Shown: piece after piece, positions 1-38,376 of the stretch | Layout: every line of letters begins with the position of its first letter | Numbering within the stretch: the stretch's first letter is position 1 | Source: Flavobacteriaceae bacterium | GTDB taxonomy: Bacteria; Bacteroidota; Bacteroidia; Flavobacteriales; Flavobacteriaceae | Assembly (NCBI GenBank): GCA_029252105.1 | Contig: JAQXCA010000018.1 | Location: 1-38,376 of the forward strand | DNA: 38,376 nucleotides | Direction: 5' to 3' | The notes under the pieces: model-generated | The model's database searches: none | What the model was told of the DNA's origin: nothing | The model's input: the letters and a program-made list of their open reading frames with translations, nothing else | Position numbers and translations under genes: made by a program

Positions 1-695
1 GCTTGCATTAACGATTGAAACGTTCCGGTATCTAACCAAGCGGTTCCTCTATCTAAAATACTGACGCTGAGCTTACCTTGTTTGAGGTATTCCTTATTAA
101 CGTCTGTTATTTCTAATTCGCCCCTGTGACTGGGTTTAATGTTTTTAGCGATTTCTACAACCGTGTTATCATAAAAATAAATCCCAGGAACGGCATAATT
201 CGATTTAGGATGTTCTGGTTTCTCTTCGATAGAAATCGCTTTGCCATCTTGGTCAAACTCAACAACACCATAACGTTCTGGATCATTAACTCGATACGCA
301 TAAATAATGCCGCCTTCTGGATTATTATTAGCCTGCAAAAGTTTCTCTAAACCTGTGCCATAAAAAATATTATCTCCTAAAATAAGAGCTACTTTATCAT
401 CTCCTATAAAATCTTCACCAATTAAAAACGCCTGTGCTAATCCATTCGGATGTTCTTGTACCGCATATTCAAATGTGCAACCGTACTTTTTACCATCTCC
501 TAATAAGTCTTTAAATAAAGGTAAATCTTTTGGTGTTGAAATAATTAAAACCTCATTAATACCCGCATACATTAATGTAGACAGCGGATAATATATCATC
601 GGCTTATCATAAATAGGCATCAATTGCTTACTTACAGACAGTGTTAAGGGATGTAATCGAGTTCCAGAGCCTCCAGCGAGAATAATTCCTTTCAT
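1..695 (-). CDS. rfbA: Glucose-1-phosphate thymidylyltransferase, 3' end truncated by window edge
   Basis: Reverse-strand reading from CAT at 693-695 gives [46 protein letters not shown]..., the RmlA nucleotidyltransferase signature; open to the window edge. Confidence 0.95.
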
Positions 696-701
696 CTTGC
701 G

Positions 702-1745
702 TTAGTTGTATTGTTTATCATAATAGGACTGATAAGCCCCTGTTGTGACGTTCTTTAGCCAAACATCGTTTTCTAAATACCAATCAATGGTAATCGCTAA
801 ACCTTCTTCAAAAGTTACGGACGGCTCCCAACCTAATTCATTATTTATTTTTGAAGCATCAATTGCATAACGTAAATCATGTCCTGGACGGTCTTTAACA
901 AACGTGATGAGTTGCTCTGAATCGCCTTTGGCGCGCCCAAGTTTCACATCCATTTGACGACATAACTCTTTTACTAAATCGATGTTTTTCCACTCATTAA
1001 AACCACCAATATTATAGGTTTCTTTGTTTTTTCCTTTGTGAAACACCAAATCAATAGCCTCTGCATGATCTTTTACATACAACCAATCCCTTGTATATTC
1101 TCCATTTCCATAAACTGGAAGTGGCGCTTTATTAATAATATTATTTATAAATAAGGGAATCAGTTTTTCTGGAAATTGATTCTGCCCATAATTATTCGAG
1201 CAGTTTGTGATTACATACGGCATATCATACGTTTCTCCATAAGACCTCACAATATGATCTGAACTTGCCTTAGAGGCTGAATAGGGTGAATTTGGATCGT
1301 ATGGAGTCGTCTCTGTAAACAACCCTGTTTGTCCTAATGTTCCGTAGACCTCATCAGTACTTACGTGATAAAACAACTTGTTATCAAAGTTGTCTTTCCA
1401 AGTATTTTTAAAAGCATTCAAAAGAATCGTCGTGCCTATAACATTGGTTTTAATAAACGCTAAAGGGTCTTTTATAGATCTGTCCACATGAGATTCTGCC
1501 GCTAAATGAATGACGCTATCAAATTTGTGTTTTTCAAACAATTCATTTATAAAGCTCTCATCCGTTATATCCCCTTTTATAAACGTGTAGTTTGGCTTAG
1601 ACTCAATGGCTTTTAGATTCTCTAAATTGCCTGCATATGTCAGGGCGTCTAAATTAAAAATATGATACTGTGGGTGTCTTTCTACAAATAGATTGATGAC
1701 ATGTGAGCCTATAAAGCCAGCGCCTCCTGTTATTAAAATTTTCAT
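702..1745 (-). CDS. rfbB: dTDP-glucose 4,6-dehydratase
   Basis: MKILITGGAGFIGSHV Rossmann motif, YSASKASSDH (YxxxK), DRPGHDLRYAID; adjacent to rfbA. Confidence 0.96.
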   Translation of the reverse strand: MKILITGGAGFIGSHVINLFVERHPQYHIFNLDALTYAGNLENLKAIESKPNYTFIKGDITDESFINELFEKHKFDSVIHLAAESHVDRSIKDPLAFIKTNVIGTTILLNAFKNTWKDNFDNKLFYHVSTDEVYGTLGQTGLFTETTPYDPNSPYSASKASSDHIVRSYGETYDMPYVITNCSNNYGQNQFPEKLIPLFINNIINKAPLPVYGNGEYTRDWLYVKDHAEAIDLVFHKGKNKETYNIGGFNEWKNIDLVKELCRQMDVKLGRAKGDSEQLITFVKDRPGHDLRYAIDASKINNELGWEPSVTFEEGLAITIDWYLENDVWLKNVTTGAYQSYYDKQYN

Positions 1746-2815
1746 ACACTCTTATTGTACGTTTCTAAAAATTTCAAAAACTCCAATCCTAATAAAATTA
1801 TCAATGCTCCTAATAACACTATAACCCCGTAATATAACTTGACACTAAGTTTCTTTCCAAAGAGCGTCATTTTAGTACTTGCAAATCCTGAGTCCTGTTT
1901 GTTGGATATCATTTCAACGATATATTGCTTGTCTTGGATGTTTCTTTCAATTTGTACTAATTGATTTCTCAGTTCTAAATCACTTTGATATAAATCGAAC
2001 TCTTTCGTTTTTTCAGTGTCATTAGACCCTTCAAAAGTAATGCCTATTTCTGAAGATTTATCAGACTTTGAACTCATTTCCAAGACGCGTTTGTACGTGT
2101 TTTGAAGAGAGTCAGACTTCACTAAAGCGAGTTCCAAAGCGTTTTTTCTTTGGTTAAGTTCTGCAATGTCTTTGCGCTGCTCGTTTACGAAAAACGGATT
2201 CGAGTTAATAGATTCTACAATGTTCTCAAAAACAGATTTGAAATTATTCCTCTGCGTAGATTCAATACTTATTTGTTGAAAGGTATGCGTATAGTCTTCG
2301 TTGTTTTCTAAAAAATCTTCATAGTCGATCTTTGTTGCCGCTAAAGAATCTAATCCTTTCATGTAGTTGTTAAACGCCAGAAGTTTTTGGTTCTCACTAA
2401 CTACAGGTTTTACCTCAAACGATAAAATAGAATTCGCTTTTTCCTCGTTTAAGTTTAAAGCTTTTCCTAATATTTCATAATCGCTTTGCTTTAATAAATC
2501 GTTATAATACCCTACCGCGCTGTAAAGGTTTTCTCCAATTTGATAATTTTGCACTAGTGTTACAGAAGATTGGTATTTAGCTTGTGATGTTTTACTGCTT
2601 AAAATTCCGATTCCGATTCCGATAATTCCTGCTACTACAAGAATAATGATGTGTTTCTTGATGAAAAAAACAAACCATATAAATACGGAGAAAAGACCTT
2701 TAAAAATGCGGTAAATAAAATTAAAGAAACGATCAAAAGCGGCTCCGATAAGCTTAAAAAGCTGTCCTAAATCTACTTCCTCTGAGTTGTTGGGTGTGTT
2801 GGGATTAGTACTCAT
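1742..2815 (-). CDS. Wzz/chain-length-determinant-like membrane protein
   Basis: N-terminal TM segment, long coiled-coil periplasmic region, C-terminal TM segment (LYYGVIVLLGALIILLGLEFLKF); 4-bp overlap with rfbB. Confidence 0.7.
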   Translation of the reverse strand: MSTNPNTPNNSEEVDLGQLFKLIGAAFDRFFNFIYRIFKGLFSVFIWFVFFIKKHIIILVVAGIIGIGIGILSSKTSQAKYQSSVTLVQNYQIGENLYSAVGYYNDLLKQSDYEILGKALNLNEEKANSILSFEVKPVVSENQKLLAFNNYMKGLDSLAATKIDYEDFLENNEDYTHTFQQISIESTQRNNFKSVFENIVESINSNPFFVNEQRKDIAELNQRKNALELALVKSDSLQNTYKRVLEMSSKSDKSSEIGITFEGSNDTEKTKEFDLYQSDLELRNQLVQIERNIQDKQYIVEMISNKQDSGFASTKMTLFGKKLSVKLYYGVIVLLGALIILLGLEFLKFLETYNKSV

Positions 2816-2821
2816 AATGTA

Positions 2822-4507
2822 TTAGTTAAATATCTGTTGTAAAATTTGTTTCGTAATTAAATAGGTTGGCTTCACACCGCTAGACCCAAGACCTCCTGAT
2901 GCCAGTGTACTGCCCGTTTCTAAAGGATTATCACTCGCATAATACGCATAGCGTACTTTAACGTTGGGGTTAATACTATGACGAACCTTAGACGCCGCTT
3001 GCACTGCCTTTTGATAATGAGCGCCTTCCATCTCCAATCCAATGACGTTCCATGTGGAATCATGGAAAAACTTTAATAAATCTTTATTCTGTAGCGATGT
3101 GCCCAATACAGTTACCATCGTGCCTTCAAAAACCTTCAAATCTTTGGTGTCAAAATCTTCAATGGTTAATTCGTTTTTAAATGGATAATTATCAGCAGTT
3201 CCTTCAAAAATATGAGCTGATGGAATCATAATATCGCCTTTGGAGCCTTCTAAAATCCCCGCCTTACCCATTATAGAAATAGAATCCACATTGAGATGGA
3301 TGTTATTTTCAGTAGTTTTGAAGGGCTTTAATAATTCGTCAATCGTTTCATAAGCTTGTTCTCCAAAAGCGTAATCCATAACAATAATTACGGGCGCCTC
3401 TTTTGAAGCGTCAAGTTCATATGTCGTATTTGAAAAATCAATTTTAGCAGAATCAAAAATTTGAACATCTATATTCGTTCCTGAAGTATCTTCTAAGACT
3501 ATCATACCTTCTTGCAACGCAACTTGTTTTGTTTTATTGCGAAACACTTTATTTTCTTCTTTACTCAACAGCTCATAAACCGTAAAAACATCATGCTTAG
3601 CACACAAATCTTTAAGGGCCTTAGGAGCGTGTAAGGTATTCATTACGCTGTGTAGGTTTGCAGAGATAATATGGATGGGGCGATTGATTAATTGGTGTTT
3701 TTGAAGCGTTTCTTTTATGGTATTTGCCCAAGCTTCGCCATGAATATGGTGTCCTAGACGTTCTCTTAGAACTGGGCTAAAGCTGATTGTTCGTTTAGAA
3801 TTGTCCACTATTTCTTCGATGGCACGCTTACCTAACCAATAAATCAAATGTAAAAAGTGATCCGGCTGTTTTGGTGTTGAAAACTGGTCATAAACCTCTA
3901 AAATTTCTTCAAAAGTTCTCCCTAAAATATTTCCAGTATGTGTGATCGCTAACTCGCGTTCCTTTTGATTTAATTTTTTCTTAGATAGTACTGCCGCTTC
4001 TAGCTTTACCCAATCTCTTGTTGTTGACCCTTTGTCGTCAATAATTACACGTTTTGCAATCTTATGAGACTCGATAAATATAAACGTCAAATGTGTCAGA
4101 ATATCATATATTTCAGAACGTCCACGAGTAATTTCGATATTCATTTGTTCAAAATCAATACGATAACAATTACGACGTCTTTTTGAGGGTACAATTGCTT
4201 CAAAATGTGAATTTCCAAACCCTTCAGCACTCGTTAAGTTTATCAATATACACTCTTCAATTCCTACTGGAAGACGGTCAACCACGTAGAGCAAACCTTC
4301 TAACTCTGTTTTGTCCCCAGCAATGGAACCATATATTTCGGGGCGTAATTGCAATAACGCTTGACGTAAAGTTTCTCCAGAAACACCCATTGGCTTGTAA
4401 AAACCTCGGTTAAATAAATGACGCATAGTTAAATACATCCGTTCAATGGCGTGCGAACTTTCTTGAGCTCGTGTACGAATTAAGTTTTTTGTGTGAGTTT
4501 GCTTCAT
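2822..4507 (-). CDS. Uncharacterised conserved Bacteroidota protein (possibly DUF6909) with nucleoside-phosphorylase-like C-terminal region
   Basis: 561 aa intact ORF; C-terminal GSKGDIMIPSAHIFEGT...VLGTSL...WNVIGLEMEGAHYQKAV resembles the PNP/MTAN EMEGA region. Family name from memory only. Confidence 0.7.
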   Translation of the reverse strand: MKQTHTKNLIRTRAQESSHAIERMYLTMRHLFNRGFYKPMGVSGETLRQALLQLRPEIYGSIAGDKTELEGLLYVVDRLPVGIEECILINLTSAEGFGNSHFEAIVPSKRRRNCYRIDFEQMNIEITRGRSEIYDILTHLTFIFIESHKIAKRVIIDDKGSTTRDWVKLEAAVLSKKKLNQKERELAITHTGNILGRTFEEILEVYDQFSTPKQPDHFLHLIYWLGKRAIEEIVDNSKRTISFSPVLRERLGHHIHGEAWANTIKETLQKHQLINRPIHIISANLHSVMNTLHAPKALKDLCAKHDVFTVYELLSKEENKVFRNKTKQVALQEGMIVLEDTSGTNIDVQIFDSAKIDFSNTTYELDASKEAPVIIVMDYAFGEQAYETIDELLKPFKTTENNIHLNVDSISIMGKAGILEGSKGDIMIPSAHIFEGTADNYPFKNELTIEDFDTKDLKVFEGTMVTVLGTSLQNKDLLKFFHDSTWNVIGLEMEGAHYQKAVQAASKVRHSINPNVKVRYAYYASDNPLETGSTLASGGLGSSGVKPTYLITKQILQQIFN

Positions 4508-4527
4508 AAGTATCGTGCAAAGATACG

Positions 4528-6051
4528 TTAATTACCCGAATTATTTTTGGTCAAGATGTCCGCAATTTTTCGATCATTAGATAGCCGAGGCGTTTTATTT
4601 TGCCCTCCTAATTTGCCAATCGTTTTCATATAGTCTTGAAAACCGCCTTTTTTTACCTGAGTAATTTTTAAAGGCTGTAACACTTTTCCTTGAATTAAAT
4701 CCAAATAATAACTGTTTTGATGTTGAAGTTCTGCATCAATATGAGCGGCAAACACTTTAAAATCTTTTGGTGGATTTTCAAACTCTATAAACCATTCATG
4801 AAATGGCAACCCTTCTGCAGGAGCTATTTGAGGCGCTACTGTAAACTCGCTCACACTTACGTCTGTTGCTTTTAAAGCGCCCAATAGGGCTTGCTCCACT
4901 TCCTTCGCTATAACGTGTTCGCCAAAAGCAGAAATAAAGTGTTTAATACGCCCACTCACAATCACCCTAAAAGGCGCTAAAGATGTAAACTGAACTGTAT
5001 CTCCTATGTTGTATCCCCACAGGCCTGCATTGGTTGAAATAATGATAACATAATTAACTCCAATTTTGACGTCTTTCAATGATAATCGTAGCGGTGTTGT
5101 TTCAAAAAAAGTATCGGCAACTATAAACTCATAAAACATTCCTGAGTCTAACTGAAGTAACATCCCTGGTTCGTTTTGCCGATCCTGAAATGCAAAAAAC
5201 CCTTCGCTGGCAGGGTACAGCTCTACACTGTCAACCGTTCTTCCAATTAAGCGTTCAAACTTTGAGCGGTATGGCTCATAATTAACCCCTCCAAAAATAA
5301 ATAGATTGAAATTTTTGAATATCTCCCCCACTTTTTGCCCTTTTTCTTCAATCAGCTTTTCAAAATACATTTGAACCCAAGACGGAATCCCTGCTATAAC
5401 AGACATGTCCTCGTTTAGCGTCTCTTGAACAATCATGTTTACTTTAGTTTCCCAATCCTCAATACAGTTTGTTTCTAGTGAGGGCAGTCTATTTTTTTGA
5501 AGATATTTAGGCACATAGTGTGCTACAATTCCAGACAAGCGCCCAAGCTGTATCCCGTTTTTGGTTTCAAGGACGGGGCTTCCTTGTAAGAAAATCATTT
5601 TTCCAGATACAATTTTAGTGTTTCCTGTTTGATGGATATACATTAAGATTGCGTTTTTAGCAGCCTCAATATGCCCAGGCATACTTTCTTTAGTAATAGG
5701 AATATATTTAGCTCCCGAAGTCGTTCCAGAAGTTTTGGCGAAATACAACGGCTTCCCTTTCCATAGAATATTTTCTTGCCCTGCAACTACTTTTTCAACG
5801 TAAGGTTTCAATGCCTCATAATCTCGTACTGGAACACGGTCTACAAAATCTTGATGTGTATGTATATTTTTAAAATCATGATCAACCCCAAATTGAGTTG
5901 TAGCTGCCTGTGAAATTAAAGACTGAAATACCCGTTTCTGAGTATCAATAGGGTTAGAAGCCCATGTACTAATTTTTTTATAAACTCTAGCAGCATACAG
6001 TTTTGCAGCAAAGGCTTTTATTGATGGCATTTTGTTGGTTTTAAAAGTCAA
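4528..6051 (-). CDS. GH3 auxin-responsive-promoter-family protein (acyl-adenylate/amido synthetase-like); start probably the internal MPSIKAF (6030)
   Basis: FAKTSGTTSGAKYIPITKE adenylation motif, LYPASEGFFAFQ, YNIGDTVQFTSLAPFRVIVSGRIKHFISAFGEHV typical of bacterial GH3. Confidence 0.92.
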   Translation of the reverse strand: MTFKTNKMPSIKAFAAKLYAARVYKKISTWASNPIDTQKRVFQSLISQAATTQFGVDHDFKNIHTHQDFVDRVPVRDYEALKPYVEKVVAGQENILWKGKPLYFAKTSGTTSGAKYIPITKESMPGHIEAAKNAILMYIHQTGNTKIVSGKMIFLQGSPVLETKNGIQLGRLSGIVAHYVPKYLQKNRLPSLETNCIEDWETKVNMIVQETLNEDMSVIAGIPSWVQMYFEKLIEEKGQKVGEIFKNFNLFIFGGVNYEPYRSKFERLIGRTVDSVELYPASEGFFAFQDRQNEPGMLLQLDSGMFYEFIVADTFFETTPLRLSLKDVKIGVNYVIIISTNAGLWGYNIGDTVQFTSLAPFRVIVSGRIKHFISAFGEHVIAKEVEQALLGALKATDVSVSEFTVAPQIAPAEGLPFHEWFIEFENPPKDFKVFAAHIDAELQHQNSYYLDLIQGKVLQPLKITQVKKGGFQDYMKTIGKLGGQNKTPRLSNDRKIADILTKNNSGN

Positions 6052-6895
6052 TAAAGGTGGTTGGGTTCAAAGGAATACCGTTATTCCACAATTCAAAATG
6101 TAAATGTGGTCCCGTACTCAATTCTCCTGAAGATCCAGAAATGGCAATCACTTCTCGTGATTTCACAAAATCGCCTTGCACTTTTGTGAGAGAGGAATTG
6201 TGCTTGTAAACAGAAATTAATTCTTCTCCATGATCGATGATGATAACATAACTTGCATCTGAAGTCCAAGATGCAAACAATACACGCCCGTCTGCAGTGG
6301 CCTTTACAGGTGTGTTTCTAGGAATAACAACATCTACAGCAAAATGTTTTTCATTAACGTCAAATCCAGAGCTTATAGGCCCATTAACAGGGGGGAAGAA
6401 GACAAAATCTGTAACGGTTGTCGCTGTGTCAAATAGATTATACTTGTCTTCATTACTTACTTTAGCCCTCAATATTGAATCTGCTTTTGAAGGATTTAAA
6501 TTTAAGATGTCTGTATCGGCTTGAGCCGCTTTATAAATGGAATCTTTATTTATAACAACCGCACTAACTTCTCCTCGTAAAACTCTTTTAACAGAGCTAA
6601 TATAGGTGTCATTAGTATTAATCACCTTTAGTAAAGAATCTGTTTTAAAATCCAACTCCAACGCTTGCTGTTGGAGCGCTGTGGAGGAATACCCCGGAAT
6701 ATATTCTCGTACTGGTGTAAACGCAATAAATACAGTAGTAATAGCTACAAGAAAAACAGCGATTATCGACCCTAAAACAAAAACATTTAGGCGCGTTAAC
6801 TTGAAGGCTAAGCGTTCTTCAAAAGTATCTTCATTTAATACCACTAAGCGGTATTTATGAAGAAGTTTTTTTTTAAGTTTCTTTTTTCTGGCCAT
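6041..6895 (-). CDS. M23 family metallopeptidase (LytM-type, membrane anchored)
   Basis: N-terminal TM segment; HFAVDVV and GPHLHFELW zinc-ligand motifs. Confidence 0.93.
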   Translation of the reverse strand: MARKKKLKKKLLHKYRLVVLNEDTFEERLAFKLTRLNVFVLGSIIAVFLVAITTVFIAFTPVREYIPGYSSTALQQQALELDFKTDSLLKVINTNDTYISSVKRVLRGEVSAVVINKDSIYKAAQADTDILNLNPSKADSILRAKVSNEDKYNLFDTATTVTDFVFFPPVNGPISSGFDVNEKHFAVDVVIPRNTPVKATADGRVLFASWTSDASYVIIIDHGEELISVYKHNSSLTKVQGDFVKSREVIAISGSSGELSTGPHLHFELWNNGIPLNPTTFIDF

Positions 6896-6984
6896 TATAC
6901 TACAAAATTAATTAAAAATTAAGCGATTCTTGTGTTTATAACGGACTAAAGTTTGAAATAACTATTTATTTAATGGATAATTAT

Positions 6985-6992
6985 TAACTTTG
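6985..6992 (+). promoter_or_regulatory. -7 element (TAACTTTG) upstream of tatA
   Basis: Matches TAnnTTTG 20 nt before the tatA ATG; -33 element not convincing. Confidence 0.45.
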
Positions 6993-7012
6993 TAATCTAA
7001 ATATATAACATC

Positions 7013-7207
7013 ATGAACATATATATGTTACCCTTAGTTATTGGAGCGCCACAAATTATTTTAATTGTGGTAGTCGTTCTTTTGTTGTTTGGCGGCAAAA
7101 AAATTCCTGAACTTATGAAAGGTTTAGGCGGCGGAATTAAAGAATTCAAAAAAGCCAGTCAAGACGAAACAAAGGAGGGCGATAAAATTGAGGATAAAAA
7201 AGATTAA
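7013..7207 (+). CDS. tatA: Sec-independent translocase TatA/E-type
   Basis: 64 aa: single [28 protein letters not shown] amphipathic helix. Confidence 0.92.
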
Positions 7208-7230
7208 ATAAATCCTAGCTTTGCCGGGTC

Positions 7231-8208
7231 TTATTGTTTAATCGATATCGATTGTATAATCGCTTCTACCTCGAAAATGTAGTCGCGTTTTCCAACGGAG
7301 GGCGCAAACACAAAACCTTCTGCAATCAAATACCGATTGTTTACCGTGTCTTCTAGCCAATAATTTATAAAAGGTCCGGACATAAAGGCGTCTTTTACTT
7401 GCCAAATACTTCGGGTTTCGAAACTATTTAACCCCCCCACTTTAGCATCCCCAAAAAATGGTGTGTATGCTTTTTCAGTTGTCATATAAGTCCCCTCAAC
7501 AGGACCCGGGATGTATAGCTTTCCAATAGAATCACGTGTTCTTATCACGCGCTTCGCAAGCTCTTCCTTGGTTGTGTTTTCACCAAAAGGAAGCGTGTAT
7601 ACCATCAAATTCACTGTGCCTGTTTTTATATCTCTTCGTATCCATAAAAAATCCTCGGCTTGCTTGGCAATACGATAAATAGATGGAAACTGAATATTGA
7701 TACCCAGCTTTTTGGAAATGTCGGAAGTATTAAATAATGATTTTTTGGTACGGCGTTGTTTTTCTTCTATCTCTTGTGCTTTAAAAACTTTACTAATCTT
7801 ATCTTGATTTGTGACAAATTGATCGCTGATTTCCTGATTAGTCATTCCGCTTACCAAAACCATTCGTTGAGGAGAAGCGTAAGGGTTTTTATAAAATTTG
7901 GTAGAGGCAGTTTCTCCTTTAATCACTTTCAAAACAAGACGTGTGTTTTTCACAAACCCTGAGAATACTGAAGATGGAATTTGTCGTAATGTAAGCTGCG
8001 GCTCGTCTTGTGGCAATCCATATAAAGGCGCTCCAATCGTAGATCGTATGGTTTCGCCAACCGAAGAATCCCATAAGGAATTGTCAATTACAACAGATAA
8101 ATCATTGATATTTCCTGAAGATTGTGGCTTATAAACCTTCTTAGGGTCTGAAGAGTCACAAGCCGATAGGAGTATGAGTAAACAAAGGGCTTTTAAACAA
8201 AGTTTCAT
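7231..8208 (-). CDS. DUF4837 family lipoprotein
   Basis: Lipobox LLILLSAC; overall similarity to the Bacteroidota DUF4837 family (recognised from memory). Confidence 0.75.
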   Translation of the reverse strand: MKLCLKALCLLILLSACDSSDPKKVYKPQSSGNINDLSVVIDNSLWDSSVGETIRSTIGAPLYGLPQDEPQLTLRQIPSSVFSGFVKNTRLVLKVIKGETASTKFYKNPYASPQRMVLVSGMTNQEISDQFVTNQDKISKVFKAQEIEEKQRRTKKSLFNTSDISKKLGINIQFPSIYRIAKQAEDFLWIRRDIKTGTVNLMVYTLPFGENTTKEELAKRVIRTRDSIGKLYIPGPVEGTYMTTEKAYTPFFGDAKVGGLNSFETRSIWQVKDAFMSGPFINYWLEDTVNNRYLIAEGFVFAPSVGKRDYIFEVEAIIQSISIKQ

Positions 8209-8219
8209 CGTTTAGTGTT

Positions 8220-9704
8220 TTAATTAGAAATAATTAACATCATTCCGGGTTTCAAATGACTGTCCCAAATATCGTTCCAATCTTTTAAATTTTGAAGCGA
8301 AATACCTGTTAATTTATTTGAGATGCTCCATAGCGAGTCTCCGGGCTTTACTAAATAGGTGGATTTATTAGTCGTGTTTTTTGAACGTTTTGCAGACGGT
8401 CTTGGTTTGCTAGGGGTGTACGCGGTCGGGTTTCGAGAATAGATTGTGAGTCGTTGTCCTATTTTTAAGTCGTTTGTTCTGAGTCCATTCCATTGCTTAA
8501 TTTGACTTACTCTAACTCGAAAATTTCGAGCGATCTTACCTAAGTAGTCTCCTGATTTAACGCTATACCTAATTTTAGAATCGATTTCGAAAAACTGTGG
8601 TAATGGTTTTTCACGTGCTTCAAACTCCGCTTTTGCGGTGGCATAAATTTGTGTTTCATTTTGAATAAAATCACCAACTTTAGCGAGTGGAAGCCTAAGG
8701 GCATACGATTTGTGAGTTAAAACAGGAATAATGTCTAACTTATAAGAAGGGTTAAGATATTGAAGAACTTCAATTTTAGTGTCTGTAAGCTCTGCAACCT
8801 GATCTAAGGCAATCATTTGCTTCACATGAACCGTATCGGTAGCAATCATTGCTGGTTGATTCTGTTCTACTTGGAATCCGTGAGCGTCGGCATACTCAAA
8901 CAAATATAGCGTTGCTAAAAAAGCTGGAAGATAGCCTGCTGTTTCGCGTGGTAAAAACGGGCGTATATTCCAATAATTTTGATAACCTCCCGATCTTCTG
9001 ATCGCTTTTGTCACATTTCCAGGACCCGAATTATAGGCTGCAAGCGCAAGATCCCAGTCGCCAAATATCTTGTACAACGCTGCTAAATATTCAGCGGCCG
9101 CATTAGTCGACCGTAAAGGATCACAGCGTTCATCAACATAACTACTTACTTCAAGGCCATATTGCTTGCCTGTAGCAAACATAAATTGCCATAGACCTGT
9201 TGCGCCCACACGTGATTTAGCGCGTGGCTTTAAAGCGGATTCAACAACTGCCAAATATTTAAGTTCTAACGGTAAGTTGTGTTTATCTAAAACCGCCTCA
9301 AACATTGGGAAATAATAGTGACTTCGGCTCAAAAGCGTTTCCGTCGATTGCTTTCTGTTTTTCAAATAGCCTTTAATTACACTTTCTAAGGAGGGGTTGT
9401 AACCGATATTAAAGGGCGTTTTGGCGTCAAGTAGAGCAAGTCGTTTTTTGAGGGTGTCTGTTGGTAATTCTGGATAATAAACTGCTTCGTATGTCTGGCT
9501 GGAAACAGCATTCGTTAGGGTATCATATAGCGTGTTGCTATACAATTCACTACGCCAACGTTCTTCAAGCTTTTCAACTTTGAGAATACGCAGCTGAACA
9601 GAATCAATTGCGGGCGGAGTTTCAACAGTCAAACTGTCAGCGTTTTGAGCTTGTAATAGCCCAAAATTTAATACCCCTAAAAATAAAAACAGTCTACATT
9701 TCAT
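8220..9704 (-). CDS. MltD-like lytic transglycosylase with two LysM domains
   Basis: VVESALKPRAKSRVGATGLWQFM (GH23), LAAYNSGPGNV; LysM repeats YSVKSGDYLGKIARNF and YLVKPGDSLWSISNKL. Confidence 0.95.
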   Translation of the reverse strand: MKCRLFLFLGVLNFGLLQAQNADSLTVETPPAIDSVQLRILKVEKLEERWRSELYSNTLYDTLTNAVSSQTYEAVYYPELPTDTLKKRLALLDAKTPFNIGYNPSLESVIKGYLKNRKQSTETLLSRSHYYFPMFEAVLDKHNLPLELKYLAVVESALKPRAKSRVGATGLWQFMFATGKQYGLEVSSYVDERCDPLRSTNAAAEYLAALYKIFGDWDLALAAYNSGPGNVTKAIRRSGGYQNYWNIRPFLPRETAGYLPAFLATLYLFEYADAHGFQVEQNQPAMIATDTVHVKQMIALDQVAELTDTKIEVLQYLNPSYKLDIIPVLTHKSYALRLPLAKVGDFIQNETQIYATAKAEFEAREKPLPQFFEIDSKIRYSVKSGDYLGKIARNFRVRVSQIKQWNGLRTNDLKIGQRLTIYSRNPTAYTPSKPRPSAKRSKNTTNKSTYLVKPGDSLWSISNKLTGISLQNLKDWNDIWDSHLKPGMMLIISN

Positions 9705-9754
9705 CTTACAAAATATCTATTCGTTGTGAACGCTACTTTAATCAAACGAACCCC

Positions 9755-10942
9755 TTATTCAGAAATTGCAGCAATACCAGGAAGGGTTTTTCCTTCTAAA
9801 CTTTCAAGCATTGCGCCGCCTCCAGTACTGACATAGCTTACCTTATTTTCGAAACCAAACTGTTTTACAGCGGCTACAGAATCACCACCACCAACTAGAG
9901 AGAATGCGCCGTTTTTAGTTGCTTCTGCAATGGAATCACCTAATGCAATCGTTCCTGTAGAAAATGATTCCATCTCAAAAACTCCTAAAGGTCCATTCCA
10001 TAAAATAGTTTTACATTGCTGTACAACCTCATGAAATAGCGCTTTCGATTTTGGACCACAATCTAAACCTTGCCAGTTTTCTGGAATCGCTCGCACATCA
10101 ACAACTTGTGTGTTGGCGTCATTACTAAAGTCATCAGCAGCCAATACATCAACAGGGATGTGGACTTGGACGTTTTTGGCTTTTGCGCGTTCAAGAATTT
10201 GAAGGGCTAACTCCATTTTATCATCTTCACAAATAGAGTCTCCAACATGGCCGCCTTGTGCTTTTACAAACGTAAAAGTCATGCCTCCGCCAATAATTAA
10301 ATGGTCTACTTTGTCTAAAATATTATCTATAATTGTAATTTTAGAAGATACTTTTGCACCACCTAAAATTGCCAAAACAGGCTTTTCCCCCGTTTTCATG
10401 ACCTTATCAATGCTTTCAATTTCCTGAGCAAGTAAGCTTCCAAAAGATTTGTTTTCTGGAAAAAATTGCGCAATAATAGTGGTAGAGGCGTGGGCTCTAT
10501 GCGCTGTTCCGAAAGCATCATTAATATAAAAGTCTCCTAATTTAGAAAGTGACTCTGCGAAATTAAGATCTCCTTTTGTTTCTTCAGAATGGTAACGCAA
10601 ATTTTCTAATAAGAGAACTTCACCAGGCTTTAGATTTGCAGAAGCATTTTGAGCTTCTTCTCCAATACAGTTACTTGAAAAAATAACATTAACACCCAGA
10701 ACTGTTTCAAGAGTACTTACAATATGACGTAATGAAAACGCTGGCTCTTGAGCTTTTGGTCGTCCCAAGTGAGACATCAAAATACAGCTTCCACCATCTT
10801 CCAAAACCTTTAGAATCGTTGGTTTTGCAGACACTATTCTTGTAGCATCCGCGACTTCAAATTGCTCATTTAGTGGCACATTAAAATCGACGCGTATTAA
10901 TGCTTTAGTGTTTTTAAAATTTACGTTCTGTATTGTTTTCAT
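9755..10942 (-). CDS. pgk: Phosphoglycerate kinase (start trimmed from 10978 to MKTIQNVNF)
   Basis: RVDFNVPLN, LMSHLGRPK, LGGAKVSSKI, GGGDSVAAV. Start trimmed because a promoter-like element lies inside the longer ORF. Confidence 0.97.
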   Translation of the reverse strand: MKTIQNVNFKNTKALIRVDFNVPLNEQFEVADATRIVSAKPTILKVLEDGGSCILMSHLGRPKAQEPAFSLRHIVSTLETVLGVNVIFSSNCIGEEAQNASANLKPGEVLLLENLRYHSEETKGDLNFAESLSKLGDFYINDAFGTAHRAHASTTIIAQFFPENKSFGSLLAQEIESIDKVMKTGEKPVLAILGGAKVSSKITIIDNILDKVDHLIIGGGMTFTFVKAQGGHVGDSICEDDKMELALQILERAKAKNVQVHIPVDVLAADDFSNDANTQVVDVRAIPENWQGLDCGPKSKALFHEVVQQCKTILWNGPLGVFEMESFSTGTIALGDSIAEATKNGAFSLVGGGDSVAAVKQFGFENKVSYVSTGGGAMLESLEGKTLPGIAAISE

Positions 10943-10947
10943 TTCTT

Positions 10948-10979
10948 CAAAAATATGGATTAATTTATAAGGACTCAAA
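10948..10979 (-). promoter_or_regulatory. Bacteroidota promoter of pgk
   Basis: Reverse strand TTTG (10979-10976), 20-bp spacer, TATTTTTG (10955-10948), 5 nt before the pgk ATG. Confidence 0.75.
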
Positions 10980-11116
10980 GGTAAGTATTTCTTTTAGCCT
11001 ATGAAATGTACGTTTAAGAAAGTTATAGAAAAGCCGTGAAAAAAATTATATTCTTAATTTGTAATCTTTAAGATTGAGAGTGTCTAAATTTCAGTATAAG
11101 ATTCAATTAAATCTGC

Positions 11117-11124
11117 TATCTTTG
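11117..11124 (+). promoter_or_regulatory. -7 element (TATCTTTG) of holB
   Basis: Matches TAnnTTTG 4 nt upstream of ATG 11129; no good -33 TTTG seen. Confidence 0.5.
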
Positions 11125-11128
11125 TTTT

Positions 11129-12256
11129 ATGACTTTTGAGACTATTATAGGCCAATCTTTTTTAACAACACACTTGAAGCAAGGGATTGATTCTGGTCGT
11201 ATTCCACATGCACAGCTTTATGTTGGTAAACAAGGGGTCGGTGCACTTCCAATGGCCATTGCCTATGCCGATTATTTAATGACGCATCAAGAAAGTGGGG
11301 TGGGCAATATGAATCCACTAACTCATCCCAATATTCATTTTGTATACCCTGTGACTACAAGCGACAAAGTCAAGTCTAAACCAATCTCAACGAATTATCT
11401 TTCCGAATGGCGTTCTTTTATTGAAACGAACCCTTATGGATCTATTAATGATTGGTATGATGTCGTTGGAGTAGGAAATAAGCAAGGCGCTATTGGGGTC
11501 GAAGAAGCGAATGATATTGTTTCCAAAATGTCCTTGAAAGCTTTTAATGGCGGCTATAAAGTAATGATTGTTTGGATGGCAGAAAAAATGAATACAGGGT
11601 GTGCGAATAAGCTCCTTAAATTAATTGAGGAACCTGCGGACAAAACAATTATCATTCTAGTAACGGAAGACGAAGAACAACTTATCAACACAATACGATC
11701 GCGCTGTCAAACAGTACATTTGAATTTGCTTTCTGAGGATACTATCAAGGAAACACTAATCTCTACGCACAATACAGAAGCTGGATTAGCGCAAAACATT
11801 GCCCACCAATCAGAGGGAAGCTACCGACGCGCACTCGATTTACTGCGTCAGGAGCCTGAAGATCTTCAGTTTGAGGCGTGGTTTATAGCGTGGGTTCGAA
11901 CAGCGTTTCAAGCCAAAACCAACAAACAATCTATTAATAATTTAATGGCTTGGAGTGACGAAATCTCTAAAGCTGGGCGTGAGATCCAAAAGCAATTCTT
12001 GGATTACAGCTTGCGCTTTTTTAGACAAGCACTACTGTATAATTATGGGGCTAAAAGCTTGGTTTTTATGGTTTTAAGTGACAAGTCGTTTAAGTTTGAA
12101 AATTTTGCGCCATTTATAGATGCTTCGAATATTGCTGAGATATCTAAAGAAATTGAATTGGCAAACTACCACATCGAACGCAATGCTAATGCGAAGATTG
12201 TTTTGACTGATTTATCAATCAAATTAACGCGGTTATTACATTTGAAAAAAGCTTAG
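11129..12256 (+). CDS. holB: DNA polymerase III subunit delta'
   Basis: FETIIGQSFLTTHLKQGI, HAQLYVG, KLLKLIEEPADKTIIILVTEDEEQLINTIRSRCQ clamp-loader motifs. Confidence 0.9.
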   Translation: MTFETIIGQSFLTTHLKQGIDSGRIPHAQLYVGKQGVGALPMAIAYADYLMTHQESGVGNMNPLTHPNIHFVYPVTTSDKVKSKPISTNYLSEWRSFIETNPYGSINDWYDVVGVGNKQGAIGVEEANDIVSKMSLKAFNGGYKVMIVWMAEKMNTGCANKLLKLIEEPADKTIIILVTEDEEQLINTIRSRCQTVHLNLLSEDTIKETLISTHNTEAGLAQNIAHQSEGSYRRALDLLRQEPEDLQFEAWFIAWVRTAFQAKTNKQSINNLMAWSDEISKAGREIQKQFLDYSLRFFRQALLYNYGAKSLVFMVLSDKSFKFENFAPFIDASNIAEISKEIELANYHIERNANAKIVLTDLSIKLTRLLHLKKA

Positions 12257-12765
12257 TTTTTAACGTAACCGTCGTTGAGAGCTTTTAAAATCTCTTGTGT
12301 TAAATCTGAGGACTCTTCACCATACAGAACACTTCCTGCTTCATTACTCCCTAAAATGTAGTTATAGTTATTTGATTTTCCGTAAGCTCTAACAAAGTTT
12401 TTGACCGTTTTAATTAGAGAGTCATTAAGTGTTTGGCTTTCTTGTGCAATTTGTTGTTGTTCAAACTGAACACGTTGAGACAATACTTGTTCTTTTTGCT
12501 GAAGCTCTTGTGATAATTTCTGGACATCTGCTTGTGACATTTTTCGTGCTCGTAACTCCGCTTCTTTTATTTCTAATTCAAAGGCTGAGCGCAAACTATC
12601 GGTGCGAGATTTGAAAGCATCAATTTTTATTTGAAGGTTTGCTTCAATATCAACACGTTCTTGGTATTCATTAATAAGAACCCCATTATCCACAAAACCA
12701 ATTTTTTGCTGTTGGCAAGCGGTGAAACTTAGTATCGTTAAAAATGCAATCGCTAATTTTTTCAT
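12253..12765 (-). CDS. OmpH/Skp-like protein with a lipobox
   Basis: MKKLAIAFLTILSFTACQQQ lipoprotein-type leader, then QKIGFVDNGVLINEYQ and a Q/E-rich coiled coil; start trimmed from 12792. Confidence 0.8.
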   Translation of the reverse strand: MKKLAIAFLTILSFTACQQQKIGFVDNGVLINEYQERVDIEANLQIKIDAFKSRTDSLRSAFELEIKEAELRARKMSQADVQKLSQELQQKEQVLSQRVQFEQQQIAQESQTLNDSLIKTVKNFVRAYGKSNNYNYILGSNEAGSVLYGEESSDLTQEILKALNDGYVKN

Positions 12766-12789
12766 GTCGGAGTAATTTGTTTGTGAATA

Positions 12790-12797
12790 CAAAAGTA
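12790..12797 (-). promoter_or_regulatory. -7 element (TACTTTTG) upstream of the Skp-like gene
   Basis: CAAAAGTA on + strand is TACTTTTG on the minus strand, 24 nt before ATG 12765; -33 weak. Confidence 0.4.
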
Positions 12798-12985
12798 AAT
12801 AAAGTAATCATAATATTGTAAAAATAATTGCTGGAGTTGCATTATAAGCAAAACTTATCGGCCTGTTAGGTTGTGATTGTAAAAAACTATTTAATTTGAC
12901 CCACACAAACCGCGCTTAATTTAAACACTATAAAAACTTAAGGTCTATATAAGGAGCCAGTCGAAAAAGACGCCTAAACAAGCTT

Positions 12986-13005
12986 AAAATACTAATTAGT
13001 ATTTT
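12986..13005. repeat. 20-bp perfect AT-rich palindrome AAAATACTAATTAGTATTTT
   Basis: Exact inverted symmetry centred at 12995/12996, overlapping the methyltransferase stop codon. Confidence 0.6.
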
Positions 13006-13846
13006 TTAAAACATATATAAGCGAGGAATATTCGCCAGAAGTTGCTGCTTTAAGATTCGACAACAATCCAATCCAAAAACTGCCTAAAACACGATGGGAC
13101 CCTGTTTTTAGCTTATTTGAAAGCAAACTCACATAATAGGCGTCCAATGGCAAAGGGTGTGTGGACTCTAATCGCATTTGAACAGTTGAAAACAACTTAG
13201 GAATCGAACGCTGTGAAAAATGCCAAAGGTGTCTTGGTGCATCATACGCCGCCCAATGCTCTTTAAAATAAAAGGCATCAAAACTTTTAAAATTTGGGAC
13301 AGCCACAACAATGCGGCCGTTTGGTTTTAGTAGTTTGTGAAATAATTTAATATCATCTTCTAAATTAGGAAGATGCTCAAGCACATGCCAAAGCGTAATC
13401 ACATCAAAAGATTTTGACTGAAGTTGACGTAAGGTTTCTGTATCAAAAACAGAATTCTCTGCTTTGATGTTTGCTAGATTCCTGGCAGATGCGTTGGGCT
13501 CAACTCCTGTAACGATCCAACCATTATTTTTAGCAGCTCTTAAAAAATACCCGGTACCTGCTCCAACATCCAATAAGGCTGCATGCTTGGATTGAAATGG
13601 TTTTAAAAGGCGCAGCTTTCGTCGAGTGGAAACATGCCTAGCTGCGTGGTATAAGAAATCGAAAAGGGAGCGTCGTTGGTTGGTATGAGAAATATAATTT
13701 GTAGTAGGGTAGTAGCTTGAAAGTTCAGTGTCTGAAGGCTTAGGATGTGTATACAACAACTCCCTGGACGCATCATAAATGAGCTCAAAAGAATCCCCGC
13801 TAACGGAATGGTCTTTAACTTTTATGCTGGGATTGTGTGTCTTCAT
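12992..13846 (-). CDS. Class I SAM-dependent methyltransferase
   Basis: LLDVGAGTGYFLRAAKNNGWIVTGVEPN, FDVITLWHVLEHLP. Start set at ATG 13844-13846; the longer ORF reads TTG into a parS palindrome. Confidence 0.9.
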   Translation of the reverse strand: MKTHNPSIKVKDHSVSGDSFELIYDASRELLYTHPKPSDTELSSYYPTTNYISHTNQRRSLFDFLYHAARHVSTRRKLRLLKPFQSKHAALLDVGAGTGYFLRAAKNNGWIVTGVEPNASARNLANIKAENSVFDTETLRQLQSKSFDVITLWHVLEHLPNLEDDIKLFHKLLKPNGRIVVAVPNFKSFDAFYFKEHWAAYDAPRHLWHFSQRSIPKLFSTVQMRLESTHPLPLDAYYVSLLSNKLKTGSHRVLGSFWIGLLSNLKAATSGEYSSLIYVLKNTN

Positions 13847-13850
13847 ATCG

Positions 13851-13866
13851 TGTTCCACGTGGAACA
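13851..13866. promoter_or_regulatory. parS-like ParB binding site (TGTTCCACGTGGAACA)
   Basis: Perfect 16-bp palindrome with the parS core (GTTNCACGTGNAAC), between mnmG and the methyltransferase start. Confidence 0.88.
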
Positions 13867-13877
13867 ATTACAATTAA

Positions 13878-15749
13878 TTATCGCCCCATATAGACTAAAA
13901 GTACAGAAATGTCATTTGGAGATACACCGCTAATACGCGACGCTTGAGCAACTGTTGTAGGTTGAACTTTTTTTAATTTTTCTCTAGCCTCATAGCTCAT
14001 AGACTTGATTTGCGAAAAGTCAAAATTTGATGGGATTTTTACATACTCTAAACGCGTTAGTTTATCTGCATTATTTTTTTCCTTAGTTATGTATCCCGAA
14101 TATTTCACCTGAATCTCTGCTTGTTCAATAACCTCGCTATCTAAATTATTGGATGTAATATACTTCTCTACAGCTTCAAATTTGCGAACATCTTCAATAC
14201 CAATATTGGGTCTCGAAAAGATTTTAAACATTTTATCTGACTGACGAATAGGGGCAGATTTTTTACTTTCCAACACTGGATTCGCCTCTTCTGGCTTTAC
14301 GCTTTGAGTTCTAAAAAACCCTACAAACGCTTCGGCTTTAGACAACTTTTCTTCCATGCGTTTTAGTCGTTTTTCACTCGCAATACCTAATTCATAGCCT
14401 TTTGGCGTCAATCGAATGTCGGCATTATCTTGACGTAATAAGGTGCGGTACTCAGCCCGAGACGTAAACATACGGTAAGGCTCTTCAGTTCCTTTTGTTA
14501 TGAGGTCATCAATTAATACTCCGATGTATGCCTCGTTTCTTTTAAGAATAAATGACTCCTTTTCTTGGACTTTTAAACTCGCGTTGATTCCTGCCATTAA
14601 CCCTTGAGAAGCGGCTTCTTCGTAGCCTGTTGTCCCATTAATTTGTCCCGCAAAAAACAAGCCTTTTATTAGCTTCGTTTCTAAAGAATGTGTCAATTGC
14701 GTAGGAGGGAAGTAGTCATATTCAATGGCATATCCTGGTCTAAAAAACTTGACATTTTCAAATCCTTTTACAGCGCTTAGTGCTTTGAATTGGACGTCTT
14801 CTGGTAATGATGTTGAAAACCCATTAATATAATACTCTACAGTATTCCACCCTTCGGGTTCAACAAAGATTTGGTGACGATCTTTGTCTGCAAAGCGATT
14901 AATTTTATCTTCTATAGAAGGGCAGTATCGAGGCCCTAAACTCTGGATTCGTCCATTAAACATGGGGGAGCGATCAAAGCCTTCCCTCAACAAGTTATGG
15001 ACCTCCAAACTTGTGTAAGACATATGGCAAGAGCGTTGGTTTGACAACGGTTTTGTGGCGTCTGAATATGAAAATTTTTCTGGAGAAACATCGCCTGGCT
15101 GTTCAATCATTTTAGAAAAATCTAGAGAACGTCCGTCCACTCTTGGAGGTGTACCTGTTTTCATTCGGCCCGACTCGAACCCTAAATCGACTAGTTGTTC
15201 TGTAATTCCAGTTGCTGCTTTTTCTCCAGCGCGTCCTCCTCCAAAATTCTTATTACCAATATGGATTAAACCATTAAGAAATGTGCCATTAGTTAACACC
15301 ACCGATTTAGCTCTGATTTCTAACCCTAAAGATGTTTTCACACCCTTGACCACATCACCTTCAATAACAAGACCCGTAACCATTTCTTGATAAAAATCTA
15401 AATTATCAGTCTGCTCAAGCAGTGTTCTCCAGTCTTCAGCAAAACGCATTCGATCACTCTGTACGCGTGGACTCCACATCGCTGGACCTTTGGACTTGTT
15501 AAGCATTTTAAACTGAATGGCAGAAGTGTCGCTTACAATACCACTATACCCTCCAAGAGCGTCAATTTCACGTACAATCTGTCCCTTAGCAATTCCTCCC
15601 ATAGCAGGATTGCAAGACATTTGTGCTATGTTTTGTAGATTCATTGTGACAAGCAGCGTATGGCTTCCCATATTAGCTGCGGCTGCGGCTGCCTCGCTTC
15701 CTGCGTGACCACCACCAACTACAATAACGTCATAAATTTTATCAAACAT
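13878..15749 (-). CDS. mnmG: tRNA uridine-5-carboxymethylaminomethyl(34) synthesis enzyme MnmG
   Basis: DVIVVGGGHAGSEAAAAAANMG, SCNPAMGGIAKGQIVREIDALGG, GPRYCPSIEDKI, GQINGTTGYEEAASQGL. Confidence 0.98.
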   Translation of the reverse strand: MFDKIYDVIVVGGGHAGSEAAAAAANMGSHTLLVTMNLQNIAQMSCNPAMGGIAKGQIVREIDALGGYSGIVSDTSAIQFKMLNKSKGPAMWSPRVQSDRMRFAEDWRTLLEQTDNLDFYQEMVTGLVIEGDVVKGVKTSLGLEIRAKSVVLTNGTFLNGLIHIGNKNFGGGRAGEKAATGITEQLVDLGFESGRMKTGTPPRVDGRSLDFSKMIEQPGDVSPEKFSYSDATKPLSNQRSCHMSYTSLEVHNLLREGFDRSPMFNGRIQSLGPRYCPSIEDKINRFADKDRHQIFVEPEGWNTVEYYINGFSTSLPEDVQFKALSAVKGFENVKFFRPGYAIEYDYFPPTQLTHSLETKLIKGLFFAGQINGTTGYEEAASQGLMAGINASLKVQEKESFILKRNEAYIGVLIDDLITKGTEEPYRMFTSRAEYRTLLRQDNADIRLTPKGYELGIASEKRLKRMEEKLSKAEAFVGFFRTQSVKPEEANPVLESKKSAPIRQSDKMFKIFSRPNIGIEDVRKFEAVEKYITSNNLDSEVIEQAEIQVKYSGYITKEKNNADKLTRLEYVKIPSNFDFSQIKSMSYEAREKLKKVQPTTVAQASRISGVSPNDISVLLVYMGR

Positions 15750-15764
15750 GGTTTACTGTATTAA

Positions 15765-15780
15765 TGTTCCACGTGGAACA
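15765..15780. promoter_or_regulatory. parS-like ParB binding site (TGTTCCACGTGGAACA)
   Basis: Second exact copy of the same 16-bp palindrome, between mnmG and ybeY. Confidence 0.88.
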
Positions 15781-15816
15781 AATCGTTTGCAGCTGCAAAT
15801 ATAGGGCTTTAGAAAA

Positions 15817-16230
15817 TTAATAGCCCTGTTGTTGAAGATAGAACTCTTCCTTGGAACGCATCGTTGCTGTTTGGCTAGTAGATTTATCTTTGTATCCACA
15901 GTAATGCAAAACGCCATGTGCCATAACCCTTGAAAGCTCAGCTTCGAAAGTTTGATTGAAGTCGCCGGCGTTTTCACGCACACGTTCAATAGAAATAAAA
16001 ATTTCACCGTGAATCTCTTTGCCTACAGAGTAGTCAAAACTAATAACATCAGTCAGCGTATCATGGTCGAGAAACTCAACATTAAGTTTGTGTAGAAACT
16101 CATCATCACAAAACACAATTGAGACCTCGCCTTCATTGTAAGATTCTTGTGTGATAATTGAACTCAACCAATCAGCAGTCTGTTTAGGTGCTGTAATTTG
16201 AAATGGTATTTCTGAATGGAAACTAATCAT
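15817..16230 (-). CDS. ybeY: rRNA maturation RNase YbeY
   Basis: LNVEFLDHDTLTDVISFDY, MAHGVLHYCGYKD (HGxLHxxGYxH-type motif). Confidence 0.94.
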   Translation of the reverse strand: MISFHSEIPFQITAPKQTADWLSSIITQESYNEGEVSIVFCDDEFLHKLNVEFLDHDTLTDVISFDYSVGKEIHGEIFISIERVRENAGDFNQTFEAELSRVMAHGVLHYCGYKDKSTSQTATMRSKEEFYLQQQGY

Positions 16231-19200
16231 TATTATTCTTAAAATAGTCCTGTACCTTCAACTTGTACTTCTGACGCAAAGGTAAGCTTTGTCGGTTTAA
16301 TATCTCTGTGGTATTAAAGTATTGTTTGATGGTTTCTAGACTCGGGACTGGAACCTGAAAACGCCCTGAGTTATTAGTGTTGGAAACACGCTTAGTGTCC
16401 TCGCCTTGTTGCTGAACTGCCTTCTCTAGTTTTAATAACTGGTGTTTTAAGGCTGTCATATCATCGAGTGATTTGCTTGTAAGTCCTTGATTGATAAGGT
16501 TTTGTTCTATTTTTTCCATGGCATCAAGAAGCGAATTCCCGTTACCTCTTAAGCCGTTTTTATCTAATAAATCTTGGAGTGCATTACGCAAGCTTTGTTG
16601 TTTTTTGAAAATCTCAAACAACTCTCCTGTGTCCACTTCGGAATCGCCCTCTTGTACGCTTTGTCCGTTTTGACCGCCGTTTACACCGTCTTTTCCCTGC
16701 TTGCCGTTCTTACCACTTTGTCCCTCCTTTGAGCTAAGACTCCCTTCCTTACCTTCATCAGAGCTCTGTTGAGAACCGTCCTTCCCTTTCTCTGAGCCCT
16801 CTTGTTCACCGTTTGGCTGTCCTGAAGATTTACCGAGCTCTTTTTCCATCTGTTTATTCAATTCCTCTTGACTCATTATAATGTCTGGAAGCTGCATTTC
16901 GCCTTCGCCTTGACCTGGCGATATTTGCATTTGCATTTCCATATTATCCAACGTATTGCTTAACTTATCGGCTAAGGAATTTGTCGCCGAAACAACAAAT
17001 TGTTGAGCACCTATCGCCTTGCGAAAACTGTTCTCAGAAAGTAACTCAAGGCTTTTATCAATATTAAAATAAACTTCTGTAATTTCTTTATTTATAGGTT
17101 CTGAAATCTTTGGTTGCCTGAGCGACAAAGAAAACAGGCTGTCGTCAATGTGTTCAAAGTGTTCACGCAAATCATTTTGCTTTACAAGACGTTTCGCATA
17201 ATCGGTGTTGGTATTAGAAGTGGACTGAAACCGCTTCATGAGGGCTTCTTGATCAAATGAAAACAACAGTAAATTATCTAGAATTTTACGCAACATATCA
17301 ATGTCTTCGCTCATTTGCTCACCGCTTCCGCTACTCATTTGTTGAGCCATTTGCTGACTCATTTGTTGCATTTTTTGTGCCGCCTTTTGTTGGCTTTTTT
17401 GTGCCTTTTTGGAACGCTTGCTTTGTTCTTGAGTGTCTGAAGACCCCTCTTTTTTACCTAAGTCCTCGCTTGCTTGTTTCTGGTCATTTTTAATCGATTC
17501 TTCTAGGCTTGGGTCGTCAGGTAATGCTAAAGGTTTTGAAAGGCTCTCGTTATCTTTTCTTAAAGCATCTAGATCTTTTTGAAGATCCTCAAATTCAGTG
17601 TTCAGCTTGTCTTGCGCTTCCTTGGTGTTATTTTCTTCTGAAGCCTTAGATAATTCTGTTTGTTCTTCAGAGAGTACGTCTAGGGTGGTTTTAATTTGTT
17701 CTGCTTTTTTAGTGACATAAAAACGCTTAGTGAGTTCCAATAATTGTTCTAAACTGCGTTGTTTGTTTTTGTTTTGCTTCGCCATGTCATCCAATTTCTC
17801 GGCTAGGGCTTCTTTATTAATTTTATCCGTAACTTTCTTCAGCTCTTCCAGTAACTTTTCATCTTTTTTGAGAGCCTCCTGCTGTGCTTCAAGGCGGTTT
17901 TCTAAGGCATCTTTAAAAGGATCCTCAGCATTAGATTTCTCAAACTGGTTTAAATTTTCCTGCATTTTCTTGTTGAAATTTTTCAACATCTTGTCCTGTG
18001 CTTGTTGACGCTCTAAAAATGACTTTAACTTTTGTTGATCACTAAAATTAAGCTGTTCCTTTTCTTTTTGATTTTTGGAGAGGGTTTCCAAGTTTTTATC
18101 TTGTTCGGATAACGCATTTAATGCCTTTTGAAATTCCTTAGTTAATTCGTTTTGTTCTTTAAGCTGAAGGTCTTGAATTGTGTTTTCGCTTTTGGAATTA
18201 TAATTAAATACACGGCTTCGTGTTGTTTTAGTGTTGTGAAAAGGGTCGTTGTCTGCAACTTCAAAATAGAGTGCATAGGCAGTGTCGTCAATGAGCTCTA
18301 AGTTGGAAGGGAAAGCATGAGTAAACTCTTGAAAGGTTGTAGCGTTGGATGGTAAAACGAGTTCAGAACGATTAGCCATATCGTCGACAGGGTAATAGAA
18401 AAGTTTTAAGTTACTGATGCCATAATCATCAGAGATTTGGCCATAAAAATACAACGATTCCTGAAGGGTTGAGTCTTGTTTCATTTCAACCTTGATCGCT
18501 GGCGATTGGTCCTTAACCGATTTTATAGAAAACGTAAGACGTTCATAATTTTTAAGCTGAGTATTACTCGTTTGTATGGTATAATTTAAAGATTCAAAAA
18601 CACGTTTGCTGTAGTAAAAATTGTGGGTGTTTTGATTAAAAAAAGCTATGGTATCTTTATAAGCAAACGCCACTGTATCGGTTGATTTGGTTCGTAAATC
18701 CCACCTCAGTATAGTGCCTTCAGGAATTGTGGCATTGCCGTTGTTTGTAATGTTCTCATCGCTTTTGCCTGTATAGGCTGGATAATCTAGATACATGTCA
18801 AAACTCAACAATACAGGAATAGGCGACACCTCTAAGCGGTAGCGTTTAGACTCCAATTCATTGGCTGTTAAGCTGAAATTAAGAGCAAATTTTGGTTGAG
18901 TAAAGGTATATTCAAAAACCCCTAGTTGGGTTTGACTAAGAATATAAGCTTCTTCATTATAAACAATTTGAACATCTTCTGGCACCACAGACCCAACGGT
19001 TTTGACGACTACCGTAAAAGGAGTGTTTTCAATAGCTTCAAGACTCGTGTTCATTACAAAAAACTCAAACGGAGCAGGTGGAGCGTAGGCTGTTTTGTAA
19101 TTCACAACACGGTCTAGACTATCGGTGAATACAGCTTGTTTACCAAACAAGATACACACAAAAATAATAAGAAGTGGCGCTGCTGCATACCGCAAATATT

Positions 19201-19804
19201 TAAGATTATCAGAGAAATTGACCGCACTTTTAAAAGGGATTATGCTTAAGTTTTTCGATTTTTGTTCGATGCTAGCTAATAGAAATTCCGTTTGTTCCGA
19301 TTGTTGATTGAGCTGAAGAACGTTTAAAAGTTTGTCTTTCACTTCTGGAAAATGATCGCCCACAATTTTTGATGCGGCTTCAAGGTTAATGCCGTTTTGG
19401 AGTTTAAAGTATTTGGCTAACGGAATTAATATAAACCCATAAAACAAAAGTGCTTCAACACCAATACCACCAGCAAACAAAAGCCGTCGACCAAAAGAAT
19501 TCAACCAAAAAAAATGCTCTATACTCAGTATTAGAAAAACATATAGCAATCCTATGGCGAAAAACAACAACGCACCTTTTAAAAGCGCACTGATATAATA
19601 GCGCCTAATAAAGTGTTCGAGTTTTTGCTCTATAAGATAAAAGCTGTCCAAGTGTGATTCGTTTTGAGGTACTAAAATTACAATAATAATCCATAATGCG
19701 TGTGCGTTAATATTGATTTGTGAAAAATTATTAGTGTGCGAAAACGAAAGGGGTAAGCGTTCTGATTGTTGCCTTGATAATAAAACGCTACCGTAGAAAT
19801 CCAT
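16223..19804 (-). CDS. DUF4175 family large membrane/coiled-coil protein (true start probably downstream of the track's ATG)
   Basis: Early TM segments, very long K/E/Q-rich coiled coil, Gly-rich low-complexity stretch, C-terminal RQSLPLRQKYKLKVQDYF; DUF4175 recognised from memory. Confidence 0.8.
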   Translation of the reverse strand: MDFYGSVLLSRQQSERLPLSFSHTNNFSQININAHALWIIIVILVPQNESHLDSFYLIEQKLEHFIRRYYISALLKGALLFFAIGLLYVFLILSIEHFFWLNSFGRRLLFAGGIGVEALLFYGFILIPLAKYFKLQNGINLEAASKIVGDHFPEVKDKLLNVLQLNQQSEQTEFLLASIEQKSKNLSIIPFKSAVNFSDNLKYLRYAAAPLLIIFVCILFGKQAVFTDSLDRVVNYKTAYAPPAPFEFFVMNTSLEAIENTPFTVVVKTVGSVVPEDVQIVYNEEAYILSQTQLGVFEYTFTQPKFALNFSLTANELESKRYRLEVSPIPVLLSFDMYLDYPAYTGKSDENITNNGNATIPEGTILRWDLRTKSTDTVAFAYKDTIAFFNQNTHNFYYSKRVFESLNYTIQTSNTQLKNYERLTFSIKSVKDQSPAIKVEMKQDSTLQESLYFYGQISDDYGISNLKLFYYPVDDMANRSELVLPSNATTFQEFTHAFPSNLELIDDTAYALYFEVADNDPFHNTKTTRSRVFNYNSKSENTIQDLQLKEQNELTKEFQKALNALSEQDKNLETLSKNQKEKEQLNFSDQQKLKSFLERQQAQDKMLKNFNKKMQENLNQFEKSNAEDPFKDALENRLEAQQEALKKDEKLLEELKKVTDKINKEALAEKLDDMAKQNKNKQRSLEQLLELTKRFYVTKKAEQIKTTLDVLSEEQTELSKASEENNTKEAQDKLNTEFEDLQKDLDALRKDNESLSKPLALPDDPSLEESIKNDQKQASEDLGKKEGSSDTQEQSKRSKKAQKSQQKAAQKMQQMSQQMAQQMSSGSGEQMSEDIDMLRKILDNLLLFSFDQEALMKRFQSTSNTNTDYAKRLVKQNDLREHFEHIDDSLFSLSLRQPKISEPINKEITEVYFNIDKSLELLSENSFRKAIGAQQFVVSATNSLADKLSNTLDNMEMQMQISPGQGEGEMQLPDIIMSQEELNKQMEKELGKSSGQPNGEQEGSEKGKDGSQQSSDEGKEGSLSSKEGQSGKNGKQGKDGVNGGQNGQSVQEGDSEVDTGELFEIFKKQQSLRNALQDLLDKNGLRGNGNSLLDAMEKIEQNLINQGLTSKSLDDMTALKHQLLKLEKAVQQQGEDTKRVSNTNNSGRFQVPVPSLETIKQYFNTTEILNRQSLPLRQKYKLKVQDYFKNNND

Positions 19805-20180
19805 TTGTATGGCTGGTGTACAAAAACTAGTGTTTACATAAAAGATGGGTTGTAAACAAAAAGAATAGGTAGCACCTGTTTATTTCACAACGCAGAAGAT
19901 TACGTTATAGCTGTGTGGCTGATTGTCCAAGTCTAAAAGGAACTATTGATGATCTGATCATTTTTAGAATGGATAAAAGTAAATTTTTAATTATCAAACA
20001 AAAGGATTTATACAGCAGAAGAGGGCTTTTATGCAATGGTTTTGGCTGTGACTGGTATTTTAAAAATAATGCTGTTTTCTTTACATCAAAACGGAAAGAA
20101 TCACAAAACATTTAGTAAATTAGAGGCATAAACGCGAAGCTAACTAAACACAAACGCTACTTTATAAACCAAAAAGCTGA

Positions 20181-20966
20181 ATGGAGTTAGACATTTATCA
20201 AATTGATGCCTTTGCAGAAAGTGTATTTGGAGGCAACCCAGCTGCGGTCTGCCCTTTAGACGAATGGATGGATGCGGCGATTATGCAAAAGATTGCTGAA
20301 GAAAACAATTTATCAGAAACAGCATTCTTTGTTGGAAAAGAAGGTAGCTATGAAATTCGATGGTTTATGCCTCATGGCGAAATTGATCTTTGTGGACACG
20401 CTACTTTAGCTTCTGCTTATGTTATTTTCAATTACTTGGAACCTCATTTGGAACTTATACGTTTTGACTCTAAAAGTGGTGTTTTGAAAGCTCAAAAAAC
20501 TAAAGAAGATACCATTGTTCTAGATTTTCCCTCGCGACCTCCAAAAAAAATAGACCTCCCAAAAGCGGTGTTTTCTGCGTTTAATTATAAACCCATAGAT
20601 GCTGCGGCTAGTAGAGACTTGATCTTACGTTTTGATTCTGAAGAGGAAATTAGGACTCTTAAATGTGATGTACGTACTCTAAAAGAATTACCCTATTTAT
20701 GTGTTATTGCGACCGCAAAAGGCCGTGAGGCCGATTTTGTGTCTAGAGTGTTTGATGCAAATGCATCAATACCCGAAGACCCTGTTACGGGTTCTGCACA
20801 CGCGTCTTTAATTCCATATTGGCAGAAAAGATTGAATAAAACGGATTTTTATGCCAAACAATTATCGCAAAGACAGGGCGATTTAATTTGTAGCATTGAC
20901 AATGACAGAGTATACATCGCGGGGAAAGCCGTTTTATACCTTAAAGGAACTATTTATATCTCTTAA
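20181..20966 (+). CDS. PhzF family phenazine biosynthesis-like isomerase
   Basis: MELDIYQIDAFAESVFGGNPAAVCPL, NLSETAFF, IRWFMPHGEIDLCGHATLASA, EDPVTGSAHASL. Confidence 0.96.
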   Translation: MELDIYQIDAFAESVFGGNPAAVCPLDEWMDAAIMQKIAEENNLSETAFFVGKEGSYEIRWFMPHGEIDLCGHATLASAYVIFNYLEPHLELIRFDSKSGVLKAQKTKEDTIVLDFPSRPPKKIDLPKAVFSAFNYKPIDAAASRDLILRFDSEEEIRTLKCDVRTLKELPYLCVIATAKGREADFVSRVFDANASIPEDPVTGSAHASLIPYWQKRLNKTDFYAKQLSQRQGDLICSIDNDRVYIAGKAVLYLKGTIYIS

Positions 20967-21047
20967 TACTAGTAAAATAATTAATTGCTATAAACACGCT
21001 GCTAACTTTTTAAAAAACTATTACCACTAATACTATCGTAGAAAGTC

Positions 21048-21647
21048 ATGAGGAAAATACTGAAATACCTGAAAAAATTACGTTTGCAAAAAAAAGTATA
21101 CTTAAAGGAATACATCCCAATAAAAAAGACAGCTCCAGAAAAAACAATCCCCGTTGTTACGGCATGGAAAGGTCTAGAACTGATTATTGAAGATATATTA
21201 AATCAGTTTAATATTGAACGAGGGAGTTGTATTGAGTTTGGTGTAGAGTTTGGGTTTTCGTCAGTGGTGTTCTCAAATTACTTTAAAACGGTTAAGGGAG
21301 TTGACATATTTATTGGTGATGAGCATACCACACATAAAGGCGACCATTATGAGCAAACGAGAAACTCTTTAGTTGACTTCAAAAACATTGAATTATTTAA
21401 ATCTGACTATAGAGATTGGATAAAAAAAGACACAAATCAATATGACTTTGCCCATGTTGATATTGTTCATAACTACAAGGAAACATACGAATGTGGTCTT
21501 TGGGCGGTACAACACAGTAAATGCTGTATTTTCCATGACACAGATAGTTTTATAGAAGTAAGGCGTGCGGTGTATGATATCGCAAAAAAAACAGGAAAGC
21601 GCGTGTATAATTACCCTCATCATCATGGGTTGGGAATTATTGTTTAA
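21048..21647 (+). CDS. Class I SAM-dependent methyltransferase-like protein
   Basis: GSCIEFGVEFGFSSVVFSNYFKTVKGVDIF (SAM motif I-like), YDFAHVDIVHNY, CIFHDTDS. Confidence 0.65.
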   Translation: MRKILKYLKKLRLQKKVYLKEYIPIKKTAPEKTIPVVTAWKGLELIIEDILNQFNIERGSCIEFGVEFGFSSVVFSNYFKTVKGVDIFIGDEHTTHKGDHYEQTRNSLVDFKNIELFKSDYRDWIKKDTNQYDFAHVDIVHNYKETYECGLWAVQHSKCCIFHDTDSFIEVRRAVYDIAKKTGKRVYNYPHHHGLGIIV

Positions 21648-21657
21648 AACGCACAAT

Positions 21658-21692
21658 TCGGATCGTTTGGCCTAATCCGGTATTTTGTTTTT
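21658..21692 (+). terminator. Weak hairpin plus T-rich tract downstream of the methyltransferase
   Basis: CGGAT (21659-21663) pairs with ATCCG (21675-21679), followed by TATTTTGTTTTT; only a 5-bp stem. Confidence 0.3.
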
Positions 21693-21878
21693 TAACGCCC
21701 TAGGCTACAACACGAATCCCTTCGTATGGTTAGTGCAAAAAAAATAGTGTCACTGTAAAAGAGCGTTGTAAGTAAAAGCGTGAACAGCGATTATAAATTA
21801 TAGAATCCTGTATGTGTAAAATTAAAAAGGATGATGTATCGGCCTAGAAGAATTTAGAATAACCTCTAAAACAGAAAA

Positions 21879-22256
21879 ATGAAAGTTACTGCAGAAAAGA
21901 ATGAAAAAGTCGCTAAGCTGTACTTTGCGTCCATTTATCCGCTTTACTTGAATAGGCTGGAGAAGAATGGCAGAACAAAAGAAGAGCTCAACCAAGTCAT
22001 AGAATGGTTTACTGGTTTTGATAAAGATGATTTACAAGCGCTGATTAAAGAGAACGTAACTTTTGGAGCGTTTTTTCAAAAGGCTACAATACATCCTAAC
22101 GCACATATGATTAAAGGCGTTGTTTGTGGGTATCGAATTGAAGACATCGAAGATGAATTTGAACTGTATAAACAATGTAGACGTATGGAAAAACTCATTG
22201 ATGAATTGGCAAGGGGGCGAAAAATGGAGAAAATTTTACGAAAAGAAAAACGTTGA
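21879..22256 (+). CDS. DUF2200 family protein
   Basis: MKVTAEKNEKVAKLYFASIYPLYLNRLEKNGRTKEELNQVIEWFTGFD...IHPNAHMIKGVVCGYRIEDIED; DUF2200 recognised from memory. Confidence 0.85.
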   Translation: MKVTAEKNEKVAKLYFASIYPLYLNRLEKNGRTKEELNQVIEWFTGFDKDDLQALIKENVTFGAFFQKATIHPNAHMIKGVVCGYRIEDIEDEFELYKQCRRMEKLIDELARGRKMEKILRKEKR

Positions 22257-22556
22257 AGCTTTAAAGAATCTCGAATCTTAACAAAACACCCACAAGGAAA
22301 AGCTGGGGTAAATATCCTCAAGGAAAAATATGACTTCATAAAGACCTTTATTCTAAAAACCGTCACAGATCATAACGAAATAACCTTTGTTAAATTATCA
22401 GATTTGGCGGTAGAAGCATTGAGCCCTACGTTTGACGGAAAAGTAGTCTGGTACATTGTAACGGTGAAACTGGATTTGGAGGCACGCGCTATTATTGAAC
22501 GTATCCCAAAAACAAATCCACACAAACTGAGATTGAAAAAACAATCATATAAATGA
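22257..22556 (+). pseudogene. DUF6958-like coding frame lacking a start codon, in frame behind the DUF2200 stop
   Basis: Manual translation: SFKESRILTKHPQGKAGVNILKEKYDFIKTFILKTVTDHNEITFVKLSDLAVEALSPTFDGKVVWYIVTVKLDLEARAIIERIPKTNPHKLRLKKQSYK*; no ATG/GTG/TTG before mid-domain. Confidence 0.55.
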
Positions 22557-22638
22557 GGAGTGTGTTCAGTTAAAAAACAAAATAAACTCTCAGTCCTTAT
22601 CAATCCCTTCTAACTTTCATAAAAACCCCGCCTATTTC

Positions 22639-22670
22639 TTTGGGGAATGCGCCCAGCAATTCTATCTTTG
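22639..22670 (+). promoter_or_regulatory. Bacteroidota sigma-type promoter of gltX
   Basis: TTTG (22639-22642), 20-bp spacer, TATCTTTG (22663-22670), 18 nt before the gltX ATG. Confidence 0.8.
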
Positions 22671-22688
22671 TAGCACTAATACAAGACC

Positions 22689-24206
22689 ATGAACACTCCT
22701 ATTCGCGTACGATTTGCACCTAGCCCTACAGGGCCACTCCATATTGGAGGTGTGCGAACCGCTCTTTTTAATTATCTATTTGCAAAAAAACGCGGCGGCA
22801 CCTTTGTGCTTCGTATAGAAGATACCGACCAAAAACGCTATGTTGATGGTGCTGAAGATTATATCGTAAATGCACTAGATTGGTGTAATATTCCGTTTGA
22901 TGAAGGTCCTGGAAAAGATGGTGGTTTTGGCCCATACAGACAAAGTGAGCGTAAGCATTTATACAAACAGTATGTCGATTTACTAATTAAAAATAACAAG
23001 GCATATTATGCGTTTGATACAGCGGAAGCGCTAGACGAAGAGCGTAAAAACCACGAAACAAAAGGTAAAACTTTTATCTATAATTGGCACAACCGAACAC
23101 GAGGTCGATTGATTAATTCCTTGGTGTTATCCAAAGAAGAGGTGGCTAAAAAAATTGCAAATGGCGACGACTATGTCGTGCGTTTTTTGGCGCCTCAGGA
23201 CGAAATTCTTGAACTTACGGACCGTGTTAGAGGCCAAATAAAAATTGACACAAACACTCTAGATGATAAAGTGTTGTTTAAGTCGGATGGAATGCCCACT
23301 TATCACCTCGCTAATGTGGTCGACGATTATTTAATGAAAATCACACACGTCATACGTGGTGAAGAATGGTTGCCATCGCTAGCTTTACACCAACTGCTCT
23401 ATGCGGCATTTGGTTGGGAAGCGCCTGAATTTGCACACTTACCATTGATACTAAAACCCACAGGAAAAGGAAAATTAAGCAAACGGGATGGTGATAAACT
23501 AGGGTTTCCAGTGTTTCCGCTAAATTGGGAAGACCCCTCTACAAATAGCACTTCAAAAGGCTACAAAGAAAGCGGTTACTTTGCAGGAGCGGTCATCAAT
23601 TTCTTAGCATTCTTGGGGTGGAACCCTGGCACAGAACAGGAACTTTTTGACTTGAATGAACTTGTAGAAGCGTTTAACTTAAAAAATGTAAACAAAGCCG
23701 GAGCTCGCTTTGATCCAGATAAAACAAAATGGTTCAACCATCAGTACATGCAGAAAGCAGAAAATGACGATCTGACATCAGCATTTATAAAGGTAACTCC
23801 AGAGCTTGCGCCTATAGACACCGGTTTTGTAAAGCTTGTGGTTAACCTCATCAAAGAACGCGCAACCTTTCCTTCAGAGTTTTGGGGATTAAGCCACTAC
23901 TTTTTCAAAGCGCCTGAAAACTTTGCAGAAGCAGCACTTAAAAAAGCGTGGAAAGAGCACTCTAAAGACCTTATGCTACAATTGATTACGGTTCTTGAAA
24001 CAGCCGATGACAGTAGTGTTGAGGCGCTTCAAGACACTGTGAAAGGATGGATCACCCGAAACGAAATCGGCTTTGGAAAAATCATGATGCCACTTAGGGT
24101 GGCGCTTGTGGGTGCGCTTGAAGGAGTTGATGTTTTTGATATTATGTACTTAATTGGATCGTCCGAAACCATCAAACGGATCCAAACCCTTATTGACCGT
24201 CATTAA
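22689..24206 (+). CDS. gltX: Glutamate--tRNA ligase
   Basis: VRFAPSPTGPLHIGGVRTALFNYLFA (HIGH), KLSKRDG (KMSKS-like). Confidence 0.98.
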   Translation: MNTPIRVRFAPSPTGPLHIGGVRTALFNYLFAKKRGGTFVLRIEDTDQKRYVDGAEDYIVNALDWCNIPFDEGPGKDGGFGPYRQSERKHLYKQYVDLLIKNNKAYYAFDTAEALDEERKNHETKGKTFIYNWHNRTRGRLINSLVLSKEEVAKKIANGDDYVVRFLAPQDEILELTDRVRGQIKIDTNTLDDKVLFKSDGMPTYHLANVVDDYLMKITHVIRGEEWLPSLALHQLLYAAFGWEAPEFAHLPLILKPTGKGKLSKRDGDKLGFPVFPLNWEDPSTNSTSKGYKESGYFAGAVINFLAFLGWNPGTEQELFDLNELVEAFNLKNVNKAGARFDPDKTKWFNHQYMQKAENDDLTSAFIKVTPELAPIDTGFVKLVVNLIKERATFPSEFWGLSHYFFKAPENFAEAALKKAWKEHSKDLMLQLITVLETADDSSVEALQDTVKGWITRNEIGFGKIMMPLRVALVGALEGVDVFDIMYLIGSSETIKRIQTLIDRH

Positions 24207-24276
24207 TAAATCTAATGTTGTGTAAGAAATTTGATTACTTTTGCCTTCGCATACAACGCATCTTGAACTAGAGTAA

Positions 24277-26073
24277 ATGAAGCATATTAGAAACTTTTGT
24301 ATCATCGCCCATATTGACCACGGTAAAAGCACCTTGGCAGACCGTCTATTGGATTTTACTGGCGCCGTAACCGAGCGTGAAAAGCAAAGCCAATTACTAG
24401 ACAGTATGGATTTAGAGCGGGAGCGTGGTATTACCATCAAGTCGCATGCGATTCAAATGGAGTATAACTATAAAGGTCAAGACTATATTTTAAATTTAAT
24501 TGACACGCCTGGTCATGTCGATTTTAGCTATGAAGTCTCTCGATCAATCGCAGCCTGCGAAGGCGCGCTTTTAATTGTCGATGCCGCTCAAAGTATTCAA
24601 GCGCAAACCATTTCAAACTTATACTTAGCACTAGAAAATGATTTAGAAATTATTCCTGTTTTAAATAAGGTTGATTTACCAAGTGCAAACCCCGAAGAAG
24701 TAACCGATGATATTGTAGAGCTGCTAGGGTGTGATGCCTCAGAAGTGATTCCTGCAAGTGCAAAAACAGGGATTGGGATTGAAGCGATTCTGACTGCTAT
24801 TATAGAAGCTATTCCACCGCCAAAAGGCGATCCAGAAGCACCACTACAAGCGCTTGTTTTTGATTCTGTTTACAACTCTTTCAGAGGGGTTGAAACGTAT
24901 TTTAAAATTGTAAATGGTAGTATTAAAAAAAACCAACAGGTAAAATTTATAGCAACTGGAAAAGTATATGGTGCAGATGAGGTCGGAACTTTAAACCTCA
25001 CCCAAACGCCAAAAAAAGAAATTAAAACTGGTGATGTTGGATACCTTATTACGGGGATAAAAGATGCGCGTGAAGTAAAGGTTGGAGATACCATTACAGA
25101 TGCAAAATTCCCAACAACCGAAGCCGTAGAGGGGTTTGAGGATGTTAAACCCATGGTTTTTGCAGGACTTTATCCCGTGGATACCGAAGAATACGAGGAG
25201 CTTCGTGCGTCTATGGAAAAGCTACAATTAAATGATGCGTCCTTGGTGTTTCAGGCAGAAAGTTCTGCGGCATTAGGGTTTGGTTTTCGATGTGGCTTTT
25301 TAGGAATGTTGCATTTAGAGATTATACAAGAACGTTTAGAGCGTGAATTTAATATGACGGTAATTACAACCGTTCCTAACGTATCTTACCATGCTTACAC
25401 GCGTAAGAATCCTGATACGATTGTCATACTTAATAATCCAACAGATTTACCTGATCCTTCTGGGTTAGACCGAATTGAAGAGCCTTATATTAAAGCCTCT
25501 ATCATCACAAAGTCTGATTTTGTTGGTAATGTGATGTCGTTATGTATTGAAAAACGTGGACAAATTACAAGTCAAAATTACTTAACTCCAGAGCGCGTAG
25601 AACTAACTTTTGATATGCCTTTGGCAGAAATCGTGTTTGATTTTTATGACCGATTGAAAACCGTTTCAAAAGGTTATGCATCCTTTGATTATTCACCAAT
25701 TGGAATGCGCGTTTCAAAATTAGTACGTGTCGATGTGTTGTTAAACGGACAAACTGTTGATGCGCTTTCGGCATTAATTCACATAGAAAACTCAGTTACT
25801 ATAGGCAAAAAAATGTGTGCCAAACTAAAAGAACTCATCCCAAGACAACAATTTGACATTCCCATTCAAGCGGCGATTGGCGCAAAAATTATTTCTAGAG
25901 AGACTGTGAAGGCGGTTCGTAAAGATGTCACTGCCAAGTGTTATGGTGGCGATATTTCAAGAAAACGAAAGCTTTTAGAAAATCAGAAAAAAGGTAAAAA
26001 ACGAATGCGTCAGGTCGGAAGTGTTGAAATTCCTCAAGAAGCATTTATGGCTGTTCTTAAGCTCAACGATTAA
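24277..26073 (+). CDS. lepA: Elongation factor 4 (LepA)
   Basis: [42 protein letters not shown]-terminal [36 protein letters not shown]. Confidence 0.99.
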
Positions 26074-26143
26074 TCTGATTTTTGGTTTTTATAGTTTTAA
26101 AGAAAGTCTTATATTTCAGGATAATCTTTAAACATAAAATTGA

Positions 26144-26992
26144 TTGAACGCTATTGCTTTTAAAACGATTGGAATTGGAGTTACTTTTTCTCCAAATTTA
26201 GAGGCCAACATCAATGAAGCGGCGCGCTTTGCGCTGTGTTTTGGTAGTAAATTAGTACTCATACATGTCGGCGAGGCCTCTGAAGAAAAATCAAAAACGT
26301 TTTTAAAATTTTTAAGTCCTTTCAAAAGCAAAAACCTTGACTACGAAGTCTTGTTTAAATCTGGCGACCCTGTTGATGTGATTTTGTCTTCTGCACAAGA
26401 AAAAAAGGTGGACTTACTTATTATTGGAGCACTTAAAAAAGAGAATTTTTTAAAATACTATCTTGGATCCATCGCCCGAAAAATTACACGACAAGCCAAC
26501 TGTTCTGTACTGCTTTTAATCAACCCCTCAATAGAGCGTGTTCCATGTAAACACATCGTTGTCAACGGCTTAAAAGACCCTAAAACAAAAGAGACTGTTA
26601 CAACCGCATTTTTGGTTGGCCATAAATTAGGGGTCGATAAAGTTACGGTCGTTGAAGAAATTGATCAAGACGAAGTGAGTGTGAACGTTGATGATGACAA
26701 GTCTCTTCGGAAATCTACAATTATCAAAGAACGTTTACGTGTAAGAGAAGAGGCGCGCGTGAAAAAAATATTAAATACGATTCCTCCAGATTTTACAAAA
26801 GATATGGTTATAAAGTCTCAGCCTATTTTTGGAAAGCGAGGCTATTCGATAGGGCATTACGCACAAGTTGCGCGTGCAGATTTACTCGTAATGAATGCGC
26901 CTGCAAAAATGACGTTTTGGGACCGCGTTTTTCCGCACGACATAGAGTATATTTTAACTGAATTACCAACCGATGTATTAATTGTCCAATGA
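26144..26992 (+). CDS. Universal stress protein family (tandem Usp-like), TTG start as given
   Basis: IGIGVTFSPNLEANINEAARFALCFGSKLVLIHVGE, LLIIGALKKENFLKYYLGSIARKITRQANCSVLLL. Confidence 0.85.
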   Translation: MNAIAFKTIGIGVTFSPNLEANINEAARFALCFGSKLVLIHVGEASEEKSKTFLKFLSPFKSKNLDYEVLFKSGDPVDVILSSAQEKKVDLLIIGALKKENFLKYYLGSIARKITRQANCSVLLLINPSIERVPCKHIVVNGLKDPKTKETVTTAFLVGHKLGVDKVTVVEEIDQDEVSVNVDDDKSLRKSTIIKERLRVREEARVKKILNTIPPDFTKDMVIKSQPIFGKRGYSIGHYAQVARADLLVMNAPAKMTFWDRVFPHDIEYILTELPTDVLIVQ

Positions 26993-29184
26993 AAACAAAA
27001 GAAACTTCCTTTCGTGGATTCATAAAAGACTTGCCTAAAAATATGTTTTCGGGTTTGGTTGTAAGCCTTATAGCGCTTCCGTTGGGATTAGGATTAGCAA
27101 TGGCAAGTGAAGCGCCACCAATTGCAGGGGTCATCACCGCCATCGTTGGTGGTATTATTGTATCCGTTTTAGGTGGTAGTTTTGTCACCATCTCTGGGCC
27201 TGGAAATGGCTTGGTTGGAGTTGTTTTGGTAGCCATCACAACGCTTGGATTAAGTGCAACTTATGCAGCAATTATATGTTCAGGAATTATTTTGGTCATA
27301 CTTGGGTTTTTAAGACTCGGCAAATTAGCTGACTATTTTCCATCTTCTGCTATTCAGGGGATGTTGGCGGCTATTGGGCTAATTATCTTAGGTAAGCAGT
27401 TTCACATTATGCTTGCTAATAAAATTGTGAGAGCAAATGGGATTGACTATTTGATAGAAATTCCAAACACACTATTTACAGTTATTAATTTTCAAGATAA
27501 GGGGTTAATATACGCTGCCTTAGCCGGAATTCTTAGCTTAGGAATTATGGTCTTTTATTCTAAAATTCGAAACAAATACCTTCAGTTGATCCCTGCTCCT
27601 ATGTGGATCGTTATCGTGTCCGTTGGGTTTAGTTATTACTATGAGATGATCCTGAAAATGCCCAACCCTATTTCGGGGAACTATATGATCCCTGCCATTC
27701 CAAATATTCAGGCAATAATAACCGATATCCCAACTCCAAATTTTGAAATGGTGGGCACACTGCCGTTTTGGTCGAGTGTTGTGGCGCTTACCTTAATCGC
27801 AAGTATTGAATCGTTATTAAGCATAAAAGCAGTTGATAAATTAGACGTCCGTAAAAGACGTTCAAACGTAAACAAAGACATTAAAGCACTTGGTTTAGCC
27901 ACCGTCTTTAGTGGGTTTTTAGGGGGATTGAATGTGGTCACAGTAATTGCAAGAAGTTCGGTTAATGTCAACAACGGCGGGAGCAACCGGTCTTCTAATT
28001 TATTCCACGCCTTGTTTTTAGTCGTGTTTATTCTTCTGTTTAGTACTGAACTTACACGGATTCCGCTTACTGCTCTAATGGCAATTCTTGTATATACCGG
28101 GTATAAACTGGCGTCACCAGATGTTGTGCGTCGTATTTTTACTATTGGAAAAGAACAGCTCATCATTTTCTTTGCAACTTTATTTGTGACGCTGAAAGTT
28201 GGGTTGATTTCTGGTATTGTTGCGGGCTTATTTGCAACATTTATAATTCATATTGTAATTACAAAAAGCCTTAGCTTGTTTTTAAAAAACATTCTAAAGC
28301 CAAATGTCTTAATGTTCAAAGAAGAAAACGGGAGCTATTTTGTTAGTGTAAAACATTTTTGCAGTTTTTTGAATTTTAACATGCTTAAAGATAAGCTAGA
28401 GGCTATCCCTGAACAAAGTGATGTTATTGTTGACTTTTCATTGTGTGGTTTTGTAGACCATTCTGTTATGGAAAACATCCATGACTATCAAGAGCTATTT
28501 CATAAAAAAGGGGGGAATATTGGTGTAATTGGACTAGATGTTTTAGGAACAAAGTCCGAACACCCTTTTGCGTTAAGGCGATTGTTGCCTCTTCAAAATA
28601 TTATATCTGACAACAAAACAAAACGTCAAAAGAGCCTTGAATTAATTGCGAATGATTTTGAATTAACATACAAACCGCTTAAGCGCAGAAATGCTGAGTT
28701 TTTAGAAGATTTCATCTATTTTAAAACTAAAAAAGTTGAACACATTTTTAATCAGCTTTCAGCGAAAAACGACCCTTGTCGCTTGTTTGATATCACGTTT
28801 TCTGAGGGTGAATTTATTGCCAAAGAAGTGGTGAGATCGACCATGCTGTATATTAAAACACCGAAAAACGTGCCTGCATTCACATTGGACCGTGAAGGGC
28901 TGCTCGAACGATTATATGTACTAGCGGGCTATAAAGACATTGCTATTAAGGGCCATGCCGATTTTTCAAAACGGTTTTACTTAAGGGGTGAAAACACAAA
29001 AGAAATTAAAACCCTTTTCACAGACGAACTTGTACGGTTTTTCGAAAGCAATGCTTATTATCACATTGAATCCAACAAAGACGGTTTGTTAATTTTTAAT
29101 AAAGAACGTGTTGCAAGCATTAAAGAGATTAAGGCCCTTTTAGATTTTGGCATTCGTTTAAATAAAATCTTAACTCAGGTTTAG
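26989..29184 (+). CDS. SulP family anion transporter with STAS and an extra C-terminal cytosolic region
   Basis: SGLVVSLIALPLGLGLAMASEAPPIAGVITAIVGG, GPGNGLVGVV, STAS-like VIVDFSLCGFVDHSVMENI; ATGA overlap with the Usp gene. Confidence 0.93.
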   Translation: MKTKETSFRGFIKDLPKNMFSGLVVSLIALPLGLGLAMASEAPPIAGVITAIVGGIIVSVLGGSFVTISGPGNGLVGVVLVAITTLGLSATYAAIICSGIILVILGFLRLGKLADYFPSSAIQGMLAAIGLIILGKQFHIMLANKIVRANGIDYLIEIPNTLFTVINFQDKGLIYAALAGILSLGIMVFYSKIRNKYLQLIPAPMWIVIVSVGFSYYYEMILKMPNPISGNYMIPAIPNIQAIITDIPTPNFEMVGTLPFWSSVVALTLIASIESLLSIKAVDKLDVRKRRSNVNKDIKALGLATVFSGFLGGLNVVTVIARSSVNVNNGGSNRSSNLFHALFLVVFILLFSTELTRIPLTALMAILVYTGYKLASPDVVRRIFTIGKEQLIIFFATLFVTLKVGLISGIVAGLFATFIIHIVITKSLSLFLKNILKPNVLMFKEENGSYFVSVKHFCSFLNFNMLKDKLEAIPEQSDVIVDFSLCGFVDHSVMENIHDYQELFHKKGGNIGVIGLDVLGTKSEHPFALRRLLPLQNIISDNKTKRQKSLELIANDFELTYKPLKRRNAEFLEDFIYFKTKKVEHIFNQLSAKNDPCRLFDITFSEGEFIAKEVVRSTMLYIKTPKNVPAFTLDREGLLERLYVLAGYKDIAIKGHADFSKRFYLRGENTKEIKTLFTDELVRFFESNAYYHIESNKDGLLIFNKERVASIKEIKALLDFGIRLNKILTQV

Positions 29185-29185
29185 G

Positions 29186-30043
29186 ATGAAACTATACCCT
29201 TTAAACGTTGGTAACTTTAAATTAGATGGTGGCGCTATGTTTGGCGTTGTTCCAAAAGTACTGTGGAACAAAACAAATCCTGCAGATCAAAACAATAGAA
29301 TTGATATTGCGTCTCGGTGTCTTTTGATAGAAGACGGAAAGCGTTTGATTTTAATTGACACAGGAATGGGGACAAAGCAAAGTGATCGGTTTTTTAGCTA
29401 CTACCATCGTTGGGGGAACTATTCAATGGATAGTGCGCTTGCTGCTCATGGGTTTTGCAGAGATGATGTTACAGATGTGTTTTTAACCCATTTACATTTT
29501 GATCATTGTGGTGGATGTGTGCAATGGAATTCTGACAAAACAGGTTATGAAATTGCATTTAAAAATGCGACGTTTTGGAGCAATAAAGACCATTGGGAAT
29601 GGGCAACAAAACCAAACAAACGTGAACGTGCGTCTTTTCTGACAGAAAACATTATGCCCTTAGAAACTAGTGGACAATTAAAACATGTTTCTATTCCAGA
29701 CGTTGATATATTGCACGACTCTAGTTTAGGTTTTGATGTGTTTTTTGCAAATGGACATACAGACAAGCAAATGATTCCTATGATTTCATATAAAGGGGAA
29801 ACTATTTGTTTTATGGCCGATTTACTCCCTACAGTTGGACACCTGTCGGTGCCGTTTGTAATGGGGTATGACACTAGACCGCTTCTTACCTTAGATGAAA
29901 AAGATCGTTTTCTAAAGTTGGCTGCGGATAAAAATTATTTTTTACTTTTGGAACATGACGCTCATAACGAACTAATTACCGTCAAGCATACCGAAAAAGG
30001 AGTGCGCCTCAACGCTGTTCACAGCTTTAACAATCTGTTTTAA
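29186..30043 (+). CDS. MBL-fold metallo-hydrolase
   Basis: LIDTGMGTK, FLTHLHFDHCGG (HxHxDH), FFANGHTDKQMIPMI, LLEHDAHNE. Confidence 0.92.
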   Translation: MKLYPLNVGNFKLDGGAMFGVVPKVLWNKTNPADQNNRIDIASRCLLIEDGKRLILIDTGMGTKQSDRFFSYYHRWGNYSMDSALAAHGFCRDDVTDVFLTHLHFDHCGGCVQWNSDKTGYEIAFKNATFWSNKDHWEWATKPNKRERASFLTENIMPLETSGQLKHVSIPDVDILHDSSLGFDVFFANGHTDKQMIPMISYKGETICFMADLLPTVGHLSVPFVMGYDTRPLLTLDEKDRFLKLAADKNYFLLLEHDAHNELITVKHTEKGVRLNAVHSFNNLF

Positions 30044-30052
30044 CCTAAAAAA

Positions 30053-31666
30053 ATGAACCCAAATTTTTGCAAACAAGTTCGAAAATTCTTCTATTTAATA
30101 GGGGCTTTATTGTTATCCAGCTGCGGATCGAGTGCCGCTATAATAGCAGCTCCAATTGAAAATATTGATTTAATTCCACTTAAAGAAAAAGAACTTACAG
30201 ACGCCGAGGAAAAAGAATGGAGTCATTTAGATCTCATAACAGACACAATTCCTGGAGTTAGTCTACATAAAGCTTATAAGGAATTGGTGAAATCAAAAAG
30301 CAAAACGATTATTGTAGCAGTTATTGACTCTGGAATCGATATCGATCACGAGGATCTTAAAGGAAATATATGGGTCAATGCGGATGAAGTTCCAAACAAC
30401 GGAAAAGACGATGATGGTAATGGCTATGTCGACGATATCAATGGATGGAATTTTCTAGGAGGCGCTAACAATGAACAATTAGAATATGTAAGATTAGTGG
30501 CAAGTGGCAACACGAGCAATCCACGATATGCGGAGGCGCAAGAACTACTCTCTAAAGAGCACGAGAAAACTAGCCAAAATAAAGAACAGTACGAGGGAAT
30601 TTTAACGCAGTTAATAACATCCAATACTGCGATCATTGCATACCTAAACAATCCTAATTATACCAAAGAAGATGTTGAGGCTATATTTACACCTGATTGG
30701 GACGTGCTTAGACATGTAAGAATCATCAAACAGTCTTATGGTTTTGGGTTTGATAGCATCAAGGCGCTAATAGACGATTTAGAAACGGGGCTAAAAACCT
30801 TTAAAACACGCTTGAATTATAATCTAAATATCGATTATGATGGAAGAACAATTGTTGGAGATAATCCTGATGATTTTAATGACCGTGATTACGGAAATAG
30901 TGATGTGAGAGCAAAAAATGGTCGCACGCACGGTACGCACGTTTCGGGGATTATTGCAGCCAAACGCCATAATAGTATTGGCATAAATGGCGCTGCTAAT
31001 AACGTTAAGATAATGGCGATTCGTAACACTCCAAGCGGAGACGAGTATGATAAGGATGTGGCTTTAGGGGTTTATTATGCAGTTGATAACGGCGCTAAAG
31101 TAATTAACATGAGTTTTGGAAAACAATTTTCTCCTCATAGTGATTGGGTTAGAGACGCTATTGCTTATGCGTCTAAAAACGATGTGTTGATTGTAGCGGC
31201 GGCAGGAAATGAGGCTCAAAACACCGATAAAATAAACTATTTTCCAAATGATCAAATAAATAATGGCGATGAGGTTTCAAACACCTTTTTAAAAGTAGGG
31301 TCTAATGGTCCAAAATATGGGTCAACTTTGGTGGCGGGCTATTCAAATTACGGGAAAAATACGGTAGATATCTTTGCGCCAGGTTCTCAAATTTACTCAA
31401 CATACCCAAAAAACAGCTACGAATTTGCCAGTGGCACTTCCATGGCAGCGCCTTTAGTGGCGGGCATAGCAGCTTTAATCTTTTCACAATACCCAGGATT
31501 AAGCGCTACTCAAGTGAAACAAATACTTATGACCTCTGGGGTCGCTATAAACAAAAAAGTGGTGCTAGAAAATGGTCGAATTGAACCGTTTTCAGAACTG
31601 TCAAAAACAGGAAAACTTGTGAACGCTTATAATGCATTACTAATGGCATCAAAACTATCTAAATAA
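30053..31666 (+). CDS. S8 family serine peptidase, lipoprotein-type signal
   Basis: LIGALLLSSCGSS lipobox; VAVIDSGIDIDHEDL, NGRTHGTHVSGIIAA, FASGTSMAAPLVAG catalytic triad motifs. Confidence 0.96.
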   Translation: MNPNFCKQVRKFFYLIGALLLSSCGSSAAIIAAPIENIDLIPLKEKELTDAEEKEWSHLDLITDTIPGVSLHKAYKELVKSKSKTIIVAVIDSGIDIDHEDLKGNIWVNADEVPNNGKDDDGNGYVDDINGWNFLGGANNEQLEYVRLVASGNTSNPRYAEAQELLSKEHEKTSQNKEQYEGILTQLITSNTAIIAYLNNPNYTKEDVEAIFTPDWDVLRHVRIIKQSYGFGFDSIKALIDDLETGLKTFKTRLNYNLNIDYDGRTIVGDNPDDFNDRDYGNSDVRAKNGRTHGTHVSGIIAAKRHNSIGINGAANNVKIMAIRNTPSGDEYDKDVALGVYYAVDNGAKVINMSFGKQFSPHSDWVRDAIAYASKNDVLIVAAAGNEAQNTDKINYFPNDQINNGDEVSNTFLKVGSNGPKYGSTLVAGYSNYGKNTVDIFAPGSQIYSTYPKNSYEFASGTSMAAPLVAGIAALIFSQYPGLSATQVKQILMTSGVAINKKVVLENGRIEPFSELSKTGKLVNAYNALLMASKLSK

Positions 31667-31676
31667 TTATACTATT

Positions 31677-33503
31677 ATGAAAAACACTTTTTACGTACTT
31701 GCTTTTTTTGTAGGGTTAACCTCTATATATAGTCAAAACAATTTTAAGTATTGGCAACAACATGTTGACTATACAATGGACATCAATATTGATGTCAAAA
31801 CCTTTCAATATGGCGGCTCTCAACAACTCATTTATACCAACAATTCTCCGGATGATTTAGAGGTTGTCTTTTATCATTTATTTTATAATGCGTTTCAGCC
31901 TGGTAGTGAAATGGATGTGCGCTCAATGACAATTGGAGATGCTGATTCTAGAGTTGGCGACCGAATTAGTAAACTTCAAAAAGAAGATATTGGGTTTCTA
32001 AATGTTGTGCGTTTAACACAAAATGGTGAGCAAGTAAAACATACTGTGGTTGGGACCGTGTTGGAGGTAGAATTAAAAACGCCTATCATATCTGGCGAAT
32101 CAGCTGTATTTGAAATGGAATTTCAAGGTCAGGTGCCGCCAGTGATCCGCCGAGCAGGTAAAAACAGCAATGAAGGCGTGGCATTATCAATGGCACAGTG
32201 GTATCCTAAAATGGCTGAGTATGATTTTGAAGGCTGGCACGCAGACCCCTACATTAGTAGAGAGTTTCACGGGGTTTGGGGTAATTTCGATGTGAAGTTA
32301 ACACTAGACAAGAATTATACGGTTGGTGGAACGGGGTACTTGCAAAACCCCACTGAAGTCGGTCATGGTTACGGAGAAAAAGAAACAAAAGAAAAGTCTG
32401 ATGTATTGACTTGGCATTTTGTTGCGCCAAACGTTCATGATTTTACATGGGCTGCTGATCCTAATTTTGTTCACGATACTCTACAGGTGCCTGATGGGCC
32501 CTTATTACATTTTTTATACAAAAAATCTCTAAAACGTAAATACAAAAAACGCTGGGAGGACTTACAAGAGCCGACGAGCAAAATTATGCAATACTACAGT
32601 AATACAGTTGGGAAATATCCATACAACCAATACTCTGTGATTCAAGGTGGTGATGGCGGTATGGAATATGGAATGTGTACCCTTATTACTGGAGAACGGA
32701 GTTTTGAAAGTTTGGTTGGGGTAACTGCCCATGAAATTGGACATACTTGGTTCCAGTTTCTTATGGCATCTAACGAAAGCAAACACCCATGGCTTGATGA
32801 AGGTTTTGCAGAATACACTTGTACCTTTATCGAAAACACCATCTTTGGAATAGACACAAAGGAACCACTTAAACGTCATTATGACCGGTATTATTACCTT
32901 GCTAAGAGCGGAAAAGAACAGCCGATGAGTACCCATGCAGATCGGTTTGCCTACAACGCTTCTTATAGTATATCCACATATAGCAAAGGGGCGCTTGTAT
33001 TGGCTCAATTACGGTATATTATTGGAGAAGAAAACTTTGAAAAAACACTAAAAGAATATTTTATCGACTGGGCATTTAAACACCCAACTCCTAATGATTT
33101 TTTTCGTACTGCTGAAAAAATAACAGGCTTGGAGTTGGAATGGTTTTTGACGGATTGGACCCAAACAACAAACACGATTGATTACGGGGTTAAGGGTGCG
33201 GTTGCAACGAAGGGGCAAACAAAAATAACACTAGAACGCGTTGGTTTAATGCCAATGCCGGTAGAGATTCAATTAATACTAAAAGACGGCAGTACGGTTA
33301 ATTATTACATACCTTTACAAATGATGCGAGGCGAAAAACCAATAAAGGATAGTACGGTTTTATTAAACGATTGGGCTTGGTCATATCCTGAATATAGCTT
33401 TTCTATAGATGTGAACACATCAGAAATTGAAAGTATTACGCTGGATGTTAACAATGCTACAGCAGATGTAAACAAGGAAAATAACCAGCTTAAAGTTTTA
33501 TAA
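31677..33503 (+). CDS. M1 family metallopeptidase
   Basis: GGMEYGMCTLI, VTAHEIGHTWFQ (HExxH), LDEGFAEYTCTF (downstream Glu ligand); N-terminal signal sequence. Confidence 0.95.
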   Translation: MKNTFYVLAFFVGLTSIYSQNNFKYWQQHVDYTMDINIDVKTFQYGGSQQLIYTNNSPDDLEVVFYHLFYNAFQPGSEMDVRSMTIGDADSRVGDRISKLQKEDIGFLNVVRLTQNGEQVKHTVVGTVLEVELKTPIISGESAVFEMEFQGQVPPVIRRAGKNSNEGVALSMAQWYPKMAEYDFEGWHADPYISREFHGVWGNFDVKLTLDKNYTVGGTGYLQNPTEVGHGYGEKETKEKSDVLTWHFVAPNVHDFTWAADPNFVHDTLQVPDGPLLHFLYKKSLKRKYKKRWEDLQEPTSKIMQYYSNTVGKYPYNQYSVIQGGDGGMEYGMCTLITGERSFESLVGVTAHEIGHTWFQFLMASNESKHPWLDEGFAEYTCTFIENTIFGIDTKEPLKRHYDRYYYLAKSGKEQPMSTHADRFAYNASYSISTYSKGALVLAQLRYIIGEENFEKTLKEYFIDWAFKHPTPNDFFRTAEKITGLELEWFLTDWTQTTNTIDYGVKGAVATKGQTKITLERVGLMPMPVEIQLILKDGSTVNYYIPLQMMRGEKPIKDSTVLLNDWAWSYPEYSFSIDVNTSEIESITLDVNNATADVNKENNQLKVL

Positions 33504-33506
33504 AAA

Positions 33507-33860
33507 ATGAAACGTTTAAAAGGAAAAAAGCAAATAGAACAATTGTTCATGACTGGTAATTCAGTTGGCGCATTTCCTTTGAGAATGGTATATTTAAAAA
33601 CAACTATAGAACACCAAATCGGTGTTTCGGTTAGTAAGAAACATTTTAAAAGTGCCGTGGATAGAAATCGAATTAAGCGTCTTCTAAGGGTGGCGGTAGA
33701 AAAACAACTTTTTGAGGTGCTTAATTCACCGGATTCAAACTATTGTTTAATGGTGTTATATGTGGGCAAAGAAATGCCAACATCTGTTAAGCTAAAAGAA
33801 CAATTTGAGTTTTTAATAAAACGGTTTAATAAAAAACAATTACATGAAATTGAATCGTAA
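33507..33860 (+). CDS. rnpA: Ribonuclease P protein component
   Basis: MKRLKGKKQIEQLFMTGNS, GVSVSKKHFKSAVDRNRIKRLLRVAVEKQ. Confidence 0.93.
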   Translation: MKRLKGKKQIEQLFMTGNSVGAFPLRMVYLKTTIEHQIGVSVSKKHFKSAVDRNRIKRLLRVAVEKQLFEVLNSPDSNYCLMVLYVGKEMPTSVKLKEQFEFLIKRFNKKQLHEIES

Positions 33861-35475
33861 AAATAAAAGGGTTTTCTTGGGAATTGTTGGGTTGCTGTTT
33901 ATTTCTACTACAGCCTACAAAAATGATTATTTTGAAATTGCCAAACAGTTAGAAATATTCACAACGTTGTTTAAGGATATTAATATGAATTATGTGGACG
34001 AAACGAATCCTGCGGATCTAATGCAGGAAAGTGTAAAACACATGTTAAAAAAACTTGATCCTTATACCACATATGCAAACGAACAGGACGTAGAAAAGGC
34101 TCGTATTTATCAATCTGGTGCTTTTGTGGGAATTGGAGCGACAATCAACTCTTCTGAAGATAAATTAATAATTGTGGAGGTTTATAAAGGGTTATCTGCG
34201 GATAACGTTGGACTAAAAGCAGGTGATGAGATTATTGAGGTTGAAGGGCTAAAGGTCGTTGATTTAAAAGAAAGTGCTCTGGAATTTTTAAATGGTAAGA
34301 AAAATACAGCTGTGGTGCTAACTTACCTTCGTAATGGTAAGCGTACAAAAGTGAGTGTTTCTCGCGGAGACAAAACACCAAAGGCGGTTCCTGTATATAA
34401 ACTTTTAGACAACGGTATTGGATATATTGCTTTAGATCGTTTTTCAAAAACCGCTTCGGAAGAAGTAGAAAACGCACTTAAAGTCTTGCTTATCGATGAA
34501 GCAAAAGGAGTGATTCTGGATTTAAGAAATAACCCTGGAGGGCTTGTTCAAGAAGCGGTGAAAATTGTAAATCTTTTTGTAGAAAAAGGACAGGCTGTGG
34601 TGTCTACAAAATCGAATATAGAAACTTATAATCAAACTTATGTAACCAAAAAACAGCCTTTGAGTCTAGAACTACCTTTAGTTGTATTGATAAATCAAAA
34701 AAGCGCATCTGCAAGTGAAATTGTTGCCGGTGCTTTACAAGATTTGGACCGCGCTGTGATTGTGGGTAAAAGGAGTTTTGGTAAAGGGTTGGTTCAGCGC
34801 TACAAACCTTTACCATACGGATCACAATTAAAAGTTACAATCTCGCGCTACTACACGCCTTCAGGGCGTTGTATACAAGCGTTAGACTATAGAAATCGAA
34901 AAGAGGATGGTACAGCTGTTCGAATAAAAGAAGGTGAATACAGTGTGTTTAAGACCAAAAGGGGTCGTGATGTTTATGATGGCGGCGGCATTAATCCAGA
35001 TATTGTGGTAGGGTCTAAAACTCCAAATAAATTCATAGATAATTTGTTTAACAGTACTTTGGTATTTGATTTCGCCAACCAGTATTTTTATACACATAAA
35101 CTTGAACAACTAGAAGGCTTTAACCTAAACAATAAAGACTTTGAACACTTTAAAAAAATGAGTATTGATAAAAAATACAACTCAAAAGATATAGCGCAAG
35201 AAGGAGTTGAACAATTAAAAAAGATACTGACTAATGAAGGGCTAGAGCCTATGGCTACTAGTTTTGATGCTTTGAGCGTGTCTCTTCAAGACTCTAAACT
35301 AAAGGTGATAGATCAATTTAAAACAGATATCATGTCTGTTTTGGAAAATGAAATTATAAAACGCTATTTTTACAGAGAAGGAATGTATGCGTATATCCTT
35401 TCTAGCAATACCGAAATCTTTAAAGCGCAAGATATCATTAATGATGTTAGAGCCTATCAAAATATATTAAAATAA
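33844..35475 (+). CDS. S41 family C-terminal processing peptidase (PDZ)
   Basis: PDZ-like GLSADNVGLKAGDEIIEVEGL; LDLRNNPGGLVQEAV; KSASASEIVAGALQDLDRAVIVGKRSFGKGLVQ Ser/Lys dyad region. Confidence 0.96.
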   Translation: MKLNRKNKRVFLGIVGLLFISTTAYKNDYFEIAKQLEIFTTLFKDINMNYVDETNPADLMQESVKHMLKKLDPYTTYANEQDVEKARIYQSGAFVGIGATINSSEDKLIIVEVYKGLSADNVGLKAGDEIIEVEGLKVVDLKESALEFLNGKKNTAVVLTYLRNGKRTKVSVSRGDKTPKAVPVYKLLDNGIGYIALDRFSKTASEEVENALKVLLIDEAKGVILDLRNNPGGLVQEAVKIVNLFVEKGQAVVSTKSNIETYNQTYVTKKQPLSLELPLVVLINQKSASASEIVAGALQDLDRAVIVGKRSFGKGLVQRYKPLPYGSQLKVTISRYYTPSGRCIQALDYRNRKEDGTAVRIKEGEYSVFKTKRGRDVYDGGGINPDIVVGSKTPNKFIDNLFNSTLVFDFANQYFYTHKLEQLEGFNLNNKDFEHFKKMSIDKKYNSKDIAQEGVEQLKKILTNEGLEPMATSFDALSVSLQDSKLKVIDQFKTDIMSVLENEIIKRYFYREGMYAYILSSNTEIFKAQDIINDVRAYQNILK

Positions 35476-35511
35476 ACACCGCATAAGGTCGCATTTTAAG
35501 CTATATACAAT

Positions 35512-36342
35512 ATGAAAAAAATTGCTTTATTACTCTATTTGTTAATAAACACCGTTAGTGCGCAAACCGATAATACGCATGTTGTTTATTTTGAAACAGG
35601 CAAATTTGAAGTCCCAGAAATAGAAAAAAACCGTATGGTTTTATTTGTTCAAAGCTTGAAAGATATCGAGATTGAGCGCATTTCTATTTATGGATTTTGT
35701 GATGATCGAGGTACGAGTTCCTATAACCTTGCTTTGTCTCAAAATAGAGCAAACGCAATTAAAAGAATTTTTTCTGGATTTGGGGTGGATGATAATCTGA
35801 TAAGCAATGTAGATGGAAAAGGAGAAGTTTTATTACGGATCATTTCTTCTGAAAACCTAAACATTATAAGGGGGTTGAATCGGAAAGTTGAAATAAATGT
35901 TACTTACAAAGTTTCAGAACCTGAGGTCGTAGAAAAAAAAGAGGAAGAAAAGCGTTTTTTAAGAAATGATTTAGCTGTTGGTGATAAAATAACTCTTGAT
36001 AACATTTTATTCAAAACAGGATATAGTTATGTTATTAAGGAATCTATTCCTGTATTAGAGATGATGGCTGCGGCACTAAAGGAGCGTGATGATATTTATT
36101 TTACTATTCAAGGCCATGTATGTTGCACTCTAAATGCAAGAGATGCCGTCGATAAAAAAACAGGGAGGCGAAATTTATCCTTAGCAAGAGCTAAATATAT
36201 TTATAGCTATTTAGTTGAAAAGGGAGTTAAGAGAACTCGAATGCATTATGTGGGGTTAAAAAATAAATATCCTTTAGGTAAAGACCCAAAATACGACAGA
36301 CGTGTAGAAATTAAAATTACATCTATCTCTAACAAAAATTAA
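35512..36342 (+). CDS. OmpA family protein with two tandem OmpA-like domains
   Basis: Signal peptide; FCDDRGTSSYNLALSQNRANAIKRIF...NRKVEI and GHVCCTLNARDAVDKKTGRRNLSLARAKYIYSYL...DRRVEIKI. Confidence 0.85.
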   Translation: MKKIALLLYLLINTVSAQTDNTHVVYFETGKFEVPEIEKNRMVLFVQSLKDIEIERISIYGFCDDRGTSSYNLALSQNRANAIKRIFSGFGVDDNLISNVDGKGEVLLRIISSENLNIIRGLNRKVEINVTYKVSEPEVVEKKEEEKRFLRNDLAVGDKITLDNILFKTGYSYVIKESIPVLEMMAAALKERDDIYFTIQGHVCCTLNARDAVDKKTGRRNLSLARAKYIYSYLVEKGVKRTRMHYVGLKNKYPLGKDPKYDRRVEIKITSISNKN

Positions 36343-36782
36343 TTTTTTACCATAGCTATATGTGGTATTCCGTCTTCTAAATAAGATTCACCGATAGTTT
36401 TAAATCCTAAATTATTATAGAATTGTTCTAAATATTTTTGTGCAGATATTTTAATTTCTTTAATTCCGAAAGCGTCTTCAGTTGCAAGTATTGAAGCTTT
36501 CATAAGCTGATGACCATACTTTAAATGGCGCTCTTTTTGTGATACAACGACACGTCCTATACTTGCTTCTTTGAAATAATCGCCGGGTTTAAAAATACGC
36601 GTGTAAGCGATAATAGTGTCATCTTTTTTTCCGATAACATGAAGCGCTTTATGGTCCTTACCGTCAACATCTTGGTAAACACAATCTTGCTCCACCACAA
36701 AAACTTCACTTCTTAATTGTAATACATAATACAGTTCATTTAAAGACAATTGATTGAACGTTTTGGTTGTGATGTCTAGCAT
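36339..36782 (-). CDS. GNAT family N-acetyltransferase (ElaA-like)
   Basis: LNELYYVLQLRSEVFVVEQDCVYQDVDGKDHKALHVIG, IGRVVVSQKERHLKYGHQLM. Confidence 0.92.
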   Translation of the reverse strand: MLDITTKTFNQLSLNELYYVLQLRSEVFVVEQDCVYQDVDGKDHKALHVIGKKDDTIIAYTRIFKPGDYFKEASIGRVVVSQKERHLKYGHQLMKASILATEDAFGIKEIKISAQKYLEQFYNNLGFKTIGESYLEDGIPHIAMVKN

Positions 36783-36785
36783 AAT

Positions 36786-37688
36786 TTAATCTTGAATAAT
36801 TAGAGTTTTGGGATCTGAATTCCCAAACTCTGGTTGGATATTAAAGTGGTTAATTTTAAATTTTTTGAAAAGGGTAGTTTCTAATGTTTTGAGAATTGTG
36901 TGAAATTCTGAAAACTTTAAGTCGACATTAAAATCAATATGTGCTTCTAAATGAATTTCTGTTTCATTTAATTGCCACACATGAATGTGATGAATGTTAT
37001 TTATCTGATCTAACTTATTCACTTCTTCTACAATATCTTCAACTTTAATGTGTTTTGGAGTGAATAACATAAGAATATGAAAAGCAGATTTGAGTAAACT
37101 ATAACCTACAATAATAAGATATAATGCAATAGCGATTGTGAGTGCAGCATCTACCCAGTAAAGCTGATAAAACCGCATTAAAAGACCACCTATTAAAACT
37201 GCTATACTTGCGAGCATATCTGTTAATAAATGAAGATATGCAGAGCGAATATTTATATTATCTATACTGTCTTTTTTTAATAATAAAACACTTATACCAT
37301 TAAAAATAATCCCTAAGATTGAAAGCCCTATAACAAGATTTGGATCTATAGTTTGGGGGTTAAAAAAGCGTATTACTGCTTCAAACATTAAATATATTGC
37401 AATAATAATTAAGGATGAAGCATTTATAAACGCTGCTATAATTTCAGCACGTTTATATCCAAATGTTTTAGAAAGAGTTGCTTTTTTCTTAGAAAATCCT
37501 GTAGCAACATAGGAGATAATAAGAGATAATACATCTGTAAAGTTATGTAAAGCATCGCTTAAAAGAGCAAGACTTCCTGAGAGAAAACCTCCTATAATTT
37601 GGGCAAGCGTAATAACACTATTTAATAAAATAGAGATAAGAAGGTTGCGACCTTTATGGTCGTAACTATGCTTATGAGAATGCCCCAT
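36786..37688 (-). CDS. Cation diffusion facilitator family transporter
   Basis: GFLSGSLALLSDALHNFTDVLSLIISYVA, HLLTDMLASIAVLIGG, HHIHVWQLNETEIHLEAHI. Confidence 0.96.
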   Translation of the reverse strand: MGHSHKHSYDHKGRNLLISILLNSVITLAQIIGGFLSGSLALLSDALHNFTDVLSLIISYVATGFSKKKATLSKTFGYKRAEIIAAFINASSLIIIAIYLMFEAVIRFFNPQTIDPNLVIGLSILGIIFNGISVLLLKKDSIDNINIRSAYLHLLTDMLASIAVLIGGLLMRFYQLYWVDAALTIAIALYLIIVGYSLLKSAFHILMLFTPKHIKVEDIVEEVNKLDQINNIHHIHVWQLNETEIHLEAHIDFNVDLKFSEFHTILKTLETTLFKKFKINHFNIQPEFGNSDPKTLIIQD

Positions 37689-37694
37689 TATACG

Positions 37695-38126
37695 TTAGCA
37701 AATTTGAATTTTATTAATTCTATTTTGATGTCGACCCCCTTCAAATTCTGTATTTAAAAAGGTATCTATCATTTCTAAAACTTCCTCTATTTCTGTAAAA
37801 CGTGCAGGAATACAAAGAATATTAGCATTGTTATGTTGGCGTATTAAAGACACTATTTCATTTGTCCAACATATCCCAGCACGAATTGATGAATACTTAT
37901 TTGCTGTCATTGCAACACCATTTGCAGTACCACAAATAAGAATACCGTAAGTTGATTTTTGGGACTCTACATCTTTTGCAACAGGATGTACAAAATCTGG
38001 ATAATCAACACTAGAATCAGTATTTGTTCCATGATTTGTAACTTCTATATTTTTAGATTTAAGGTACTCTACTATTTTAAATTTATAATCTGTTCCTGCG
38101 TGATCGTTTCCTATTGAGATGTTCAT
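37695..38126 (-). CDS. rpiB: Ribose-5-phosphate isomerase B (RpiB/LacAB family)
   Basis: MNISIGNDHAGTDYKFKIVEYL, DYPDFVHPVAKDV, GILICGTANGVAMTANKYSSIRAGIC. Confidence 0.93.
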   Translation of the reverse strand: MNISIGNDHAGTDYKFKIVEYLKSKNIEVTNHGTNTDSSVDYPDFVHPVAKDVESQKSTYGILICGTANGVAMTANKYSSIRAGICWTNEIVSLIRQHNNANILCIPARFTEIEEVLEMIDTFLNTEFEGGRHQNRINKIQIC

Positions 38127-38376
38127 TTGGTATAATTTATAATATTAGTAAATTTACAAAAAAGAGTGTTATCTAATTTAATTTGTTAATAGCCTTTTTA
38201 ATTAGTTGTTAATAATTAGTGAACGATTATGAAAACTAAATTTTTAAATTTCAATTTATTTTTTCATTGGTATTTTTTTAATTATAAAACTAATTAAGTT
38301 ATCTTTTTTAGTTGAAGACTTTTCAATACAACAACTAGTATTATAAACAAAAAAAATAGTATTGGTACAGATACTG

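Follow-up and report, generated by a model that had tools for sequence, protein, structure and literature searches.

The window analysed here is a stretch of 38,376 nucleotides from a Flavobacteriaceae bacterium, the source genome of which is a metagenome-assembled genome (MAG) of 1.58 Mb in 112 contigs that is 73% complete. A gene that we take, from established knowledge of the family, to be mnmG (gidA) is located within it, and the claim of a preliminary description that two identical and exact 16-base palindromes, TGTTCCACGTGGAACA, flank this gene was confirmed. In coordinate order, the features of the locus are:

12253..12792, minus strand: gene for an OmpH/Skp-like protein, in the conserved neighbourhood (Pfam PF03938; synteny)
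12992..13846, minus strand: gene for a SAM-dependent methyltransferase, the conserved downstream neighbour (Pfam PF13489)
13851..13866, no strand: probable parS site 2, TGTTCCACGTGGAACA, between the mnmG stop codon (11 bp away) and the methyltransferase ATG (4 bp away)
13878..15749, minus strand: mnmG (gidA), presumed tRNA uridine-5-carboxymethylaminomethyl modification enzyme of 623 aa, between both sites (open reading frame)
15765..15780, no strand: probable parS site 1, TGTTCCACGTGGAACA, an exact palindrome in the mnmG leader, 15 bp upstream of the mnmG ATG
15796..15803, minus strand: TATATTTG, probable -7 element of the mnmG promoter (Bacteroidetes type, TAnnTTTG), at position -54 relative to the ATG
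15817..16230, minus strand: ybeY, endoribonuclease, the conserved upstream neighbour of mnmG (Pfam PF02130)
16223..19804, minus strand: gene for a DUF4175 protein, in the conserved neighbourhood (Pfam PF13779; synteny)

Site 1 is located within the 67-bp gap between ybeY and mnmG. The motif TATATTTG, which is kept in the same-genus genomes compared and which we assume from general knowledge to be a promoter element of the Bacteroidetes type, would place this site within the transcribed leader of mnmG. A perfect 14-bp palindrome, TTTGCAGCTGCAAA (15786-15799), lies beside site 1 and overlaps the promoter-like motif; it was rejected as a candidate for an additional element, being present in only one of 81 loci. 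Site 2 is located in the gap between mnmG and the methyltransferase gene, the ATG of which is at 13846. As mechanically called, the methyltransferase reading frame (12992-13867) begins with a TTG codon and overlaps the downstream palindrome, but the ATG is the more natural start, and the palindrome is then intergenic. The mis-extended frame reads through the palindrome as LFHVEH. In four relatives (G021, G024, G027 and G028), parS overlaps the 3' end of ybeY, so that YbeY acquires a C-terminus encoded by parS, such as MFHVEQ.

Both palindromes fit the 16-bp parS consensus, TGTTNCACGTGNAACA. No third match to TGTTCCACGTGGAACA was identified within the window with up to three mismatches allowed, and dinucleotide shuffles of the window (n = 100) yielded 0.11 matches on average and never two. 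Across the 112 contigs of the genome (1,578,275 bases searched), GTTNCACGTGNAAC occurs at these two places only, and the reversed control pattern gave zero matches. The genome-wide scan suggested in the preliminary description thus recovered two sites in the MAG and no even scatter.

The exact 16-mer was identified in 50 of 100 relatives, in one to three copies per genome (reversed control pattern: 0 of 100), and all except one of the loci retrieved in this manner adjoin mnmG. Many relatives have T/A at degenerate positions or an altered outer base, so the exact 16-mer underestimates the conservation, and the degenerate consensus was used in its place for the conservation counts. The mnmG gene was found in 93 of the 100 genomes in a protein search, and mnmG with its flanks was compared in 80 relatives and the window, that is 81 loci, or 78 once reduced endosymbionts were excluded. 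A parS-like site was present on both sides of mnmG in 58 of the 78 loci and on at least one side in 77 (at most two mismatches, within 160 bp), as compared to 0.0004 sites per gap when shuffled gaps were scanned in the same way. Counted over all 81 loci, 66 have a site in the upstream gap (at most one mismatch) and 69 on the downstream side (at most two mismatches), lying 5 to 126 bp away from mnmG. The exact consensus sites of 10 relatives with complete or nearly complete genomes are all located at the mnmG locus. The positional conservation proposed in the preliminary description was thereby borne out.

The check on the conservation of the two gaps gave a divided answer, in that the sites are conserved and the surrounding gap sequence is not. 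The information content of the core site columns is about 1.2-3.3 bits versus about 0.1 in the flanks, and such nearly invariant columns within flanks that are almost empty of information indicate selection on the sites themselves rather than on the gaps. The genes around the sites are also stably arranged, with ybeY adjoining mnmG in nearly all Flavobacteriales loci and the methyltransferase gene located downstream of mnmG in most relatives. One genome of the same genus (G010; single contig, 99% complete) gave no match to mnmG or pgk, and the parS block seems to be missing or masked; G009, G017 and G022 were listed beside it for the same anomaly.

A wider scan for a half-parS close upstream of mnmG, with one genome per species, gave at least 120 matches. 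Among the matches listed were many Bacteroidota, Chlorobiaceae, Calditrichota, KSB1, Alphaproteobacteria, relatives of Bacteriovorax and some Clostridia, and parS was also found upstream of mnmG in Bartonella, Rhizobium and Sphingomonas. Among the same matches, the gene has sites on both sides in Chlorobiaceae (L261, L304), Calditrichota (L209, L319), KSB1 (L315), Bacteroidales (L226, L294, L305) and Alphaproteobacteria (L208, L218, L251), and the Cytophagales and Sphingobacteriales listed often have two upstream sites and none downstream. In a sample at the phylum level, a strict composite pattern was present in at least 110 of 297 genomes (reversed control: 0), which is a lower bound due to the gap and codon limits of the pattern. 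The upstream array in Terrimonas ferruginea (L236), with nine parS-like sites (0-2 mismatches) over about 900 bp, is much denser than in the Flavobacteriales. Within the coding sequence of mnmG, too, parS-like palindromes were found, at position 1478 in L232, L270, L298 and L313 and near 1384-1412 in L229, L254, L260 and L321. Perhaps the protein sequence at these codons, which are about the same in unrelated phyla, is compatible with parS.

The preliminary description had named a genome without parB as grounds against parS, and the genome was found to contain both parA and parB. They are located in a parA-parB-DUF5683-like-dapB operon on a contig (C51) other than that of the window; the names parA and dapB were read from the translated sequence, and ParB matches TIGR00180 with 162 bits. 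A C-terminal parA-like fragment just upstream of the intact parA (L033:3-190) looks like the remnant of a tandem parA. In alignments, the nearest solved structures to this ParB are Myxococcus ParB, Thermus Spo0J and Caulobacter ParB. The equivalents of Q162, G170, K171, R173, N178, G201 and R204 (Caulobacter numbering) are all present, as is the CTP motif GERRFRA, and R173 and G201 show no variation among the 31 ParBs compared. These two residues are reported to be absolutely conserved in ParBs that bind parS and are changed in Noc (PMC7383237). Judged by this rule, the predicted protein has the specificity residues of the parS type. We also considered a nucleoid occlusion site (NBS) bound by Noc, and rejected it since Q173 and R201 would be expected in a Noc-type protein, and the ParB encoded here has R and G at these positions.

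Gene displacement and genome reduction provide two natural experiments. In G040, mnmG has been displaced by about 280 kb and has no site beside it at its new location, while three perfect sites are still present in the gaps around the methyltransferase gene, where all exact consensus sites of this genome are located. Furthermore, parB was identified in 73 of 76 near-complete relatives, and the only three without it (G075, G086 and G095, of symbiont size at 0.3-0.6 Mb) also have no sites at mnmG, despite which mnmG and ybeY are still neighbours. These three belong to one rapidly decaying endosymbiont family and represent one or a few independent losses. parS and parB thus co-occur across the genomes, and this co-absence, together with G040, favors a function for ParB over an operator for mnmG.

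Where is this locus relative to the origin of replication? In five of seven chromosomes sampled (G038, G049, G073, G031 and G057), the origin indicated by GC skew is 0.6-4.9% of the genome length from the sites, although the skew was sampled at 20 or 10 windows per genome, a coarse grid that can only just resolve distances below about 5%. The skew is weak in G040, with the sites 7% away by plain skew and 17% by third-position skew, and the sampled skew gave no clear origin in G088. In the five relatives with a clear skew, the distance from the skew origin is 19-49% of the genome length for dnaA and 18-40% of the chromosome for parB, and dnaA is thereby a misleading origin marker in the Flavobacteriales. 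In four of them (G038, G049, G073 and G057), dnaA is on the terminus side, at 40-49% of the genome length. The origin-proximal location given in the preliminary description is therefore supported by those relatives whose skew is clear: their few sites cluster near the origin, and for the fragmented MAG (112 contigs) we infer the same from them. Its description of a ParABS cluster holds in part, in that the sites cluster; however, the MAG has parAB on a different contig, relatives have it 18-40% off, and dnaA is distant too. The classical arrangement, an origin cluster in which parS adjoins parAB and dnaA, was rejected on the same grounds.

A consistent cluster of DnaA boxes (TTATCCACA, at most one mismatch) was not identified in the window or in the 20-kb loci of 20 relatives, and the exact position of oriC was thus not located. 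The plain GC skew of the window turns at about 18-20 kb and the third-position skew does not, which suggests that the turn reflects a switch in gene strand rather than a proven origin. The turn coincides with a gap at 19805-20180; nearly all genes to the left of it are on the minus strand and nearly all genes to the right are on the plus strand.

We favor the hypothesis that these palindromes serve the ParABS system of the organism as its chromosomal centromere (parS) sites and would form a two-site partition complex, to which we assign a probability of about 0.93. The sequence TGTTCCACGTGGAACA is letter-for-letter that of parS2 and parS3 in P. aeruginosa, which are its highest-affinity ParB sites (PMC4368675). 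The assignment to parS in the preliminary description is supported by this identity, by the specificity residues of the encoded ParB and by the confinement of the sites to the mnmG locus. The role of mnmG itself is most likely that of a bystander: it would be an ancient neighbour of the origin, with flanking gaps that carry the sites. We prefer the interpretation that the sites stayed at this old neighbour as parAB and dnaA dispersed, with recurrent placement of sites at mnmG as a possible alternative to inheritance.

Could the palindromes instead be operators of a dedicated transcription factor for mnmG, and for the methyltransferase gene downstream, with an incidental resemblance to parS? 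The position of site 1 in the mnmG leader, just after the promoter-like TATATTTG, and of site 2 just before the methyltransferase start would suit such a role, and the arrangement accompanies mnmG in most genomes. However, the motif matches the universal parS in full and has the same sequence as a proven parS of P. aeruginosa, and it flanks mnmG in other phyla as well, where the neighbouring genes differ. In addition, the displaced mnmG in G040 left its sites behind at the methyltransferase gene, and endosymbionts that keep mnmG have lost the sites along with parB, all of which makes an operator very improbable. We consider it negligibly probable that the palindromes arose by chance or are the stem-loops of transcription terminators. 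Chance is excluded by the shuffles and by the conservation in relatives. Palindromes can serve as terminators, but neither of these is followed by a T run, and the exact letters are kept, including the CACGTG centre that would form the loop, rather than pairing alone.

A dual use of the sites, in which ParB loaded at parS would also modulate the transcription of mnmG and couple tRNA modification to replication and segregation, is compatible with the parS assignment and could explain why the pair stays in place. The placement of one site in the mnmG leader and the other at the 3' end of the gene is kept over the order and recurs in several phyla, and the spreading of ParB can silence nearby genes on plasmids (review PMC7333895). 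On the other hand, the distance between site and gene varies from 5 to 126 bp, genomes of the Cytophagales type have two upstream and zero downstream sites, G040 retains the sites without mnmG, and the linkage is explained by simple inheritance of an origin-neighbour gene. We therefore find a dual use distinctly unlikely; mnmG may be regulated in this way, but the explanation does not require it.

If the palindromes are parS, binding and spreading of ParB and segregation at these sites may be inferred by analogy. ParB from the parA-parB-dapB operon elsewhere in the genome would load as a CTP-dependent clamp at both sites and spread across mnmG and the neighbouring DNA into one partition complex, and ParA would then separate the partition complexes soon after the nearby origin has been replicated. 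As for condensin, canonical Smc (TIGR02168) was above the cut-off in none of nine Flavobacteriales; the SMC hinge was found in none of 60 genomes, in a search that also missed at least one control (Caulobacter) in which Smc was expected; and ScpA was found in none of the 40 searched. The controls show that these searches are not perfectly sensitive, and divergent homologues are possible. ParB-parS is nearly universal in the sampled Flavobacteriales, in which canonical Smc, the SMC hinge and ScpA went undetected. One of the two usual outputs of parS-ParB may thus be missing or divergent in the relatives searched, and the ParA-driven part is the safest portion of the mechanism. A more speculative extension, which we regard as rather unlikely, is that a fixed two-site centromere at mnmG, in the Flavobacteriales and in further phyla of the FCB group, functions without Smc-ScpAB and with no linkage to dnaA or parAB, and that ParB recruits a condensin-like partner, or couples tRNA modification to segregation, thereby holding the sites in place.

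The system resembles the ParABS system of P. aeruginosa (parS1-parS4 near oriC) in having few sites of the high-affinity type near the origin and a canonical ParB. It differs in that parAB and dnaA are unlinked from the sites, whereas parAB in P. aeruginosa is located with the sites about 7 kb from oriC. In the Proteobacteria and Firmicutes, mnmG/gidA, rsmG, parA and parB form an origin cluster. As in that cluster, mnmG is an origin-proximal neighbour of parS, but in the Flavobacteriales it is located beside ybeY and the methyltransferase gene and not beside parAB. A further parallel is a study of OMM12 gut bacteria, including two Bacteroidetes (B. caecimuris and M. intestinale), according to which, in the portions available, the origin is marked by GC skew and the parS cluster and does not always coincide with dnaA (PMC10197239). 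The same portions report that no known condensin was identified in these two gut Bacteroidetes, in line with our Flavobacteriales result; within these portions, the sites are not placed at mnmG and their position is not traced across an order (PMC10197239). A literature search recovered no paper that ties parS to mnmG in the Flavobacteriales; the main parS survey (Livny et al. 2007) was outside its reach, and part of the finding may therefore be on record, which lowers the claim to novelty.

Our findings describe a known kind of element, an origin-proximal parS, in a strikingly fixed place; what is unusual is the fixed bracket around mnmG over a whole order and the absence of linkage to parAB or dnaA. 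The parS pair around mnmG can serve as a simple landmark when the replication origin is sought in chromosomes or metagenome contigs of the Flavobacteriales, for which dnaA is unsuitable as a marker (at a distance of 19-49% of the chromosome in the complete relatives with clear skew). It also offers a clean test of how parS-ParB acts in bacteria that seemingly are without Smc-ScpAB, and of why a centromere remains at one housekeeping gene over an order.
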